A DNA stretch of 64,000 nt from ANME-2 cluster archaeon. GTDB taxonomy: Archaea; Halobacteriota; Methanosarcinia; Methanosarcinales; Methanocomedenaceae. A program made the position numbers and the translations under genes. Shown here one piece after another: positions 1 through 64,000 of this stretch. Each line of letters begins with the position of its first letter. The first letter of the stretch is position 1. The stretch spans positions 1 through 64,000 of the forward strand of contig JAAXOC010000065.1 of the NCBI GenBank assembly GCA_014237145.1, given 5' to 3'. A model generated the notes under the pieces. The model had not been told where the DNA came from, did no database searches, and saw only the letters and a program-made list of their open reading frames with translations.

Positions 1-138
1 GTGATTACAATAATATTGTTGATGCCCTGCTCGATTTTTTCCGCGCTTTATTATATCTTTCCCGGACTCTACAAAAAAATATTTGCATTCTGGATTCTGC
101 CTTGTATATCGATTTTACTTCGAGGTCTAGCCATGTAA
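1..138 (+). CDS. possible small or 5'-truncated membrane protein
   Basis: An open frame starts with GTG at the first base of the window and ends with TAA at 136-138, giving 45 residues. It is strongly hydrophobic, with two candidate membrane segments separated by a short basic stretch (GLYKK). It may be the C-terminal end of a longer gene lying outside the window, or a chance frame. No family is recognised. It sits next to decayed genes, which lowers the chance that it is functional. Confidence 0.2.
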   Translation: MITIILLMPCSIFSALYYIFPGLYKKIFAFWILPCISILLRGLAM

Positions 139-259
139 CATCACAAAAATAATAATGGATATTATAGGAAATAAGTTATGCGGTCTATTCTAGGACACTA
201 CCAAAATTTTAGGAATTTCCAGCTCAGAACCAGCTGGAAAGCCCTTATCGGACTGTCAA

Positions 260-574
260 ATGAAAACAGCGGTAGTAACACTTGATGCCGGAAAAGAAGA
301 TGACGACATCAGGAATAAGTACGGGCTTGTTTCTCTCCGACAAGTGAGACTCTCCCGAATCGTACACGAAGCATTGGATCAAGGTATATCACTCACACAA
401 GAAGACCTTGCATTCAAACTTCTGAATTGCAGCATCAGAACAGTCAGACGTGATATCAATGAACACATTCAATCATCAGTGAATCCATACCTGCCAATAA
501 GCGGCACGAACACGACCCCGCCTTATTTCCTTATGAACTGTTCCGTCCACATCATTTTTCACAAATTTCTTTGA
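260..574 (+). pseudogene. DUF1670 family protein, 5' fragment
   Basis: The N-terminal 70 or so residues read like the start of archaeal DUF1670 proteins: a block with GLVSLRQVRLSRIVHEA, then TQEDLAFKLLNCSIRTVRRD, an HTH-like pattern. The frame stays open to 574, but after about base 475 the resemblance ends and the sequence runs antisense into the 3' end of the neighbouring DUF234 gene. Family members are several times longer, so this is a truncated copy, probably cut when the region was rearranged. Its function in full-length form is unknown to me; the HTH suggests DNA binding. Confidence 0.55.
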
Positions 575-1952
575 AATCATCAAGATCAAATGCCAGATAT
601 CCCTTTTTTTGAATTTCGCTTTTGCCTTTGATATTTTTTGCGATAATTGCAAAGTGTTCCACACGTCTGGAATTTTTCCAGCTAACACTCTTTGTTTTTC
701 CATTAAGTTTATCAAGTATGTGAATTGATTCTTGCATCGACAGGTTCTTCCACTTAACTTCACAAAAGAGAATGTTGTTTCCTTCATCAAAGGCAATGAG
801 GTCGATCTCTTCTTCCCTGTGCCGCCATTTATCGATATGTAAGAAGGAAAATGGAAGACGATTCTGTTGTTTGTTCAGCTCGATGAAAAACTCACGCGCA
901 ATGTCTTCAAATACAAATCCATAATATGTGTTCCTATCCCGCGCGATTAGAGATTATAAAGGATCCGGGTTTGAAATCAGAATAGACTGGTTTTTGTAGA
1001 TAAAACGGAACCAGAAACGATAGAAATTGTCACTTATTATATATCGCGATTGTCTTGGCGATTTTTTCTTTGCTGTTACTGGATAATTGCGTTTGAGTAT
1101 TCCATATGCGTGAACCAGTTCATACAAATATTTTCCAACCGTGTCTTTGTTTAGACCGGTGTGGGTTACAATCTCATGTTGAACTGTTTTTCCCTGTGCA
1201 ACTGCCTCAAGGATAGAGAAATATCCTTTGTGTGCACTACCAAACTCCATTATAAGTATGTTTTTTCCTTCTTCCATAAGCGGCGCAGGCTCGACTATGA
1301 AGAGTTTGTCAATCAATGACATTGTTTTTTCGGAATATAGCAGGGTGTAGAGCAGATATTTTGGAACACCGCCAAAGATTGCGTATATTTCACATGTCTC
1401 TTCAACAGAGCGGTCTATGAAAAGGTGTGTTTCAAAGAAATTGAATGGCTTAAGGTTAAAGAGGAAATCCGCTCTTCCAAACAATGGCTCTTTTTTATCT
1501 GTAAATATCTTTTTCATTATCCCTACATAAGAACCGATTGTGATTAGGAATATCTGTGAAGTGAGATGATATTCATCCCAGTATTTCTGTAATTTTGAAT
1601 AGAATTCAGGATCGATCCGGAGGAAATTTTGAAACTCATCGAATACAATTATACAATTTTTGATGTCAATGAAGATCAGACGTAGCAGGTCATCCCAGTT
1701 ATCCAGTCTTGGCCTGATACCTAGCATATTGGTTAAAGAGTCCTCTAGCTCTGTAAGTAACTCTTTTTCAGATTTATTTTCTACAAATAGATAGAGGAAC
1801 TTACGCCCATCAATAAATTTCTTTATAAGCGCTGTTTTGCCTACCCGCCGACGTCCATACAGAACCATCATTATTGATTTAATCGATCTTTTTTCGTAGG
1901 CTTCTTCAATAAAATTGAGTTCTTTTTCTCTATCATGGAATTTGATTACCAT
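552..1952 (-). pseudogene. archaeal ATPase with DUF234 nuclease-like domain, interrupted by one in-frame TAA
   Basis: The first 332 codons encode an AAA/STAND-type archaeal ATPase: Walker A in GRRRVGKTALI near residue 36, Walker B in CIIVFDEFQN, then a winged-helix region ending in FYRFWFRFIYKNQS. TAA occurs at 954-956. The same frame then continues without further stops to 552 and supplies the expected DUF234 domain, including FVFEDIAREFF and a PD-(D/E)xK-like EIDLIAFD ... FCEVKW. Without the stop the protein would be 466 residues, a normal length for this family. The only visible lesion is the single ochre codon, so this is a young pseudogene, a sequencing error, or a protein made without its nuclease-like domain. 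Confidence 0.8.
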
Positions 1953-2128
1953 TCAGTAATTTACTAGTCAGTAATCAAATTTAAACCTTTCGAATATGCA
2001 GCATATTTCTGATGATGTTTATAATATGGTGAGACACAATATAACAATATAAACTGATATCGCATGGAAAACATCGGTGAAATTAAAAAAAATCAATAAT
2101 TTATATCAGGTGGACCATATTACTCAAT

Positions 2129-2494
2129 ATGCTTACCAACAGTTACGTCCACCTGCCCGGGATAGGTGCCACAACAGAGAGAAAGATATGAGACAACGGT
2201 ATCAAGTCCTGGGATGAATTCAGGGAAAATACCATTTTCCTGGATATCAAGACCGAGCTGGGACTTTCAATGTCTGACGAAACCACTGGTCAGTCAGGTT
2301 TCGATTCAGTGCGATTGTGGTACCAGTACAAGCGCGGCAGCCAGGCAGCGCTTGACATACTCGTAAGATATAATATAGAGGATATACAAAACATTGAGAC
2401 GATCATAGAAATGCTATATCCTTCATTGATGGAAAATGGGAAACTTTTTAATATATTTTGTCTCTGCATAAGCAAAAGCAATGTAAGGAGTTAA
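2129..2494 (+). pseudogene. RNase_H_2 family exonuclease, decayed
   Basis: From ATG 2129 the frame reads MLTNSYVHLPGIGATTERKI, the helix-hairpin-helix start typical of archaeal RNase_H_2 (YprB-like) proteins, then TGA at 2189-2191 where the family has Trp (the next residues are DNGIKSWDEF). The same frame continues through TIFLDIKTELG, a damaged version of the exonuclease motif DIETTGL, and then WYQYKRGSQAALDILVRYN with IEDIQNIETI, the conserved end of the domain. Large internal segments are missing. One nonsense codon plus internal deletions make this a clear pseudogene. Its 3' end overlaps the end of the convergent SWIM gene by 4 bases. Confidence 0.65.
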
Positions 2495-4434
2495 ATTGAC
2501 ATCTCAAACTCTTTTCTCATCATATCAATTAGCTTCTTCTTACCTTTATTCTCAGCAGCAAATGACCTGATACATCTTACCCAATCAGATTCTTTCCCTA
2601 TTGATGAACATATCCCCCTCATTATTTTAAAAAGAAAAACAACCTTATCATAATGGATATGAGATCTGAGAATATCCTCATTTATCCGAATCCTGCACAG
2701 TGATGCTCCCTGTTTTGGTGATTTCTTTGAAACAGCACAGGCAACTTGCCCTACTACCTCTACTGGCATATGAGTTATAAAATTCATTACAAGAGCAGCA
2801 GACAATTCAGGATATCTATCCAACAGGTATGGTATTAGCATAAGCGCATTTCCATAGGATCCTTTTTTTATTATACTATTACACATATTCTCAAGAGTAT
2901 GCATATCTAAAACACCTGTCATAACCTTGAGCAAAGTATCCATAGGTGGACCTGCATTCATCCATCCACGCTCTATTGCGATTTTTGTAAGTCGACTCGA
3001 TTCAACTTCCATACCCTTGTCCACGGCTGTTTTAGAGACATCGATAATAATATTGGATGAGATTTTCGGCTCTGTCAATATTACATCAATAGCAGCTTGT
3101 AAATCCCCATCATGCAATAGTGCAGAAACGACAGCATTTCTATTTGGCATGTTTGTTAGCATTGTAGCTTTAAATTCTTCTAATTTCCCAATTCCTGAAA
3201 ATACTTTTTTTATTTTTTCATAGTCATCTTTATAAAAATACCGGGACATTAAATCAAATGCGAAATCAATAGAGGTTGAGAAATCAACAAGATCAGGTTT
3301 TTGATCAATTAAAATACTGGCAATTGAGAAGTACAGTTTCTGTAAATCATTAAATGATCCTTCTGATAATGCCATCCCTTTTTTTATTATATCAAACGCA
3401 TCTTCATATCTTTTTTCCCCGATCAGCACATTTGCCAGTCGAATATGGTCATCCCTGGTAATAAGTTCAAATTGAGCAAGACGCAATTTCTCCTGCGGCA
3501 TTCCAATATGTGCATACAGATCCATTAGTACATGGATGATGTTATTCTTTTTATATTGATAATGGGATTCACTGGCATATTTTTTTTCAGCGTTCAATTT
3601 TTCCAGCAAGTATTCCTCTACATGCGAAATATTATCCTTATTGATAATACCAAATAGCATATCCCATGTATCCAGACCATAATCTTCATTATTGGCAATA
3701 TCCAGTATCGTTTCTAAGAGCATGTCCTTGTAGGCTGGGTCATTGATCTGTTTCATGCATTGATTAAAATCACTCACACATTGAATTGCAAATTCACCCA
3801 TACTGCCTCCCGAATCGTCTGCCCCCTGATCAAATGCGGTTATGCAGCCCTTTATCAATTCCAGATATATCTCGGCAGCGTTTTTATATAATTCTTTGTC
3901 CATAAGCCCGTCAGCAATATCCTGTATCTCTTCAAGTTTGCGTACTGCATCCCATATATGATAATAATCAAGATCTTCACATACTATCCAGTCAATTTTG
4001 TTGGAAATAGCATCAATATTAATCTGTGGTCTTTCATCTGCATTTATTGAATATTCACAGACTATAGCAGGGTTATGATTTATTATTTTTTTTACAATAT
4101 TGATTATTTCATGTTTACTCATTGAATTCAGCGAAGTTATGAATTTATTAGAATCAATAAATGATGACGGCTCATGCACCCAGTTTAGAAGAAGGGCCAC
4201 TGCATGTTTACATTTATATCCAACCGGACAGGTGCATTTTGTATCTATTTTATGGTTATTAATAAAAGCCTTTACTTCATATGGTGTTTCCATAGTTCCT
4301 ATAACACGTGCATAGAGTGTGTTATCCAATATTACAGGTCCTATAACATAGCCGTTCTCATAGTAGTCAAGTCCTCTATAGAAGGTTCTTTCACTGAAAC
4401 TGTCCTTGATCATATCCTGGGTAATATTCATCAT
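2491..4434 (-). CDS. SWIM zinc-finger protein with long helical-repeat C-terminus
   Basis: The 647-residue protein carries a SWIM zinc finger at residues 67-77 (CTCPVGYKCKH, pattern CxCx5CxH), preceded by the usual RTFYRGLDYYENGYV segment. The remaining 500 or so residues are helical, with TPR-like stretches (for example RYEDAFDIIKKG) and no recognisable catalytic motif. SWIM fingers bind DNA or proteins, and in prokaryotes are often found in or beside SNF2-type ATPases; no such ATPase is adjacent here. The ATG at 4434 is the first of a pair of Met codons. The gene stands alone and converges on a pseudogene. Role unknown. Confidence 0.8.
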   Translation of the reverse strand: MMNITQDMIKDSFSERTFYRGLDYYENGYVIGPVILDNTLYARVIGTMETPYEVKAFINNHKIDTKCTCPVGYKCKHAVALLLNWVHEPSSFIDSNKFITSLNSMSKHEIINIVKKIINHNPAIVCEYSINADERPQINIDAISNKIDWIVCEDLDYYHIWDAVRKLEEIQDIADGLMDKELYKNAAEIYLELIKGCITAFDQGADDSGGSMGEFAIQCVSDFNQCMKQINDPAYKDMLLETILDIANNEDYGLDTWDMLFGIINKDNISHVEEYLLEKLNAEKKYASESHYQYKKNNIIHVLMDLYAHIGMPQEKLRLAQFELITRDDHIRLANVLIGEKRYEDAFDIIKKGMALSEGSFNDLQKLYFSIASILIDQKPDLVDFSTSIDFAFDLMSRYFYKDDYEKIKKVFSGIGKLEEFKATMLTNMPNRNAVVSALLHDGDLQAAIDVILTEPKISSNIIIDVSKTAVDKGMEVESSRLTKIAIERGWMNAGPPMDTLLKVMTGVLDMHTLENMCNSIIKKGSYGNALMLIPYLLDRYPELSAALVMNFITHMPVEVVGQVACAVSKKSPKQGASLCRIRINEDILRSHIHYDKVVFLFKIMRGICSSIGKESDWVRCIRSFAAENKGKKKLIDMMRKEFEMSI

Positions 4435-4522
4435 GTTGAATCTCCTGGAATCTTTTTAAGACTTTTTACTAAACTCAAAATGACCGATAGGTCTCTACAC
4501 TTGCAGTAATTTGCTTCATTCA

Positions 4523-4714
4523 TTAATCTCCCCCCTCACCCTCAACAGTCAACTCTAAAGCACTAGGCTCGGACTGCCTTGGCGATGTGGGCTTGCAGGC
4601 TGAAGAAGTAAGGCATTGCATGGAGATAATAAAGGAGCAGGTGGCCGTCCCCTGCCGTGGCTCTGGTGTGCACCCTGGGAAAATGAGTGCTATTGCCAAT
4701 ATTGTTATGATCAA
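4523..4714 (-). CDS. possible small lipoprotein, doubtful
   Basis: A 63-residue frame begins at a TTG codon and reads as a hydrophobic stretch followed by a lipobox-like IFPGC, then a short region with three further Cys and a charged tail ending EGEGGD. The hydrophobic segment continues upstream for six more codons without an ATG or GTG, so either the start is unusual or the gene is damaged. It lies downstream of the dodecin gene on the same strand. I recognise no family; a lipoprotein remnant is the most I would claim. Confidence 0.25.
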   Translation of the reverse strand: MIITILAIALIFPGCTPEPRQGTATCSFIISMQCLTSSACKPTSPRQSEPSALELTVEGEGGD

Positions 4715-4735
4715 TACTGCCGTTTTTAGAATGAC

Positions 4736-4942
4736 TTATTCAAGCAGTATCTCAATCCTTGTCAGGAATCGGCTCACCTGATTATTCTCAACTTCCACAT
4801 CAAAGCTCTTCACATTGATGTTTTTGATATTCCCTTTCGATTTGAAGATAGGCAGTTCAGATGCCTCATCTACTGCATTCTTAAGTGCAGCCTCCCAGCC
4901 ATCTGGGGACGACCCAATTGTTTCAATTATTTTCACTACCAT
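4736..4942 (-). CDS. dodecin-like flavin-binding protein
   Basis: A 68-residue protein with the dodecin pattern: VVKIIETIGSSPDGWEAALK, then NAVDEAS, then a beta segment ending in FLTRIEILLE. Dodecins form hollow dodecamers that store or buffer flavins. The start at 4942 is preferred over one 10 codons upstream because AGGAGG lies about nine bases before this ATG, and because family members begin with MVxKxIE. It is the last clearly recognised gene of a minus-strand run containing a GXGXG protein, a ferredoxin and a CGGC protein, so a link to flavin or redox chemistry is plausible. The central region differs from the classical sequence, so flavin binding is inferred from family only. Confidence 0.75.
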   Translation of the reverse strand: MVVKIIETIGSSPDGWEAALKNAVDEASELPIFKSKGNIKNINVKSFDVEVENNQVSRFLTRIEILLE

Positions 4943-4964
4943 TCCAATTTCCTCCTGTATCTTG

Positions 4965-5948
4965 TTATTCAACTTTCCTCATAACCACAGAGCCGTCGCG
5001 CATATGCACCGTCATATACTGCTCCTTCTCAGCCCCGACTTCGTATTTATTGTAAAGCATGGCCTCCAGCTGACCTACACCAAGTACCCTGCGCAGCATT
5101 TTACTATTCTCACCGCTCTTTTTGACGGATGTAGCAGGCGGGCTAAGCGGCACTTTCTTCTTGGAATATATAGCACCGCCGGTCATATTCGCACCCACGT
5201 ATCCTTTAGCCTCTTTGATGACCAAGCTGCCGGATTTCATGTATGCACCAGCGAACTCATCTACTTTGCCGCTGATCACCACCGTACCTCCGGCCAGCCT
5301 GGAACCAGTATTCATACCGGCATTCCCTTCCACATACACAATACCCTGGCGCATGAGCAATCCGGTGCCATTGTAAGCATCACCTTCCACTCTCACCGTG
5401 CCCCTGCAATCCATGCGAACGCCTATGGTACCCCGTAGAATGCCGTCATTGAGAATAAGTATATTATCATCCTTGTCAAGGTAATTGGACACCAGTGTAT
5501 CCTCACCTGGTCTGCTGCACATAATATCTGTAATGGAAATAAATTTCCTGTATCCGTACACATCAGGGGCAACCTCAATAACATTGCCAAGCGGCTCCTG
5601 CACGGTCCCGCTTATATACAATGCACCGGACACCATGCCCATACCTGCCTCGCTACCTACGCTGCCATCAACAAAAACCCTGCCCGCTGGTTCCGGCCTG
5701 CCGGAACCGCCCATGTGTTTCAGGTCCGCACCCATGCTATATGCCAGGCGTTCACCCACGTCGCCCTTAATATGGACATCGGCGCCATCTTTCAGGGCAT
5801 CCACAAGGTCCTGGTAGGTGTATGAACTGCCGGCCTGGCTGGGAATCAGGGAATCCGGGTCCAGTTTTTGATTTAAGTAATGGAAATTGAACGTGTAATC
5901 GCACAGGCTGTCCACCAGGGATGTGAGCCGGATATTGACGTTTTTCAT
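4965..5948 (-). CDS. GXGXG-motif protein (GltB C-terminal / FwdC-like)
   Basis: The 327-residue protein is built around a right-handed beta-helix of Gly-rich repeats, with DGSVGSEAGMGM near residue 95 and then GTVRVEGDAYNGTG, VYVEGNAGMNTGSRLAGG and AYMKSGSLVIKEAKGYVGA. This domain forms the C-terminal part of glutamate synthase and of formylmethanofuran dehydrogenase subunit C. Neither catalytic half of glutamate synthase nor other Fwd subunits are nearby, so this is a stand-alone scaffold. It follows the ferredoxin gene with six intervening bases and precedes dodecin by 22. The C-terminal 60 residues (after SPPATSVKK) are outside the repeat. Substrate unknown. Confidence 0.75.
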   Translation of the reverse strand: MKNVNIRLTSLVDSLCDYTFNFHYLNQKLDPDSLIPSQAGSSYTYQDLVDALKDGADVHIKGDVGERLAYSMGADLKHMGGSGRPEPAGRVFVDGSVGSEAGMGMVSGALYISGTVQEPLGNVIEVAPDVYGYRKFISITDIMCSRPGEDTLVSNYLDKDDNILILNDGILRGTIGVRMDCRGTVRVEGDAYNGTGLLMRQGIVYVEGNAGMNTGSRLAGGTVVISGKVDEFAGAYMKSGSLVIKEAKGYVGANMTGGAIYSKKKVPLSPPATSVKKSGENSKMLRRVLGVGQLEAMLYNKYEVGAEKEQYMTVHMRDGSVVMRKVE

Positions 5949-5954
5949 GATATT

Positions 5955-6323
5955 TTATCCGTGTATCAGCATGGGCAGACAGTGCGTGCATACCCATTCA
6001 CTCTTCATCTTGTGGCGCAGGGGCAACAAGTATACTTCATCTTCTCCCTTATTGCAATTGAAGCACCTGATGGAGATATCGGTCTTCCTGGGCTGGCTTT
6101 CGGCCTTTTTTTCATCGAACTCCTCGGTTTCCCGCTCTTCCACGGTCAGTGCGCCTTCAGGACACAGTCCGATACAGTACCCCATGCCGTCGCACAGTTC
6201 TTCCGATACAACCTTTGCCTTCCCGTCAATGATCTGTATGGCACCTTCAGCACACGGCGCCACACACTTTCCACATCCGTTGCATTTTTCTTCATCTATT
6301 TTAACTATGGTCCGTTTTACCAT
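5955..6323 (-). CDS. 4Fe-4S ferredoxin with C-terminal CxxC pairs
   Basis: The 122-residue protein starts at 6323, where AAGGAG precedes the ATG; a longer open frame upstream overlaps the CGGC gene and is not credible. The first cluster motif is complete (CNGCGKCVAPC). The second reads CDGMGYCIGLCP, with Met where a fourth Cys is usual, a variant known in archaeal ferredoxin-like proteins. The C-terminus adds CFNC and CTHC, which could form a zinc site or a third metal site. It sits between the CGGC and GXGXG genes and is probably their electron carrier. Confidence 0.8.
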   Translation of the reverse strand: MVKRTIVKIDEEKCNGCGKCVAPCAEGAIQIIDGKAKVVSEELCDGMGYCIGLCPEGALTVEERETEEFDEKKAESQPRKTDISIRCFNCNKGEDEVYLLPLRHKMKSEWVCTHCLPMLIHG

Positions 6324-6342
6324 TTCTTTATCTCCTTTTAGT

Positions 6343-6702
6343 TTAGTGATGTGTACCTTCAACAATCCTGATACCTGCATCTTCAATAGTCTTTTTAATG
6401 GAATCGATATGTGGGCATTTGGGGTAATCCTCCATCTGCATGCAGGAACCAAGGTGGATAACATCCACGCCGAGTTTTTTAACAGACTTGACCAGTCGAT
6501 ACACGCGCCGTCCTGAACACCCGCCGCATGTGAAAAATGCTATTATTTCAGCATTCTCGTCATAGTCCTTGAAGTACATCTTACGCTGATTGAAGGCCAT
6601 GAAGCACCCCACACCCGGGCATGTCTCTGACACTATATCACACCTGACAACTGCGATTTTAGTGGGTTTTTCTTCGGTGTTCTCTCTGGTAATAATCTTC
6701 AC
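6343..6702 (-). CDS. CGGC domain protein
   Basis: The 119-residue protein has the defining FTCGGCSGRR motif at about residues 58-67, plus conserved RCDIVSETCPGVGCF upstream and HLGSCMQ with CPH downstream, so at least seven Cys. CGGC proteins are presumed metal-binding redox or sensor proteins; their reaction is not known to me. It is the first gene of the minus-strand redox run and ends 19 bases before the ferredoxin start. The 775 bases upstream hold no recognised gene, so the operon promoter should lie just above 6702. Confidence 0.8.
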   Translation of the reverse strand: MKIITRENTEEKPTKIAVVRCDIVSETCPGVGCFMAFNQRKMYFKDYDENAEIIAFFTCGGCSGRRVYRLVKSVKKLGVDVIHLGSCMQMEDYPKCPHIDSIKKTIEDAGIRIVEGTHH

Positions 6703-7477
6703 CTTGTTTGTATATTGATTTAATGTTATATATTATTTAGAAGCCGATAAACAGCATCTAATACAAAACTCTAGTTTACCCATATTTTACTATTATCCTG
6801 GCTCTCCCCCTGGAGGGAGGCTATTGGGTGTAGTGTCAGAGTGTTCAAAGGTCGCCTTCATACTTCAGGCCACCTTTTACAGAATGCACAAAATCTTCAT
6901 TCCGGTCATTCGACTGCGCTTCGCTCAATCCCTGCATTCTGCTATTGTGCGGGAATAAACAGGTCGGGCAGGTAGTAATTCAATCAAACGTTGCGGGCTT
7001 ATGGAGGGCACTTCGTGCCCTGTTTGTCCTCTGGGACAGGAAGTGGAACATTCTTTAGGTTAAGAACGGCTGGCTACCGGGGCGACCTGGGGAAAAAGAA
7101 CATGGGCCGTGAGCCAGGACCTTGGAGGATGGTTTGGACTTATAAATAACCACAAAAAAGGATTCAAAGCAACAAACCGTTTTATTTAAATATACAAAGA
7201 TCCGATACTGCAAGTACGGGGATAGTCATTTGCGGGATGGATGAACAGTGCACTAAATTTGATAATGAAATGTTTTCAAAATTCAAATATAAATTATAAG
7301 CATGACGCAAATGAACCAAAAGTCAAAGGATTTACTGGCTTGTTTTCACCCAAAGACCACAATTGAGAGAATAATTTTGCAATGCCTTGAAAGAGGGACT
7401 TTACAAAACCAGTTATTTGATACTCCCCAGAGCGCAACACATAAATTCATGCGCAGTTTTACCGGAGGCTTTTTAAA
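6703..7477. other. 775-base intergenic region, one GC-rich structured stretch
   Basis: No coding frame here has convincing codon structure. The stretch from about 6940 to 7150 is richer in G+C than its flanks and contains a perfect 7-bp stem with a 3-base loop (AGGGCAC TTC GTGCCCT, about 7014-7030), and a smaller stem CTCCC...GGGAG lies near 6803. The rest is AT-rich. The structured part could be a non-coding RNA or a mobile-element end; I cannot place it in an RNA family. The last bases before 7478 contain ACCGGAGG, a ribosome-binding site for the next gene. Confidence 0.35.
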
Positions 7478-8476
7478 ATGAGCGTCTTGGTAACTGGAGG
7501 AACAGGATTTGTCGGTGGTGCCATTGTCCGGGCACTTGTAAAACAAGGCGAGAGGGTTCACGTTCTTGCTCGTCGAACTAGCAAAACAGAAAACCTCACG
7601 GTTCAGGGCGTTGAGATCGCTTATGGTGATATCCTCGATAAAGAGAGCATTAAATCCGCACTAAAAGGTTGCACTACGCTCTACCACGCAGCCGCTCTCT
7701 ATGATTTATGGGGCCTTGATGAGAAGACATTGATGGAAACGGAATGCGAATGGACAAGGAATGCTCTGGATGCGGCGCAGGCAGTCAATATTAAAAAAGT
7801 TATTTATACAAGCACGGCTGTCGGTATAGTCGAACAGAAGGGAAAAATCGGCACAGAAACAACTAAACATCGCGGGTATTTCCTTTCGAAATATGAGCGG
7901 GCAAAGTATGAAGCTGAAAAAATAGCTCTTTCATACCTGGACAAAGGACTCCCGATCATTATAGTTAATCCCGTAAGTGTTTACGGGCCTGGAGATTTAA
8001 AACCATCGGGTCGTGCTGTCGTTGACTTCATCAATGGGCGCATGCCTGGATTATTTGATGGTTCAAACAGTTTTGTCTATCTTGACGATGTAGGAATAGG
8101 ACATACTCTCGCAGCGGACAAAGGTCGGGTAGGTGAACGCTACATTCTCTCTGGAAACATTGTAACACTAAATGAGTGGGGCGAGCTAATCTGTCAGTTG
8201 TCAGGCGTCAAGATGGTGCCTATTATCCCTGCCTTTCTTGTAGGTATTTTTGCCTTATTCGGTGAAACGTTTTCTCGTTTCACTAAGGAGCCTCCTGTTC
8301 TCTCCTGGGAGACTTTTCGTATTGCTTCCTATGGTTTACGGGTTGGTGGCTCGAAGGCGGAAAAGGAATTGGGTATTGTGTATACACCTTTGGAAAATGG
8401 TTTAAGGAAGACAATAATATGGTACTGGGAACAGGGACTGCTCAAACAGAAACCGGATTGTTCCTGGGGGGATTGA
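7478..8476 (+). CDS. NAD(P)-dependent epimerase/dehydratase, extended SDR family
   Basis: The 332-residue protein opens with the Rossmann motif VLVTGGTGFVG (residues 3-13), has HAAALYDLW near 70, and a catalytic Tyr/Lys pair in YERAK (about 139-143) followed by the AExxA helix. The overall pattern is that of dihydroflavonol-4-reductase-like enzymes acting on NAD(P)-linked sugar, sterol or ketone substrates; the substrate cannot be told. CCGGAGG just upstream supports ATG 7478. It is monocistronic: an IS21 remnant follows, and a long non-coding stretch precedes. Confidence 0.85.
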   Translation: MSVLVTGGTGFVGGAIVRALVKQGERVHVLARRTSKTENLTVQGVEIAYGDILDKESIKSALKGCTTLYHAAALYDLWGLDEKTLMETECEWTRNALDAAQAVNIKKVIYTSTAVGIVEQKGKIGTETTKHRGYFLSKYERAKYEAEKIALSYLDKGLPIIIVNPVSVYGPGDLKPSGRAVVDFINGRMPGLFDGSNSFVYLDDVGIGHTLAADKGRVGERYILSGNIVTLNEWGELICQLSGVKMVPIIPAFLVGIFALFGETFSRFTKEPPVLSWETFRIASYGLRVGGSKAEKELGIVYTPLENGLRKTIIWYWEQGLLKQKPDCSWGD

Positions 8477-8485
8477 GAGTCGTAA

Positions 8486-8877
8486 ATAAAGTTTGCGGGC
8501 AACAGTCGCTTGAAAATTGAAAAAGAAGCACTTATCGATTATCTAAACGGAGACCGATTACAAAATGCGTTTACAATCCTCATGCAACCTCAAGATGCCC
8601 CCGACATCCGACCAGTTCGTGACTACTCAACATTAAGGTAAAATATGACGGCTCATTGAGTATTACATTCCTGCGGATGTTGTTGATGCTCAACATAAGT
8701 TTGGTAATTATAAATCGGGATGTCAAATCCTTTTGAGGTATTGATCGTTGGGTTCACTCTATTACAGATCATTTTTAATTCATGCAATTTTAGTAATATG
8801 CGGCGCTTTCGCGCCGGATGGATACTGTGGGGATTTTAAACCGCCGAAAATGGGGAATTTTTGACCGCCGTTGACAC
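8486..8877 (+). mobile_element. remnant of an IS21-type element (end of istA and right terminus)
   Basis: A frame from about 8504 to 8641 reads LKIEKEALIDYLNGDRL ... IRPVRDYSTLR and stops, resembling the C-terminal end of an IstA transposase, though weakly. At 8835-8876 the sequence contains two tandem copies of a motif running AAAATCCCC / CGGCGGT on the minus strand and ends in TTGACA. Tandem transposase-binding repeats at the terminus are characteristic of IS21 elements, and the orientation fits a right end relative to the istA-like frame. No istB is left. The element is dead. Confidence 0.45.
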
Positions 8878-8991
8878 TTGCCACTAGCAAAGTTATTTAA
8901 GCATGTAGGATGGATAGTATGAGAATGAAGCAGGAATGTAAGGGGTTGCCACAATTTAAGTATTAATATTACAACAACAGGTGTTACAAAA

Positions 8992-9729
8992 ATGACAAAA
9001 TGGGCATTAATTCTTATTATTATGATTTTATCTGTTGCCACTGCCAGTGGTGCCAGTTATCCGCAACTCACAGGTTTTGTCACAGATAATGCCAATATGA
9101 TTGATTCCTCATACGAAGCACAAATAACAGCACTGGCCAAACAAATTGAGGAAAAGACCACTGTCGAAATAGCGGTTGTCACAGTGGAATCCTTTGAAGG
9201 GGAATCAAAGGAAATGTATGCTGTAAATCTATTCCAACAGGCAGGCATAGGTAAAACCGACAGGGATAACGGGTTGTTGATTCTGGTATCCAAACAGGAG
9301 CGTGAGTATCGCTTTGAGGTGGGCTATGGCCTGGAGGGAGTCATAACAGACAGCATGAAGGTGAATATCGGGGACAGGATAATAGTACCGAATTTTAAAA
9401 ACGAGGATTATGGAAAGGGAATCTATGAGTCCATAGTGGTAATTGAGGGACTTATTGATGGGAATAAGGAAGTAATATCACGATATAGCATGAAGCCCAC
9501 AGGACAATCCAATGATGGCGAATCTATCTGGCCTTTGTTGTTTTTTGCTCTTATATTTGCACTATTTATTCTTGTACCCCGCAAAGGGCGGGGTGGTAGA
9601 AGGAGTATGGGCGGTACTTATATTGGCGGATTTGGCGGTGGATTCGGTGGTGGAATATCTGGCGGTGGCGGATTTGGTGGATTCGGTGGTGGAATGTCTG
9701 GCGGTGGCGGATTTGGTGGAAGTTGGTGA
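8992..9729 (+). CDS. TPM-domain secreted protein (YgcG family)
   Basis: A 245-residue protein with an N-terminal signal peptide (hydrophobic residues 4-18), a TPM domain (FVTDNANMIDSS, then TTVEIAVVTVESFEG, then DNGLLILVSKQEREYRFEVGYGLEG), one membrane segment near 181-195, and a Gly-rich tail of GGGFGG repeats ending GGSW. TPM proteins are membrane-anchored, with the domain outside the cell; they often accompany LemA and are linked to envelope stress, and some show phosphatase activity. The lemA gene lies two genes downstream on the same strand, matching the common pairing. Confidence 0.85.
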   Translation: MTKWALILIIMILSVATASGASYPQLTGFVTDNANMIDSSYEAQITALAKQIEEKTTVEIAVVTVESFEGESKEMYAVNLFQQAGIGKTDRDNGLLILVSKQEREYRFEVGYGLEGVITDSMKVNIGDRIIVPNFKNEDYGKGIYESIVVIEGLIDGNKEVISRYSMKPTGQSNDGESIWPLLFFALIFALFILVPRKGRGGRRSMGGTYIGGFGGGFGGGISGGGGFGGFGGGMSGGGGFGGSW

Positions 9730-9884
9730 TGTGGGCTAAAATGGTGGAAAATGAAAAATGAAAAAGGAATGAGTGAAAGAATAAAAGCCATACATGAAGG
9801 GACACAGTGGTAGAAATATGGCCACAAAGTCAATGAAAATTAATGATTATAGGGGATTAATGATAATATTACATGGGTGATTGC

Positions 9885-10538
9885 ATGACAGCGGATACAC
9901 AGATAGAAAAACTAACAGATATTCTTGGCAGTAATCTGGTGGCACTGGTGCAGTACCACACAGGCGATGAGACACGACTTCTTGCGGTTTGTAACCACAT
10001 TGATCTTACCACGCTACGATCAATAAAACCGCTTAAGGAAGTACCTCTTGTCATGACAAAGGAAGAACTCACAGACGGGGTTGATGTATTCCCAATTGAG
10101 TTTTTAAATATCAAGCAGCACTATGAGGTACTCCATGGCGAGGATTGTTTGGCTGATATCACAATATCAAAGAAACACCTGCGCCACCAGCTTGAGTTCG
10201 AGTTTCGCTCAAAGCTGATTCATCTCAGGGAGGAATACCTCCAGTTTAAAGGTAAGGATCTTGAACACCTTATTCTTGCGGCAGTTCCGACCCTCATGCC
10301 CATCCTTGGAGCCCTGATTCATCTGAAGGATTTGCGCAATGACTGGACTGATGCTGAAGAGTTATTCAGGATTGTGTCAGATGGGTATGGAATCGACACC
10401 CAGGTTCTGGAAGATATTTACGGCATAAGGCACAAGACTGCCAAAATGAGTAAAGATAAAGAACAATATATCGAACATATAATCAGGATATTATCTGATA
10501 TCGGAGAAATTATTGATGAACTTGAGGTGAATGAATGA
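9885..10538 (+). CDS. hypothetical protein between TPM and LemA genes
   Basis: A 217-residue soluble protein starting at ATG 9885, chosen over ATG 9873 because GGGTGAT lies just upstream. The N-terminal half (LVALVQYHTG ... HIDLTTLRSI ... KEELTDGVDVFPIEF) vaguely resembles nucleotidyltransferase-like proteins, but I see no complete catalytic motif. The C-terminal half is helical. Its stop overlaps the lemA start by 4 bases (ATGA), so the two are translationally coupled and probably act in the same envelope-related process. Confidence 0.6.
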   Translation: MTADTQIEKLTDILGSNLVALVQYHTGDETRLLAVCNHIDLTTLRSIKPLKEVPLVMTKEELTDGVDVFPIEFLNIKQHYEVLHGEDCLADITISKKHLRHQLEFEFRSKLIHLREEYLQFKGKDLEHLILAAVPTLMPILGALIHLKDLRNDWTDAEELFRIVSDGYGIDTQVLEDIYGIRHKTAKMSKDKEQYIEHIIRILSDIGEIIDELEVNE

Positions 10539-11107
10539 ACACAAGGAATGTACTCTTTGGAGTTATCGGCGCCATCGTTCTGATTATATTATTGACTGGA
10601 GGGTGGTTTCTTTCTACATACAACGGCTTTGTGGCAGCAGAAGAAGGGGTTGACGCATCATGGGCACAGGTGGAAAGCCAGTACCAAAGAAGGGCAGACC
10701 TTATACCCAACCTTGTTTCCACAGTGAAAGGGTATGCTGCACATGAAGAAGAAGTCCTTACAGAGATTACGGCGGCCAGAAGTCAATGGGGTGCTGCAGC
10801 CACACAACAGAGTAAAATGGAAGCGGCAGGCAGCATGGATTCTGCAATATCCAGACTTCTTCTGGTTGTGGAAAACTACCCGGATCTTAAGGCAAATGAA
10901 AACTTCCTGGCACTCCAGGCGCAACTCGAAGGGACTGAAAACCGCATCGCAGTGGAAAGAATGCGTTACAATGAACAGGTCAGGGCATACAATACAAAGA
11001 TTAAACGAATGCCTGCCGGGATTGTGGCAAATATGTTTGGATTTGATGAGAAGCTGTACTTTGAATCTGATGAAGGGGCAGAAAATGTACCAGAAGTGGA
11101 GTTTTAG
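10535..11107 (+). CDS. lemA: LemA family protein
   Basis: The 190-residue protein has one N-terminal membrane segment (about residues 7-28) and the LemA signature: YNGFVAAEEGVDASWAQVES, then QRRADLIPNLVSTVKGY, AAHEEEVLTEITAARSQW, and ENRIAVERMRYNE. LemA proteins are membrane-anchored four-helix bundles of unknown biochemical role, usually encoded with TPM proteins as here. The start overlaps the previous gene by 4 bases. A TnpB remnant begins immediately after the stop. Confidence 0.9.
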   Translation: MNTRNVLFGVIGAIVLIILLTGGWFLSTYNGFVAAEEGVDASWAQVESQYQRRADLIPNLVSTVKGYAAHEEEVLTEITAARSQWGAAATQQSKMEAAGSMDSAISRLLLVVENYPDLKANENFLALQAQLEGTENRIAVERMRYNEQVRAYNTKIKRMPAGIVANMFGFDEKLYFESDEGAENVPEVEF

Positions 11108-11110
11108 TTT

Positions 11111-11372
11111 GTGAACTATCCCTTCCCTGCGCTATGCGGTGGGGGAGGAGATTCCTGCTTCATTATCCCAACCGACGTTAGAATTTCAATTTGCAGTAAG
11201 GACACTTGTGTGGGCGTACTGAAATATATGTTGAATTGGATCGGGACATCAATGCTGCAATCAATATAGTGCAGAAGGTAGGCCAAGCTATGTCCGAATT
11301 AACGCCTGTGGAGATGTTCGTTGGAACGTCAGCGAAACAGGATGCCTCCGTCTTGTAGACGGGAGAGTGTCA
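11111..11372 (+). mobile_element. IS605/TnpB remnant with both end hairpins
   Basis: A frame near 11232-11358 reads YVELDRDINAAINIVQKVGQ and ends DASVL, the C-terminal part of an IS605-family TnpB nuclease; the zinc-ribbon region just upstream is broken by a stop. Hairpin sequences flank it: GTGAACTATCCC...GGGGGAG at 11111-11145 and CCGTCTTGTAGACGGG ending in GTGTCAC at 11348-11372, of the kind found at IS605 ends and in the linked guide-RNA scaffold. At about 260 bases this is an internally deleted, non-autonomous copy. Confidence 0.65.
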
Positions 11373-11478
11373 CTGCGCACCCATCATCCTGAGTTTTTTT
11401 CGTCCGAATACTTCCGGCTGACAGGTTAATTTATCATCTATAGTATCCGGGCGCTCTTCGATGTACAGGGAAGTAATA

Positions 11479-12351
11479 CTATTTGACTGCTTCAAGTGAT
11501 GATAGCGGGATGTAATATTTGCAATAGCGATTACCCTGAAAATCCTTATAGTCTCCATCCGGATCATTAGCCATAACCGTAGCACGCTTGGTTATACGGG
11601 AGATAAATCCATGATGGATTTCTCCATTGTATTCAAATGACACTTTATCTCCCACCTGGAGGTTGAATTTTTTTCTGGCACGCTCTGTTTGGGTCACTAA
11701 TTGATGAGTAACTTCCGTATGTCCGAAAATGTTATAGCTCAAATCTTGAAAACGGGGTTTGGAACAGTTCGTAGAACCAAATCGTACCCATTCCAGAAGG
11801 TGGATGATCTCGTGTTCTAATATGCGCATTGTCGCTTCCAATCTATTATGACAAACAATTCCGTTTACCGCCACCTCTCGTGTAACATCATGAAAGGTCT
11901 GGAAGATCAATGTAGTTGATAAGGAGATTGTATATGTCTCTGTCTGTTGTGTATAAGCGATCCTTCCACCTGATCTGGTCATTCTGTCGGATAAACGAAA
12001 AAATATCTTATGTCTGTGATGATCCTGGAAAAGTCTATCAAAGAAATACTGATCGTACAGTTCGAACAGATGGGAAACGTCACGTATTGCGATGCTATTA
12101 AAATTACCATTATCAATGTTTTCAGATTCTGCAAGTATCTTGCGAGAGATTTTTCGTGTTTTTTTCTTAATCTGCTTGGGAGTATATTTTAGATGGGCTA
12201 TGTCTTTTTTCATGATGTAGATCCTATTACTAAAAGGTATTTGCAGGTTCTGGTCTTTGTTTTTGCACATGAAGTATAACTTTATGTACTCCAAGTAAAT
12301 ACGGCTGGGGGGAGCATTTTCTTGTGCTTCTTCCTTGTCATTATGGATCAC
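11479..12351 (-). CDS. SprT-like zinc metalloprotease domain protein
   Basis: The 290-residue frame (GTG 12351; an internal ATG at 12213 is an equally possible start) contains a SprT-type core: LFELYDQYFFDRLF, then TYTISLS, then the zinc-protease helix ILEHEIIHLLEW with HExxH at about residues 184-188. The C-terminal 80 residues form a small beta domain (VGDKVSFEYNGEIHHGFI). SprT/Spartan proteins cut DNA-protein crosslinks or act on chromatin-bound substrates; in this archaeon that is inference. It is monocistronic and convergent with the TnpB remnant. Confidence 0.75.
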   Translation of the reverse strand: MIHNDKEEAQENAPPSRIYLEYIKLYFMCKNKDQNLQIPFSNRIYIMKKDIAHLKYTPKQIKKKTRKISRKILAESENIDNGNFNSIAIRDVSHLFELYDQYFFDRLFQDHHRHKIFFRLSDRMTRSGGRIAYTQQTETYTISLSTTLIFQTFHDVTREVAVNGIVCHNRLEATMRILEHEIIHLLEWVRFGSTNCSKPRFQDLSYNIFGHTEVTHQLVTQTERARKKFNLQVGDKVSFEYNGEIHHGFISRITKRATVMANDPDGDYKDFQGNRYCKYYIPLSSLEAVK

Positions 12352-12829
12352 AAAATTATCCCTGAATTACCTCACCGCCTCTCTTTGTTCTTCGATCTCA
12401 CCACTTACGCCTTTCCTGTGAACTCAACCTGTTCGACCATTTCCTGCGCCTGCCAACTTTATGTATCCACGCACATTAAAAATCATCGCTTCAGATCCCT
12501 ATCCGCTCGTGTTCCTGACTGCGCCCACACCACACTCGCGAGCAGTGGGTGCAGTCGTGTTGTGTTATTGGGTGTTGTAAAATCTCAGTGCCAGATTTGT
12601 TGCGGGCGCATTTGCTGGAACATCTTTGAATTTAATGGTGGTATTGCGCCTGAAAGAAATACTAATATCACGAGCATCAATTTTGATGCATCATATTTCC
12701 AAAACAGGATCGTTGACCCCTTAAAGCATAAAAGAGAAAAGACAAACAAACAGGACATTGCCCATTATTACGGCTGATTTGGTAACAGAACAATTATATT
12801 AAAATGCAATAAGGCGTATTATTTGCCCA
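12352..12829. other. 478-base intergenic region
   Basis: No convincing gene. A frame spans much of it, but its composition (Cys-rich, no motif, antisense start inside the SprT gene) is unlike a real protein. An imperfect inverted repeat around CTGCGCCCAC...GTGGGTGCAG (about 12518-12562) could fold. Just before mfnD, TTATATTA at 12793-12800 is a good archaeal TATA box, about 33 bases before the first ATG, implying a very short leader. Confidence 0.4.
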
Positions 12830-13777
12830 ATGGATATAATGGTAGCCGAGTATGCGGTGGGTGCAGGCGAGGGAGGTACCATACTGCTGGAAGGCAGGGC
12901 CATGCTGGATGTACTTGCCAAAAGTTTCATAGCCGCAGGCCATAAAGTGGTATACCCGACCAGCGGCCCGGTACTACCGGTAGGCACTGCGGTTAAGACA
13001 AAGGACTTTGATCGGTCTGTTGAGGAATTATCAGCACAGTGTGATGCAGCCCTGGTGGTGGCACCTGATGAACTGCTGGGTGACCTGACAGAAATGGTAG
13101 AGAAGAATACAATAAACCTGGGATGCCCGTCAGGTTCGGTCAGGTTGTGTGCAGATAAACTAAAGTGTACCAGGATACTGGAAAATAAAGGAATAAAAGT
13201 CCCTGCCACAACAATATCCGGTGAGCAGAATATATTTTCCCTTGGTGACAGGATAGTACTCAAACCCAGATGGGGATGTGCTTCAGAAGATACCACCCTT
13301 ACCAGGTATTCCTGCGCCACCATGATACCCGAAGGTTTTGTGGCAACCAGGTATATAGAAGGGGGGCACCTGAGCGCCAGCCTGATTGTGGGAAATGATA
13401 CCCAGCCCCGGGCTCAGTCCCCCCTTACCCTGCCGCTGACAGTTAACCGGCAGAATATCAGCATTGGCAGCGAGATACAGTACAACGGGGGCACGGTTGG
13501 AGTAGACACAGGCAGGAACCAGGAGTTATTCCGAGCAGCGCAGCGTAGTGCAGAAGCGCTGGGGTGCCGGGGATATGTTGGAGTGGATATTGTGCTGGCT
13601 GATAAGCCATGGGTGATAGATGTGAATCCCAGACCAACCACATCCATTATTGGGATAAGCAAGATTATGGAAGAAGAGCTGGGTGAACTGATACTTAAAG
13701 CACATTCCGGTGACCTGCCTTTTAGTGTAAATATTACCAATGAGTATAATTTTACCAAGGCTGACCTGACACAATAA
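12830..13777 (+). CDS. mfnD: tyramine--L-glutamate ligase (methanofuran biosynthesis)
   Basis: A 315-residue ATP-grasp enzyme. The N-terminus MVAEYAVGAGEGGT is characteristic of the MfnD family; the ATP-grasp core includes DKLKCTRILENKGIKVP, IVLKPRWGCASEDT and, near the end, GYVGVDIVL with the metal-binding WVIDVNPRPTTS. MfnD joins tyramine to glutamate with ATP, an early step in building methanofuran, the C1 carrier of methanogens and methane oxidisers. The start is either 12830 or the second Met at 12839; the TATA box at 12793 allows both. The small gene after it is separated by 70 bases. Confidence 0.85.
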   Translation: MDIMVAEYAVGAGEGGTILLEGRAMLDVLAKSFIAAGHKVVYPTSGPVLPVGTAVKTKDFDRSVEELSAQCDAALVVAPDELLGDLTEMVEKNTINLGCPSGSVRLCADKLKCTRILENKGIKVPATTISGEQNIFSLGDRIVLKPRWGCASEDTTLTRYSCATMIPEGFVATRYIEGGHLSASLIVGNDTQPRAQSPLTLPLTVNRQNISIGSEIQYNGGTVGVDTGRNQELFRAAQRSAEALGCRGYVGVDIVLADKPWVIDVNPRPTTSIIGISKIMEEELGELILKAHSGDLPFSVNITNEYNFTKADLTQ

Positions 13778-13850
13778 CATTCATTAGTTATGGAATAGAA
13801 TTTATATTGGAATTGGATTGAATTCATATTGGAATAGAGGTGTTATTTAC

Positions 13851-14009
13851 ATGGAGATTGAAGAACTTGTTAAGAAAATCGATGCCAAGTCATTACGTGA
13901 AGAAGCAAAGAAAAGAGACATTCCAACCAGGTGCGTGACCAAATTAAATCTTGCAAAGGCACTACCACAGGATGTGGTCGAGGAACTGGCAAAGAAATCC
14001 GGAAAATAA
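13851..14009 (+). CDS. 52-residue protein, SAP-like motif
   Basis: Starts at ATG 13851 with GAGGTG upstream; a longer frame begins at 13818 but lacks a ribosome-binding site. The sequence is charged and helical (EIEELVKKIDAKSLREEAKK then VTKLNLAKALP). The spacing of Leu and Lys in the second half recalls a SAP-type DNA-binding helix pair, but at this length that is a weak call. It could be a small DNA- or RNA-associated protein. Composition fits its neighbours. Confidence 0.55.
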   Translation: MEIEELVKKIDAKSLREEAKKRDIPTRCVTKLNLAKALPQDVVEELAKKSGK

Positions 14010-14102
14010 GATTATGCACATCCCATGAAAAGATATCCTGATATTGTTAATTCACAATTATATTAATATACATCCGGACTAAACACACAGAGCGTTATTG
14101 TT

Positions 14103-14130
14103 TCTCTGTGCTCTCTGTGCACTCTGTGGT
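14103..14130. repeat. ACCACAGAG-type intergenic repeat, copy 1
   Basis: On the minus strand this reads ACCACAGAGTGCACAGAGAG followed by CACAGAGA, a run of the CACAGAG heptamer. A second stretch of the same kind lies at 62544-62571. Such CACAGAG-rich tracts occur in intergenic DNA of many environmental genomes. Here it lies between two plus-strand genes and is not coding. Confidence 0.55.
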
Positions 14131-14162
14131 TATAAATCGTTCCAGGAAATAATAAAAAGTCT

Positions 14163-14654
14163 TTGGATCCTGGTAAGAACCCTGGAGTTGCAGTACTGGA
14201 AAACGGCCCGGTAAGCGAAGTGTATCATGTACCGGCCCGTGACGTGCCCGGATTGGTGCGACAGATACTGGAAAATTATCCTGGTAAGGACATTGCTATC
14301 AGGATCGGGAACGGGGCAAGACTTGTAAGGACCCGGTTGATCAATTCAATCCAGGATATGGGTGTCAATGTAGAAGTGGTGGGTGAGATTGGCACATCGC
14401 CATCCATGGGTCGCGGAATCCATGGTTCCGAAATGTCAGATATCATTGCAGCTATCAACATTGCCAGGCTTAAAGGAACCAGTGTCGGGAAGCAGGAAGT
14501 TGAGCCCTCGATGGGTGAGATCAAGCGAATCCAGGAATACAGCCGTGAATATTCCAAAGGAAAGACCACCATACCCAGGGACCTGGCCCGAAAAGTTGCA
14601 AAAGGCAAAATGACTGTGGAAGAGGCAATCGAAAAACACGACAATCCGACATAA
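14163..14654 (+). CDS. RuvC/RNase H-fold-like protein
   Basis: A 163-residue protein beginning at TTG 14163 (no ATG or GTG is available in frame after the TAA at 14133). The first residues LDPGKNPGVAVL match strand 1 of the RNase H fold, where the Asp is catalytic in RuvC-like enzymes. A second acidic position appears in SEMSDIIAAINIARLKG, again as in RuvC-like proteins, and conserved basic residues (RIGNGARLVRTRL) lie between. Helical C-terminus with a KGKMTVEEAIEKH tail. The nuclease role is inference from the fold pattern; a catalytic set of three acids is not obvious. Confidence 0.6.
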   Translation: MDPGKNPGVAVLENGPVSEVYHVPARDVPGLVRQILENYPGKDIAIRIGNGARLVRTRLINSIQDMGVNVEVVGEIGTSPSMGRGIHGSEMSDIIAAINIARLKGTSVGKQEVEPSMGEIKRIQEYSREYSKGKTTIPRDLARKVAKGKMTVEEAIEKHDNPT

Positions 14655-14677
14655 TGGATCAGATAGTAACCACATGA

Positions 14678-15496
14678 TCAGATAATAGCCCCTTTGATTG
14701 CGTCCTTACAGCCGCAATTGCTGTGGGCAGGTAACGATATAATTGCATCCAGCAGGATGGTGCGAAGTGTTTCCTGTTTTATTTCCAGCATTTCCAGGAC
14801 CTCATCGACAGTCAGTTTATTTCCGGCAAGTCCGCATGCCTGATTGGTAATGATACACAATGATGCATAGCACAATCCCAACTCCCGCGCCAACACAACC
14901 TCAGGTAGTCCAGTCATACCTACCACGTCCCCGAAGGTTCCAAGCATGCGTATCTCTGCAGCAGTCTCGAACCTTGGCCCTTCAGTACAGACATACACAC
15001 CCCTGAAAGGTTCCATATGGTTGTTTTCCAGGGAACTAAGCAGGCAGGCACTGATCTCTGGACAGTAAGGTTCAGTCATATCAACATGGACTGTCCTGTC
15101 ATCATAGAATGTATTCACCCTTGACCGTGTCAGGTCAATAAAATCATCGGCTACCAGGAAACTTCCCGCGGGATGGCTGCCCATGGTACCAACTGAATTA
15201 GTAGCTATTACCCTATTGGCACCAAGTGATCTTACAGCCCATACACTGGCCCTGTAATTGAGCTTGTGTGGGGGGAGGTGTTCTGCACCCGATGAGGTAT
15301 CATCATTGGCATGCCTCTGTATCAGTGCAAGTTTCAGTATCCTGGTTCGGTGAGGTACATTCCCGGTTTTTACCTTTACGTTGCCGTAGGGAGTATTTAC
15401 TTTGATTGTCACAAAATCGTAATCATCCGGGTTAAACCCTACGCCCCCGATTACAACGGCATCGATATTATGTTGTTTCTTGCTGGTTTCGGGCAT
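14678..15496 (-). CDS. MTAP/PNP-family nucleoside phosphorylase
   Basis: The 272-residue protein has the family landmarks: LIQRHANDD near residue 55, VIATNSVGTMGSHPAGSF, GVYVCTEGPRFETAAEIRM with the phosphate/substrate loop, and GDVVGMTGLPEVVLARELGL. It phosphorolyses methylthioadenosine, methylthioinosine or another 6-oxopurine nucleoside, part of SAM-derived nucleoside recycling; which one cannot be read from the motifs with confidence. The start overlaps the end of the DUF373 gene by 29 bases, so the two form an operon. Confidence 0.85.
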   Translation of the reverse strand: MPETSKKQHNIDAVVIGGVGFNPDDYDFVTIKVNTPYGNVKVKTGNVPHRTRILKLALIQRHANDDTSSGAEHLPPHKLNYRASVWAVRSLGANRVIATNSVGTMGSHPAGSFLVADDFIDLTRSRVNTFYDDRTVHVDMTEPYCPEISACLLSSLENNHMEPFRGVYVCTEGPRFETAAEIRMLGTFGDVVGMTGLPEVVLARELGLCYASLCIITNQACGLAGNKLTVDEVLEMLEIKQETLRTILLDAIISLPAHSNCGCKDAIKGAII

Positions 15497-16577
15497 TTGA
15501 TGTCCTCGTTGATATCCATATACCTATTAGTGATATGATAATGGCACCGACAATTGACAATACAAGAAGATTGCGACCAGTATCGGATGTGATGTAAAAT
15601 TCATCCACAGAACTACTTACCGAGAGTATGAAGGTACTGGAACCCCAGAACAACAATCCTGATGAGAACAGGAAGAACAGGTAAGACCAGTGCCGTTTGT
15701 AATTATTGCCTTCCCTTTGAAGATCGATCATCCTGCCAATAGTGGCTATCCAGCCTGCCGCTACATACCACCATATGGATATGTTCACAAATACCATGAG
15801 AAGTATTATTATGCCAACGAAAATATCTACCCGGGTATAATATTCCCAGAATCTGGCAACACCTATTATTGTCCCTATGACAGTCAATATCAAGGCAATG
15901 GAATAAGTGATAAAGGATATCTTACCTGTGACCAGTGATTGTTTCATATTGGATTTGAATTCTTCCAGTACGTCATCAAGTCCGAAACCCCTGAACAGCA
16001 TATAAGCACCGATAGCACCCAGGATAGCGGCCCATGCGTATTTTGGATCGCCTGCAAAGAGGAAGATTGAATATATTACTGCAGCCAAGCCAAGCGGTAC
16101 GAAGAAGGAATGGGATATTTTCGGGTCATTGAAAGCAGTCTTTAATATGTAATATGTACTTTCCAGGTTTACACTCTGTTTGACTATGACCCGGTGGACA
16201 CCGTCCACTTTTATCCTGGATTGTATAATGGGCAAAACTGATTCGTCTTCTGCCCCATCGGAGACGAGGATGGCGTTCTTGACATCGTATTCTGCCACGA
16301 TACTGTCAAGCTGGTCAGATATCTTCTGGTCAGAGATCAGACCCACATCACGGTCCCCTGCTATGGATACTATTTCTACATCCAGCCCGTTTTCCACCAG
16401 TTCATCATATAGTTTCACACCAGCGTATATGGTATTGATATCAGAATCCTCTGGGTCGGCTGTACCAAGTTTCATTGCAGCTTCAAGGTTTTTTTCCCGC
16501 CCGATAACCGGACTGGTCTCACCTGCCTTATATCCGATATCGTCGTCGCGGTCGATGCAGATAATAAGCTTATCCAT
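15468..16577 (-). CDS. DUF373 family membrane protein
   Basis: A 369-residue protein. The N-terminal soluble domain (LIICIDRDDDIGYKAG, TADPEDSDINTIY, VEIVSIAGDRDVG, AILVSDGAEDE) is the DUF373 core, with conserved acidic clusters suggesting metal or nucleotide binding. The C-terminal half has about seven membrane segments. DUF373 proteins are almost confined to archaea; their role is not known to me. The gene ends inside the phosphorylase gene downstream, implying coupled translation. Confidence 0.85.
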   Translation of the reverse strand: MDKLIICIDRDDDIGYKAGETSPVIGREKNLEAAMKLGTADPEDSDINTIYAGVKLYDELVENGLDVEIVSIAGDRDVGLISDQKISDQLDSIVAEYDVKNAILVSDGAEDESVLPIIQSRIKVDGVHRVIVKQSVNLESTYYILKTAFNDPKISHSFFVPLGLAAVIYSIFLFAGDPKYAWAAILGAIGAYMLFRGFGLDDVLEEFKSNMKQSLVTGKISFITYSIALILTVIGTIIGVARFWEYYTRVDIFVGIIILLMVFVNISIWWYVAAGWIATIGRMIDLQREGNNYKRHWSYLFFLFSSGLLFWGSSTFILSVSSSVDEFYITSDTGRNLLVLSIVGAIIISLIGIWISTRTSNARNQQETT

Positions 16578-16801
16578 GTGTTATAGGCCTCATATTGATA
16601 TTATTAAAGGAGATATAAAAAGTGTTCTGTAAAATCATAATTAAGAGGTCATTTGTAGCGTAAATAAAAGGAACTGAACTTACCGGTAGGCTCTTCCCAC
16701 ATTTCTTCCACGTTCCTGACATCTGCAAAGGGTGGTCCCCTCGGAAATTCGGGCAATTACCACAAAACTATAATACTTTCGTAACAAAAAAGGATATCAT
16801 A

Positions 16802-17392
16802 ATGGTAGCCGCAGTAAAAAGCATCTATGCAACAGTAACTGATCATGTCCAAATGGTTGGATACAGGGAGATTGTAGAAACCAATGGAAAGATTAGAGGG
16901 CTGAATGGATTAGTTTTCAATGATTCTGATGGGTCAGTTAAAATTATGGTCAGCGGGCCTGAATCTGCAGTTTCAGAATTCATTCATGATTTGGAAATAG
17001 TCAGACCGGATACCAAAATTGAAACAAAAGAGCTTGCAGATGATCTTAATTTACCTTATCCGTTTGGAAGGGTAGTTACTGATGATATGCGAGAGATCAG
17101 CGACAGGTTAGATAAAGGCAACAGTTTACTAAGTAGCCAGGATATAAAATTAGGTAGCATCGATGTAAAACTCGATAAGCTAGATAAACTTAGTAAACTC
17201 GATAAGCTTGATAAACTTAGTAAACTCGATAAGCTTGATGGACTTAGTAAACTCGATAAGCTTGATGGACTTACTAAACTCGATAAGCTTGATGGACTTA
17301 GTAAACTCGATACTATCAATGATTCTATAAGTGGAATTAATGAGAGGCTTGACTCCCTTCCAGAACGAATCGCTGAAGCAATGAAAAGATAA
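16802..17392 (+). CDS. acylphosphatase-domain protein with KLDKLDxLS repeats
   Basis: Residues 6-88 form an acylphosphatase domain: VTDHVQMVGYREIVETNG has the anion-binding Arg, and GLNGLVFNDSDGSVKIMVSG follows the family. The usual catalytic Asn is in LVFN. Residues 123-170 are five nine-residue repeats (KLDKLDKLS, KLDKLDGLS or close) plus a partial sixth, giving an amphipathic coiled-coil-like rod, then a short helical tail. Acylphosphatases hydrolyse acyl phosphates; the repeat rod suggests oligomerisation or tethering. A T-run follows the stop at 17394-17399 and may serve as terminator. Confidence 0.75.
   Translation: MVAAVKSIYATVTDHVQMVGYREIVETNGKIRGLNGLVFNDSDGSVKIMVSGPESAVSEFIHDLEIVRPDTKIETKELADDLNLPYPFGRVVTDDMREISDRLDKGNSLLSSQDIKLGSIDVKLDKLDKLSKLDKLDKLSKLDKLDGLSKLDKLDGLTKLDKLDGLSKLDTINDSISGINERLDSLPERIAEAMKR
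17168..17311 (+). repeat. 27-bp in-frame tandem repeat, five copies plus part
   Basis: Units start at 17168, 17195, 17222, 17249 and 17276, with a partial copy at 17303. The unit is nine codons (AAACTCGATAAG then CTTGATGGACTTAGT or close). Copies differ by only a few bases, even at synonymous sites, indicating recent expansion or ongoing homogenisation rather than selection on the protein alone. Confidence 0.9.
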
Positions 17393-17501
17393 TTTTTTCT
17401 GCGTTCCTTCAATGCCGGGAAACCGTTTACATTTTCCCAGTCGTACGTGACACCTTCTTTTAGATGGAATAATCGGTTGCGTCTTTATGCGTAGTTTATA
17501 T

Positions 17502-19559
17502 CCCATCTTCGTCAGTTTCCCATATAAATTCTACTTTTTCACCCCATAAATAACTTCTTACAATCACTACTCATCTCGTTTTTTAGTAAATAAATAACTT
17601 TTTTTATATTTTTTATGTGGAACAGATTTGATAACAAAAAGCTTTATATTGTTTACGATTTATAATAAATATTAAGTGAAGACCATTCAATTACTTGCAC
17701 AGTCACGGAAAAAGAACGGCAAAACCTACACCTACTACTCCATTGCAGAATCCTATCGGGAAGGAAAAAAGAGCAAAAAGAAAGTTCTGTTCTATCTCGG
17801 GACACTCACCCCACTACAGGCACAGCAAATACGCAATGCACTAAAAATAACCCAAAGCCCTGAAACAGTCGTCACAACCTTTGATGACCTGATCTTCGAA
17901 GACCACTGGCATTACCTTGACATAGCATTTTTGAACCACTTATGGGATGAAGAGTGGTGTCTCTCAAAGCAATTCCCATTACCAGAAGAAACCAGCAAAA
18001 CCCGGAACAAAGACATATCAACCAGTGATATCGCTAAGATCCTCACCTTCTACCGTTGTTTAGATCCGGGAAGTTACCTCTCTGCCGTTGACTGGTTCAA
18101 CACAACTACCTGCAACCACATTCTAGGGATTGATGGAACACATTTCAACGAATCCCGGATATACCGTGAACTCACAGTGATCGAGCAGCAAAAAGAAAAA
18201 ATCGAGCAATACCTTTACAAAACGCTGAAAAGTTCGGATGAAGAGAGCATGCGAATCATTTTCTATGATCTTTCTGACTCGTATTTCGAAGGTAAAAACT
18301 GTCAGCTTGCCGGTCCTGGTATGACCAAAGCGAACGGGTTCAAAAACAAAAAGATTGTTCTTTCACTTCTCATTAACTCAAAAGGTTACCCATTTTCCTG
18401 GGACATTCTTGAAGATTATACTGCCGATGTCAAAACGCTTACAGGAAATGCTGATCGATGGAAAAAAAAATTCAATTTACCAAAAGTTATCATGGTTTTC
18501 GATCGCGGAATGGTCTCAGATGACAACCTGAAGCATCTGGAAGACAGCAAGAACTACCTGTACATTACTGCCCTGGACAAAGACCAGTTGACCGGAGTTG
18601 AAGGTTTTAAGCCTGAGAGATTCAAGAACTTTACAGAAAAGACCACAGAAAATAAGATAATCTCGAAGGGTTTGACCAAATACGATGATAACACATATTA
18701 CGAAGACCTGGGAGTGGATAGCAGTGGCAGACGGCACATACTGGTGTTTAACTCAGAGCTTTTAGTGAATCAGCGAAAGGCCAGGGAAAAGCTCATAGGG
18801 AAGGCGATAGAGGAACTGGAGGAAGAGAAAAACGCTCTCATGGAGGCGAAAAAGAGCCGTAATGAAAAGCCGACTGAAAAAAGGATTGATGGGGTGCTGG
18901 AGAAGTTTAAGGTGAATGGCTATTTGGAGTATATCCTTGAGAGCGTGGTCATAACTACGAAAGGGGGTTCTGAGGTTCGGACTTTCAATCTCAAATACAA
19001 AAGGAAAAAGGGGGCGATTGAAAAGGCAATGCTGACGGATGGTATGTGGATCTTGATCACGAATATCGCGGAAACAACAGAGCCTGAGGAGTTCAGGCTC
19101 GATCCGGAAAAACTTATCAGTGCCTATAGGGACAAGAATAGGGTGGAAGAGGGATTCAAGGAAGTGAAGTCTTTCCTTAAGTTCCGGCCGACATTTGTGT
19201 ATAGCAATGAGCATGTCCGTGCACATTATACGATATGCATTTTGGCTTATCTGCTGGATGTGACTGTTACAAACAGGCTCAGAGAAGCTTCGGTTGAGGA
19301 TGTGGGTAGTGTGAGGAAGGTCTATAGTACGCTTGGGAGATGTGAAGTTGCGAAATTGGGTGTGAGGGGCACTAAATGTGATGGTAAGAAGCTTATGCCC
19401 TTGACGGATGTGCAAAAAAGCATTGTGGGGCACTTCAATTGTAAGTATTTGAGGGAGAGTCGATACTTAAACTCAATCGGGATTAAATAGTTGTAGAACA
19501 GACTCGAAAAAGGGGGAGGTTTACTGATAGTGTTTTGATTTTAATCTGACGAAGATGGG
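17502..19559 (+). mobile_element. complete IS1634-type insertion sequence
   Basis: A 2058-bp element bounded by perfect 14-bp inverted repeats: CCCATCTTCGTCAG at 17502-17515 and CTGACGAAGATGGG at 19546-19559. The 6-bp sequence TTATAT flanks both ends (17496-17501 and 19560-19565) and is the target-site duplication. One intact transposase gene fills the interior. The AT-rich 5-6-bp duplication and the transposase length fit the IS1634 family. Nothing is visibly broken, so the element is probably still capable of moving. Confidence 0.9.
17676..19490 (+). CDS. IS1634-family DDE transposase
   Basis: A 604-residue transposase starting at GTG 17676. IS4-superfamily catalytic residues are visible: first Asp in FYDLSDSYFEG (about residue 198), second in KVIMVFDRGMVSDDN (about 275), and the Glu in the YREK-like segment YRDKNRVEEGFKEVKSFL (about 490). 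The N-terminus SRKKNGKTYTYYSIAESYR is typical of the family. It is the only gene of the element, ending 55 bases before the right inverted repeat. A C-terminal fragment of a related transposase lies at 36213-36326. Confidence 0.9.
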   Translation: MKTIQLLAQSRKKNGKTYTYYSIAESYREGKKSKKKVLFYLGTLTPLQAQQIRNALKITQSPETVVTTFDDLIFEDHWHYLDIAFLNHLWDEEWCLSKQFPLPEETSKTRNKDISTSDIAKILTFYRCLDPGSYLSAVDWFNTTTCNHILGIDGTHFNESRIYRELTVIEQQKEKIEQYLYKTLKSSDEESMRIIFYDLSDSYFEGKNCQLAGPGMTKANGFKNKKIVLSLLINSKGYPFSWDILEDYTADVKTLTGNADRWKKKFNLPKVIMVFDRGMVSDDNLKHLEDSKNYLYITALDKDQLTGVEGFKPERFKNFTEKTTENKIISKGLTKYDDNTYYEDLGVDSSGRRHILVFNSELLVNQRKAREKLIGKAIEELEEEKNALMEAKKSRNEKPTEKRIDGVLEKFKVNGYLEYILESVVITTKGGSEVRTFNLKYKRKKGAIEKAMLTDGMWILITNIAETTEPEEFRLDPEKLISAYRDKNRVEEGFKEVKSFLKFRPTFVYSNEHVRAHYTICILAYLLDVTVTNRLREASVEDVGSVRKVYSTLGRCEVAKLGVRGTKCDGKKLMPLTDVQKSIVGHFNCKYLRESRYLNSIGIK

Positions 19560-19737
19560 TTATATACAGAGAATAGGCGCACACTAAGGTGGGACTGAAA
19601 TAACATTCAATAGATAATTCCATTTCTTCGGAAAATCGCTATCATGACCACATAATTAACTAAAGCAAAGATTAGAAAGGGTTTTTATAAAGTCTGGCGT
19701 TTATTTAATATCACTTTATAAAAGGAGGAACGCAAAG

Positions 19738-20469
19738 ATGGGTACAAAGACAGCATTAATAGCAGGTGCAAGTTCAGATATTGGTCAGGCTATAGCCATA
19801 TCTCTTGCTTCTGAGGGGTTCAACATTGCAGCTCATTATCATAAGAATTCTGCTGCGGTTCAAATTATTAAAGAAGAGGTACAAAAAATGGGTGTTGAAG
19901 CTGGATTATTTTGTTTTAATCTGCTTCATCCAAAGCAAGCAAAAGAAATGGTAAACGCAGTAGTGAAACAATTCACAAGTATTGATGTTTTAGTAAATAC
20001 TATTGGGCCTTTTTATTATCAAGATGTTCTCGAAGTTACACCCGAAGAATGGTCGGAATCTGTTAATATGAATCTTCAGGTTTCTTTTAATACTACATAT
20101 TTTGCAAGGGAAAAAATTTGCGCATCCCAAGGACATATCATCAATTTTGCTTTTTCAGGCGTTGAAAATCTCAAGGCATGGAGTATGTCTACAGGATACT
20201 GCGCTGCAAAAGCAGGAATTGTAATTTTGACAAAGTCATTAGCTGCCAGCCTAGCTTCTTCAGGAGTCAGAGTAAATGCAATTTGTCCGGGTTTAATTGA
20301 AGAGGGAGCTACTACAGAATTGGAACGTCAAGAGATGGCGGAACAAATACCATTTGGTAGACCGGGAAGACCTGATGAAATTGCAGAAGTAGTCAAATGG
20401 CTTGTCACTGATAGTCCACACTATCTTACTGGTGCTCTTATTCCAGTGGCTGGTGCTTGGGAATACTAA
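19738..20469 (+). CDS. short-chain dehydrogenase/reductase
   Basis: A classical SDR of 243 residues. The cofactor loop reads ALIAGASSDIGQAIA (TGxxxGIG variant), NTIG replaces the structural NNAG, and the active site has YCAAK with an upstream Ser in FAFSG. The C-terminal PGLIEEGATTE and LTGALIPVAG follow FabG-type enzymes. Substrate unknown; pteridine or keto-acyl reduction are possibilities. TATA-like TTTTTATAA lies at 19682-19690, and AGGAGG at 19723-19728 sits nine bases before the ATG. Codon use is more AT-rich than neighbours, suggesting transfer. Confidence 0.85.
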   Translation: MGTKTALIAGASSDIGQAIAISLASEGFNIAAHYHKNSAAVQIIKEEVQKMGVEAGLFCFNLLHPKQAKEMVNAVVKQFTSIDVLVNTIGPFYYQDVLEVTPEEWSESVNMNLQVSFNTTYFAREKICASQGHIINFAFSGVENLKAWSMSTGYCAAKAGIVILTKSLAASLASSGVRVNAICPGLIEEGATTELERQEMAEQIPFGRPGRPDEIAEVVKWLVTDSPHYLTGALIPVAGAWEY

Positions 20470-20537
20470 ATATATGGATGCATGATTTCAATTTTACAGA
20501 TCTATATTATGCACCCTACACCTGAATAAATCTAGAA

Positions 20538-21002
20538 ATGTGTAAACTAACAGAAATACAAAAACCAGAAGCATCATCCATGATGCCCCGTACAGAGCGA
20601 AGCGGCGTTTGGGGTCGTGACTATGAGCGAAAACTCCTAAAGGCTTCTGTTGCAAACACTTACGTAGAAACCGTTGGAAATCGTGTAGACTCACTCCATT
20701 TGGCAATAAAAAACGTACCAATATCAAACATCTACTGGGAATACCTGAAAACTGTAGAAATATTAGGAACACGATTTGGATTAAATGAGAAAGATGTCGT
20801 ATTAGCCTTCGATTATACCGATGAAGATTTCTATGGCGACCCCCAGGGATTTTGGATTCATGGTTGGACGGGAGAAAAAGCAGTTACTGGTAAATGGAAA
20901 TTCTTGACATGCGTAATAGTTAGTTCAGACATTCCTCTAAAAATTCCATTGATATCAGTACCTGTAAGAATGGGACATAATATGGCACATACCGTAGCCT
21001 GA
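20538..21002 (+). pseudogene. DDE transposase, N-terminal fragment
   Basis: A 154-residue frame ending at TGA 21000-21002. It includes the first catalytic Asp region FDYTDEDFYGDPQGFWIHGW and then KWKFLTCVIVSSDIPLKIPL, as in archaeal DDE transposases of about 400 residues. Immediately after the TGA the same frame continues YLSV and then meets TAG, so at least two nonsense codons interrupt it, and the remaining two-thirds is missing. I do not assign an IS family. Confidence 0.65.
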
Positions 21003-21270
21003 TATCTGAGTGTGTAGCACGATCAAAGAATATATGATTAGATGGCCATTTCCATGACTCAGCAACATGGAGGTGTAGGTTGATGGATCATCAGGGAGCC
21101 ATTGATAGTATGTCCACATCTTTTCAAATATTTGTGTGTTGGGATGGAGGGGGCTATCTCATATGGACATATTGTTCGGAGATACTGTAAGCCCGGGTAT
21201 GAGGATAAATTAATATTCAATTTAATACATCTTGTAATCAGTGAAAACTAAGTAAAATGGGAGGCAGCAT

Positions 21271-22476
21271 ATGAAATTAAAATACTTTATAATGATCAGT
21301 GTATCGGTTCTAATGGTCGTGCTTATGATCAATTCCGGTCTGTGCCAGATGGGCGGGCCGATGAGAGATGATATGGGACGTCGATTTGGTGAGAATTTTA
21401 GTGCCGGTGATATGATGGGGACGGGGCAAACGCTACGCCAGGATGCAGGTATGCAGGGCATGGGGTTCATGCACAGTGGCGCATGTTTGTACGGCCAGTA
21501 TATCACTTTCGATGTGGATAATCTGACAGGTGAGATTACCAACTACGGCATTGCCGGTGTGGAAATATTCGATTCGATCGTTGTGGACGGGTTTGATTAT
21601 GACAGCACCCAGGTCAGCGAGGCCATGACACTGACCACGATAGCAGATACAGACGGGACAACATTCATCCGGATACATGATAATCCGGCTGCTGTGATCA
21701 ATGTTTTCAGTTCCAGTGAATATGCTATCAATTTCGATCTCGCAGATGGGACTACCGTATCGGAAGAAGAGAATATTGTAAAGATCGAGGTTGAAGATTC
21801 TGATATCGTGGTCTATATAATCTCTGCCTCCGTTGATACAATTGATATTTCAAGGGACAATGGCCCGATATCCATCACTTCACAAGCAGACAGTTCTGTT
21901 GTGGTGCGGGCGGTACCTGTGAATATGCAAGGGCAGGGCCTGGATAATGTACACGGGATGTTTGTCAGAGAGATGGCAGGGAACCGGGTAGGTGCAGAGG
22001 TCAGTCTGGGTAAAGGCGGTTCGATGAGTGTAGTGAATTATGCTGAAGAGATGCACGTAGAGTTGCAGTCAATGACACAGGATATGATACAATTACGGGT
22101 CAATTGCACTGATCCGGCAGGTAGGATAATGGCTTTCAACCTGGACAATACATCCCTTATGCTGCAGGAAATGGACAGGATTGGGATTCACTACGATGGT
22201 ACTCGCATGGCATGTGTAAACGATCCCGAGCTGGTCTTCAATGCTACCACTGCCACATGCTGGATATCCCAGCAGACAAGGGAACAGGCACAGATCATGA
22301 TGTATATACCTGAATTCTCTGAACATACCATTGACATCGTGGTCGAATCAGATGAAGCGGCTGAAGTACCGACAACAACGGAAACACCGGATACAAAGGT
22401 ACCGGGGTTCGCGGCTTTGAGTGCAGTCCTGAGTCTGGTGCTTACCGGGTATGTGTTTAAAAAATTGAAGAAATAA
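21271..22476 (+). CDS. secreted PGF-CTERM surface protein
   Basis: A 401-residue protein with a signal peptide (hydrophobic residues 7-24), an extracellular part with the segment YITFDVDNLTGEITNYGI and several beta-rich stretches, a Thr-rich stalk (TTTETPD), and a C-terminal PGF-CTERM signal: KVPGF, a hydrophobic helix, and KKLKK. Archaeosortase is expected to cut this signal and lipid-anchor the protein. The paralogue at 50288-51781 shares the order of segments. Function unknown; a cell-surface or S-layer-associated role is likely. Ribosome-binding GGGAGG precedes ATG 21271. Confidence 0.8.
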   Translation: MKLKYFIMISVSVLMVVLMINSGLCQMGGPMRDDMGRRFGENFSAGDMMGTGQTLRQDAGMQGMGFMHSGACLYGQYITFDVDNLTGEITNYGIAGVEIFDSIVVDGFDYDSTQVSEAMTLTTIADTDGTTFIRIHDNPAAVINVFSSSEYAINFDLADGTTVSEEENIVKIEVEDSDIVVYIISASVDTIDISRDNGPISITSQADSSVVVRAVPVNMQGQGLDNVHGMFVREMAGNRVGAEVSLGKGGSMSVVNYAEEMHVELQSMTQDMIQLRVNCTDPAGRIMAFNLDNTSLMLQEMDRIGIHYDGTRMACVNDPELVFNATTATCWISQQTREQAQIMMYIPEFSEHTIDIVVESDEAAEVPTTTETPDTKVPGFAALSAVLSLVLTGYVFKKLKK

Positions 22477-22501
22477 TATTGAGTTGGGATTTTTCCCAAC
22501 T

Positions 22502-23017
22502 CTAAAACCTGCCATCAGTAAGGCTCAGGTGATCCTTTTCGATCTCTATAATAGCAGTGAATATCTCTTTTATCCTTTCTTCAGTTGCTTCGCCCAAAAA
22601 CCGGGTATAATGGCGGATCGCATTGGTCTCCCGCTGGTTGGATTCTTCCAGGTTGTCCAGGTTCATGTTACTGCACATGTTTTTGTCCCTGATGATATCG
22701 GGGGATTGTTTCCTCAATTCCTTGACAATGGTGGAGGCATGTTCGGACTCGACCTTGCCCAAACGCTTGAACATGGTGGCATCGGCCACATTATCTGCCC
22801 TGTCCGCTGCACAGAAATAGAATTCTGCATTGCTGACCTCCAGATTTAGTGCTTCTTCCAGGTTCCTGCGGGATACATCGGTCAATGTGTATTCCTGGAG
22901 TTCAAAGTCCCTGGCCTCGATCATATACTGCTGGTGGGCACCACAGAACGGACAGTGGGTAGGCGGTGCATCCCCCAGATAACCTTCCTGGCATATCTTA
23001 CATTTGAATACTTTCAA
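22502..23017 (-). CDS. rubrerythrin-like protein with N-terminal rubredoxin-type knuckle
   Basis: From TTG 23017 the 171-residue protein begins VFKCKICQEGYLG and then HCPFCGAH, a rubredoxin-like iron site, followed by a ferritin-like helical domain with iron-ligand patterns in NLEVSNAEFYF, GKVESEHAS, EESNQRETNAIRHY and IIEIEKDH. It is probably a peroxide- or oxygen-defence protein. A longer frame starts at ATG 23074, but an archaeal TATA box lies inside that extension (23048-23057), so the shorter form is preferred. It is the only gene of its transcription unit. Confidence 0.8.
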   Translation of the reverse strand: MKVFKCKICQEGYLGDAPPTHCPFCGAHQQYMIEARDFELQEYTLTDVSRRNLEEALNLEVSNAEFYFCAADRADNVADATMFKRLGKVESEHASTIVKELRKQSPDIIRDKNMCSNMNLDNLEESNQRETNAIRHYTRFLGEATEERIKEIFTAIIEIEKDHLSLTDGRF

Positions 23018-23047
23018 ATAATCAACCCGTCTGCAATTGAAACTGCA

Positions 23048-23057
23048 TAAATTTAAA
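23048..23057 (-). promoter_or_regulatory. TATA box of the rubrerythrin-like gene
   Basis: On the minus strand the sequence TTTAAATTTA lies 31-40 bases before TTG 23017. Transcription would start near 23027, within the first codons of the longer reading frame. This is the reason for choosing the internal TTG as start. Confidence 0.5.
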
Positions 23058-23314
23058 GTTGTCGTGTTTTGCATGATAGTAGTATTCCTAAAAAGATTGA
23101 AATACTATAAATCCTATGTGATTGTCATCGAGCGTGGAATTTTCAAGAAAATGAAAATTTCAGACAGGATAAACACGATTGACAGGATACAATCCAATCC
23201 TGTATATCCTGTAAATCCTGTCAAAAGATATGATTGAAACTAAAATCAATTACCTATATCTATATCGAAATTAGTTAATAATTTCCTTACGTTGAAAAAA
23301 AACCGGTAAGATTT

Positions 23315-25612
23315 ATGACGAATTTGGGAACATTTCTTCTTAACACCACACTGCTATTCAGTTTACTATCCATACTACTGCTGCTATACCGTGAATATTC
23401 AGGAGCAAAGGAAATAACAGTTTCGGCCAGATGGACCATCCGGATATCGGCCCTGTTATCAGTCCTGACCATGCTGCTGTTGATCTATTATTTCCTCAGT
23501 TCTGATTTCAGGTTTACCTATGTTTCCCAGAACTCATCTACGTTACTTAGCACATTCTATCAACTGGCAGCTACTATTGCGGTGCAGGATGGCGCGATGC
23601 TGTTCTGGACCGCACTTGTATTTTTGCAAATATTATGGATAAGCGAACGATATGACACGGAATCCAGGTTCTTCAGGCGCATGCTGATCATAATGCTGGC
23701 TGTGGGTGCCCTGTTCACCTACGTGATAGCTTACAAGTCAAGTATGTACCCCTTCCAGACATGGTTCGATCTCTGGGGCAGCCAGTATAATATCCCTGTG
23801 GACTATGCAATGTCTGAGGGTGCTGGATTGCGTCCCATATTAAAGGACCCCATAATGGCCATACACCCGCCGTCCCAGTTCGTGGCATACGCCACCACAC
23901 TGATACCATTTGCTGCTGCCCTGTCCTACATGATAACAAGTGGCGTAGGCAAGCAATGGGAGAAAGTGCAGCGCCAGTGGATACGTTTCTCATGGTTCTC
24001 CATGTCCCTTACCCTGATACTCGGTGGTGCCTGGATATACAAGCTTGCCCAGTGGGGTACACTATCAGGCACTGGCAATATTTGGGCATGGGACCCTTAT
24101 GAGACCACACCATTCATCGTGTGGATGATAACCACTATGTACATGCACATGGCATACAAGTACAGGACCGGCAGCGAGTATGAGGTGCTCACCCCCCTGT
24201 TCGGTACACTTACTTTTATCTCAACACTCTATGCAGGCTGGGTGGCCCGCAGCGGTGCTGTCTCATCCACCCATGATGTGGGTGCGCTGCCCAGTGCCAG
24301 TATCTTTTTCTGGTCAACTATCCTGTTGCTGGCTGTTGTACTATACCTGTCTTTTATGAAGATCAAGGATGCAAAGGATGAAGAAGGGGGAAGAGGAAAA
24401 CTGTTCACCCTGTCCCACATGTTCGACCTGACAGCCATAGTATTTATTGTCCTCTCCTTTATTTGCTTCTTTGGCATTACGGCACCTATCTATTCCAAGC
24501 TGGTGATGGACCTGAACGCTAATCCCACAGATAGGGAATTTTTCAATACGCTGGCGTACCCGTTCACTATGCTGCTGATGTTTATTATCGGTGTGTGCCT
24601 GCCGTATAAGCCTATTGTAAAGAAGATCGGGGCACAGAAGTATCTTATTGCTGCGGCTGTCATATTATTGCTCAGTGTGATCCTTGCATTCATTGTCCCC
24701 GGACCTGAATATTACGTGATAAACCCTTCCAGCCCGTTCTTTAAGTCTGCTTCGGGTATCACACAGATGTTGGGCAGCCTGTCGCTGCTTAGCTATGCGC
24801 CTATCTTCCTGTTCTCGCTGGCAGCTATTGTGTACAGGTTCGTGCTGGATGTCAAGGGTACGAAGGACAGTAAACGATTGATCAAGCCCGCTGGTATAAC
24901 CCTGATACACCTGGGTACGATCCTGCTGTTACTCGGGGTTATTGTTAGCCAGTCCTTTGACGTGACCTACAGGATGAATTATTCTGACTCTGAGCTGGGT
25001 GAGATACAGTACGTCAGCACCGGGGTGCTTGACGATTATGGTAATTATAAAGATTACAGTGACAATCCTCTTGGTCTTGAGCTGGTACTTAACAATGGGG
25101 ATGCAATACATACTGTGAGCACTGGTGACAGGATGGTGGAAGGCCTGACAAAGAATGCTTTCCACATCAACCTCTACAGGGACGGCAAGAAGATATCGAC
25201 AGGTGCGGCACTTTTCTGGATCGAGCTTAATGATGGGGACCTGGATGGCACTTTCGAGCGGGTGGAGTGGACAAATATCATGGATGATGAGCAGCTTTTC
25301 AAGACATACCATGTAAAGTATGGCGGCCGGATCGATGACGGATATAATTTCGTGATCAAGGAGATTCCGCTTATCAGTGCTGTGTGGATCGGTTCAGCAC
25401 TGATGTGTATCGGTGTGCTGCTTACTTTTGCCGACCAGGAGTTGTTCGGGGTAAAGGAGAATATCAAGTTTAAGGCGAGACCAAGGACTGCGCCTGAGGC
25501 ACCTGCGAAGAAGGCGGGGCGCAAGAGGATGAAACCGGTACCTACAAAAGCAAATGCTGCCGATAAGTACGAGAAGATGTTGATGGAAGAGCTTGAGGCT
25601 GCTAAGAAATAG
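23315..25612 (+). CDS. ccmF: cytochrome c heme lyase CcmF
   Basis: A 765-residue polytopic membrane protein. It carries VQDGAMLFWTALVF, IHPPSQFVAYATTLIPFA and the WWD-type segment WGTLSGTGNIWAWDPYETTPFIVWM, then LYAGWVARSGAVSSTHDVG, all diagnostic of CcmF. About 14 membrane helices, a late soluble insertion (residues 545-690) and a basic cytoplasmic tail (KKAGRKRMKP) follow. CcmF attaches heme from CcmE to the CxxCH motifs of apocytochromes outside the membrane. No other ccm gene adjoins; ccmD and ccmE lie 26 kb away. A short CGGTAAG precedes the ATG. Confidence 0.9.
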   Translation: MTNLGTFLLNTTLLFSLLSILLLLYREYSGAKEITVSARWTIRISALLSVLTMLLLIYYFLSSDFRFTYVSQNSSTLLSTFYQLAATIAVQDGAMLFWTALVFLQILWISERYDTESRFFRRMLIIMLAVGALFTYVIAYKSSMYPFQTWFDLWGSQYNIPVDYAMSEGAGLRPILKDPIMAIHPPSQFVAYATTLIPFAAALSYMITSGVGKQWEKVQRQWIRFSWFSMSLTLILGGAWIYKLAQWGTLSGTGNIWAWDPYETTPFIVWMITTMYMHMAYKYRTGSEYEVLTPLFGTLTFISTLYAGWVARSGAVSSTHDVGALPSASIFFWSTILLLAVVLYLSFMKIKDAKDEEGGRGKLFTLSHMFDLTAIVFIVLSFICFFGITAPIYSKLVMDLNANPTDREFFNTLAYPFTMLLMFIIGVCLPYKPIVKKIGAQKYLIAAAVILLLSVILAFIVPGPEYYVINPSSPFFKSASGITQMLGSLSLLSYAPIFLFSLAAIVYRFVLDVKGTKDSKRLIKPAGITLIHLGTILLLLGVIVSQSFDVTYRMNYSDSELGEIQYVSTGVLDDYGNYKDYSDNPLGLELVLNNGDAIHTVSTGDRMVEGLTKNAFHINLYRDGKKISTGAALFWIELNDGDLDGTFERVEWTNIMDDEQLFKTYHVKYGGRIDDGYNFVIKEIPLISAVWIGSALMCIGVLLTFADQELFGVKENIKFKARPRTAPEAPAKKAGRKRMKPVPTKANAADKYEKMLMEELEAAKK

Positions 25613-25839
25613 GCGGGGTTGAGACTTCCTTTTTATTTTTATTTTACACGACTGATACCTTGCAGAAATAAGACCTGCGGCTACGTTACTGTGCGCTGGT
25701 TTTGGAGAGCAAGAAGACCGCTAGCGGTGCAGTGCAATTGTAGTTGCGATTTTGGGTAGCCACTTTCCACAAGTTTCATTGAAGCTGAAATTTTCCAAAT
25801 GAGTTGAATATTTATTTAAGGAAATCAAAATATGAAACC

Positions 25840-26280
25840 ATGAAATATATTAGAGATGGCCGAGCTCCAATACCAAAATTAGAAACTACATCAAAAGTAA
25901 TGAGCGCCAATGTGCCCAAAGACACTAAACCGGAGTTAGTATTGAGAAAATCTTTGAGACAGATTGGTATCTCAGGTTATAGACTTCATTGGAAGAAAGC
26001 ATCAGGTAGACCAGATATAGCATACCCTGGTCGTAAAATCGCCATCTTTGTCAATGGTTGTTTCTGGCATAGATGTCATCATTGTAATCTTCCTCTTCCG
26101 AAATCAAATACTGATTTCTGGTTAAAGAAGTTCGAGAAGAACAAAGAAAGAGACGCTAAGAAGATACATAATCTCGAAGAAGATGGTTGGAAGGTTATCG
26201 TATTGTGGGAATGCGAGATCAAAAAGGATGTTTTAGGTTGTGCAAAGCGTGTCAAGAAAGTAATTCAAGGTGATGATTGA
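25840..26280 (+). CDS. vsr: very short patch repair (Vsr) endonuclease
   Basis: A 146-residue protein (a TTG 12 codons upstream at 25804 is an alternative start). The Vsr fold is clear: MSANVPKDTKPELVLRKSLR, then SGRPDIAYPGRKIAIFVNGC with the catalytic Asp, FWHRCHHCNLP with metal and zinc ligands, and DGWKVIVLWECEI. Vsr nicks beside T:G mismatches made by deamination of 5-methylcytosine. That makes it a natural companion of the m5C methyltransferase at the far end of this island. A short hairpin (GTTGG...CCAAC, about 26303-26317) follows the stop. Confidence 0.88.
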   Translation: MKYIRDGRAPIPKLETTSKVMSANVPKDTKPELVLRKSLRQIGISGYRLHWKKASGRPDIAYPGRKIAIFVNGCFWHRCHHCNLPLPKSNTDFWLKKFEKNKERDAKKIHNLEEDGWKVIVLWECEIKKDVLGCAKRVKKVIQGDD

Positions 26281-26682
26281 GATGAACGATTATCTATAGA
26301 TTGTTGGTTTTGCCAACATAATTCGTGCAATAAAGGTGATTTGTACGGCTTTTTGTATCGTGAACATCTATCACAATATAAATATATTTATATATAATGC
26401 ACGCATATAACTAAAATTAATGCTTTCATATCTATCGATTTGCAAGAAAAATCTCGTTGACATCAGCGTTTATTTGTGGCGCATAATGTTAGAGATTATG
26501 CCCAACGAAAAATTACAAAAAGATATTGCAATAAGTAATCAGAAATTCACTACTACACAAGACGGTATCTATACAATTAAAACTATATTGTATGCACTAT
26601 ACATATAGTAAAAGTATTGAATATTAATTAGATATTTTAAATCATATCATGTATTTCTTACTAATTCAGGTAGGGTTATTAT
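26281..26682. other. 402-base AT-rich gap inside the defence island
   Basis: No supported gene; a 62-codon frame at 26420-26608 has neither a ribosome-binding site nor a recognisable sequence. The stretch at 26378-26398 (AAATATATTTATATATAATG) holds several TATA-like boxes. GTAGGGTT lies just before ATG 26683, so the promoter of the downstream operon is probably in this gap, separating vsr from the other genes. Confidence 0.4.
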
Positions 26683-27357
26683 ATGGATAACGGTATTGAC
26701 CTCGAAAAAAAGGAAGGTCCTAAAAACAAATCTTATCATTATCACCTTAAGCATGCAGTTGATAATTACCAAGATGATGAAGATATTTTAAAATATTTAC
26801 CTGATTTTTATCAATTGTTATGTAATATTGGTTGCAATAATAAATCCCAGTGGTATACAAAGATGCTTGTTAATGCAGCTCTTTCCTATCTTGTACTTGA
26901 AGAAGACATAATTCCTGACAAAGGAGGCAAGGACGGATACCTTGATGACTTATACATATGTGCCTACGTACTCAAAGAAATAAGAGATAAAGTATCAAAG
27001 AACATCATTTTGGACAACATAGGAGACCTTGATTTTGAGGATGATATTTTTCAATTGATCTATGATGTTGTTAACAGAGCCTCAGATATTCTCGAAGATA
27101 AAACTGAGAAAATCCTTGATCTAGTAGGTTTTAGTAAGTTTACTTTATTTGATTTTTTGTATGATCAGGACAAGACTAAAACGCTCATGAACCGTAAAGA
27201 AAAACGTCGATTGCTCTATGCTATGCTTGCTGTAAAAGCAGATTCAATATTGAAAATTGAATCTAGTACCCACCAAATGACGACCCTTCGATCTCTTATC
27301 AGAACGCACCACGAGTTTGGAGAGATTAAAAGGTATATGGAGTTTATGCATGATTGA
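26683..27357 (+). CDS. DUF1232 (YkvA-like) protein A
   Basis: A 224-residue soluble, acidic, helical protein. Residues 65-105 carry the DUF1232 core: AALSYLVLEEDIIPDKGGKDGYLDDLYICAYVL, where I/VPD and GYxDD are the defining residues. In ordinary YkvA proteins this core is a small membrane-associated module; here it is set in a longer soluble protein. The next gene encodes a second protein of the same type and overlaps by 8 bases. The pair may be a structural or inhibitory component of the island. No catalytic residues are evident. Confidence 0.65.
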   Translation: MDNGIDLEKKEGPKNKSYHYHLKHAVDNYQDDEDILKYLPDFYQLLCNIGCNNKSQWYTKMLVNAALSYLVLEEDIIPDKGGKDGYLDDLYICAYVLKEIRDKVSKNIILDNIGDLDFEDDIFQLIYDVVNRASDILEDKTEKILDLVGFSKFTLFDFLYDQDKTKTLMNRKEKRRLLYAMLAVKADSILKIESSTHQMTTLRSLIRTHHEFGEIKRYMEFMHD

Positions 27358-28090
27358 AAGTGAATCAAAAGTTTATTCTGATATGCTTGATGAGATATTT
27401 TATAGGTATGAAGGAAAATACAAATCACTTTTAAAGAACATTCCGCGTTTATTCAATTTACTCCAAAAAATTTACACCTCAAAAGAACTGACATGGGAGG
27501 CAAAGTTCAAAATAAACTCTTGTTTTAGTTATTTTGCGATACCTGACGATTACATTCCTGATGACGACGGTCCAGAAGGATTCCTTGATGATCTTTTTAT
27601 CTGTGTTTATGTATTAGATGAACTTAGTACAGAATACCCAATTTTAATCAATGAGAAGTGGGAATTCGCTGACAATATTATGGAACTGATTCCGATTGTT
27701 CTCGATGAGACAATAGATTTACTTGATGAGAAATGTTATGATATTCTAGGGTTTACAGGCTTGTTAAGGTTTGATGAGATTAGTAGTATTTCTCATTTAT
27801 TCCGAACTCCTCAGGACATAAATGAAAAGATTGAAAGGATTGATTATGAAAATCAAGAATTAATAAATCTACTAAGAACGATTGAAGTGTACAGTGGTAA
27901 CAAAAGTATGCTCAGGACCTTAAAAAGCTTAAAGAAGACTTTTGATGAGGATGAGTGGAGAAAAGTGGAGAATATCATTGAAAGGTTAGAATCTCATGAA
28001 TCAAAATATGATAATTCTCATGAAATTGAACTTGATAAGATTAGAAGGAAAATCGTTCTTGGGATAAATGAGGATATATTGGATGATTGA
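27350..28090 (+). CDS. DUF1232 (YkvA-like) protein B
   Basis: A 246-residue protein beginning at ATG 27350 inside the end of gene A; an upstream in-frame start at 27317 would lie deeper in gene A and is less likely. The DUF1232 core reads FSYFAIPDDYIPDDDGPEGF then LDDLFICVYVL. The rest is helical, with a C-terminal charged region (EIELDKIRRKI). It resembles gene A over the core and in size, so the two arose by duplication. Its end overlaps the helicase start by 8 bases, indicating one translationally coupled operon. Confidence 0.65.
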   Translation: MIESESKVYSDMLDEIFYRYEGKYKSLLKNIPRLFNLLQKIYTSKELTWEAKFKINSCFSYFAIPDDYIPDDDGPEGFLDDLFICVYVLDELSTEYPILINEKWEFADNIMELIPIVLDETIDLLDEKCYDILGFTGLLRFDEISSISHLFRTPQDINEKIERIDYENQELINLLRTIEVYSGNKSMLRTLKSLKKTFDEDEWRKVENIIERLESHESKYDNSHEIELDKIRRKIVLGINEDILDD

Positions 28091-30278
28091 AACAAAGAGA
28101 TTATTTGATTTTACATGGTCTACAAGATATAGTAGTGCTACGCACGATCTAATCCAAGATTTTTTTGTCCCAGCTTTAAGTAGATCTAGATATTACTATC
28201 GAATTGCAGGCTTTTTTTCTTCAACAGCGATTGCGGCAGCTGCACGAGGAATAAGTGCCTTTGTTGAAAATGGAGAAAAGATGTATTTAATCATAGGTAG
28301 TCAACTTTCCCAAGAAGATGTTGATGCAATAAATAGTGGTACTAAGAAAATCGATGCCATATTGCATGAAAAATGGGATGCATGTAAGGAAGATTTTGAA
28401 AGCGATGTTATCAAAAAAAGATTTGAGCTTTTAGCATGGTTGATTGCAAATGATAAACTCGAGATAAAAATTGGTGTTAATAAAGATAAGAATGGCAATT
28501 ATTTATCCTCAGGAGATTCTTTGTTCCATGAAAAAGTTTTAATCTTTGAAGATTACGATGGTAGTAGGATTCAAATCGATGGATCTATCAATGAAACATG
28601 GAAAGCTTGGAAAGAAAATAGAGAATCATTTTGTGTTCATAGAAGCTGGGAAAAAGGACACAAGGAGTTTATAAATTCGGCAATGGATGATTTTAACAAA
28701 ATTTGGTCGAATTATGATAATACTAGTGAAGTGATGGATTTACCTAGTGCTTTAAAGAAAGACCTCATTTCTATTAGATCAAAGAATGTTCCAAATCCTC
28801 ATGACGAAATCGATTTCATTGATGGAGAATCAAATATAAAATACGATGAAAATTCTGGATATTGTGGTTATATTTCTCATGAAGATCCAGATGCATGGAA
28901 TCAAAATACAAAGAAGTCATTAAGAAATTATCAAGAAGAAGCAATCCAAGCATGGGTTGACAATGGACATGTTGGGATCTTGGAGATGGCAACAGGTACT
29001 GGTAAAACATTCACCGCTTTGAATGCAATAAAACAACTTGATTTGAGATCGAAGTTCTTACTTATTGGTGTACCACAAAGAGAACTAGCTGATCAGTGGG
29101 TAGAAGAGTGCAAATTTGTTTTTGCTGAGGTTCCAAAGAGAATGATACTATGTTATTCTAATACTGGATGGAAGATGAACATTGAAAGAGAAAATCGTCA
29201 AACTATAAGGGAGAATGTCCTTTTAATAATAATCGTTGTGTTTGGTACTATGAGGGGCAATGAGTTCTTAAGTAAGATTGGTAGTTTGTTAGAAAATATG
29301 TATCTGATCATTGATGAAGTTCATGAGATCGGTTCTTCTGAGAATAGAAAGATGTTGTCCAAATTGACTGGTATTAAATACCGATTGGGCCTTAGTGCGA
29401 CCCCTGAAAGGGCATGGGATGAAGAAGGTAACAGTGCGATACAGGAATATTTTGGTGAGGAGCCAATATTCGTTTGGGATATGGAAAAAGCAATAAGACC
29501 CCCAATTGGATATGAACCTTGTCTATGTCAATACAAATATCATCTTCACGACTGTTCTTTAGAAGGGGAAGAATTAGATAGATATGAAGAACTATCTGAA
29601 AAGATCAAAAAGCAAATTGCAATAGAAACGAAGGGTGGTCATATAGATATTCGGAACATTGAAAATGGAACTTACTTACAAAGATTGTTGAACCAAAGAG
29701 CAGATATAATCAAAGAATGCGAAGATAAGTTCAGGGTCCTTAAAAAGATACTTGTAGAGGAGGGTGATTCTCTGAACAAATGTCTTGTATATTGCAATGA
29801 CAAAGAACATATGAACGAAGTTACAAAAATAATCGAAAGAGCTGGATTTAAATGTCGTAAATTTTATGGAAACCTACATTCTGAAAATAAAGAGTATGTA
29901 TTCGATTCGTTCAAGAATGGAGATTTACAATTCCTTGTTGCAATAAAATGTCTTGACCAGGGAATCGATATACCCGTTTGCGATTCTGCGATAATTCTTA
30001 CAAGTTCGCGTAACCCTCGTGAATATATTCAAAGAAGGGGCAGGATTCTCAGATTGCATGATGATAAAAAATTTGCAATTGTCCATGATATGTTTGTATT
30101 TCCACGTCCTGTCAATGAACTGAGATCTGGTAAAAGGAAACTATCAGATTATGAGATTACACTTATAAAGAATCAGCTTCAAAGAATATCAATATTCATG
30201 GATAACGCTATTAATGAGGCTGAAAATATGATTAAAAAACTTGAATACGGGGATATTATTATAGATTCGATGGAGTGA
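28083..30278 (+). CDS. PLD-nuclease / SF2 helicase fusion
   Basis: A 731-residue protein from ATG 28083, with GAGGA about ten bases before. Residues 1-200 are a phospholipase-D-like domain with one HxK motif (LFHEKVLIFED, then IQIDGSINETWKAW). Residues 280-700 are a DEAD/DEAH helicase: motif I MATGTGKTF, motif II LIIDEVHE, motif III LGLSATPERAW, and motif VI EYIQRRGRILR. Such fusions act as DNA-translocating restriction enzymes in phage-defence systems. With a single HKD motif, dimerisation would be needed for PLD catalysis. It is the likely effector of the island, partnered with the DndD-like ATPase two genes downstream. Confidence 0.85.
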   Translation: MIETKRLFDFTWSTRYSSATHDLIQDFFVPALSRSRYYYRIAGFFSSTAIAAAARGISAFVENGEKMYLIIGSQLSQEDVDAINSGTKKIDAILHEKWDACKEDFESDVIKKRFELLAWLIANDKLEIKIGVNKDKNGNYLSSGDSLFHEKVLIFEDYDGSRIQIDGSINETWKAWKENRESFCVHRSWEKGHKEFINSAMDDFNKIWSNYDNTSEVMDLPSALKKDLISIRSKNVPNPHDEIDFIDGESNIKYDENSGYCGYISHEDPDAWNQNTKKSLRNYQEEAIQAWVDNGHVGILEMATGTGKTFTALNAIKQLDLRSKFLLIGVPQRELADQWVEECKFVFAEVPKRMILCYSNTGWKMNIERENRQTIRENVLLIIIVVFGTMRGNEFLSKIGSLLENMYLIIDEVHEIGSSENRKMLSKLTGIKYRLGLSATPERAWDEEGNSAIQEYFGEEPIFVWDMEKAIRPPIGYEPCLCQYKYHLHDCSLEGEELDRYEELSEKIKKQIAIETKGGHIDIRNIENGTYLQRLLNQRADIIKECEDKFRVLKKILVEEGDSLNKCLVYCNDKEHMNEVTKIIERAGFKCRKFYGNLHSENKEYVFDSFKNGDLQFLVAIKCLDQGIDIPVCDSAIILTSSRNPREYIQRRGRILRLHDDKKFAIVHDMFVFPRPVNELRSGKRKLSDYEITLIKNQLQRISIFMDNAINEAENMIKKLEYGDIIIDSME

Positions 30279-30285
30279 CTGTTCA

Positions 30286-30447
30286 ATGGATGATGATATT
30301 AAAGATATTATTAATCGGGTATTCACGGTCCAAGATGCTGCTGTAGTAGAACAGATGTTAGATGTGATAAATATAAATATTTCAGATGCGTACAAGCTAA
30401 AAGTGGTCAATGAAATAGACCAAATAATTCAGGATGTGCAAAGATGA
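30286..30447 (+). CDS. 53-residue island protein
   Basis: A small gene from ATG 30286 to TGA 30447, helical and acidic (MDDDIKDIINRVFTVQDAAV, later VVNEIDQIIQDVQR). GGAG lies about ten bases upstream, inside the end of the helicase gene. Its stop overlaps the start of the DndD-like gene as ATGA. Tight spacing on both sides and a plausible amino-acid composition make it a real gene despite its size. No family recognised; a subunit or assembly factor for the ATPase or helicase is a guess. Confidence 0.65.
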   Translation: MDDDIKDIINRVFTVQDAAVVEQMLDVININISDAYKLKVVNEIDQIIQDVQR

Positions 30448-32417
30448 TCGATTTCAGATTAATCAAGATAACCTTGTTCAACTTTGCCTGTTATTATGGT
30501 GAGAACACATTGGATTTTACCAATGTATCAGATAAGAACATTTTTTTGTTCAATGTCCAAAATGGTTTTGGGAAGACAACTTTATTTCATGCGATCAAGT
30601 GGGGTTTTTATGGTGAGGCTATAGAGTATTTTAAAGACTCCGACAAGATAGATATTAAAGATTTTCTTAATGACCGGCTGGACCCATCTAAAGATATGTG
30701 TTCTGTGGAGATTACATTCGAATATGGAAACGATATCTATACCCTTAAAAGGAAATATCAACCCGGTGTTAAACAATCATCTGAACTTTACTTATCCAAA
30801 GGCGCGGAGGATATCCTTGATGTCGACGAAGCTCAAGAGATGTTAGAGCACATAATCCCACAAAATTTTGCTGATTTCTTCATGTTCGATGGTGAGCAGC
30901 TCAGCCGATTTATGACCGCACAAAAGAACATCGAGCAGAACTATAGAGATAGCATTCTACAGTTATTAGGTCTGAAACAGATACAAATACTAAAAGACCA
31001 TCTATCAAAACTTGAAAAGAGATACGATAAAGAGCTGACCCAGCAAACTTCAACTAACAAAGAAGTAGAGAAAAAGAAAAAAATAATAGAGGCCATCATC
31101 ACAAGCATAAAAAATGAAGATACAAAAATAGAAAAACATGAAAAGTCCATCGAAAATAACAATAATTACATCGAGAAACTCGAAGAACAACGAACTCGGT
31201 ATGCAAACTTACCTAAGGTTATGGAAGACTTAGATAAAATAAATGAAGCCATTAATAAAAAAGGCAAAAAGGAATCTGAGATAGAAAGTAAATTATCATC
31301 AAATTCTAGTAATTTTTTCATAAAATTCATCGTGAGGGATTTAAAGAGGTACATCGATGAGAACAATAGCAGGATTAGTGATCTTCAAGAAGTTTGTGGA
31401 TTAAGTGACATGCAAGCAGATACCCAGTCTGCTAAAGAAGACATACTAAAGAAAAGTATTCCTATATGTGAAGTATGCGGTCACAAATTGAGCGATTCAG
31501 AAAAATCAGAGCTGAAAAAGGAACAAGAAAGAATAAGAGAATCTTTAAAATTATTTGAACAAAACAAAAAGGAACGTGATAATCTCAAAGATGAGAACCA
31601 ACAGTTCGTGACTTCCTTAAGTTTATTGGACATATGCGATTTTGAGTTGGAGATGGATAACTTAGATGAGGTGAAAAACAAAATTGATGACTTGGAAAAA
31701 GATAAAAAGAAATTGAAAAAAGAAAGTCAAAGAGAAGAATTTGGCGATTTTGCTAAAATCAATAGACAAATAAGTTCATTAGAAGAAGAAAACACAACGA
31801 ATAGGGATAAAATAAAGATAGCTAAAGGCAGAATCAAATCATTTAAAAAAAAGAAAGAAGATATTACACGAGATATAAAAAGACTTGGTCATGATGACAG
31901 TAATACCTATAGAATAACTAGGAATATAGATTACCTCTCTAAATTGAGTAGGCAGCTAGATGAGGCATTGGAAATAGGGACGGAATCAAAGAGACATCAA
32001 ATCCTAAAGAAATCAAATGAACTTTTCAATAAGATTACCAATAAACCTGATGAATACAGTGGGATTGGTTTCGAAGATGAAGAGAGTTACGCTTTCATTA
32101 TCAAAACAAAGGACAATAATTCTGTAAAAAATCCTTCTAAAGGTGAAAAACAAGTACTTGCAATGAGCTTCTTGCTTGGCTTGAACCAATTTACTGGAAG
32201 AAACAATGTGATATTGATGGACACTCCTGTTGCGAGTTTGGATGATGTACATAGTGCAGGTATCGGAAGAGCTCTAGCAAATCTTGATAATCAAGTAATA
32301 TTTTTAGCTCAACCCCAAGAACTTGCTGGCGATATTTACAAAAATATGAAAGCATCAGTAGCAAAAGAGTTCACCGTTGAAAGGAAAGAGTATATATCTA
32401 GTTTCAAAGAGGTGTGA
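30444..32417 (+). CDS. DndD/Rad50-like SMC-type ATPase
   Basis: A 657-residue protein with Walker A NVQNGFGKTTLFHAIKWGFYG (about residues 38-58), FFMFDGEQLSRF, long coiled coils, a zinc-hook CEVCGHKLS near residue 347, a second coil, then the signature NPSKGEKQVLAMSF and Walker B VILMDTPVASLDD. This is the architecture of DndD of the phosphorothioation system and of related ATPases in several defence systems. DndC, DndB and cysteine desulfurase are not nearby, so sulfur modification is not implied. Its start overlaps the 53-residue gene, and the next gene begins 3 bases after its stop. Confidence 0.85.
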   Translation: MIDFRLIKITLFNFACYYGENTLDFTNVSDKNIFLFNVQNGFGKTTLFHAIKWGFYGEAIEYFKDSDKIDIKDFLNDRLDPSKDMCSVEITFEYGNDIYTLKRKYQPGVKQSSELYLSKGAEDILDVDEAQEMLEHIIPQNFADFFMFDGEQLSRFMTAQKNIEQNYRDSILQLLGLKQIQILKDHLSKLEKRYDKELTQQTSTNKEVEKKKKIIEAIITSIKNEDTKIEKHEKSIENNNNYIEKLEEQRTRYANLPKVMEDLDKINEAINKKGKKESEIESKLSSNSSNFFIKFIVRDLKRYIDENNSRISDLQEVCGLSDMQADTQSAKEDILKKSIPICEVCGHKLSDSEKSELKKEQERIRESLKLFEQNKKERDNLKDENQQFVTSLSLLDICDFELEMDNLDEVKNKIDDLEKDKKKLKKESQREEFGDFAKINRQISSLEEENTTNRDKIKIAKGRIKSFKKKKEDITRDIKRLGHDDSNTYRITRNIDYLSKLSRQLDEALEIGTESKRHQILKKSNELFNKITNKPDEYSGIGFEDEESYAFIIKTKDNNSVKNPSKGEKQVLAMSFLLGLNQFTGRNNVILMDTPVASLDDVHSAGIGRALANLDNQVIFLAQPQELAGDIYKNMKASVAKEFTVERKEYISSFKEV

Positions 32418-32419
32418 AT

Positions 32420-32833
32420 ATGAAGAACTTAGATTTTTTTGCAGATGCAGGAAACGTAAAATTTCGTTCAGCATATAGAGATTCTATGTACCATGTTATT
32501 CGTGAGAAGGACAATTATAGACTATTTACCAAAGACAATTCTGGAATAACTGGATTATTCAATACTGCGTTTAGTATAGGTTATCATTTCGATGAGCAAA
32601 AACAAATTGATAAGAATAATGCAATAAATCATGTGAATTTGGTAAGTATTGATAGAAGTGTAAAAGAACTAATGGTTTTGTTAGTTCTCAAACGAAAGCC
32701 AGAAATAAATAACCCCAAAGATTTATGGACAGAAGTTGAGATGTATGCAGAATATGGGATACAAGTAATGTTCAATTCCTTTAAAGGCAACGGCGATAAG
32801 TTGGTAATCAATTCGATCTTGGAAACAAATTAA
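32420..32833 (+). CDS. 137-residue island protein
   Basis: Starts at ATG 32420, with GAGGTG ending six bases upstream inside the previous stop region; the GTG at 32414 is an alternative. The N-terminal part (FFADAGNVKFRSAYRDSMYH, then NYRLFTKDNSG) is mixed; the C-terminal part is helical (SVKELMVLLVLKRKPE ... LWTEVEMYAEYGIQVMF). Position and size recall DndE, which follows dndD in phosphorothioation clusters, but I see no sequence match. Its last bases overlap the end of the convergent methyltransferase gene by 4. Confidence 0.6.
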   Translation: MKNLDFFADAGNVKFRSAYRDSMYHVIREKDNYRLFTKDNSGITGLFNTAFSIGYHFDEQKQIDKNNAINHVNLVSIDRSVKELMVLLVLKRKPEINNPKDLWTEVEMYAEYGIQVMFNSFKGNGDKLVINSILETN

Positions 32834-34563
32834 TCATAACTATTTTTGATTCTCTTTGTTAGTTCTACGATGTGTATCACAGAGTACAACGCTGCTACAA
32901 TCCGAATTGGTATGTTCTCATAGGGAATGTCATAAGGATCGAACTTAATTATTCTTCCATCCTCTTCATTGTTCATATTAGACAATGATATGTCTTCATA
33001 TTCGTCCCTCGGAAAGAACAAATCGACAAGCATTTTGACATTTTCAAGGGCATCCCTTGGCGTGAAGAGATTTTTGTTTGGTTCTACTAAACAATATTTT
33101 GATTGGAATACATCTGCACATGGTATTTTTTTATCAAAGACCTCTTCATTTGCCTTGATGAAAAAATTTATTTTTTCTCTATCTTTAAATTGATATAGCA
33201 TAGTGAGCACATTCTCTTTTAATGGTTCTGCCGCCTTCATATTTTTTTTACCTGTTGCATGATGTATAGTTGCCGACCACCTTATAAGACCATCTGTGTA
33301 TCTAGGTCTATTGTTATCCAACTCTACCCTAAAGTTCTTATACTTCATGTCGGGAACGATTTCAACGAAATTGGCTCTTTCATGTTTGTTCTGTTGTTTC
33401 TTACGGGAATCCCAACCAGTTAGGTCGAACTTTAATTTACTCTTGTCAGAATTGGGATTAAAGTCTTGTTTGACTTCGATCTTTACTTTTTTTAGTATCT
33501 CTTTCGCGAATACATATGCAAGCTTAGGACAGACTGCATTACCAATAAGTTTGTACTTTATGCCTTCGCTCTTCCCTTGGAACAAATATGTTATTGGGAA
33601 TGACATGAGGCTTGCAATCTCTCTTATGGTTGGGGAGCGGTAACTGCCGTGAGCATTTTCCCCAAATATCAGTGCTTCTCTTGATGAGGTCGTTCTCATA
33701 GCCATAACCGTTCTGCTGGGCGAAGATGTATCTTCAGGGAAAGCCATCTTTCCATAATATCTGGCTTGTTGTTTTCGATCTCGAGCCTGCAACCAATTAT
33801 ACTTATGGATAGAGGTATCGTAAAAATGGTCGGTCAATTCTTCTCTATTGATAGAAAAAGCATAGTTGGGATCAGTGATAACTTCGCTCTTGAATGCATC
33901 GATTACTGTTTTTAATTTGACCCATTCGTCTTTTTTATGAGTGGGATTCGGTCGGGGATAATTACCAACAACGAGTCGTTTTCTTCTTTGTGGAATACCA
34001 TAATCTGCAGCGTTATAGATGTTGTCGTCAGAAATATCCAATTTTAAGGCAAGATCGGTCTCCTTTTTCTGGATACCGAAGGATTCAAGGATTTCATTTG
34101 TCAGTTCTAATTCTCGGAACGTGTATTTCTCTTGAAGCTCTTTCTTAGAGTTGGGAACATTTTCTAGCAACCAATATTTTAGAATTGAATCCGGTTTATG
34201 CTTTTTAATTGCGATTATTTGAAGATATTTGTTAATAAGACGAATTCCATGCGTTTTATCTGCTTTTCCAGCGCAGTTCGAGGAAGAAAATGAAACACAG
34301 GGTGGGGAACCGATAATCACATCAACATCAGGGACGATTAAATCAACATCGGTTACTTTGATGTTGAGTATATCTCCATCGTTGTCTTCATAGCAATCAA
34401 TGCCTATGTGTTTACAGTTAGGGTGGTTCAGTTTGTGTGTTTCTCTTGCAGGACCCCAATAATCTAAAGCAAAGACTATCTTAAATCCTGCTTGTCTAAA
34501 TCCTTCTGAGAATCCCCCTGCACCACAGAATAAATCAGCTACTATTAGTCTCTTTTTTATGAC
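32830..34563 (-). CDS. DNA (cytosine-5) methyltransferase without a canonical start codon
   Basis: The frame encodes all m5C motifs: I (ADLFCGAGGFSEGF) at the very N-terminus, IV (GSPPCVSFSS) with the catalytic Cys, VI (LLENVPN), VIII (PQRRKR) and X (GNAVCPKLAYVFAKEI). Motif I lies upstream of the first GTG (34320), so the protein must begin near 34560. There the frame has no ATG, GTG or TTG between the TAA at 34603-34605 and motif I; only GTC 34561-34563 and ATA 34558-34560 follow GGGGGA at 34567-34572. Length would be about 577 residues. The target site is unknown. It would protect host DNA from the island's nuclease. Confidence 0.8.
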   Translation of the reverse strand, partial: VIKKRLIVADLFCGAGGFSEGFRQAGFKIVFALDYWGPARETHKLNHPNCKHIGIDCYEDNDGDILNIKVTDVDLIVPDVDVIIGSPPCVSFSSSNCAGKADKTHGIRLINKYLQIIAIKKHKPDSILKYWLLENVPNSKKELQEKYTFRELELTNEILESFGIQKKETDLALKLDISDDNIYNAADYGIPQRRKRLVVGNYPRPNPTHKKDEWVKLKTVIDAFKSEVITDPNYAFSINREELTDHFYDTSIHKYNWLQARDRKQQARYYGKMAFPEDTSSPSRTVMAMRTTSSREALIFGENAHGSYRSPTIREIASLMSFPITYLFQGKSEGIKYKLIGNAVCPKLAYVFAKEILKKVKIEVKQDFNPNSDKSKLKFDLTGWDSRKKQQNKHERANFVEIVPDMKYKNFRVELDNNRPRYTDGLIRWSATIHHATGKKNMKAAEPLKENVLTMLYQFKDREKINFFIKANEEVFDKKIPCADVFQSKYCLVEPNKNLFTPRDALENVKMLVDLFFPRDEYEDISLSNMNNEEDGRIIKFDPYDIPYENIPIRIVAALYSVIHIVELTKRIKNSYD

Positions 34564-34608
34564 GGATCCCCCTATATGGATTGTAATATACTCAATAGTC
34601 TTTTAAGT

Positions 34609-34617
34609 TATATTTAT
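34609..34617 (-). promoter_or_regulatory. TATA box and strong ribosome-binding site of the methyltransferase
   Basis: On the minus strand ATAAATATA (34609-34617) would place a transcript start near 34588, and GGGGGA (34567-34572) follows. The ribosome-binding site is six bases before ATA 34560 and three before GTC 34563, so the spacing favours ATA as the initiating codon. Confidence 0.45.
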
Positions 34618-34639
34618 GCTTATATATCTTATGAACGTT

Positions 34640-34789
34640 TCAAGGTATGATACTTTTATCTTCCTCCCGCAATTGTTGTTCAGCGAAATCCAAGACAAAT
34701 TCTTTTTTTGTCTGAAAGGTATCATTTCGAAGAATAAGAGTCTTTGTTCTGTGAAGCTTATCATCATAGCTCCAAAGTGATATAGTCAT
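34640..34789 (-). CDS. possible 49-residue protein upstream of the methyltransferase
   Basis: ATG 34787-34789 to TGA 34640-34642. The translation (MTISLWSYDDKLHRTKTLIL, later FVLDFAEQQLREEDKSIIP) has a natural composition: a beta-like start followed by a helix. It ends 77 bases before the methyltransferase, on the same strand. There is only a weak GTGGA before the ATG. It could be a small regulator like the controller proteins of restriction systems, though no HTH is visible, or a gene fragment. Confidence 0.35.
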   Translation of the reverse strand: MTISLWSYDDKLHRTKTLILRNDTFQTKKEFVLDFAEQQLREEDKSIIP

Positions 34790-34879
34790 ATTTTTCCACT
34801 TCTTTTATACTCGAAAACGCTCTTAATAAATGCAGTGTGAAAATAATTAAAATTGAGCAATAAAAGCAGGCACCTGGAT

Positions 34880-34935
34880 TATGATTCGAACCCAACTGTA
34901 CCTTACGATACAACAGGTCTCAAGCCCGAGGCGTT
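34880..34935 (-). other. tRNA-Ser(UGA)-like 3' half, probably a remnant
   Basis: On the minus strand the sequence has an anticodon loop CTTGAGA flanked by a partial stem (CGGG/CCTG), a perfect 6-bp variable arm (TGTATC GTAA GGTACA), and GGGTTCGAATC as T arm, in the order and spacing of an archaeal tRNA-Ser. The 3' strand of the T stem is wrong, and no matching 5' half or acceptor can be built. A 48-codon plus-strand frame across it is a competing explanation. If a tRNA remnant, it would be a typical attachment site at the edge of the defence island. Confidence 0.3.
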
Positions 34936-35036
34936 CGATCGAAGCGAAAAGGCCTGGGATAAGAAAATCGCACCAGCAATTTTCGACTGCTGCACATAGA
35001 CTCCAGTGAATCTACGGCTCTGTTTGATCAGTTCGC

Positions 35037-35933
35037 TTAACTAAACCCAGCAGCTCTGCTGGGGTTGGTTATGCCGTCGCAACAATTGACGAGTAGTGGA
35101 AGGCTGCAAAGCCTCTTTACTCTACCTATCTTCTCCGAAAGCTTCACCCCGGTCACATATGCATTCGAAAGGAAAACCGCTTCATTTGAAATATTCGAGT
35201 TTTTCATACTTACTTCCATACTAATACATTTTGTGTATGATGATCTGTCTAAAATTTCTGCTAGTTTATCCCATTCGACAGTACCTGAAAATGGGAGTTT
35301 ATGCTGGTCTGTTTTGCCATCGTTGTCATGAAGATGGATTGAAATTAAACGATCTTTTAGTTTCTCAAGCATTTTCAATCCATCTCCGATGTTCCCATGA
35401 CCTGAATCGTAGCATAACCCCAGAAAACTTGAATCGTATTCAGAAAAAAGTCTTGTTATTTCTGTATAATCATCATTCCTATAATTTTCTAAAGCGATTT
35501 TTATATTATGCTTCCAGGCATACGGTTTTATCTCATTTAATGATTTACGTAATATATTCCAATATATGTATTTTTCAGATTCATTATTCGGCGCACGCTC
35601 AAAATGTAGAATTATCACGTCACATGATAATTTATTTGCCATATAAATTCTATTCTTAACGAGTTCAACGCCAGCTATTCTAAGAGATTCATCTTCAGAG
35701 ATCCAATTATTGTTGACCCCCTCCGAAGCATGTAAATCTAACACTTTAAGGTTGTATTTTTTTAACCACATGATTATTTTATTTATATCGGATTCAGAAT
35801 AAATAAAATCAGTCTTATATTCATGACACCAATGAATATGTGTGAATCCGGCTTTAGATATCTTTTTAAGAAATGGTTCAGGATTTCCAGTATCTTTAAA
35901 ATAATCAGTTGTAATTGCTAATTCTAAAGACAT
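35037..35933 (-). CDS. sugar phosphate isomerase/epimerase, xylose isomerase-like TIM barrel
   Basis: A 298-residue TIM-barrel protein of the AP endonuclease 2 superfamily: GFTHIHWCHEY near residue 30, KVLDLHASEG, VIILHFERAP, IALENYRN with the metal-ligand Glu, GLCYDSGHGNIGDGL, ISIHLHDNDGKTDQHKLPF and a final SMEVSM. These are the metal ligands of the family. Substrate unknown. The last 25 or so residues (after GVKLSEKIG) run through an IS200-type hairpin, so the native C-terminus has been replaced by mobile-element sequence. The gene is AT-rich like the island. Confidence 0.75.
   Translation of the reverse strand: MSLELAITTDYFKDTGNPEPFLKKISKAGFTHIHWCHEYKTDFIYSESDINKIIMWLKKYNLKVLDLHASEGVNNNWISEDESLRIAGVELVKNRIYMANKLSCDVIILHFERAPNNESEKYIYWNILRKSLNEIKPYAWKHNIKIALENYRNDDYTEITRLFSEYDSSFLGLCYDSGHGNIGDGLKMLEKLKDRLISIHLHDNDGKTDQHKLPFSGTVEWDKLAEILDRSSYTKCISMEVSMKNSNISNEAVFLSNAYVTGVKLSEKIGRVKRLCSLPLLVNCCDGITNPSRAAGFS
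35046..35063. repeat. IS200/IS605-type hairpin, copy 1
   Basis: CCCAGCAG CT CTGCTGGG is a perfect 8-bp stem with a 2-base loop. On the minus strand its context reads CCAACCCCAGCAGAGCTGCT, matching CCAACC(G/A)CAGCAGAGCTGC at 55721-55740 and 55889-55906 beside an IS200 transposase remnant. It is probably an isolated IS200-type terminus. Confidence 0.5.
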
Positions 35934-35963
35934 ATTCCACCAATTATAGTATTCTCACCTTTT

Positions 35964-36002
35964 GTGAACTACCCCCACCTTACGAGGGGTGCTTCCTGAT
36001 TC
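35964..36002 (-). mobile_element. IS605-type terminal hairpin
   Basis: On the minus strand GAATCAGGAAGC is followed by ACCCCTCGTAAGGTGGGGGT and AGTTCAC. The order CAGGAAGC, hairpin, TAGTTCAC is the usual 3' end of archaeal and cyanobacterial IS605/TnpB elements. A comparable end lies at 11111. No tnpA or tnpB adjoins; the neighbouring sequence is the decayed CRISPR array. Confidence 0.5.
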
Positions 36003-36012
36003 ATCGAGCAGA

Positions 36013-36166
36013 CGGTTCATCTCCACATATGTGGGGGTACACTTATTCTATATAGAATTTCCTAGTATATATAGTATTTCACCATAATACACATAGTAAA
36101 CATATTTTCTATATAGATTACCCAAATCTACATATATCATTTAATCCCCACGCATGTGGGGAACAC
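36013..36166. CRISPR. decayed type I-E-like CRISPR array, three repeats
   Basis: Against the common I-E repeat (CGGTTCATCCCCACGCATGT then GGGGAACAC), 36138-36166 matches at 26 of 29 positions, and 36013-36042 matches at all but about four with one inserted base. Between them, 36075-36103 matches at about 14 of 29, with most mismatches being C to T or G to A, and leaves spacers of 32 and 34 bases. Spacing of one I-E unit on each side argues for a real, dying array. No cas gene is in the window. A solo repeat of the same type lies at 40482. Confidence 0.6.
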
Positions 36167-36212
36167 GCAGTTCCATGCATTTTCTTTTTTCGCTCAAAAA
36201 CAGGTGCACGGC

Positions 36213-36326
36213 ATGGATGTGCAAAAAAGCATTATGGAGCTGTTAAATTGTAAGTATTTGGGAGACGTTGATAGCGAAATCTCTAAGACTTCATCGTTAA
36301 GAAATATCTTTGAAAGGGTATCTTAA
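36213..36326 (+). pseudogene. IS1634-family transposase, C-terminal fragment
   Basis: The 37 codons from 36213 (MDVQKSIMELLNCKYLGDVD to the TAA at 36324) align with the end of the intact transposase at 17676-19490, which reads TDVQKSIVGHFNCKYL. The DNA is also similar. The rest of the gene and its ends are gone. The tail is longer than in the intact element, so it came from a different member of the family. Confidence 0.7.
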
Positions 36327-36573
36327 TCATATCTTTCAATATCAACGAGTGAAGAGTCCAGTTAACGGATTTATATTTCATTATACAGTTTACTTACAAA
36401 AAAATCAATTTATGTGCAAGGCTCATGAAAATATATAGTTTATAAACAATAAAAAAGTACAAGGCCCCAAAAATCGAAAAGCTTATACACCACGAAACTT
36501 AAACAGATTTTAGAGCTACGTTGTATGATTGCGTAGAGGTGAAGATACATGATGAAGATGAGGGGGAAATAAT

Positions 36574-37581
36574 ATGACAGCACCGATTGGAACTCAGGAA
36601 AGAATTACCTATCTAGATCAACTCAGGCTTGAGGAGGGTATTGACAAGTTGAAGAAGGTCTTCAAGGAATCAGCCGCTCATAACAAAGAAGCTGCGGTTA
36701 ATTCACTTAATCATGAAGATTTGCAGTTTACTTCCCTATTTCTACTCCGGGATGAGATAAAGAAGTTAGCTATTCTTGAGCAATTGGGTGAACGGAATCG
36801 AATCTCTATGGAGATTGTGGAGGATATCCTTTCTAGTGAGAAGGAATCTCCTACCGCTTCTTGTCGTTTATCGATATGTGACCACATACAAATGGTTCAG
36901 TCCGTTTTGAGATGGATGCTGGAAACGGGAAGCAAGGATGACGGTTTGAGTGCCGAATTTACCCAGGTGCTGGACACCACGGCGTCACTTTTAACAACAG
37001 TATTCCGAGATGAAACGGTTTTACCTCTCATAGCCGATTTGATCTTTACTCGCTCCGAAAAAGAGTTGTTCAATCACTATCTAATTAGGGCTTTCTTTGA
37101 AGCACGCGAGCCATATACTTTGGATCTGATTGCAAATCGTCTGCGGTCTCCGCGAGTGAAAGAAGCTAACTTAGCGCGTCGTCTCCTTGGCTTTGTGCCT
37201 GGCATAGATGTCCATAAAGATACTGAAGGCGAGGTGCATTATCGGATTTTTCAGGCGTGGCTTGAAGAAAACAGTCCGTTTCTGCATTACCGTGGTGAAA
37301 GTTTCCAGGAGACCAGCAAACCGGTGCCCTATGATGTAGCCTTGAAGGGCAAATACCTGGGAAGGTCTGTGTCGGTTGATTCTGGAGAGATACTTACGCC
37401 TCTGACAAAGGAAGAATATCAAATTCTGGAAGAATTCGAAAATGAGGATGAGGCGGTAAAAGATAGTTTTGCAACACAATCAGAAGTGATGCGTTATCAA
37501 AGTTTCGATGATTGGAATACGTGGGTTCGCAGACCATTGAAGGAACGACAAAACGCACAAAAGTTGGGAGGTTCACGATGA
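36574..37581 (+). CDS. helical protein encoded with Tgl transglutaminase
   Basis: A 335-residue, entirely soluble, mostly helical protein; the paired helices through residues 30-215 (for example LLTTVFRDETVLPLIADLIF and HYLIRAFFEAREPYTLDL) suggest HEAT-like repeats. The C-terminal third is more polar and Glu-rich. GAGGGGG seven or so bases before the ATG is a strong ribosome-binding site. The stop overlaps the Tgl start (ATGA), so it is probably a partner, substrate or targeting protein of the transglutaminase. I do not recognise a family. Confidence 0.6.
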   Translation: MTAPIGTQERITYLDQLRLEEGIDKLKKVFKESAAHNKEAAVNSLNHEDLQFTSLFLLRDEIKKLAILEQLGERNRISMEIVEDILSSEKESPTASCRLSICDHIQMVQSVLRWMLETGSKDDGLSAEFTQVLDTTASLLTTVFRDETVLPLIADLIFTRSEKELFNHYLIRAFFEAREPYTLDLIANRLRSPRVKEANLARRLLGFVPGIDVHKDTEGEVHYRIFQAWLEENSPFLHYRGESFQETSKPVPYDVALKGKYLGRSVSVDSGEILTPLTKEEYQILEEFENEDEAVKDSFATQSEVMRYQSFDDWNTWVRRPLKERQNAQKLGGSR

Positions 37582-38321
37582 TCAAAATCGCTGGAACCAC
37601 TGTTTCTCCCAGTAACATTGATGGACAGTGGCCGTCAGGCAGCATTGGAATAAAGATCATTGATAGTATGGCTTCAAGTTGGGCGGTATATGATTACGAA
37701 TCGCTGGGCCAACTGCAGTTTGAACTGAAGTTGAGGATGAATATCATTGCTGCTTCCAGAGACCTTGATCAAAGTGGAGTGACCTTTGCCTCATTCTATT
37801 ACTCAAAGTGCAACTCAGACTACTGGTATTTCACGCGCGATGGCGGATTCCTGTTAAAACAGGGCGTGAACCCCTCCACCGCTATTATGGATATCTTTAC
37901 AAATGGTTCGAAATACTCATTTGAATGTGCCACAGCGATGGTTATTGTTTATTACAAAGCAGTTCTCGAATCACTTCCTGTGGAGACCTTTGACAGACTG
38001 TTTGCAGGACTTTATCTGCTTGGTTGGTGGTACAAAGACGAAGACCTTGGGTTTAGTAGTTATAAAAGAAGAGATTACTTCCCTGGGGACTATAGATATT
38101 TCAAGAACCCAGATGTAAATCCGAGGACGCCAGAATGGCAAGGAGAGAACGTCATTGACATGGGGGACGGCACTTATTATGGCCATCCCATTGGTATAAA
38201 GACTGCTGATCAGATGGTTGGTTTTTTAAATGAACATCGGAAACCATGGGCAAGATGGTCTGCCTTTCTGATGGATATGGCAGGTCATCCGGATTTCAAA
38301 TACCTGAGCAGGTACGAGTGA
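37578..38321 (+). CDS. tgl: protein-glutamine gamma-glutamyltransferase (Tgl type)
   Basis: The 247-residue protein is a close architectural match to the Bacillus spore-coat transglutaminase Tgl (245 residues). LQFELKLRMNIIAASRDL near residue 46, KYSFECATAMVIVYY with the nucleophile at Cys117 (Cys116 in Bacillus), YFKNPDVNPRTPEWQGENVI with the Glu of the catalytic dyad near 190, and YYGHPIGI follow the enzyme in order. It would make epsilon-(gamma-glutamyl)lysine crosslinks between proteins. GGGAGG precedes ATG 37578. There are no spore genes here, so its substrate must be different; the upstream helical protein is the obvious candidate. Confidence 0.8.
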   Translation: MIKIAGTTVSPSNIDGQWPSGSIGIKIIDSMASSWAVYDYESLGQLQFELKLRMNIIAASRDLDQSGVTFASFYYSKCNSDYWYFTRDGGFLLKQGVNPSTAIMDIFTNGSKYSFECATAMVIVYYKAVLESLPVETFDRLFAGLYLLGWWYKDEDLGFSSYKRRDYFPGDYRYFKNPDVNPRTPEWQGENVIDMGDGTYYGHPIGIKTADQMVGFLNEHRKPWARWSAFLMDMAGHPDFKYLSRYE

Positions 38322-38473
38322 GAGGTACTTCCATACGTGATCGGTTAAGGAATCTAATAGTCTCATTGCTTATGGTTTTTAGAAAAACCGAGTGGATCTA
38401 TGACCGATTAAGAGCTATTTGCAAAGAATTAAATATATTTACATAAATATCCTCTCCGTTCGAAGGGGTCTGA

Positions 38474-38758
38474 ATGTCGAAAAAGAGAAATCAATCAGAA
38501 AAACCAGAAGTAATAGAACAAGAGCTCAATACCATTTTTTCTGCAGAATTCCTTGAAAAAACTGCTAAAGAAACTGATTTCATCATACGAAATCGAATAA
38601 TAAATCCTTTAGTGATGTTTTGGACACTAACCTTTGGGTTTGGAGTGCAACACGAGAGATTATTTGCAAGTTTGCAACGTCTTTATGAAGATAGGGTACA
38701 ATCCTACAAAGGTACAAAACCGGCAATGAAAAAAGGTCATTGCTGTAGCCCTTGCTAA
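38474..38758 (+). pseudogene. transposase, N-terminal fragment
   Basis: A 94-residue frame reading LNTIFSAEFLEKTAKETDF, then NPLVMFWTLTFGFGVQHERL with FASLQRLYE, the N-terminal domain found in IS4-like archaeal transposases. After LYEDRVQSYKG the sequence departs and ends in a short Cys-rich tail. The catalytic domain is missing. It lies just before the truncated cstA and probably marks the insertion or deletion that removed the front of that gene. Confidence 0.55.
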
Positions 38759-38840
38759 CCCGCGTTGTTTGAGCCAATAGTATAAATTGCCTCTGCTATT
38801 ATGAGACCATTACAATTCATATTGGTGAATAAAATTAACC

Positions 38841-39482
38841 TTGATTTGCGGTATTGTCATTGTCGGATTGAAATGGGTGTCCGGTGATCCTGAGGTGATT
38901 CCTTATCCGGAACTTCTTAAGCAAGGTTGGATACTGACATTCGGTACTGGTTACGGTCAGCTGGTAGCACCCTTCTTCGGAGTCACACTTGGCACTGTAG
39001 TTGGCATGATGATGATAAAAACCTTTGTGATGACCACACTGGATACTGCATCAAGGCTCGGCAGGTTCATAGGTACGGAACTGTTTGGAAGTAACGGTCT
39101 GGGCCAGACAGTTATGGATAACAGGTATGTATCTAATATAGTGCTATTAGTACTTGCAGGCGCACTGGCACTTACCAACAGCTGGATCAAAATCTGGCCT
39201 ATATTCGGATCAACCAATCAACTGATTGCAGCCCTTTCGCTGTTTGTGGTGACCATATGGCTCGTGGGAATGAAAAAGCCCCTAAGATATACACTCTATC
39301 CTGGTATTTTTATGCTGCTGACAACAATTGCTGCACTTGTGATCCTTGCGTTAAAATTCGTACCAAAAGGAGATTATTTACTTGGAGGTACCAGTATCAT
39401 TCTGCTTATCCTTGCAGTTCTTGTAGTAGTTGAGACCATATCCAGCTGGCGCAGGGCTCCAGAAAATAGTCAGCAGCTTTAA
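38841..39482 (+). pseudogene. cstA: carbon starvation protein CstA, 3' part
   Basis: A 213-residue frame from TTG 38841 with about five membrane segments and the CstA C-terminal pattern: FGVTLGTVVGMMMIKTFVMT, TLDTASRLGRFIGTELFG, then LTNSWIKIWPIFGSTNQLIA. CstA transporters (peptide or pyruvate uptake) are more than twice this length with 15 or more helices, and the front half is absent. The transposase fragment just upstream suggests loss by a mobile-element event. Not expected to transport. Confidence 0.7.
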
Positions 39483-39487
39483 TTGAG

Positions 39488-40315
39488 TTATATCGGCAGT
39501 CCAAGCCAGCTGAATACTCCGATCATCTTCAGGCTCATATATATCATCATAGTAATGAAAATATACCTCAACTGCTTTGCCGGCAGCTTATGAGCCACTA
39601 TTACACCTACTTGTGCCATCGGTACACTCGTAGCTGCAAGCACAAGCCATGAAGTCAGGTTTACATATCCGATCGAGTGAGGTGGGATCCCCTCAACTCC
39701 AAGTCCATTAATGATATAACCGAACACCCCCCCAATACTGGTAAATATCATAATGGCAGCCGATGTCCCGACAGCCTGGTGCATTTTAAATTTTAGTACA
39801 AGTATCATTACAGGGATCATCAATATACCTCCACCGATCCCTATCATACCGCTAACAATGCCGATCGGAAAACCCCATGCAGCCCATAGAACGGGATTAT
39901 CCTCAGGCTCTTGTCCTGTTTTTGGTGGTTTTATAGTAACCATCCGAAACGCACCTGCAAGAATTCCAAGAACAAAAATTATCTTTAACACTTCACCCGG
40001 GAGATGTGAAGCTATAGTAGCTCCGATCACTGCTCCGATTGCACCTGCGATACCAATAAAGATGGCTGCTCTCCACCAGACCGTACCCATCTTATTATGA
40101 CCAAAGGCACTGCTCAGCACTGTTGACAGCACAACAAGCAGGTTCGTCCCGAAAGCTACCCTAATTGCAATATCAGATGAAAATCCCATAGATGTATAGA
40201 CCCAGTACAGCACAGGGACCATGATAAAACACCCGCCAATCCCGAGCAGCCCGCTGGCAAGCCCGACCAACATCCCTGTGATGGAAAGTGCAATGACTGC
40301 AGTTATTAGATCCAT
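39488..40315 (-). CDS. sulfite exporter TauE/SafE family protein
   Basis: A 275-residue membrane protein with eight or so helices and the two TauE repeats: GLASGLLGIGGCFIMVPVLY near residue 18 and GIVSGMIGIGGGILMIPVMI near residue 150, each followed by AVGTS or AFGTNL. These exporters move sulfite, sulfonates or other small anions; the substrate here is unknown. The long loop at residues 115-130 (KPPKTGQEPEDN) is cytoplasmic or external. It ends 5 bases from the convergent cstA fragment. Confidence 0.85.
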   Translation of the reverse strand: MDLITAVIALSITGMLVGLASGLLGIGGCFIMVPVLYWVYTSMGFSSDIAIRVAFGTNLLVVLSTVLSSAFGHNKMGTVWWRAAIFIGIAGAIGAVIGATIASHLPGEVLKIIFVLGILAGAFRMVTIKPPKTGQEPEDNPVLWAAWGFPIGIVSGMIGIGGGILMIPVMILVLKFKMHQAVGTSAAIMIFTSIGGVFGYIINGLGVEGIPPHSIGYVNLTSWLVLAATSVPMAQVGVIVAHKLPAKQLRYIFITMMIYMSLKMIGVFSWLGLPI

Positions 40316-40481
40316 AATCTCATCTTTTTATATGATGTCTGATCCGTATAAATCTTCATACGGCACTTATCTGCTGTAGACAACTTTCATGTAGTTATCG
40401 CATATAGAGGCTATCCCCCTCCAATTCAGGTAAATGTACAAATCAACACAATAATACAAAAAACTTAAAACTCATTGAAGA

Positions 40482-40510
40482 CGATTTATTCCCATACATG
40501 TGGGGAACAC
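40482..40510. CRISPR. solo degenerate CRISPR repeat
   Basis: CGATTTATTCCCATACATGT followed by GGGGAACAC matches the I-E repeat at 24 of 29 positions; all five mismatches are C to T or G to A. Like the repeat at 36138, it is followed by GCAG. No second repeat lies one unit away on either side. It replaces the expected C-terminal codons of the DUF433 gene. Confidence 0.5.
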
Positions 40511-40680
40511 GCAGCACGGATCTTTTCTTCTGTCAGGCGTGGGTATTCCTCGATGATCTGTTCAATGCTCTCGCTAGCAGCAAGTTTTTCCAGGATTAAT
40601 TCCACTGTAATACGCGTACCTGCAATTACAGGCTTGCCCATCATGATTGCCGGGTCGGATTGGATAAGATGTCTTTGCAT
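40486..40680 (-). CDS. DUF433 antitoxin-like protein, C-terminus replaced
   Basis: A 64-residue protein with the DUF433 core: LIQSDPAIMMGKPVIAGTRI, then VELILEKLAASESIEQIIEEYP and LTEEKIRAA. DUF433 proteins are HTH antitoxins usually paired with a PIN-domain (DUF5615) toxin. Here the last residues (CSPHVWE) are encoded by a CRISPR-like repeat, and no toxin gene follows, so this is a truncated orphan. The core could still fold. AGAGGT lies before the ATG. Confidence 0.7.
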   Translation of the reverse strand: MQRHLIQSDPAIMMGKPVIAGTRITVELILEKLAASESIEQIIEEYPRLTEEKIRAACSPHVWE

Positions 40681-40939
40681 TATGTATACCTCTTTTTATA
40701 GATTGGAATGCAGTGATATATCTGTTCAGGGTATTTGGATGGCAGTGAAGGCAAAACGAATGAGGGCTGGATTTCTGCATAAATTGATTTTGACAGGTCA
40801 TTCTTAAGTAAGCCCTTAGGGCAACAAGGTGCTATCACAGAAGTGTCAGGAATATCTGTGTAATATGAAGTATACCACAATTCAATAGCATAATTTATTT
40901 GATGAGCAACAGCTATACATTGTAACCAACCTAACATCC

Positions 40940-42211
40940 ATGACCATGAAGCTGGAACTGCCATTTGGAAACACATCAGTATCACTAAATATCCCTGATA
41001 CGCACAAGATAGAAGCAGTAGTCCCAACTAAATATTGCATTAATTCAGACCCCGAGACTATTATCCTAGAAGCACTGCAAAATCCAACAGCTAAGGGACG
41101 CTTGAGCGAAATAGTACAGCCTGGTGACAGGGTAGCCATTCTCGTTAGCGATACCACCCGCTCAGTGCCAACAGCAGTGTTATTACCCCCCCTGCTCAAC
41201 AAACTACTGGCCGCCAACGTGGAAAAACAGAATATCAGCATAATATTCGGCCTGGGTATTCACCGGCACCAGACCGAAGAGGAGAGGATCAACATCGTAG
41301 GCCCGGATATCTACCGGGAATTCCAGTGTATCGACCATGATAGGGACCAGTGCATCCATCTCGGGACCACTTCAAGGGGGACACCTGTGGAAGTGTTCCG
41401 GCATGTGGCCGAATCTGACATTGTTATCTGCACAGGCAATATCGAACATCACTATTTTGCAGGATATACAGGCGGGTTAAAGGCAGTACTTCCGGGTGTC
41501 AGTTCAGGCAGGTCGATTGAAGCGAACCACGCACTGATGACAAAAGAGGGGACTACTGCCGGAAACCCGGACTGCCCGGTTCGTGCCGACATTGAGGAAG
41601 CCGGGAATATCCTTGGTGTTGATTTTATACTGAATGTTATACTCAATAGCGATAAGAAAATAGTCGGTGCAATGGCAGGACATCCTGTCAAGGCCCACAG
41701 GGCAGGGACTGCGCTGGTGGATGCAATGTACAAGCATACAGTGGAAGCTGCAGATATTGTGGTCGTATCACAGGGAGGCTGGCCCAAGGATATAGACCTG
41801 TTCCAGTCACATAAAGCACTGGAGCATGTTAAAGCCACAGTGAAGCCCGGAGGTGCCATTATCCTGGTCGCCCGGTGTAGTGAAGGACTGGGGAATACCG
41901 TATTTGAAGAATGGATCAATGCAGTGGCGGGTCCAGTGGAGGCTATTGAGCGGTTGAACAATGGTTTTTTACAGGGCGGACATAAAGCTGCACTGGTTGG
42001 TAAACTGGCTCTGAAGTTTACGTTGTATCTTGTTTCAGACCTGCCGCCTGAAGTGGCAAGAAAAGCGTATTTCAAGCCGGTTTCCAGTGTACAGGAAGCA
42101 TTTGATATGGCATCGGCAGATCATGGGCCTGACGCCCGGGTCCTGGTGGTACCGTACGGCGGGTCCACACTGGTTACAGGTAGCTCCTCGCTGTCACCTG
42201 GTTTTACTTGA
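40940..42211 (+). CDS. larA: LarA-type nickel-dependent racemase/epimerase
   Basis: A 423-residue protein with the LarA landmarks: LVSDTTRSVP (substrate-binding), IIFGLGIHRHQTEEE with catalytic His, TGNIEHHYFAGYTGGLKAVLPG with the second His and the Lys that binds the pincer cofactor, and VVVSQGGWPKDIDLFQSHKAL. LarA family enzymes racemise or epimerise lactate and other alpha-hydroxy acids using a nickel-pincer nucleotide. The cofactor genes larB, larC and larE are not in the window. A second ATG at 40946 is an alternative start. Confidence 0.85.
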   Translation: MTMKLELPFGNTSVSLNIPDTHKIEAVVPTKYCINSDPETIILEALQNPTAKGRLSEIVQPGDRVAILVSDTTRSVPTAVLLPPLLNKLLAANVEKQNISIIFGLGIHRHQTEEERINIVGPDIYREFQCIDHDRDQCIHLGTTSRGTPVEVFRHVAESDIVICTGNIEHHYFAGYTGGLKAVLPGVSSGRSIEANHALMTKEGTTAGNPDCPVRADIEEAGNILGVDFILNVILNSDKKIVGAMAGHPVKAHRAGTALVDAMYKHTVEAADIVVVSQGGWPKDIDLFQSHKALEHVKATVKPGGAIILVARCSEGLGNTVFEEWINAVAGPVEAIERLNNGFLQGGHKAALVGKLALKFTLYLVSDLPPEVARKAYFKPVSSVQEAFDMASADHGPDARVLVVPYGGSTLVTGSSSLSPGFT

Positions 42212-42221
42212 GGATGCCGGT

Positions 42222-42683
42222 ATGCCTGATGATATTTACTTCTATGAAAGGACCAAAGGCAGGACGGATGGAAGATGCAGGTTCCTGTCAAATTTCTACA
42301 AGGCCATGATGATCATAGATAATAAGGAATATGCCACTGTCGAGCACTATTTCCAGTCTATGAAGCATGCAGGAACTGAACTGGAAGAAAAGATAAAGCT
42401 AGCCTCTACTCCTGCAAAATCCAAAAAACTTGCATGGACCAGGGAACTGCCGCCCGATTGGCCAGAGATGAAAGAGGGTGTTATGCTTAGAGCAATGCGG
42501 GCCAAGTTCAGCCAGCACTCCAAACTTGCTGATAGGCTCCTTGCTACAGGAAATGCCTGCTTGCATGAGGACTCGCCTACTGATATGTACTGGGGTGTGA
42601 AAGGGCTGGACAGAAGCGGTAAATTGCTAATGATGGTGAGGGGTGAACTGCTTGAAGAAACATCAAGAAAGGATTACAAATGA
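42222..42683 (+). CDS. NADAR family protein (YbiA/RibX type)
   Basis: A 153-residue protein beginning at ATG 42222 after GAGGAT; the longer frame upstream overlaps larA. Family motifs: FYERTKGRTDGRCRFLSNFY, EYATVEHYFQSMKH, PAKSKKLAWTRELPPDWPE, MRAKFSQHSKLADRLLATG and MYWGVKGLDRSGKLLM. NADAR proteins are N-glycosidases, acting on riboflavin intermediates in one branch and on ADP-ribosylated guanine or NAD-derived nucleotides in others. It starts 10 bases after larA. Confidence 0.85.
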   Translation: MPDDIYFYERTKGRTDGRCRFLSNFYKAMMIIDNKEYATVEHYFQSMKHAGTELEEKIKLASTPAKSKKLAWTRELPPDWPEMKEGVMLRAMRAKFSQHSKLADRLLATGNACLHEDSPTDMYWGVKGLDRSGKLLMMVRGELLEETSRKDYK

Positions 42684-42814
42684 AGGTAATGCTTGTAACA
42701 ATGAGTACTGTTTGAAGTTCAATAAAATGGTTCACGATGTATTGAGCCATTCCAGATATACATAGACTGAACAGGCTTAAAGGTAAATACCCATAAATAG
42801 TGGTCCAGGGATTT

Positions 42815-43159
42815 TCAGTCCATAAATGGTGCGCCAATCTCGATCAACAATTCTCCAAAGATCATTTTTTCAATAACCTGTGCAACATAACGCCGCCGCT
42901 GGTGCATCTGGATATCCTCATTCATCCTCAGTTCAGAGTCGATCTGGACACGCAGCAAGGCAAACCTGAACATCTTCTCATCCCCAATCTCCAGTTCATC
43001 CAGCTCTTCGATAATAAAAGGCAAACAGTAAGGATCGTCTATGGCCTTTGCAAGCAGTAGTATTTCATCCGGAACATTCTCTTGCTCAACAAATGCCTGT
43101 CCCAGTATTAATTGAAGCGTGTTAACAGAAATTTCCCTTTCAACATCAGAACCCATCAT
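42815..43159 (-). CDS. hypothetical protein at the end of the cobamide operon
   Basis: A 114-residue helical, acidic protein (LILGQAFVEQENVPDEILLL, DELEIGDEKMFRFALLRVQI). It overlaps the 3' end of cobY by 14 bases, so it is translated with the cobamide genes. No family or motif recognised. It could be a cobamide-related accessory or simply a passenger. The gene ends about 130 bases from the convergent NADAR gene. Confidence 0.55.
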   Translation of the reverse strand: MMGSDVEREISVNTLQLILGQAFVEQENVPDEILLLAKAIDDPYCLPFIIEELDELEIGDEKMFRFALLRVQIDSELRMNEDIQMHQRRRYVAQVIEKMIFGELLIEIGAPFMD

Positions 43160-43760
43160 CTTTCATCAACCTGGAACAAACCTCCAGGTCCTCCATCGTA
43201 TTAACATTCACAGCCAGCCTGTGGTTCTCAAGTATATAATTATAATCTTCCTGCTCCTTGCGTATATTGTCAGCATCAAGGATATTTATTCCAGAAGGTA
43301 CGATCAACTGTCCATCCTTGTTAAAAACCGTATCGGGCCGCAGCCCATTGCTCCTGCAAATTGACAACAGGCTATATACAGAAAGCGCAGGTTGGGACAC
43401 CTCATTGTACCTTTGTATTATTTCATCTATCATCTTAGAAGTGATCAGGGGCAGGTCGGCCATGACCATAATAACCGGTCCTTTGATGCCTGCCTCCTCA
43501 ACAGCAGCTACCATATCAAAAACATAACCACTTCCGGGTGTATTGATCACATGGATGTCAAGGCTGCAATCTTCAAGCCATTTCAGGGTATCAGGCCCGT
43601 TGGAAGAAGCTGCTATATATATCCGGTCCACATGCCTGGCCCCTGCCAAAACATCAAGTACGTATTCAATGAGTTTCTTGCCATTGATCTCAAGCATGGG
43701 CTTTTCGATAGGCAGCTTCATGCGGCTGCCCCGTCCGCCTGCCATCACCAGGGCATCCAT
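43146..43760 (-). CDS. cobY: adenosylcobinamide-phosphate guanylyltransferase
   Basis: A 204-residue nucleotidyltransferase with the N-terminal MDALVMAGGRGSRM GTP-binding loop, PMLEINGKKLIEYVLD, INTPGSGYVFDM and VMADLPLITSKMI with the metal-binding Asp. CobY is the archaeal, CobU-unrelated enzyme that converts AdoCbi-phosphate to AdoCbi-GDP. Its start overlaps the end of cobS by 16 bases. Length is right for the family. Confidence 0.88.
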   Translation of the reverse strand: MDALVMAGGRGSRMKLPIEKPMLEINGKKLIEYVLDVLAGARHVDRIYIAASSNGPDTLKWLEDCSLDIHVINTPGSGYVFDMVAAVEEAGIKGPVIMVMADLPLITSKMIDEIIQRYNEVSQPALSVYSLLSICRSNGLRPDTVFNKDGQLIVPSGINILDADNIRKEQEDYNYILENHRLAVNVNTMEDLEVCSRLMKDDGF

Positions 43761-44539
43761 GCTACCAGTCCCCCCGCATAGATGGTGAATATAGTTCCAA
43801 GTGCCACCATGCGCGCCAGTTCATTGGAAGTACCGATACAATCCCCGTTAATTCCTCCGAAATGCCGTTTCGATATCACTAACACAACAACAGATGACAG
43901 CATTGCCATCACCAGTACAACAAGTCCTGCCATCCCCATCGCCACCGTACAGACAAGCGCCGAAATAAGAAAACTTACCAACAACTGCCAGGGACCGGTA
44001 TTATCTGCTATCACAGACCCCATCCCCTGGTGAATGGGCTGTCCCGGGCAGGCAGTTGTGATCATGGAGTGTTTGGATGCCACTTCAGCCACAAGCAGGG
44101 ATATGCCAATTCCAAATCCCCAACGAGTGCCTATCTCAAGTGTTGCAAGTGACTGGATGAACACAAATAAAAGTAAAAAATAGAATACAATAAAGGCAAC
44201 ACCACCAGTACCTAGAGCCATGTCCTTTAATGCTCTGACCTTTTTTTCCCTGCTGCCGTGGGCAGTGATACCATCCCCGAAATCAGACAGGGCGTCAAGG
44301 TGGTTGAAACCTGTAAATAAATAAATTGATATGATCATCAGTACTGAAAAAATACCTGGCTGGCCGGGAAGCAGGACCATTAATATGGTAGCTATTACTC
44401 CCAGGATTATGCCGATAAGTACCCCTGCCACAGGGAAAAGGTATGTCCGTTTTTGAAGGTGCACGAACCTGTCAGTTTTCCCGGCCGGTAATGTAGTTAA
44501 AAACCCAATAGCACCCAGTAGTCCGTCAAACAGGTTCAT
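43745..44539 (-). CDS. cobS: adenosylcobinamide-GDP ribazoletransferase
   Basis: A 264-residue membrane protein with about six helices and the CobS signature FNHLDALSDFGDGITAHGSREKK near residue 80, an acidic metal-binding site, followed by KALKDMALGTGGV (here VRALKDMALGTGG) and KRHFGGINGDCIGTSNE near 235. It joins alpha-ribazole or its phosphate to AdoCbi-GDP, the last step of the nucleotide-loop pathway. The start overlaps cobZ by 4 bases. Confidence 0.9.
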   Translation of the reverse strand: MNLFDGLLGAIGFLTTLPAGKTDRFVHLQKRTYLFPVAGVLIGIILGVIATILMVLLPGQPGIFSVLMIISIYLFTGFNHLDALSDFGDGITAHGSREKKVRALKDMALGTGGVAFIVFYFLLLFVFIQSLATLEIGTRWGFGIGISLLVAEVASKHSMITTACPGQPIHQGMGSVIADNTGPWQLLVSFLISALVCTVAMGMAGLVVLVMAMLSSVVVLVISKRHFGGINGDCIGTSNELARMVALGTIFTIYAGGLVAWMPW

Positions 44540-45057
44540 ACCCCCGCCCTGGTATACATGCTTGAGGATACTCCGCCGATAAGACCTGCTATCACATCAT
44601 CCATAAAGGGTCCAAGCTCACTGATAATGCCGGGTTTGAGTTTGTCGAACCTCACATACTCGAACATACCCTTGTGTCCGGCTATGTATGTGGCTATGCT
44701 CATGCCCAGCACTTCATCACATACCAAAAATGTCAGGTCCCTTTCATACGAGTCCCTGCTAAGGTTGGGCAGCTCGCCTGCCTTGCCTGCCTGTTCAAGC
44801 AGGATGCCCGCATAGACCAGGATACACAGGTTGGGGTCGCTTAAGGCCACGTCCAGTTCTTGCTTGAACACTGCTTCAGCCTTTTCTTTTGTCTCTATCC
44901 CGGGATGGGGGACATAGAGTTCCATGGCAGCTGAGAGGAGCATTTCTTCAGTTAGTCCAATTCCTGAGAGGATATCCCTGATATCACGGTCGAATGTGGT
45001 GTCGATCACTTCAGGAGTATCACTTTTTTCTGCCACCGGGCTGTCTGAGAGTTTCAT
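44536..45057 (-). CDS. cobZ: alpha-ribazole phosphatase CobZ
   Basis: A 173-residue protein of the archaeal CobZ family, related to phosphatidylglycerophosphatase A: LSGIGLTEEMLLSAAMELYV, YERDLTFLVCDEVLGMSIAT, KGMFEYVRFDKLKPGIISEL and GPFMDDVIAGLIGGVSSS. In Methanosarcina mazei CobZ removes the 5'-phosphate of alpha-ribazole phosphate. Its position between cbiB and cobS supports this role. A short N-terminal extension with VIDTTFDRDIRD precedes the core. Confidence 0.82.
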   Translation of the reverse strand: MKLSDSPVAEKSDTPEVIDTTFDRDIRDILSGIGLTEEMLLSAAMELYVPHPGIETKEKAEAVFKQELDVALSDPNLCILVYAGILLEQAGKAGELPNLSRDSYERDLTFLVCDEVLGMSIATYIAGHKGMFEYVRFDKLKPGIISELGPFMDDVIAGLIGGVSSSMYTRAGV

Positions 45058-45079
45058 GTTAATTCACTTTTTATCCTGT

Positions 45080-46033
45080 TCATCTTATAAGGGTTCCCAT
45101 CTGAATTAAATATATTACAACCGTGGTCGACATAAACAGCAGTACCGAAGCCATGCCCACCAGCTTATTAGCCCGTGCAATATCTGCAGCCACAGGCAGG
45201 CTAAAATCTCCACCGAGCACATAATGCCCCTGTTTTTCCAGCCGTACTCCCAGTGCCCCCGCAGTCGAGGCCATGGGCCAGCCAGAGTTTGGTGAGGGTG
45301 TTTGTCCCCTGTACTTCAGGCATGTCCTGATGGCATGTACCGGGCTTCCTGTAAATACAGCCCCTACAACAATAAATATCAGGGACAATCTGGCAGGTAT
45401 CCAGTTGAGGATGTCGTCAAAACGGGCAGATGCCCATCCCAGTTCAATAAATTCCTTGTTCCTGTATCCCACCATGGAATCCAGGGTGTTCACTGCCTTA
45501 TACGCAAGGGCCCCTGGCAGACCCAGGATAAGATAAAAAAACAGCGGCGACAGGATCGTATCCACAAAATTCTCAGAGACCGACTCGATCACTGCTGATG
45601 CTATGTGTGGCTCATCCATACCTGACGTATCCCTGCTCACCAGTGCCTTCAGGTCATTCCGTGCTGCATCCGGATGACCAGATAGCAATCCTGTCATGAT
45701 CCCGTTCCCGGAAGTCAGCAGCATCCGAAACGAGAATGTGGATTTCAGGAAATAGGCCATTAACAGCAATGTAATAGTTTTAGGTAGAATGAATTGTGTG
45801 CTCACAACCAGCAGACCTGCCAGAAAGGATATACCTGTCATAGCCGCAACCATAAACATCCCGAAACTCTTATCCTTAAACCCGGTGGCCAGACCCTGGA
45901 GGGATATGATACCCTTTCCCATCCAGACCACAGGATGAAGAATGCCTGGCGGTTCACCGAACAGGACATCCATGGCAATAGCCAGCACCAGTACCTCAAT
46001 ACTGTAGGTAAAGATAGCATCCGGCATATTCAT
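45080..46033 (-). CDS. cbiB: adenosylcobinamide-phosphate synthase CbiB
   Basis: A 317-residue membrane protein with FGEPPGILHPVVWMGKGI near residue 25, RDTSGMDEPHIASAVIESVSEN near 130, GALAYKAVNTLDSMVGYRN and PNSGWPMASTAGALGVRLEK, all hallmarks of CbiB/CobD(Pseudomonas naming). It amidates adenosylcobyric acid with aminopropanol phosphate. The start overlaps the cobD stop by 4 bases, matching the flow of product from CobD. Confidence 0.9.
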   Translation of the reverse strand: MNMPDAIFTYSIEVLVLAIAMDVLFGEPPGILHPVVWMGKGIISLQGLATGFKDKSFGMFMVAAMTGISFLAGLLVVSTQFILPKTITLLLMAYFLKSTFSFRMLLTSGNGIMTGLLSGHPDAARNDLKALVSRDTSGMDEPHIASAVIESVSENFVDTILSPLFFYLILGLPGALAYKAVNTLDSMVGYRNKEFIELGWASARFDDILNWIPARLSLIFIVVGAVFTGSPVHAIRTCLKYRGQTPSPNSGWPMASTAGALGVRLEKQGHYVLGGDFSLPVAADIARANKLVGMASVLLFMSTTVVIYLIQMGTLIR

Positions 46034-47487
46034 AACATGGGTTCCATTACTTTTTTCCAGATGTCTTTGATATCTTCCGGTTTACCCTCGCAGGCCATCA
46101 ATGCTTCAAGGATGGGATTGGCAACTTCAGGGCGGTGTACCAGGTCACACCCTTCACAGCTCCACACCTGCCCGCCCGTTGACCTTTCGACCATATGACC
46201 TCCGGTCCTTTCATCATTACAGGGATAGAAAGGACAGAAACAGAATGTACAGTCCTGGCCCTCAAAATGGCAGGGATAGTATTCACAGTTGGTCCTGCTG
46301 GCGATCTTACCCTTGTGAAGGGCCTCATCTATCTTCATCTCTGCCTGTTCCCTGCCCCACTGGGTGACTGATTCGGCCAGTGCATCTATCAGTTTTTGGT
46401 TATCTTCCCGGATCCTTACCGCCACCCTGATATAGTCCCTGCCAACCCGCCTGAATGATCCGCAGTCACGTATAAGGATTCCAAGACTGCGCAAGCGCAG
46501 GTCGATCTCCCTGGAATCCATGCTGAAATCCCGTATCCTGACCATGATGAAGTTGGTATCGCTGGGCAGCGGGTCAAAACCCCTTACAAGGGATAGATGG
46601 TTCATCAACCAGTCCCGCTCAGTATGGATCAACTCTCTTGAACGTTCAAGGTACGATGGGTCAGCAGCATGTTTTTCCAGCAACCAGGTACCCAGGGCTG
46701 TAGATATTGTACCCAAATTCCAGGGTATCCTGACATTTTCCATCCGGTTTGCCACATCAGGATGTGCAATACCGTACCCGATCCTGACCCCTGGAATGGC
46801 AAATACCTTGGTAAGGGAACGCATAATTATAATAAAGGGGTTCTCGTTAACCTTCACAGCCATGCTGTGGCCAGGGTCAGCGAGTTCAATGAATGCTTCA
46901 TCGATTATCAGGAATGTTTCATTTTCCTGGCACTTCAGGGCCAGTTTTTCCAGCTCCGGCTTTGGGATAAGCGTGCCGGTTGGATTATTCGGATTGCATA
47001 TGAACACAGCTTTTGACGCAGCAAGCATCTCATCGGTAATAAACCCGATATTGCGGTACACGTTCCTGTACTCGATGTGTTTTGGTACTGCACCCATCAG
47101 TTTAATGTTTAGCTCATATTCACCAAAAGTAGGTTGGGGCAATATTACAGTATCACCCACGTTCAGGATGGTCTCGGCTATTAGTCTTATCAGCTCGGAA
47201 GAGCCATTGGCAGGAATAATATTTTCAGGATCCACGCCTGCAAATACGGCAGCTGCCCTCTTAAAATCCGGATAACGATTGTCAGGATACCACTCAATAT
47301 CATTAATTGCATGTATTGCAATTTTTTCGATTGCCCCCATATCAGGTGGACCTAAGGGGTTGAAGTTGGCACTGAAATCCAGTAATTCGGTCATGTTCTG
47401 TCTGGCATTTTCAGCAAACCGGCCGCCATGAGTACATTTCTGGATTTCGGCTACGGTTTTTCTAAAGGATCGATCAACATGCCTCAC
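46030..47487 (-). CDS. cobD: threonine-phosphate decarboxylase with Cys-rich C-terminal domain
   Basis: The first 370 residues are a fold-type I PLP enzyme: DFSANFNPLGPPD, ANGSSELIRLIAETI, FICNPNNPTGT, LIIDEAFIEL and MRSLTKVFAIPGVRIGYG with the PLP lysine. The remaining 115 residues hold a Cys-rich domain (CEYYPCHFEGQDCTFCFCPFYPCNDE, split here as CEYYPCHF then CTFCFCPFYPC, and later CEGCDLVH). The equivalent protein of Methanosarcina mazei is a bifunctional L-threonine kinase and threonine-phosphate decarboxylase whose extra domain is required for the kinase step; the same is likely here. First gene of the operon. Confidence 0.88.
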   Translation of the reverse strand: MRHVDRSFRKTVAEIQKCTHGGRFAENARQNMTELLDFSANFNPLGPPDMGAIEKIAIHAINDIEWYPDNRYPDFKRAAAVFAGVDPENIIPANGSSELIRLIAETILNVGDTVILPQPTFGEYELNIKLMGAVPKHIEYRNVYRNIGFITDEMLAASKAVFICNPNNPTGTLIPKPELEKLALKCQENETFLIIDEAFIELADPGHSMAVKVNENPFIIIMRSLTKVFAIPGVRIGYGIAHPDVANRMENVRIPWNLGTISTALGTWLLEKHAADPSYLERSRELIHTERDWLMNHLSLVRGFDPLPSDTNFIMVRIRDFSMDSREIDLRLRSLGILIRDCGSFRRVGRDYIRVAVRIREDNQKLIDALAESVTQWGREQAEMKIDEALHKGKIASRTNCEYYPCHFEGQDCTFCFCPFYPCNDERTGGHMVERSTGGQVWSCEGCDLVHRPEVANPILEALMACEGKPEDIKDIWKKVMEPML

Positions 47488-47638
47488 AATTTGGAGAATG
47501 GGGTGCTTTACTCATAACTATTTCGTATTCAATGTTAAGATACATACTCAATTTTATTTCTGATATGCGGAATAGATTTATATCTAAGTAGACAATATAG
47601 TATATAAGAGGGGTAAAAATTGAAGGAAGTCGATATTA

Positions 47639-48034
47639 GTGAAAATTCGAGTTGTAAGTTCAAAGGACGAAATTAGCACATTGGATTCAGATGAACAGAT
47701 AGTACACCTAGCTTTCAGGCCTTCCAACAAAGACATTTTTGCCCTGGCCAATAGATGTCCCGGGCTCAAGGCACTTCACATTCCAAGTTCCTATAAAAAG
47801 ACTGTTTCTAAGTCTATTGGAATGTTTTTGGAAATGCAACAAATCAAGCTTATGGAAGGCGATGTATGGGGACACCGCAAGGATATTAACGAATACTACG
47901 AGATCAAGGCAAGTATCATGGATCGGATCAGCGATCTGAAGAAGGAAGGAGTTTCTGAAAAGAAGATACACACTAAAATGACTGAGGAGACTCGACTAAG
48001 TCCTGATCTTATCAGCTTCCTCATTAAAAATTAA
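47639..48034 (+). CDS. DUF1699 family protein
   Basis: A 131-residue protein from GTG 47639: KIRVVSSKDEISTLDSDEQI, LAFRPSNKDIFALANRCPGL, HIPSSYKKTVSKSI and MEGDVWGHRKDINEYYEI. DUF1699 is a small family of Methanosarcinales and relatives, function unknown to me. The C-terminal helix pair (SDLKKEGVSEKKIHTKM) looks like a recognition-type helical module, so nucleic-acid binding is possible. It ends just before the convergent tRNA-Arg. Confidence 0.8.
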   Translation: MKIRVVSSKDEISTLDSDEQIVHLAFRPSNKDIFALANRCPGLKALHIPSSYKKTVSKSIGMFLEMQQIKLMEGDVWGHRKDINEYYEIKASIMDRISDLKKEGVSEKKIHTKMTEETRLSPDLISFLIKN

Positions 48035-48051
48035 TCTGACAATAATAATAG

Positions 48052-48159
48052 CGGACTCGCCGCGATTCGAACACGGGTCTGCGGGTATCTACACCAGCCG
48101 CCAGTTTTGACGGTACGGTTCCGAAGCCCGCTAGGATATCCTGGCTACCCTACGAGTCC
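48052..48159 (-). tRNA. tRNA-Arg(UCG) with 34-base intron
   Basis: On the minus strand from 48159: acceptor GGACTCG pairs perfectly with CGAGTCC; D arm GGGTAGCCAGGATATCCT; anticodon stem GCGGG with CCCGC; loop CTTCGG with anticodon TCG; T arm CCGTG TTCGAAT CGCGG. A 34-base intron lies after position 37 (bases 48087-48120), the canonical archaeal site, and would be removed by the EndA encoded at 58154. CCA is not encoded. A 21-bp tandem repeat abuts its 5' end. Confidence 0.9.
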
Positions 48160-48160
48160 A

Positions 48161-48265
48161 CAACGTGTTTTGATAAAAACCCAACGTGTTTTGATAAAAA
48201 CCCAAAGTGTTTTGATAAAAACCCAAAGTGTTTTGATAAAAACCCAAAGTGTTTTGATAAAAAAC
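48161..48265. repeat. 21-bp tandem repeat, five copies, directly upstream of tRNA-Arg
   Basis: Units begin at 48161, 48182, 48203, 48224 and 48245. The unit is CAA(C/A)GTGTTTTGATAAAAACC or one base different. On the tRNA's strand each unit reads GGTTTTTATCAAAAC, which contains a TATA-like TTTTTATC. Since the array starts 2 bases from the tRNA 5' end, one or two copies occupy the promoter. The plus-strand frame through it is an artefact of the repeat. Confidence 0.9.
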
Positions 48266-48369
48266 ATCATAGAGGATTGCAAATCCTCTTAAGCGAGTGA
48301 ATCATATAAAAAGTTATTCACAACAGCTATATCCAAGTTTTTAAGTGTCATCTGTATAAATAAGAATTC

Positions 48370-50181
48370 ATGCAACCTGCCGGAAATATCCATGATCCCC
48401 TACACGGGCATATTCCCATAAGCCATCTGGAGTCTCTTCTTATCGGGACCCGTGAGATGCAACGGCTGCGGCGTATCCAGCAGTTGGGGCTTGCAGATAT
48501 TGCATTTCCAGGTGCCAACCACACCAGGTATGAGCACAGCATAGGTGCTATGTATGTGGCAAACCTTATCGCACGAACCCTGGGACTGGATGAAACCGAA
48601 GTGCAGAAGGTAAGAGTGGCTGCATTGCTGCACGATGTAGGGCATTCCGCGTTCTCCCACTCTGTAGAGGCAGTACTGGCAAGGAACCCGGATTATATGC
48701 CTGTGATAAACGGGATACGATTTTCCAGCCATGAAACGTTCACGGCCCACATAATTACAAATAATTTCCCAATGTATGACAGCATAGCAGGTGAGGTAAT
48801 ATCCCAATTCGGGGTCGATGTCAATGTTTTCTTCAAAGAGGTCTCTGCAATGGCTACAGGGGATGTTGAGAATTCAGGGAAACCCTATCTATCCCAGATA
48901 GTGTCTGGTGATATCGATGCCGACAGGATCGATTTTCTCATGCGTGATTCATACCATACAGGTGTGTCCCTGGGACTGATCGATGTGGAGCAGATCGTCG
49001 GCAGCCTGATCCTGGATAACGACCGCATTGTGCTGGGTGGTACTGATAGTTATGAGGAAGATATGGCCATAGCGGCAGCAGAATCAATGCTTATTGCCCG
49101 CTCACACCACTATTCTGCCATTATCCATAATCCGGTAACCCAGAGCGTTCGTGCAATGCTGCTCAGGGCCCTGGAAGATACCCTTGATACGATGGATGAT
49201 CGCACTGCCATTGTACTGAGTCTCTCTGAGTTCTTTACGATCTTTAATGATGGCGACCTGCTGGATTTTATCAGGCAGCAAGGTCCCCCTTCTGCAAGGG
49301 ATATGCTCCAGCGCATCAGGGAAGGGAGGATATGTAATACTGCTGTACGGTTCAACCAGAAAACACTAAAACCCAGTATAAGGATGGCACTGTCCACTAT
49401 TGCACGCTACGGTGCTGCCAAGAAGATGTTCGAGCGGGAATTGGCTAAGCGCTTTTCCCGGCACTATGGCATACCTGTGCTGATCGACCTGTCAGTAGCA
49501 AAGGGTGTACCAAAGGGCACCCGTATCCTGAGGGGTGGGGAAGAACACTTCCTGTATGATGAATCGGCCCTTGCCAATGGCCTGGTAAGGTCCATATCCC
49601 GCCAGATATCCCTGTGTGTGTTCTCAGGAATAAAACCAGGGGAACTGGAGGTCATATCCGGTGACATACTGGCCACGATCGAGGAGCTGTCCCCTGACCT
49701 TTTACGTTTTATCAGGAACGAGAAATACCTGAACATCGAAGGCGTTATGCTGCTGTTCTACTGCCTGCATAACATGTTCTCCAAGGAAGATGGTACGCGA
49801 TTGTTGATCCCGCGCATCAGGAACATTACCTGTCTGTACGAGTTGGTCAGGCACCTGGGACTGCAGGAACGTCTGGGTAACCTGCTGGATTACCGCTTCC
49901 ATGACAGGTACGGGTTCCCCTATTCGGACAGCCTGTTCGAGGATATCCAGAAATTGACAGCCATGGGCCTGGTGGACGAGGACCTGCGTTATTATGACAT
50001 GAATGGTCACTGGTCCCAGAGATATGAATATGTACTGAGCAGGGAGGGTGTTGAGTACGGGAAGAGTATCGCAGGGTATTATCCTAAAGAGATGAAACAA
50101 ATAAGCGATTACCTGGACCGGCACAAACACGAGATACCCAGGGATATGGTGTACATACACACGGACAGGTACAACCGATAA
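48370..50181 (+). CDS. HD-domain phosphohydrolase, dNTPase/SAMHD1-like
   Basis: A 603-residue protein: IHDPLHGHIPISHLESLLI at the start, QRLRRIQQLGLADIAFPGANHTRYEHSIG (first metal His, shown in part), AALLHDVGHSAFSHSVE with the HD pair near residue 92, and SGDIDADRIDFLMRDSYHTG near 180. This order is that of SAMHD1-type deoxynucleotide triphosphohydrolases. The C-terminal 300 residues are an additional domain ending in a winged-helix-like region (ALTA-like MGLVDEDLRYYD). It may control dNTP pools or act in defence; substrate not readable. Monocistronic. Confidence 0.85.
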   Translation: MQPAGNIHDPLHGHIPISHLESLLIGTREMQRLRRIQQLGLADIAFPGANHTRYEHSIGAMYVANLIARTLGLDETEVQKVRVAALLHDVGHSAFSHSVEAVLARNPDYMPVINGIRFSSHETFTAHIITNNFPMYDSIAGEVISQFGVDVNVFFKEVSAMATGDVENSGKPYLSQIVSGDIDADRIDFLMRDSYHTGVSLGLIDVEQIVGSLILDNDRIVLGGTDSYEEDMAIAAAESMLIARSHHYSAIIHNPVTQSVRAMLLRALEDTLDTMDDRTAIVLSLSEFFTIFNDGDLLDFIRQQGPPSARDMLQRIREGRICNTAVRFNQKTLKPSIRMALSTIARYGAAKKMFERELAKRFSRHYGIPVLIDLSVAKGVPKGTRILRGGEEHFLYDESALANGLVRSISRQISLCVFSGIKPGELEVISGDILATIEELSPDLLRFIRNEKYLNIEGVMLLFYCLHNMFSKEDGTRLLIPRIRNITCLYELVRHLGLQERLGNLLDYRFHDRYGFPYSDSLFEDIQKLTAMGLVDEDLRYYDMNGHWSQRYEYVLSREGVEYGKSIAGYYPKEMKQISDYLDRHKHEIPRDMVYIHTDRYNR

Positions 50182-50287
50182 TGTGGAAAATGGAAGGTGT
50201 GGAGGGGGCTTGAACCCCCACCGGAATATTCTATTACTCCATTCTACTCCTGCATATTCTACTCCTCTCCACTCTTCTATACTCCAT

Positions 50288-51781
50288 CTACTCCCTGCGC
50301 CCCAGTAGATAGACCATCAGTAACCCAAGAGTAGCGAGAACGGATCCGAAACCGGGCACTCCCGTAGCTTCCTCTTCTGTGGCAGGTAAATCAGGCAAGT
50401 CAGTTCCGGCAGCTACCGCATCCCCTGTGTCCCCTGTTGTTATGGTAATGGAGTGTGCTGAGAAATGTGGTATGGATACCAACACTTCCACATCTTCAGA
50501 ACCCACTACCACTAGGTATTCTGCGGCCCCGTCATCGTCATCAGGGTTCATGATATCGTCGTAATTATCTGCCATCTGTATCTGTTTCCCGTCAAAGAGA
50601 ATAGTGACATTCTCTTTCTGTATGACTTCCAGGATGTCACTGCTGACACTTAAGGAAACAGTGGTGCCCTGGGAGAGTTCAGAGCTGATATTGATACTGA
50701 CAGTATTGTTCTCTACCTGCTCGATAGAGATATTAAGGCTGTCATATACCACGGTACTGCTGGAATTCCCATCCTCGATGTCTACCTCGGCACCTACATC
50801 GCCAGCCATTATACCGGCCGTAACCCGACTGCGGTGGTTGAACTGTGCTTGAGTCATAACGGTTACCGGATGCGTCCTGAACATCAGCTTGGCATCAGTA
50901 ACATTGGCAGTAAAGTTTTTGTTTCCATCAGTCGAAAAGTCAACTGTACCATTTTCATGGCCAATCTGTACCAGCGTGCCGTTAAGTGCACCTGAAAGGT
51001 TTACTGCGTTCTTAGCGTCGTTAACCTCACCCGAAATATCGTCGGACAGCACAAATGTCACGTTCCTGGTTCCTTTCATGTCTACCTTTATCAGTCCGTT
51101 AGGGTTATCGTGGATTTCTAGTGTGATCCTTTCTAATCCATCCTCGTCATCATCAATATCAGATTTGCTCTTCATTTCAAATCGTATCTCAGAACCACTA
51201 TGCTTTATAACCGGAGACCAGTCATCGATTAAGATGCTTGAAAATACAGGAGTAGCACCCAGGGTGAAGTTCGTTATCTCGCCTGTGGAATCATTGTATT
51301 CAAAGGATACATATTTCCCATTTAATTTGTCATCGTCTTCTGCCATGAACTTCATTTGTGTCTTGGGTTTCTTCTCTTTAGCCTCGACATCCGGTTTTTC
51401 AGACTTTTCCGGTTTAATGTCAGCTTGCTGAATTATATCTTCGGTCCCTTCATCAACAATTACTAAAGTCTCTGAACTGATAATAACTTCAGTCTCAGCA
51501 TTAACAATGACTTGATATTCAATGTCGGATTCGTCTTTCAATTCAATATTATAAACGAGTACATTCTTTTCTTTTTCCAGTTCGATCTCCATTACAGTCA
51601 AATTTCCTGTAACATTGAAATCATCGCTGTCACTCAGATACTCTTTTGAAACATTTATTGCATCATCTTCTGTTATCACATCACTATTACCTACTGAATC
51701 TGCTGAAGATATCAGGTTGAAAGATAATGATGCTACGAACAAAATTGAAAATATAATGACTAATCTTTTCAAACTTTCCAT
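50288..51781 (-). CDS. secreted PGF-CTERM surface protein, PepSY-like N-terminus
   Basis: A 497-residue protein with a signal peptide (residues 6-25), a PepSY-like segment (ITEDDAINVSKEYL ... VYNIELKDESDIEYQVIVNA), a Lys/Glu-rich linker, then a beta-rich region beginning YVSFEYNDSTGEITNFTLG that parallels the protein at 21271-22476, and a C-terminal ATGVPGFGSVLATLG helix ending LGRRE, the PGF-CTERM anchor. Many NxS/T sites suggest N-glycosylation. It is probably a surface protein anchored by archaeosortase. Transcribed divergently from ccmD/ccmE. Confidence 0.8.
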   Translation of the reverse strand: MESLKRLVIIFSILFVASLSFNLISSADSVGNSDVITEDDAINVSKEYLSDSDDFNVTGNLTVMEIELEKEKNVLVYNIELKDESDIEYQVIVNAETEVIISSETLVIVDEGTEDIIQQADIKPEKSEKPDVEAKEKKPKTQMKFMAEDDDKLNGKYVSFEYNDSTGEITNFTLGATPVFSSILIDDWSPVIKHSGSEIRFEMKSKSDIDDDEDGLERITLEIHDNPNGLIKVDMKGTRNVTFVLSDDISGEVNDAKNAVNLSGALNGTLVQIGHENGTVDFSTDGNKNFTANVTDAKLMFRTHPVTVMTQAQFNHRSRVTAGIMAGDVGAEVDIEDGNSSSTVVYDSLNISIEQVENNTVSINISSELSQGTTVSLSVSSDILEVIQKENVTILFDGKQIQMADNYDDIMNPDDDDGAAEYLVVVGSEDVEVLVSIPHFSAHSITITTGDTGDAVAAGTDLPDLPATEEEATGVPGFGSVLATLGLLMVYLLGRRE

Positions 51782-51935
51782 ATTATCACCTTACATTATT
51801 GAACATGTCCAACTAATTAAAGTTTTCTCAAAAACTAATATAATCTATGATTATTTATATATATACAGTGAAATATCTGGATTAAATATCAGTTCATTAA
51901 TTATAAGTCCCATAAATACATGTAGATTCGATATT

Positions 51936-52091
51936 GTGGAAACTCTAATATCGAATCTGGTATATGCCAGATCCATGTTAACAGCATTTGGTATTGTATG
52001 GGTCGTTTTCCTGGTCTATATATTTATGCTCTTACAGACACGAAAACAGCTCAACAGGCAGATGGAATTATTAGGACACCTTAAGGATTAG
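51936..52091 (+). CDS. ccmD: CcmD-like small membrane protein
   Basis: A 51-residue frame from GTG 51936 (or 38 residues from ATG 51975): one membrane helix FGIVWVVFLVYIFMLLQTR followed by a charged helix KQLNRQMELLGH. This single-helix plus basic tail is the form of CcmD, the small adaptor in heme loading of CcmE. It lies 20 bases before ccmE, which supports the call. A longer frame extends upstream antisense to the PGF-CTERM gene and is not credible. Confidence 0.6.
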   Translation: METLISNLVYARSMLTAFGIVWVVFLVYIFMLLQTRKQLNRQMELLGHLKD

Positions 52092-52111
52092 ATATTCGGA
52101 AAAAAGATACC

Positions 52112-52483
52112 ATGAGGAAAAAAGATAAGGTTACAATCTCTGTTGTAGCGATCATACTAATAGCCATCATTGGAATGTGGGGGCTGGACTTTTCATCAGA
52201 ATACCTCACAGTGACTGAAGTTACCCAGAACGTCACAGCTTATATTGACCAGCCTGTATATATCACAGGTAATGTGAAGCAGGGTACGTTAAATGTCGGT
52301 ACACAAGAAACTGGTTTCATATTGACAGATGGTAATGCAGATCTCGAGGTATTATACCGTGGTGACCGACCTGACGGACTGGGCGAAGGTGAGAAAGTAT
52401 CTGTAAGGGGTATTCTGGTATCAAAGAATAAAGTAGAGGCTAATTTCCTTGTAATGGGATGTCCTTCAAAATATGGGGTATAA
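52112..52483 (+). CDS. ccmE: heme chaperone CcmE, CxxxY variant
   Basis: A 123-residue protein with an N-terminal membrane anchor (residues 8-25) and an OB-fold: VYITGNVKQGTLNV, GFILTDGNADLEVLYRGDRPDGLGEGEKVSVRG (in part) and VEANFLVMGCPSKYGV. The final CPSKY is the CxxxY heme-attachment motif that replaces HxxxY of bacterial CcmE in archaea and some Desulfovibrio. CcmE receives heme outside the membrane and passes it to CcmF, encoded at 23315. It is followed after 51 bases by a radical SAM gene. Confidence 0.88.
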   Translation: MRKKDKVTISVVAIILIAIIGMWGLDFSSEYLTVTEVTQNVTAYIDQPVYITGNVKQGTLNVGTQETGFILTDGNADLEVLYRGDRPDGLGEGEKVSVRGILVSKNKVEANFLVMGCPSKYGV

Positions 52484-52534
52484 CTGGGATATAACTTCAT
52501 GTTCACTTTGGCTCTAAAAGGATGTTGGGAATAA

Positions 52535-53713
52535 ATGAGAGTATATGATAAATCATACATTAAACTAAACGCCAATACCGAGAACGGTAAAGTACAATTA
52601 GTGCCGGAAGGCACACTTTCACCTGTGGCAAAACCAATCGTTAACCGTATTAACAAGATATTCCTCGAAGAAAAACCCATTTCTGTTGACGACAAGAAGA
52701 TCATCTTCTCATCCTGGGCCCCCCCGATACCCAGTACTGCCTTTGACCGCCTGATCTCTGCCCAGATCGCTTCAGTATTGAAGAGAAGGGTCCCAGACCA
52801 GTCATCTATCGGCATCACCATGCGCTGTCCTAACAAGTGCATCCACTGCGGCGCCGCTGATATCATTGCAGACCCCGAACTCTCATTAGATGAGGTCAAC
52901 AGGGTGATAGATGAATCCATTGAACTGGGCTCATATCTTATATCTTTTGACGGCGGCGAGCCTATGCTCAGGCATGACCTTGCCGACATGGTCAGGCATG
53001 TGGATAAGTCCAGGGCCATTGCCACCTCATTTTCGTCCGGGTACGGGCTGACTCCTGAGAAGGCTAAAGAACTTAAAGCTGCGGGACTGTATGCCGTAAG
53101 GATCAGTATTGACAGCCCCCGTCAGGAGGAACACGAAAGGGTGAGGGGACGGGCCGGCTCATATGAGGATGCAATGAAAGGTATTGATAATACCCTTGCG
53201 GCCGGTATCCTTGCTGATATGTTCGTGGTGGTCTCGCCTGATAACATTGACGAGCTTGAGGATTTCTATACTCTTGCAGAGAATAAGGGTATGCACGAGA
53301 TGTCACTCTATGAGATCATTGCAGTGGGGCGGTGGCTGGACCATGAGGACGAGACCATAGGTCCAAATGACGTGGACAGGCTGGGCCGGTTCCAGAAGGA
53401 GAAGAACAAGCTCAGGGACGGACCCCGTATTACTGCATTTCCCTTCTTCATGGGCCCCGACATGTTCGGCTGTTTTGCCGGGAGAAGGTGGGTACATATC
53501 ACATCGGGTGGCGACGTGCTGCCCTGTGCTTATACGCCGTTGAAGTTCGGAAATATCAGGGATGAACCGCTGAAAGATATCTGGAAACGTATGGGTAAAA
53601 ACTACAGGAAAACACCCCCGTCATGCCTGATGCGCGACAAAGAATTCAGGAACAGGTATATTCATTCAATACCGAAAGGCGCTACGATGCCATTTGATAT
53701 GGTTGATAAGTGA
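52535..53713 (+). CDS. radical SAM protein with SPASM-like C-terminus
   Basis: A 392-residue protein. The cluster motif is CPNKCIHC near residue 96, followed by ISFDGGEPMLRHDLADM (the GGEP motif), IRISIDSPRQEEHERVRG and a C-terminal auxiliary-cluster region with MFGCFAGRRWVHITSGGDVL, PCAYTPLKFGNI and PPSCLM. This arrangement is shared by peptide-modifying enzymes and the alternative-heme enzymes AhbC/AhbD. Being downstream of ccmE suggests a heme-related job, but the sequence alone does not prove it. Ribosome-binding site weak (GTTGGGA). Confidence 0.75.
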   Translation: MRVYDKSYIKLNANTENGKVQLVPEGTLSPVAKPIVNRINKIFLEEKPISVDDKKIIFSSWAPPIPSTAFDRLISAQIASVLKRRVPDQSSIGITMRCPNKCIHCGAADIIADPELSLDEVNRVIDESIELGSYLISFDGGEPMLRHDLADMVRHVDKSRAIATSFSSGYGLTPEKAKELKAAGLYAVRISIDSPRQEEHERVRGRAGSYEDAMKGIDNTLAAGILADMFVVVSPDNIDELEDFYTLAENKGMHEMSLYEIIAVGRWLDHEDETIGPNDVDRLGRFQKEKNKLRDGPRITAFPFFMGPDMFGCFAGRRWVHITSGGDVLPCAYTPLKFGNIRDEPLKDIWKRMGKNYRKTPPSCLMRDKEFRNRYIHSIPKGATMPFDMVDK

Positions 53714-53790
53714 AACCTGCATGACTAATATTTCTGATGAAATAATTACACTGACCTGCAATTATACAGACCTGTAATTACCCGGGCCTA

Positions 53791-54972
<1,182 letters not shown>

Positions 54973-55061
54973 TTATATTTATATTTATGTTTATTTGGTG
55001 TGTGAAAAATTAGAACAATGTTTTAATATTGAGTGCTACATCTAAATTGCAGGTGAAAAAG

Positions 55062-55415
55062 ATGGCGAAAAAACCAGGCGGAATGCGAGGAGTCAATCCC
55101 AGGGCCATGAACCAGATGATGAAACAGATGGGGATAGACACAAAAGAGATCGAAAATGTGGAGCAGGTAATTATACGGACTCCCGACATTGATATCATCT
55201 TTGATGATGCCAGCGTAACAAAAGTGGCGGCTCCGGGTATGCTTACATACCAGATTGTAGGTAATCCAAGAGAAGTTCCACGTGAAACCCCAATTCCTGA
55301 TGAAGATGTGACACTGGTGGCAGAGCAGACCGGAAAAACCCCGGATGAAGCAATGGCAGCCCTTAAGGAAACAGGTGGAGACCTGGCCGAAGCCATAATG
55401 AAACTTGGATCATGA
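55062..55415 (+). CDS. nac: nascent polypeptide-associated complex protein
   Basis: A 117-residue archaeal alpha-NAC. Start at ATG 55062 with AGGTGA before it. NAC domain residues: GGMRGVNPRAMNQMMKQMGI, EVIIRTPDIDIIF (here QVIIRTPDIDIIFDD) and VAAPGMLTYQIVG; the C-terminus is a UBA domain (VAEQTGKTPDEAMAALKETG then DLAEAIMKL). Homodimers bind nascent chains at the ribosome exit. AT-rich sequence with TATA-like boxes (about 54965-54985) lies upstream, between the divergent pscS and this gene. Confidence 0.93.
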   Translation: MAKKPGGMRGVNPRAMNQMMKQMGIDTKEIENVEQVIIRTPDIDIIFDDASVTKVAAPGMLTYQIVGNPREVPRETPIPDEDVTLVAEQTGKTPDEAMAALKETGGDLAEAIMKLGS

Positions 55416-55631
55416 ATAATTGGAAGTTTCTCATCAACTCCCTTAAGTTTCTGTAAGATAACCTAATCTACTCTGGCACTAAATCGAGCGTTCATTGTCA
55501 TTCATTTTTCGGATTTTTTTTACCCCGAACATGGAGACATCGCATGCCGCTTTAATAGTATATGAATGAAACAAATTACGGCAAGTGTAGAGACCGGACA
55601 TTCATTTTGGAGTTTAGTATATTTTAGTATA

Positions 55632-55911
55632 TTATTCTGGCAAAAGGGAAGATTTTCTTGTTGTACATAATATCCAACATCCTCCACTTATCTCGTAAGT
55701 CAAACGTTGCGCTGGCACACCCAACCGCAGCAGAGCTGCGGGGCATGATGTGCCAGCGCTTTGTAGTTTCGTTTTCATGCAAAAAACCACATGGTACCGA
55801 ATTTTATAAACACAGTAGCATGCATGTTTTAACTCGGTCATATATGTTAATATGTACTTCAGGTTAGAAGTTGTTACTCGGTTTGTCCCAACCACAGCAG
55901 AGCTGCGGGGT
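55632..55911 (-). mobile_element. IS200-type remnant with nested hairpins
   Basis: On the minus strand a frame from ATG 55841 reads MTELKHACYCVYKIRYHVVF then CMKTK, the N-terminus of an IS200 TnpA; nearly all the rest is missing. A hairpin CAGC AGA GCTG lies at about 55893-55906, some 50 bases before this start, as IS200 left ends do. A second, larger palindrome at 55709-55759 has an outer 11-bp stem (GCGCTGGCACA/TGTGCCAGCGC) and an inner 7-bp stem (CCGCAGC AGA GCTGCGG). Non-autonomous. Confidence 0.65.
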
Positions 55912-56106
55912 ATAATTATGAATATTAACCCATAAGCATTTTATATTTGAATGCCATTATTAATATAAAATTGTAAATAAAGGATTTCTTGAGATCAGTA
56001 GCTATTCTGCAACCAGGTAATTTTCTTAAAGACTATTGACCTTCTATAAAATTACCACTCGAAATGTTCTTTAAAGACAACATTCATTTAGATAAGTAGT
56101 CACTCG

Positions 56107-57975
56107 TTGACGATTGTAATTGTCCGGATACGTTTTGAGCACAAAAATCAAGAAAAACTAGCTAACATGAAAGATATAATTACAAGCTCAAGGGAAGAAT
56201 TGGCAGAATTATTATGGAAATCTGACCCCATCATTCACAGGATATTGAAGAATAGTATTAACGTCCATGATTCCAGGAATGAGATTTTCCGCTATTTAGA
56301 TGGTATAGATACAGCATTGTTCACCATATATTCCCATAGTAAACAGGATATGAATATCCTGGAAAAAAAGAATGCACGGGATTGCATCAGGGTTCTAAAG
56401 ACGATTTTAAGGACCCAGAATGAAAAACAGTCACACTTCTCAGCTCTCAGGGCATTGTACAATATTGCCAGGGAAAACAGGGTACCTAAGAATATCAGTG
56501 AAGGGTTCATTTTCGAGTTTATTTACCTGTTCAGGGGAATTAATGGGAATTCCGGGCTATTTGCTGAAAAAGAAAAACCTCCATTTCTAAATCTCGATGG
56601 AATAAAAGCCGCACTTGAAAGAACAATGTTCCTGGATGATTATTCTAAAAGGATGGATCTGTCTTTCAAGAAATACAGGACCGGTCTAGACCATGACCTG
56701 GTCCCTGAAAGAAATGATATGAAACAACGTATTTTACAGCAATTCGGTGGAAATGACGAGGACTGGACTGACTACAAATGGCACCTTGACCATATTATTT
56801 CTGATATTGATACGCTCCAAAGTATGGTTGCATTGGACGGAGGCGAGATACGGGGTCTTAAATTAGCTATTGAAAATAATATCCCGTTCCAGATAACACC
56901 GTATTACTTATCCTTATTTGACAGGGAGAACCGGAAACAATATGACTTATCCATAAGGGCACAGGTACTGCCCAGTGTGACATACTGCCAGAACTTTTTA
57001 CGGAGCATTCGGACCGGGACAAGCATGGATTTCATGGACGAGGCTTCGACCAGCCCAATTGAAGCCATTACCAGGAGATATCCGAAGATACTTATTTTAA
57101 AACCGTTTCAATCATGCCCCCAGATATGTGTCTATTGCCAGAGGAACTGGGAGATCAAAAGTCTTCAGGAAAGTAGTATCACAAAGGAGACCGTGTTAAA
57201 GGCGATCAACTGGATAAAAGCCAATCCGCATATCAGCGAGGTGCTGGTAACGGGAGGCGACCCGTTGACACTGAACGATTCCATTATTGACAGGCTCCTT
57301 GGCATGATCTCTGACATCGAACATGTGGACCGGATCAGGATAGGGACCCGGACACTGGTAACACTGCCTTCTAGGTTTACAGACAACCTGATAGATATCT
57401 TTAGTAAATATCACAAGCTGGGCGAACGGGACCTGTGCATCATAACCCATTTCCAGCATCCCACTGAGCTCACTCCCGACACTATTGATGCAGTATCAAG
57501 GATCAAGAAACAGGGCATTAATATTTACAACCAGCAGGTATTCACCTATTATAACAGCAAGAAGTTCGAAAGTTGCCTGCTTAGAAAAACCATGAAGAAA
57601 TCAGGTATCGATCCCTATTATACTTTTAACACCAAGGGCAAGGAAGAGACCATAGACTACCGTGTACCTATCTCAAGGCTTGAGCAGGAACGACAGGAGG
57701 AAGCCAGGCTCCTCCCCGGACTGGAGCGGACTGATGAATCGGTATTCAATGTACCCAGGCTGGGAAAGTCCCACCTAAGGGCGTGGCAGGACCATGAGGT
57801 GATCATGATACTTCCGGATGGCAAACGTGTGTACCGGTTTTATCCCTGGGAGTCCAAGATGGAGCTTGTGGAGCCTTATAATTATGTGGATGTGTCCATA
57901 TACAACTATCTAAAACGGTTGTATTATGATGGCGAGGATATTGATGAGTATAAATCTATATGGTATTATTTCTGA
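56107..57975 (+). CDS. KamA-family radical SAM protein with long N-terminal extension
   Basis: A 622-residue protein; TTG 56107 gives the longest frame and ATG 56167 is equally plausible. The C-terminal 340 residues are lysine 2,3-aminomutase-like: FQSCPQICVYCQRNWE (CxxxCxxC), VLVTGGDPLTLND, RIRIGTRTLVTLPSRF, THFQHPTELTPDTI and GINIYNQQVFTYYN. The first 280 residues are a helical extension absent from ordinary KamA (about 420 residues). Without an ablB partner nearby, beta-lysine synthesis cannot be assumed. A TATA-like TATAAAATTA at about 56045 lies upstream. Confidence 0.8.
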   Translation: MTIVIVRIRFEHKNQEKLANMKDIITSSREELAELLWKSDPIIHRILKNSINVHDSRNEIFRYLDGIDTALFTIYSHSKQDMNILEKKNARDCIRVLKTILRTQNEKQSHFSALRALYNIARENRVPKNISEGFIFEFIYLFRGINGNSGLFAEKEKPPFLNLDGIKAALERTMFLDDYSKRMDLSFKKYRTGLDHDLVPERNDMKQRILQQFGGNDEDWTDYKWHLDHIISDIDTLQSMVALDGGEIRGLKLAIENNIPFQITPYYLSLFDRENRKQYDLSIRAQVLPSVTYCQNFLRSIRTGTSMDFMDEASTSPIEAITRRYPKILILKPFQSCPQICVYCQRNWEIKSLQESSITKETVLKAINWIKANPHISEVLVTGGDPLTLNDSIIDRLLGMISDIEHVDRIRIGTRTLVTLPSRFTDNLIDIFSKYHKLGERDLCIITHFQHPTELTPDTIDAVSRIKKQGINIYNQQVFTYYNSKKFESCLLRKTMKKSGIDPYYTFNTKGKEETIDYRVPISRLEQERQEEARLLPGLERTDESVFNVPRLGKSHLRAWQDHEVIMILPDGKRVYRFYPWESKMELVEPYNYVDVSIYNYLKRLYYDGEDIDEYKSIWYYF

Positions 57976-58153
57976 CGTATGTCTAATTCTGTGAAGAAAT
58001 ATACCTGATCAATATGTATTAACCACCATACCAAAAAAGGGGGCGTGGGCGATCCTTACAAGACGTTTGGTGGATGTTTCAACCATGAGTGAAGATGGAA
58101 AACTTCCAGAAGTTGAGGTGTAACAAAGGATTCAAACAGTACTAAACATGCGA

Positions 58154-59227
58154 TTACATCTTTATCCTGCCAATCTCCAGGTACATGATCTGATCTCCAC
58201 TGCGCCAGGCAAAAACCATCTGTTTTCTCACACTGTGGGCAAGCCTGATCGCCCTTGATAGCTGTGGCAGGTTGAACACATGTTCGATGTTCACTGCATG
58301 TACCAGGAATTGTGAATGCATCATCGTATCCAGTCCTTCAATTTTTTTATAGATCCGGTAATGAGTGCCGAACTTATACCCGGTCTTGGCTACCATCCCC
58401 GAATCCCTCAGGTCCCTGTAAACTGCCAGTTTTTCCTTAAAATCGCTTTCCACATCGATTGCACTATCTGCAAATTCCATGCTGGCTAGTAGATTGTCCC
58501 CACTGCTGTCACTGAGGTCCAGTACATTTTTTTCCTGCAAATATGCTGCCTCAACTAATGATAACTGGAGGCGGATTTCATCCAGGGGTTTACCGTAAAA
58601 GAATTGTTTGTGAAGCAGGGCAGATGCATCAGCATCCCAGACCATGACCCTGTCTTCCAGGAGGGTGGCCTCAATACCTTTACCCGGGACATTTTCATTC
58701 ATATCACCTTTCATTGTGCGAAGCTTAACACCGTAGAAGGTGATGTCACTTTCCTCGTCCACTACCGCAACCACAAGTTCCTTTCGCATGTTGGCTGTGG
58801 TCTCAAGCTGGCGTACCAGGTCTTTTAAGGGCATGGGATTACGTTCGGAGAGTGTGTATACGAAATATTTCGAAGGGGTCTTACCGGGCCGACCTCCTCT
58901 GGGATATACCCTGAAATCTGTGACTCCGGGCTTTATGAAATAACCTCTTTCACGCATGTCTTTATAGACGATGTATTTTACTTCAAAATTCTCTTTTTCC
59001 CTACTTGCATAGCTGATCAGGTCCTTGAAATCAAGCCCCTTCTTATCCCTGGTGACCTTGATCCTGCCTTTGTAGGTTAGGTAGGCAGCTTCGATGAGGG
59101 TTAGTTCCAGGAAATCGTCTTTTGGGTTGCCATAGAAACTGGTGTTGTAAAGTGTCTCCTTAGTATCAGGTTCCAGTTTCACGATATGGCCGTCCAGTTT
59201 GCCGTTAAATGCATGGTTCTGGTTCAT
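58154..59227 (-). CDS. endA: tRNA-splicing endonuclease, fused two-repeat type
   Basis: A 357-residue protein made of two EndA repeats: a degenerate first copy (LTLIEAAYLTYKGRIKV, VYKDMRERGYFIKPG, DFRVYP) and a catalytic second (LSLVEAAYLQEKNVLDL, VYRDLRDSGMVAKTGYKFGTHYRIYKK in part, HSQFLVHAV, LAHSVRKQMVFAW). Tyr, His and Lys of the active site lie in the FGTHYRIY, MHSQFLVH and SVRKQ segments. This fused form acts as a homodimer in Euryarchaeota and cuts bulge-helix-bulge introns such as that of the tRNA-Arg at 48052. Confidence 0.9.
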   Translation of the reverse strand: MNQNHAFNGKLDGHIVKLEPDTKETLYNTSFYGNPKDDFLELTLIEAAYLTYKGRIKVTRDKKGLDFKDLISYASREKENFEVKYIVYKDMRERGYFIKPGVTDFRVYPRGGRPGKTPSKYFVYTLSERNPMPLKDLVRQLETTANMRKELVVAVVDEESDITFYGVKLRTMKGDMNENVPGKGIEATLLEDRVMVWDADASALLHKQFFYGKPLDEIRLQLSLVEAAYLQEKNVLDLSDSSGDNLLASMEFADSAIDVESDFKEKLAVYRDLRDSGMVAKTGYKFGTHYRIYKKIEGLDTMMHSQFLVHAVNIEHVFNLPQLSRAIRLAHSVRKQMVFAWRSGDQIMYLEIGRIKM

Positions 59228-59366
59228 TTTCTTTACTTATGGGAGGTTAAGTTAAATAGCCTTCCTGATGATTGCAGGTTAATAATCGTAAGGTATTTAT
59301 TTTACCTCTTCATTTGGTTATTTCTGACCGGGATATATTCACCGGGTATGAAAGGAGAGAAATCAT

Positions 59367-59546
59367 ATGGTAGCAAAAATAAATGTTGATGAATGTACAG
59401 GATGCGGAACATGTGTGGATGAATGCCCTGCAGAAGCCATTTCAATGAACGATGATGATATTGCTGTGGTAAATGCGGATGAGTGCACTGATTGTGGAAT
59501 GTGTGTGGATGCATGCCCCACTGAAGCAATTTCGTTAGAAGAATAG
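59367..59546 (+). CDS. 2[4Fe-4S] ferredoxin A
   Basis: A 59-residue ferredoxin: [20 protein letters not shown] with PAEAIS, then [21 protein letters not shown]. Both clusters have all four Cys in CxxCxxCxxxCP order. AAGGAG lies about nine bases before ATG 59367. It is a low-potential electron carrier, small and acidic as in clostridial-type ferredoxins. A paralogue follows after 60 bases. Confidence 0.92.
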
Positions 59547-59606
59547 GCATACAGATATATTTTCAAATCAGCCAACATATCAACGTGCCTGATTTGAGAA
59601 AGAAAC

Positions 59607-59780
59607 ATGCCAGTAAAAGTAGATATAGATGAATGTGTAGGATGTGGAACCTGCGTGGATGAATGTCCACAGGAAGCCATATCAATGAATGACGATGACA
59701 TTGCGGTTATCAGTGATGAGTGCACTGATTGCGGATTGTGCGTAGATGCATGTCCAACTGCCGCAATTTCATCGAATTGA
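59607..59780 (+). CDS. 2[4Fe-4S] ferredoxin B
   Basis: A 57-residue paralogue of the preceding ferredoxin: [35 protein letters not shown], then [19 protein letters not shown]. All eight Cys are present. Only a weak ribosome-binding site (GAGAAAGA) precedes ATG 59607. It is a recent tandem duplicate, with long identical stretches in the middle ([12 protein letters not shown]), and precedes asd by 41 bases. Confidence 0.92.
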
Positions 59781-59821
59781 TGATCAATATTCGTTTTTTT
59801 ATTTTTTCCGGAGGTTGGCCA

Positions 59822-60853
59822 ATGACTGAAACAATTAAAACAGGCGTTTTAGGTGCAACAGGAGCGGTAGGACAGAGGTTTGTTGAGGCTCTTGCAAAAC
59901 ATCCCTGGTTCGAGATCACTGCCCTGGCAGCATCTGAGCGCTCTGCAGGAAAGACATACCGCGACGCTGCCAACTGGCGGCTGGAGTCACAGATACCTGA
60001 AGAAGTAGCCGATGTCAAAGTGGTGCCGGTTGATGTTGGAGCAGTGGACGCTGACCTTGTGTTCTCTGCACTGCCGGCGGATCTGGCAAAAAAGGTGGAA
60101 CCTGGTTTTATCAAGGCAGGCTGTGTTGTTGCCAGCAATGCAGGAGCATTTCGGAAGGAGGAAGATGTACCTCTGATGATCCCTGAGGTCAACCCGGAGC
60201 ATCTGGGGCTGATCGATATTCAGCGCGACAAACGCGGCTGGGACGGATGTATCGTGACAAATCCCAATTGCACCACTATCATGTTCACTTTGACACTGAA
60301 GCCCCTGATGCAGTTCGGGCTTGAGAATGTAAATATAGCGTCCATGCAAGCCATTTCGGGTGCGGGTTTTGACGGCATCCCGGGTATGGCTATACTGGAG
60401 AATGTGGTGCCATACATCGGCGGTGAGGAGGAGAAGGTGGAGAGTGAACCCCTGAAGCTCCTTGGTGAGTTCGATGGCAGCCAGATAATCCCTGCTGATA
60501 TTAATATCAGTGCGAGCTGTCACCGCGTGCCTGTGATGGATGGGCACCTGGAGGCATTGTGGGCTGGTATGGCAGATGACCCCACACCCGATAAGGTGCG
60601 CCAGGCGTTTCTGGACTTTGACCCTGGAATTTCAGACCTGCCCACCGAGCCTGAACACCCGATTATTGTGAGGGATGAACCTGACAGGCCCCAGCCCAGA
60701 CTGGACAGGAATGCTGGTAATGGTATGAGTGTGTCTGTGGGCCGGATACGGGAAGGTATCAGGTACATGGTTATGGGGCACAATACTATCAGGGGCGCGG
60801 CAGGTGCCAGTGTGCTGAATGCTGAGTTGATGCATAAGAAAGGGTATATCTAA
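59822..60853 (+). CDS. asd: aspartate-semialdehyde dehydrogenase
   Basis: A 343-residue enzyme from ATG 59822, with GGAGG ten bases upstream. [19 protein letters not shown] is the NADP loop, [21 protein letters not shown] and [14 protein letters not shown] give the catalytic Cys, [11 protein letters not shown] and [14 protein letters not shown] follow. It reduces aspartyl phosphate to the semialdehyde for threonine, methionine and lysine synthesis. The archaeal/fungal-type sequence is complete. Confidence 0.93.
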
Positions 60854-60932
60854 GTCCGGTTGGGCTTGGAGTACCTGTGTATTTTTTTTAACGTATAGGA
60901 GAGTATATACTTTCCTATAGGTTTAAAGTTTC

Positions 60933-60940
60933 TTTATAAA
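60933..60940 (+). promoter_or_regulatory. TATA box of dys
   Basis: TTTATAAA at 60933-60940 lies 45 bases before ATG 60986, placing transcription start near 60962 and leaving a leader of about 25 bases with a GGTGGTT ribosome-binding site. It separates dys from asd as its own transcription unit. Confidence 0.5.
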
Positions 60941-60985
60941 TCATATCAATGACTATGAATATCTTGGTTTTCGATGGTGGTTCAA

Positions 60986-62020
60986 ATGAATAAAGAACAT
61001 TTTACCCAACATCCCACTGTACCTATGGATGTGAGCTCCAGGTCCGTCAGCGAGATTACCCATGCCATGACCGAGACCGGTTTCCAGGGCAGGAAACTAG
61101 GCGAGTCTGTGGAAACCTGGGTCCGGATGCTGCAGGAGGATGAGATCACTATCATGATGGGCCTGTCCGGTGCTATGGTGCCTGCAGGCATGAGGGGTAT
61201 CATTACATTCCTTATCCGGCACAGGCTGATAGACTGCCTGGTGTCCACCGGAGCCAATATCTTCCACGATATCCATGAGAGCCTGGACCGGAAACATTAT
61301 GTAGGCACGCACCTGGCAGACGACGAGACACTGTTCAGGCATGGCATTGATCGGATACATGACGTGTTCGCAGTAGAGGAGGAGTTCAGGGAGTCAGACC
61401 GGCTTATTGGTGATTTCGGGGCGTCCCTTGAAAAAGGCAGGAATTATTCATCCCGTGAGTTCATCTCGCTACTAGGCAGGCGGGTGAAGGAAATGGGCGG
61501 GCGGAGTGATTCCATAATTGTGAGTGCCCATGAGCATGATGTGCCAGTATTCGTGCCCGCACTGACTGATTCGTCCATTGGTATCGGGCTGGTGTATGCC
61601 CGCCGCCGTGGACATGAAATAATGGTGGACCAGATAAAGGATGCAGATGAGATCACGCAAATAGTGGAGCAGTCCGCGAAGACAGGTGTGGTGTATGTGG
61701 GCGGCGGGGTACCAAAGAACTTTATCCAGCAGACCGAGGTTATCGCGTCCCTGATGGGTGGCGATGTGGGTGGACATGATTATGCCATCCAGTATACTAC
61801 GGATGCACCCCACTGGGGCGGGTTGTCTGGCTGTACCTTTGACGAGGCAGTGTCCTGGGGTAAGGTGGCCGGAAGTGCCAGGAAAGTGCAGGTATTCGTG
61901 GATGCCACAATTGCACTCCCTATTGTTGCGCATGCGCTGCGTGAGCGGATGGAGGGTGTGGTGCGACATGGGCCGGTGTTTGATTGGGGCGAGGATGGGT
62001 TGAAGGTACGGTATGGTTGA
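60986..62020 (+). CDS. dys: deoxyhypusine synthase
   Basis: A 344-residue enzyme: MMGLSGAMVPAGMRGIITFL, VSTGANIFHDIHESL, VPVFVPALTDSSIGIGL and VVYVGGGVPKNFIQQTEVIA with the catalytic Lys, then YAIQYTTDAPHWGGLSGCTF and DATIALPIVAHAL. It transfers the aminobutyl group of spermidine to a lysine of aIF5A. ATG 60986 is chosen because it follows GGTGGTT; ATG-like codons 4 residues upstream are less well placed. Confidence 0.93.
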   Translation: MNKEHFTQHPTVPMDVSSRSVSEITHAMTETGFQGRKLGESVETWVRMLQEDEITIMMGLSGAMVPAGMRGIITFLIRHRLIDCLVSTGANIFHDIHESLDRKHYVGTHLADDETLFRHGIDRIHDVFAVEEEFRESDRLIGDFGASLEKGRNYSSREFISLLGRRVKEMGGRSDSIIVSAHEHDVPVFVPALTDSSIGIGLVYARRRGHEIMVDQIKDADEITQIVEQSAKTGVVYVGGGVPKNFIQQTEVIASLMGGDVGGHDYAIQYTTDAPHWGGLSGCTFDEAVSWGKVAGSARKVQVFVDATIALPIVAHALRERMEGVVRHGPVFDWGEDGLKVRYG

Positions 62021-62122
62021 AAATCTGCCAAGGAACGGTATAACTCACTGACGACACTTGGACTAAAGTCCAAGGTCTCCAGAATCACCAGACCAATGCA
62101 AATAACAATACAAAAAAATAAA

Positions 62123-62196
<74 letters not shown>

Positions 62197-62288
62197 AGGT
62201 AGGGATATTCTCTTTTCCTTAATAATATATCAAATCTTCGTTTTATCCAGTCGCAACCCGCTTTTGTAATTCGATTGAATATACAGTC

Positions 62289-62319
62289 CACGTATGAAGC
62301 CCGCAGGGCTTCATACGTG
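62289..62319. repeat. perfect 14-bp palindrome between two tRNA genes
   Basis: CACGTATGAAGCCC GCA GGGCTTCATACGTG is a perfect stem with a 3-base loop. It lies 92 bases after the 5' end of tRNA-Phe and 50 bases before the 3' end of tRNA-Val (both minus strand). No T-run follows, so it is not a simple terminator. A mobile-element remnant or structured RNA segment are possible. Confidence 0.8.
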
Positions 62320-62369
62320 TGCAGCCCGCTACTGGCTTGAGTAGCTGTGCCTGAGTAGCTGCGAGTATA

Positions 62370-62443
62370 TGGGCCCGCGGAGATTCGAACTCCGGACCTC
62401 CGCCATGTCAAGGCGACGTCATAACCTGCTAGACCACGAGCCC
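62370..62443 (-). tRNA. tRNA-Val(GAC)
   Basis: On the minus strand from 62443: acceptor GGGCTCG with CGGGCCC; D arm with GGTCTAGCAGGTTATGAC; anticodon stem TCGCC/GGCGG; loop TTGACAT with anticodon GAC; T arm TCCGGAG TTCGAAT CTCCG region. Discriminator A at 62370, no encoded CCA, no intron. It shares orientation with tRNA-Phe and may be co-transcribed with it. Confidence 0.93.
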
Positions 62444-62543
62444 TCAATGCTTACAACATCCTTTCCCTAAGTAATTATTTTAGATAAACCTTTGGATATG
62501 TTAGCGTTTTTTCAGGAATTTATTAGCTCAATTTTCATTTATG

Positions 62544-62571
62544 AACCACAGAGGACTCAGAGAAAACAGAG
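62544..62571. repeat. ACCACAGAG-type intergenic repeat, copy 2
   Basis: AACCACAGAGGACTCAGAGA followed by AAACAGAG is the same kind of CACAGAG-rich tract as at 14103-14130, here in plus orientation, in the gap between tRNA-Val and the small membrane protein gene. Confidence 0.5.
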
Positions 62572-62680
62572 TATTTCCCATCTGTAGCTGTCATAATTCA
62601 TCTCCTGAAATCATTATTGCTGGAAATGCAGTCAAATAGAATAAATAGTTATATCATTATTTGCAAACAGATTATCTATT

Positions 62681-62947
62681 GTGATAATTACAGCAGAGTT
62701 AGTTATCAGGCTTATAATCGAGTTGTTCTGGATATATGCAAGTATTTTTGCGATTCAATCAACAAAGCTTCAATACTGGAAGCAGTGCTGGTATATCATC
62801 CTCTTGGGCAGCATAATACATATGGTTTATCTACTTGCTGCCTTTGCAGAAATTTCTGATGGAGGAATACTCAGGAATCTTGGAATGGGAATAGTAGCCA
62901 TAGGCATCATCATGCTTGCAAGGCGGACAAAACACATTCTCGGATGA
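62681..62947 (+). CDS. small membrane protein
   Basis: An 88-residue protein from GTG 62681 with three membrane segments (about residues 5-22, 37-56, 65-80), short loops and a basic C-terminus (ARRTKHILG). A frame in another phase overlaps its start but is not membrane-like or otherwise convincing. It converges on the KaiC-like gene with no gap. No family recognised; the topology recalls small archaeal membrane proteins linked to signalling genes. Confidence 0.55.
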   Translation: MIITAELVIRLIIELFWIYASIFAIQSTKLQYWKQCWYIILLGSIIHMVYLLAAFAEISDGGILRNLGMGIVAIGIIMLARRTKHILG

Positions 62948-63637
62948 TCAAATTATACAAAATCCTTCATCAGTGATCTTGTAATTAGCTGAAACATTAT
63001 CACATCCGGTCATTGCTTCAACATCTATCTTCTCACCATCCAGATGTATAATGTTGTCCACTGTTGCCTTTAACATTGTTTCGATCTGGGAGTCCGCAGC
63101 CCCTTCAGTATAAGCAATTATCCCGGTACCTCCGGCTACTTTGATCCTCATGACATATGACTTGAGTACACGTATAATAAGTATCGGGGAATTGAACGAG
63201 AACAATGTTGTCGTCGAATCAAGAACAGATCTGAACCTATGGGTTTTTTGGTAGATTAACTGCAAATCGTCAATTATCTTACTGACCATCTCAGTTGGAT
63301 TCTGCGGGGAAGATATCTTGAACGTAGCAGTTTCCTTTTGTGTAGCACCAATTGATCCGGAAGCAATGTCCAGCACATACAACATTTCTTTTTGAAAATA
63401 TTCATGAATGAGCCAATTGAATTGCATCATTTTTTCTTCAAGCTGGAACATGTTATAGTCAGTCATTAAGTAAAGGCAGATCTCATCATCAAACATTGCC
63501 TGTTGCAGGAAATGGTAACAAAATACGGATGTTCCTGTTTTGGGAGGGCCGTAGATAAGTGTAATGGTATTATCTGGCAGTCCACCACCTATCATTTCAT
63601 CAAAAGCCGCGATCCCAGTCTTGATTTTAGGTATCAT
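62948..63637 (-). CDS. KaiC/RecA-superfamily ATPase, Walker A atypical
   Basis: A 229-residue single KaiC-like domain: IKTGIAAFDEMIGGGLPDNT at the start, then LIYGPPKTGTSVFCYHFLQ in the Walker A position, LMTDYNMFQLEEKMMQF, and a Walker B-like SVLDSTTTLFSF; FKISSPQNPTEMVSKIIDDL and GTGIIAYTEGA follow the family. In GPPKTGTS the Lys normally just before Thr/Ser is missing and a Lys occurs three positions earlier, so ATP hydrolysis may be altered. The gene abuts the stop of the small GTPase gene, suggesting a joint switch module. Confidence 0.75.
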   Translation of the reverse strand: MIPKIKTGIAAFDEMIGGGLPDNTITLIYGPPKTGTSVFCYHFLQQAMFDDEICLYLMTDYNMFQLEEKMMQFNWLIHEYFQKEMLYVLDIASGSIGATQKETATFKISSPQNPTEMVSKIIDDLQLIYQKTHRFRSVLDSTTTLFSFNSPILIIRVLKSYVMRIKVAGGTGIIAYTEGAADSQIETMLKATVDNIIHLDGEKIDVEAMTGCDNVSANYKITDEGFCII

Positions 63638-64000
63638 TTAAACTCGGTATATAAGATCGAAAAGAGTATCAAGTGCTTTATCCACACCTTCATTTTTCTG
63701 TGCGGAAACAGTTACTATAGGTACATCTTCCCATAAAGCCATCCGTTTTTTTATCTCATCAGGTGTCAGGGCACCCGGGAGGTCATGCTTATTTGCAACA
63801 ATTACTTTAGGTAAAGCCTCTGCCCGGCACATATTGATCATTTCCTTAGCGCGTGCAAACGTATCCGGTTTTGTCGAATCAATTACAATAAACGTGCCTA
63901 TGGACTCCCTTGCCAGCGGTTCCAGCAGCAGGTCAAACCGTTCCTGCCCGGGAGTACCAAACACATCAGCAGAAAAACCTTTGTAATCCATATGTCCGAT
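63638..64000 (-). CDS. small Ras-like GTPase, 5' part outside the window
   Basis: The visible C-terminal 121 residues include the G3 motif DVFGTPGQERFDLLLEP (DxxGQ type with insertion), FIVIDSTKP, the G4 motif VIVANKHDL and the G5-like VTVSAQKNEG. The P-loop and switch I would be upstream beyond 64000, and the reading frame is open to the window edge. Archaeal and bacterial relatives (MglA- or Arf-like) control polarity, motility or envelope functions. Transcribed ahead of the KaiC-like gene with no spacer. Confidence 0.8.
   Translation of the reverse strand: MGHMDYKGFSADVFGTPGQERFDLLLEPLARESIGTFIVIDSTKPDTFARAKEMINMCRAEALPKVIVANKHDLPGALTPDEIKKRMALWEDVPIVTVSAQKNEGVDKALDTLFDLIYRV

Follow-up and report, generated by a model that had tools for sequence, protein, structure and literature searches.

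Within the window, the 64,000-nucleotide stretch of an ANME-2 cluster archaeon genome analysed here, two genes lie together on the forward strand: a partner gene (36574..37581), whose 335-residue, all-helical product falls in no Pfam or NCBIfam family, and tgl (37578..38321), encoding a 247-residue protein-glutamine gamma-glutamyltransferase (Tgl). Both open reading frames were found where an initial annotation of this DNA had placed them, together with the ATGA overlap that it had described, in which the tgl start codon (ATG, 37578-37580) runs into the partner stop codon (TGA, 37579-37581). Also on the forward strand, Shine-Dalgarno-like sequences were seen ahead of each gene (GAGGGGG at 36560..36566 for the partner; GGGAGG at 37566..37571, within the 3′ end of the partner gene, for tgl), along with a putative promoter element (CGAAAAGCTTATAC, 36475..36488) that we take to resemble an archaeal BRE/TATA.

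The window Tgl matched the PF20085 profile over positions 1-244 of 245 (327.9 bits, E = 4e-98; curated cut-off 23.7 bits), exceeded the cut-off of the NCBIfam equivalog NF002869 (329.3 versus 307 bits) and aligned with solved Tgl structures (7c9j, E = 5e-70; 4p8i, E = 5e-50), all in agreement with the original identification of a Tgl homologue with a matching Cys position. In the alignment, B. subtilis Cys116, Glu115, Glu187 and His200 (for their roles, see PMC6490927) correspond to Cys117, Glu116, Glu190 and His203 of the window protein; the Cys/Glu dyad (Cys117, codon 37926-37928; Glu190, codon 38145-38147, forward strand) is retained, the tunnel-entrance residues Phe70, Tyr174, Trp187 and Asn191 are kept, and Gln188 stands in place of the poorly conserved B. 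subtilis Arg185. As judged from its sequence, the protein is a new, full-length member of the Tgl family with an intact active-site set and, by analogy with the B. subtilis enzyme, is most likely still an active protein cross-linker. It resembles that enzyme (PF20085/NF002869; 4p8i) in length, full-domain match, dyad, spare Glu, His and tunnel entrance, but differs in the Arg185 position, in its unrelated upstream-coupled partner, in the lack of GerQ and in an archaeal host without endospores, which, to our knowledge, no archaea form. GerQ itself (PF09671), the Bacillus spore-coat substrate, had no match in the window or ANME-1 genomes, with a positive B. subtilis control.

The AlphaFold model of the partner was confident and all-helical (pLDDT 90.6, pTM 0.86), bearing out its earlier description as a helical protein; neither the PDB nor a viral library yielded a structural match below E = 0.001, no PDB sequence match was convincing, and none of the 48 family members scanned belonged to a Pfam or NCBIfam family. 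Signal-like or transmembrane stretches were found in neither Tgl nor the partner, which points to the cytoplasm as their probable site of action; the suggestion that an envelope layer might be cross-linked has no support in the sequence and was rejected on the same grounds.

Relatives and linkage of the gene pair

When about 85,000 species genomes were searched, the nearest Tgl matches were, in order, three Methanophagales (ANME-1; 72-74% identical to the window Tgl), then Candidatus Petromonas tenebris (57%), followed by many Clostridia and by Paenibacillaceae. In a sample of 394 genomes of the same phylum, Tgl was restricted to the window genome, those of the three ANME-1 archaea and a single remote, secreted relative; the 99 relatives of the window genome that were searched, five of them from its own genus, all lacked it. 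In trees without an outgroup root (the partner tree being rooted at its midpoint), the archaeal Tgl copies formed one clade (support 100/99), situated between Bacilli and Clostridia, and the archaeal partners also formed one clade (100/100), nested in a clade of 22 sequences with Petromonas, Alkaliphilus and Clostridium (100/98). The window partner was 80-84% identical to its ANME-1 homologues, and thus better conserved between archaea than Tgl, and 40-41% identical to clostridial copies (41% to Petromonas). For the pair as a whole, DNA identity to ANME-1 was 81-89%, with dS of 0.23-0.58 and dN/dS of 0.26-0.41 (a pairwise average that may mostly reflect selection on the ANME-1 branch), values that point to recent passage between unrelated methane-oxidising archaea (ANME-1 and ANME-2) and to purifying selection on the pair on average. 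The initial annotation had proposed transfer from bacteria; this holds for the ultimate source, which we place in Clostridia-like bacteria, but the closest relative of the window pair is archaeal, a cassette of ANME-1, and not bacterial. Viral or plasmid carriage was considered separately and rejected: no relative was found in viral contigs or phages, and the sole plasmid match was in a Niallia megaplasmid.

A partner profile search found a homologue directly upstream of tgl, on the same strand, in 47 of 80 Tgl loci (44 clostridial and three from Methanophagales). Stop and start codons overlapped as ATGA or GTGA in 24 of these 47, many others lay within a few bases, and the placing of a Shine-Dalgarno-like sequence inside the partner 3′ end was common to most loci with the ATGA overlap. 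Across the 80 loci, most Clostridia had the partner, but none was found beside tgl in Bacilli or at some clostridial tgl genes, so Tgl is not always in need of it. The link between enzyme and helical protein thus recurs in other archaea (three of three ANME-1 genomes) and also in Clostridia; the partner did not originate in archaea, since clostridial tgl genes already have it coupled upstream, and the gene pair predates its archaeal copies. The pairs of Candidatus Petromonas tenebris (L006) and Clostridium mobile (L007) share the partner family and gene order with the window (and, in L007, the ATGA overlap), but differ in sequence (40-41% identity for the partner, 52-57% for Tgl) and in their bacterial setting.

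None of the 40 genomes with the partner had GerQ, against 15 of the 25 without it; a reading of this mutual exclusion as substitution was set aside because the pattern follows taxonomy, with no clostridial genome in the set carrying GerQ. A spore-specific sigma promoter for the clostridial pairs was also rejected, as sigma-E/K/G motifs were not enriched upstream of them (a weak test, with guessed start codons).

Insertion site and host

The transferred cassette (promoter region, partner and tgl; 36469..38319, forward strand) aligned with ANME-1 loci L004 and L005 at 83-85% DNA identity as a piece of ~1.85 kb starting at 36469/36471 and ending at 38319. Homology begins just 5′ of a common promoter-like element (CGAAAAGCTTATA), the window form of which is kept in L005 as CGAAAAGCTTATAT, upstream of the same gene. 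To the left, 36340..36451 (forward strand) is 84.8% identical to a sister-species contig (G004:C249; L113 1957-1846), where the matching sequence lies directly upstream of an intact cstA (start at L113 1800, minus strand); part of this flank also matches elsewhere in the genus, so its orthology is probable, not certain, and the left boundary is slightly less certain. To the right, 38329..38665 (forward strand) consists of mobile-element debris native to the window genome, in which it also occurs elsewhere (82% identical to G000:C44, where the match adjoins an IstB-like ATPase fragment, IstB being named from sequence and not by profile), followed by a 3′ remnant of cstA, the gene for a carbon starvation protein (38841..39482, forward strand; 213 of about 545 residues; PF02554, E = 8.5e-22). 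The sister genome carries an intact, 545-residue cstA that is 93% identical over 38856-39635, and a further stretch of the window genome (C96), 76% identical to the remnant, points to a cstA paralogue. With truncated cstA and insertion-sequence debris beside the cassette, the region is as rearranged and rich in mobile elements as first described, and the simplest history would be that the cassette inserted into, or replaced, the 5′ part of cstA. The stop codon of the window Tgl was created at the right junction, with loss of a C-terminal tail present in ANME-1, which could alter regulation or targeting of the enzyme.

Further upstream in the window, a dispersed repeat of ~52 bp (35038-35091), present at dozens of sites in same-genus genomes, forms the end of a TIM-barrel open reading frame (35037-35933), and short palindromes resembling pieces of CRISPR repeats (CCCCACGCATGTGGGG) occur at 36020-36175, without an array.

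The SSU rRNA of the window genome matched the archaeal model of Rfam at 1585 bits and contains a perfect site for what we take to be the ANME-2a-647 probe sequence. The ANME2-538 site (probe sequence from PMC12669819) is also perfect in the same SSU rRNA, confirming an archaeal host that is probably ANME-2a. An assembly chimera, or the misbinning of an ANME-1 or clostridial fragment, might be suspected in a 118-contig draft genome whose insert occurs in no sibling genome. However, the cassette lies on a single 135-kb contig, on which the downstream flank (40.8-46.5 kb) is 91-94% identical to same-genus genomes, so that the contig is not misbinned; both junctions join the cassette to group-native sequence, and the window copy falls outside known ANME-1 diversity, which together make such an artefact highly improbable.

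ANME-1 islands and other archaeal Tgl

In the three ANME-1 loci, tgl is followed by a full, 650-residue protein-arginine deiminase (PAD) gene (L003 1692-3644; L004 7346-9241; L005 5003-6955) whose product matches both the catalytic domain of PAD (PF03068, E = 4e-129) and its middle domain (PF08527). The ANME-1 islands share with the window their 81-89% DNA identity, promoter element, partner and overlap, but differ in the PAD gene and in a Tgl tail of ~80 residues without a Pfam match (L004 6751-6984; L005 4458-4691), neither of which was found in the window genome. An rRNA adenine dimethylase gene borders the island on one side and a dihydroorotate-dehydrogenase-like gene on the other, and two same-genus genomes (G322 and G284) carry these flanking genes ~120 bp apart, without the island. 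A 2021 paper dismissed a single Methanophagales PADI match as misattribution (PMC8826395); that the gene occurs in three genomes, drawn from two genera, between native flanks and with empty sites to compare, argues against that verdict.

A different Tgl-like protein is encoded in an archaeal single-contig, 3.0-Mb genome (G116; L086 1390-2373, minus strand), beside a GAPDH-like gene. This protein of 328 residues begins like a signal peptide, and its remote Tgl domain (PF20085, E = 1e-21) retains the Cys and the QGEN motif; it would represent a second, apparently secreted type of archaeal Tgl.

Discussion

The account that we favour, as a probable rather than a settled one, is that the partner and Tgl form a cassette of Clostridia-like bacterial origin, which passed into ANME archaea and, in a recent exchange, between ANME-1 and the window ANME-2, where the promoter-partner-tgl piece interrupts or replaces the 5′ part of cstA, and that it provides an active cytoplasmic cross-linker together with a Tgl-steering partner. 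Its history, apart from exact route and direction, is read from the sequences themselves. Going by the residues that are conserved and by how B. subtilis Tgl works, a glutamine side chain would form a thioester on Cys117 within the tunnel, to be resolved by a lysine that comes in from the opposite side, yielding an epsilon-(gamma-glutamyl)lysine bond. We infer that the translationally coupled partner is a Tgl-binding scaffold or regulator, possibly also a substrate, most likely binding Tgl and setting where and on what it acts; it may serve as scaffold, adaptor or pre-assembled substrate, by analogy with Bacillus, in which Tgl acts on pre-assembled substrates and its activity is governed by their assembly (PMC6490927).

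Other readings of function were also considered. The cassette could be a recent, functionless passenger in its ANME-2 host, brought by mobile elements, breaking cstA and now decaying: it adjoins mobile-element debris and a truncated cstA, is absent from five of the six genomes in the genus, and has lost the Tgl tail at its junction. Yet both frames are open, all catalytic residues, the promoter and both Shine-Dalgarno sites are retained, and the dN/dS relative to ANME-1, subject to the averaging noted above, indicates constraint, and we therefore judge a passenger unlikely. It is possible that the upstream protein is a Tgl substrate, as had been suggested initially. The stronger proposal, that it is the main substrate and is cross-linked into an intracellular polymer or shell, would fit the linked gene order, the pre-assembled substrates of B. 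subtilis Tgl (PMC6490927) and a partner with 19 Lys and 14 Gln and a low-confidence N-terminus and loop (residues 92-96) in the model; it sits poorly with a protein in which no repeat, filament-like or coat-like feature was found and which is modelled as well folded, globular and helical rather than as a flexible tail protein, so that we give this proposal only a minor share of belief. Alternatively, the partner might hold a dangerous cross-linker inactive until needed, an antidote-like arrangement that would explain why the two genes move together. Translation begins with the upstream gene and is coupled to that of tgl, precisely these two genes were transferred together, and the partner is the more conserved of the two among archaea (80-84% versus 72-76%), but Tgl stands alone, needing no antidote, in Bacilli and some Clostridia, no toxin-antitoxin family match was found in Pfam or NCBIfam, and B. 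subtilis Tgl activity is set by substrate assembly (PMC6490927), which leaves an inhibitor role improbable.

Our limited search of the open-access literature turned up no account of the partner family, of its conserved coupling to tgl or of the pair in ANME archaea. Tgl was previously reported as undetected in non-spore-forming bacteria, in a paper that counted only two clostridial species (PMC3533761). The locus offers a clean, recent transfer, with both junctions and empty sites visible, between distantly related archaea able to share seep sediments, and the ANME-1 islands reopen the question of archaeal PAD that had been dismissed (PMC8826395). A more far-reaching idea, which we consider doubtful, is that ANME use a transglutaminase and an undescribed helical adaptor family (with PAD in ANME-1) to modify and covalently cross-link their own proteins, which would make this the first archaeal cross-linking and citrullination cassette, exchanged between ANME lineages. 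Returning to the favoured reading of an active cross-linker with a steering partner, a gene known for protein cross-linking in bacterial spore coats is now found intact in a methane-oxidising archaeon, and its maintenance under selection in two ANME lineages suggests a use outside sporulation. The unnamed partner family, whose coupling to tgl is shared by Clostridia and archaea, is likely to be key to the role of Tgl in genomes without GerQ.
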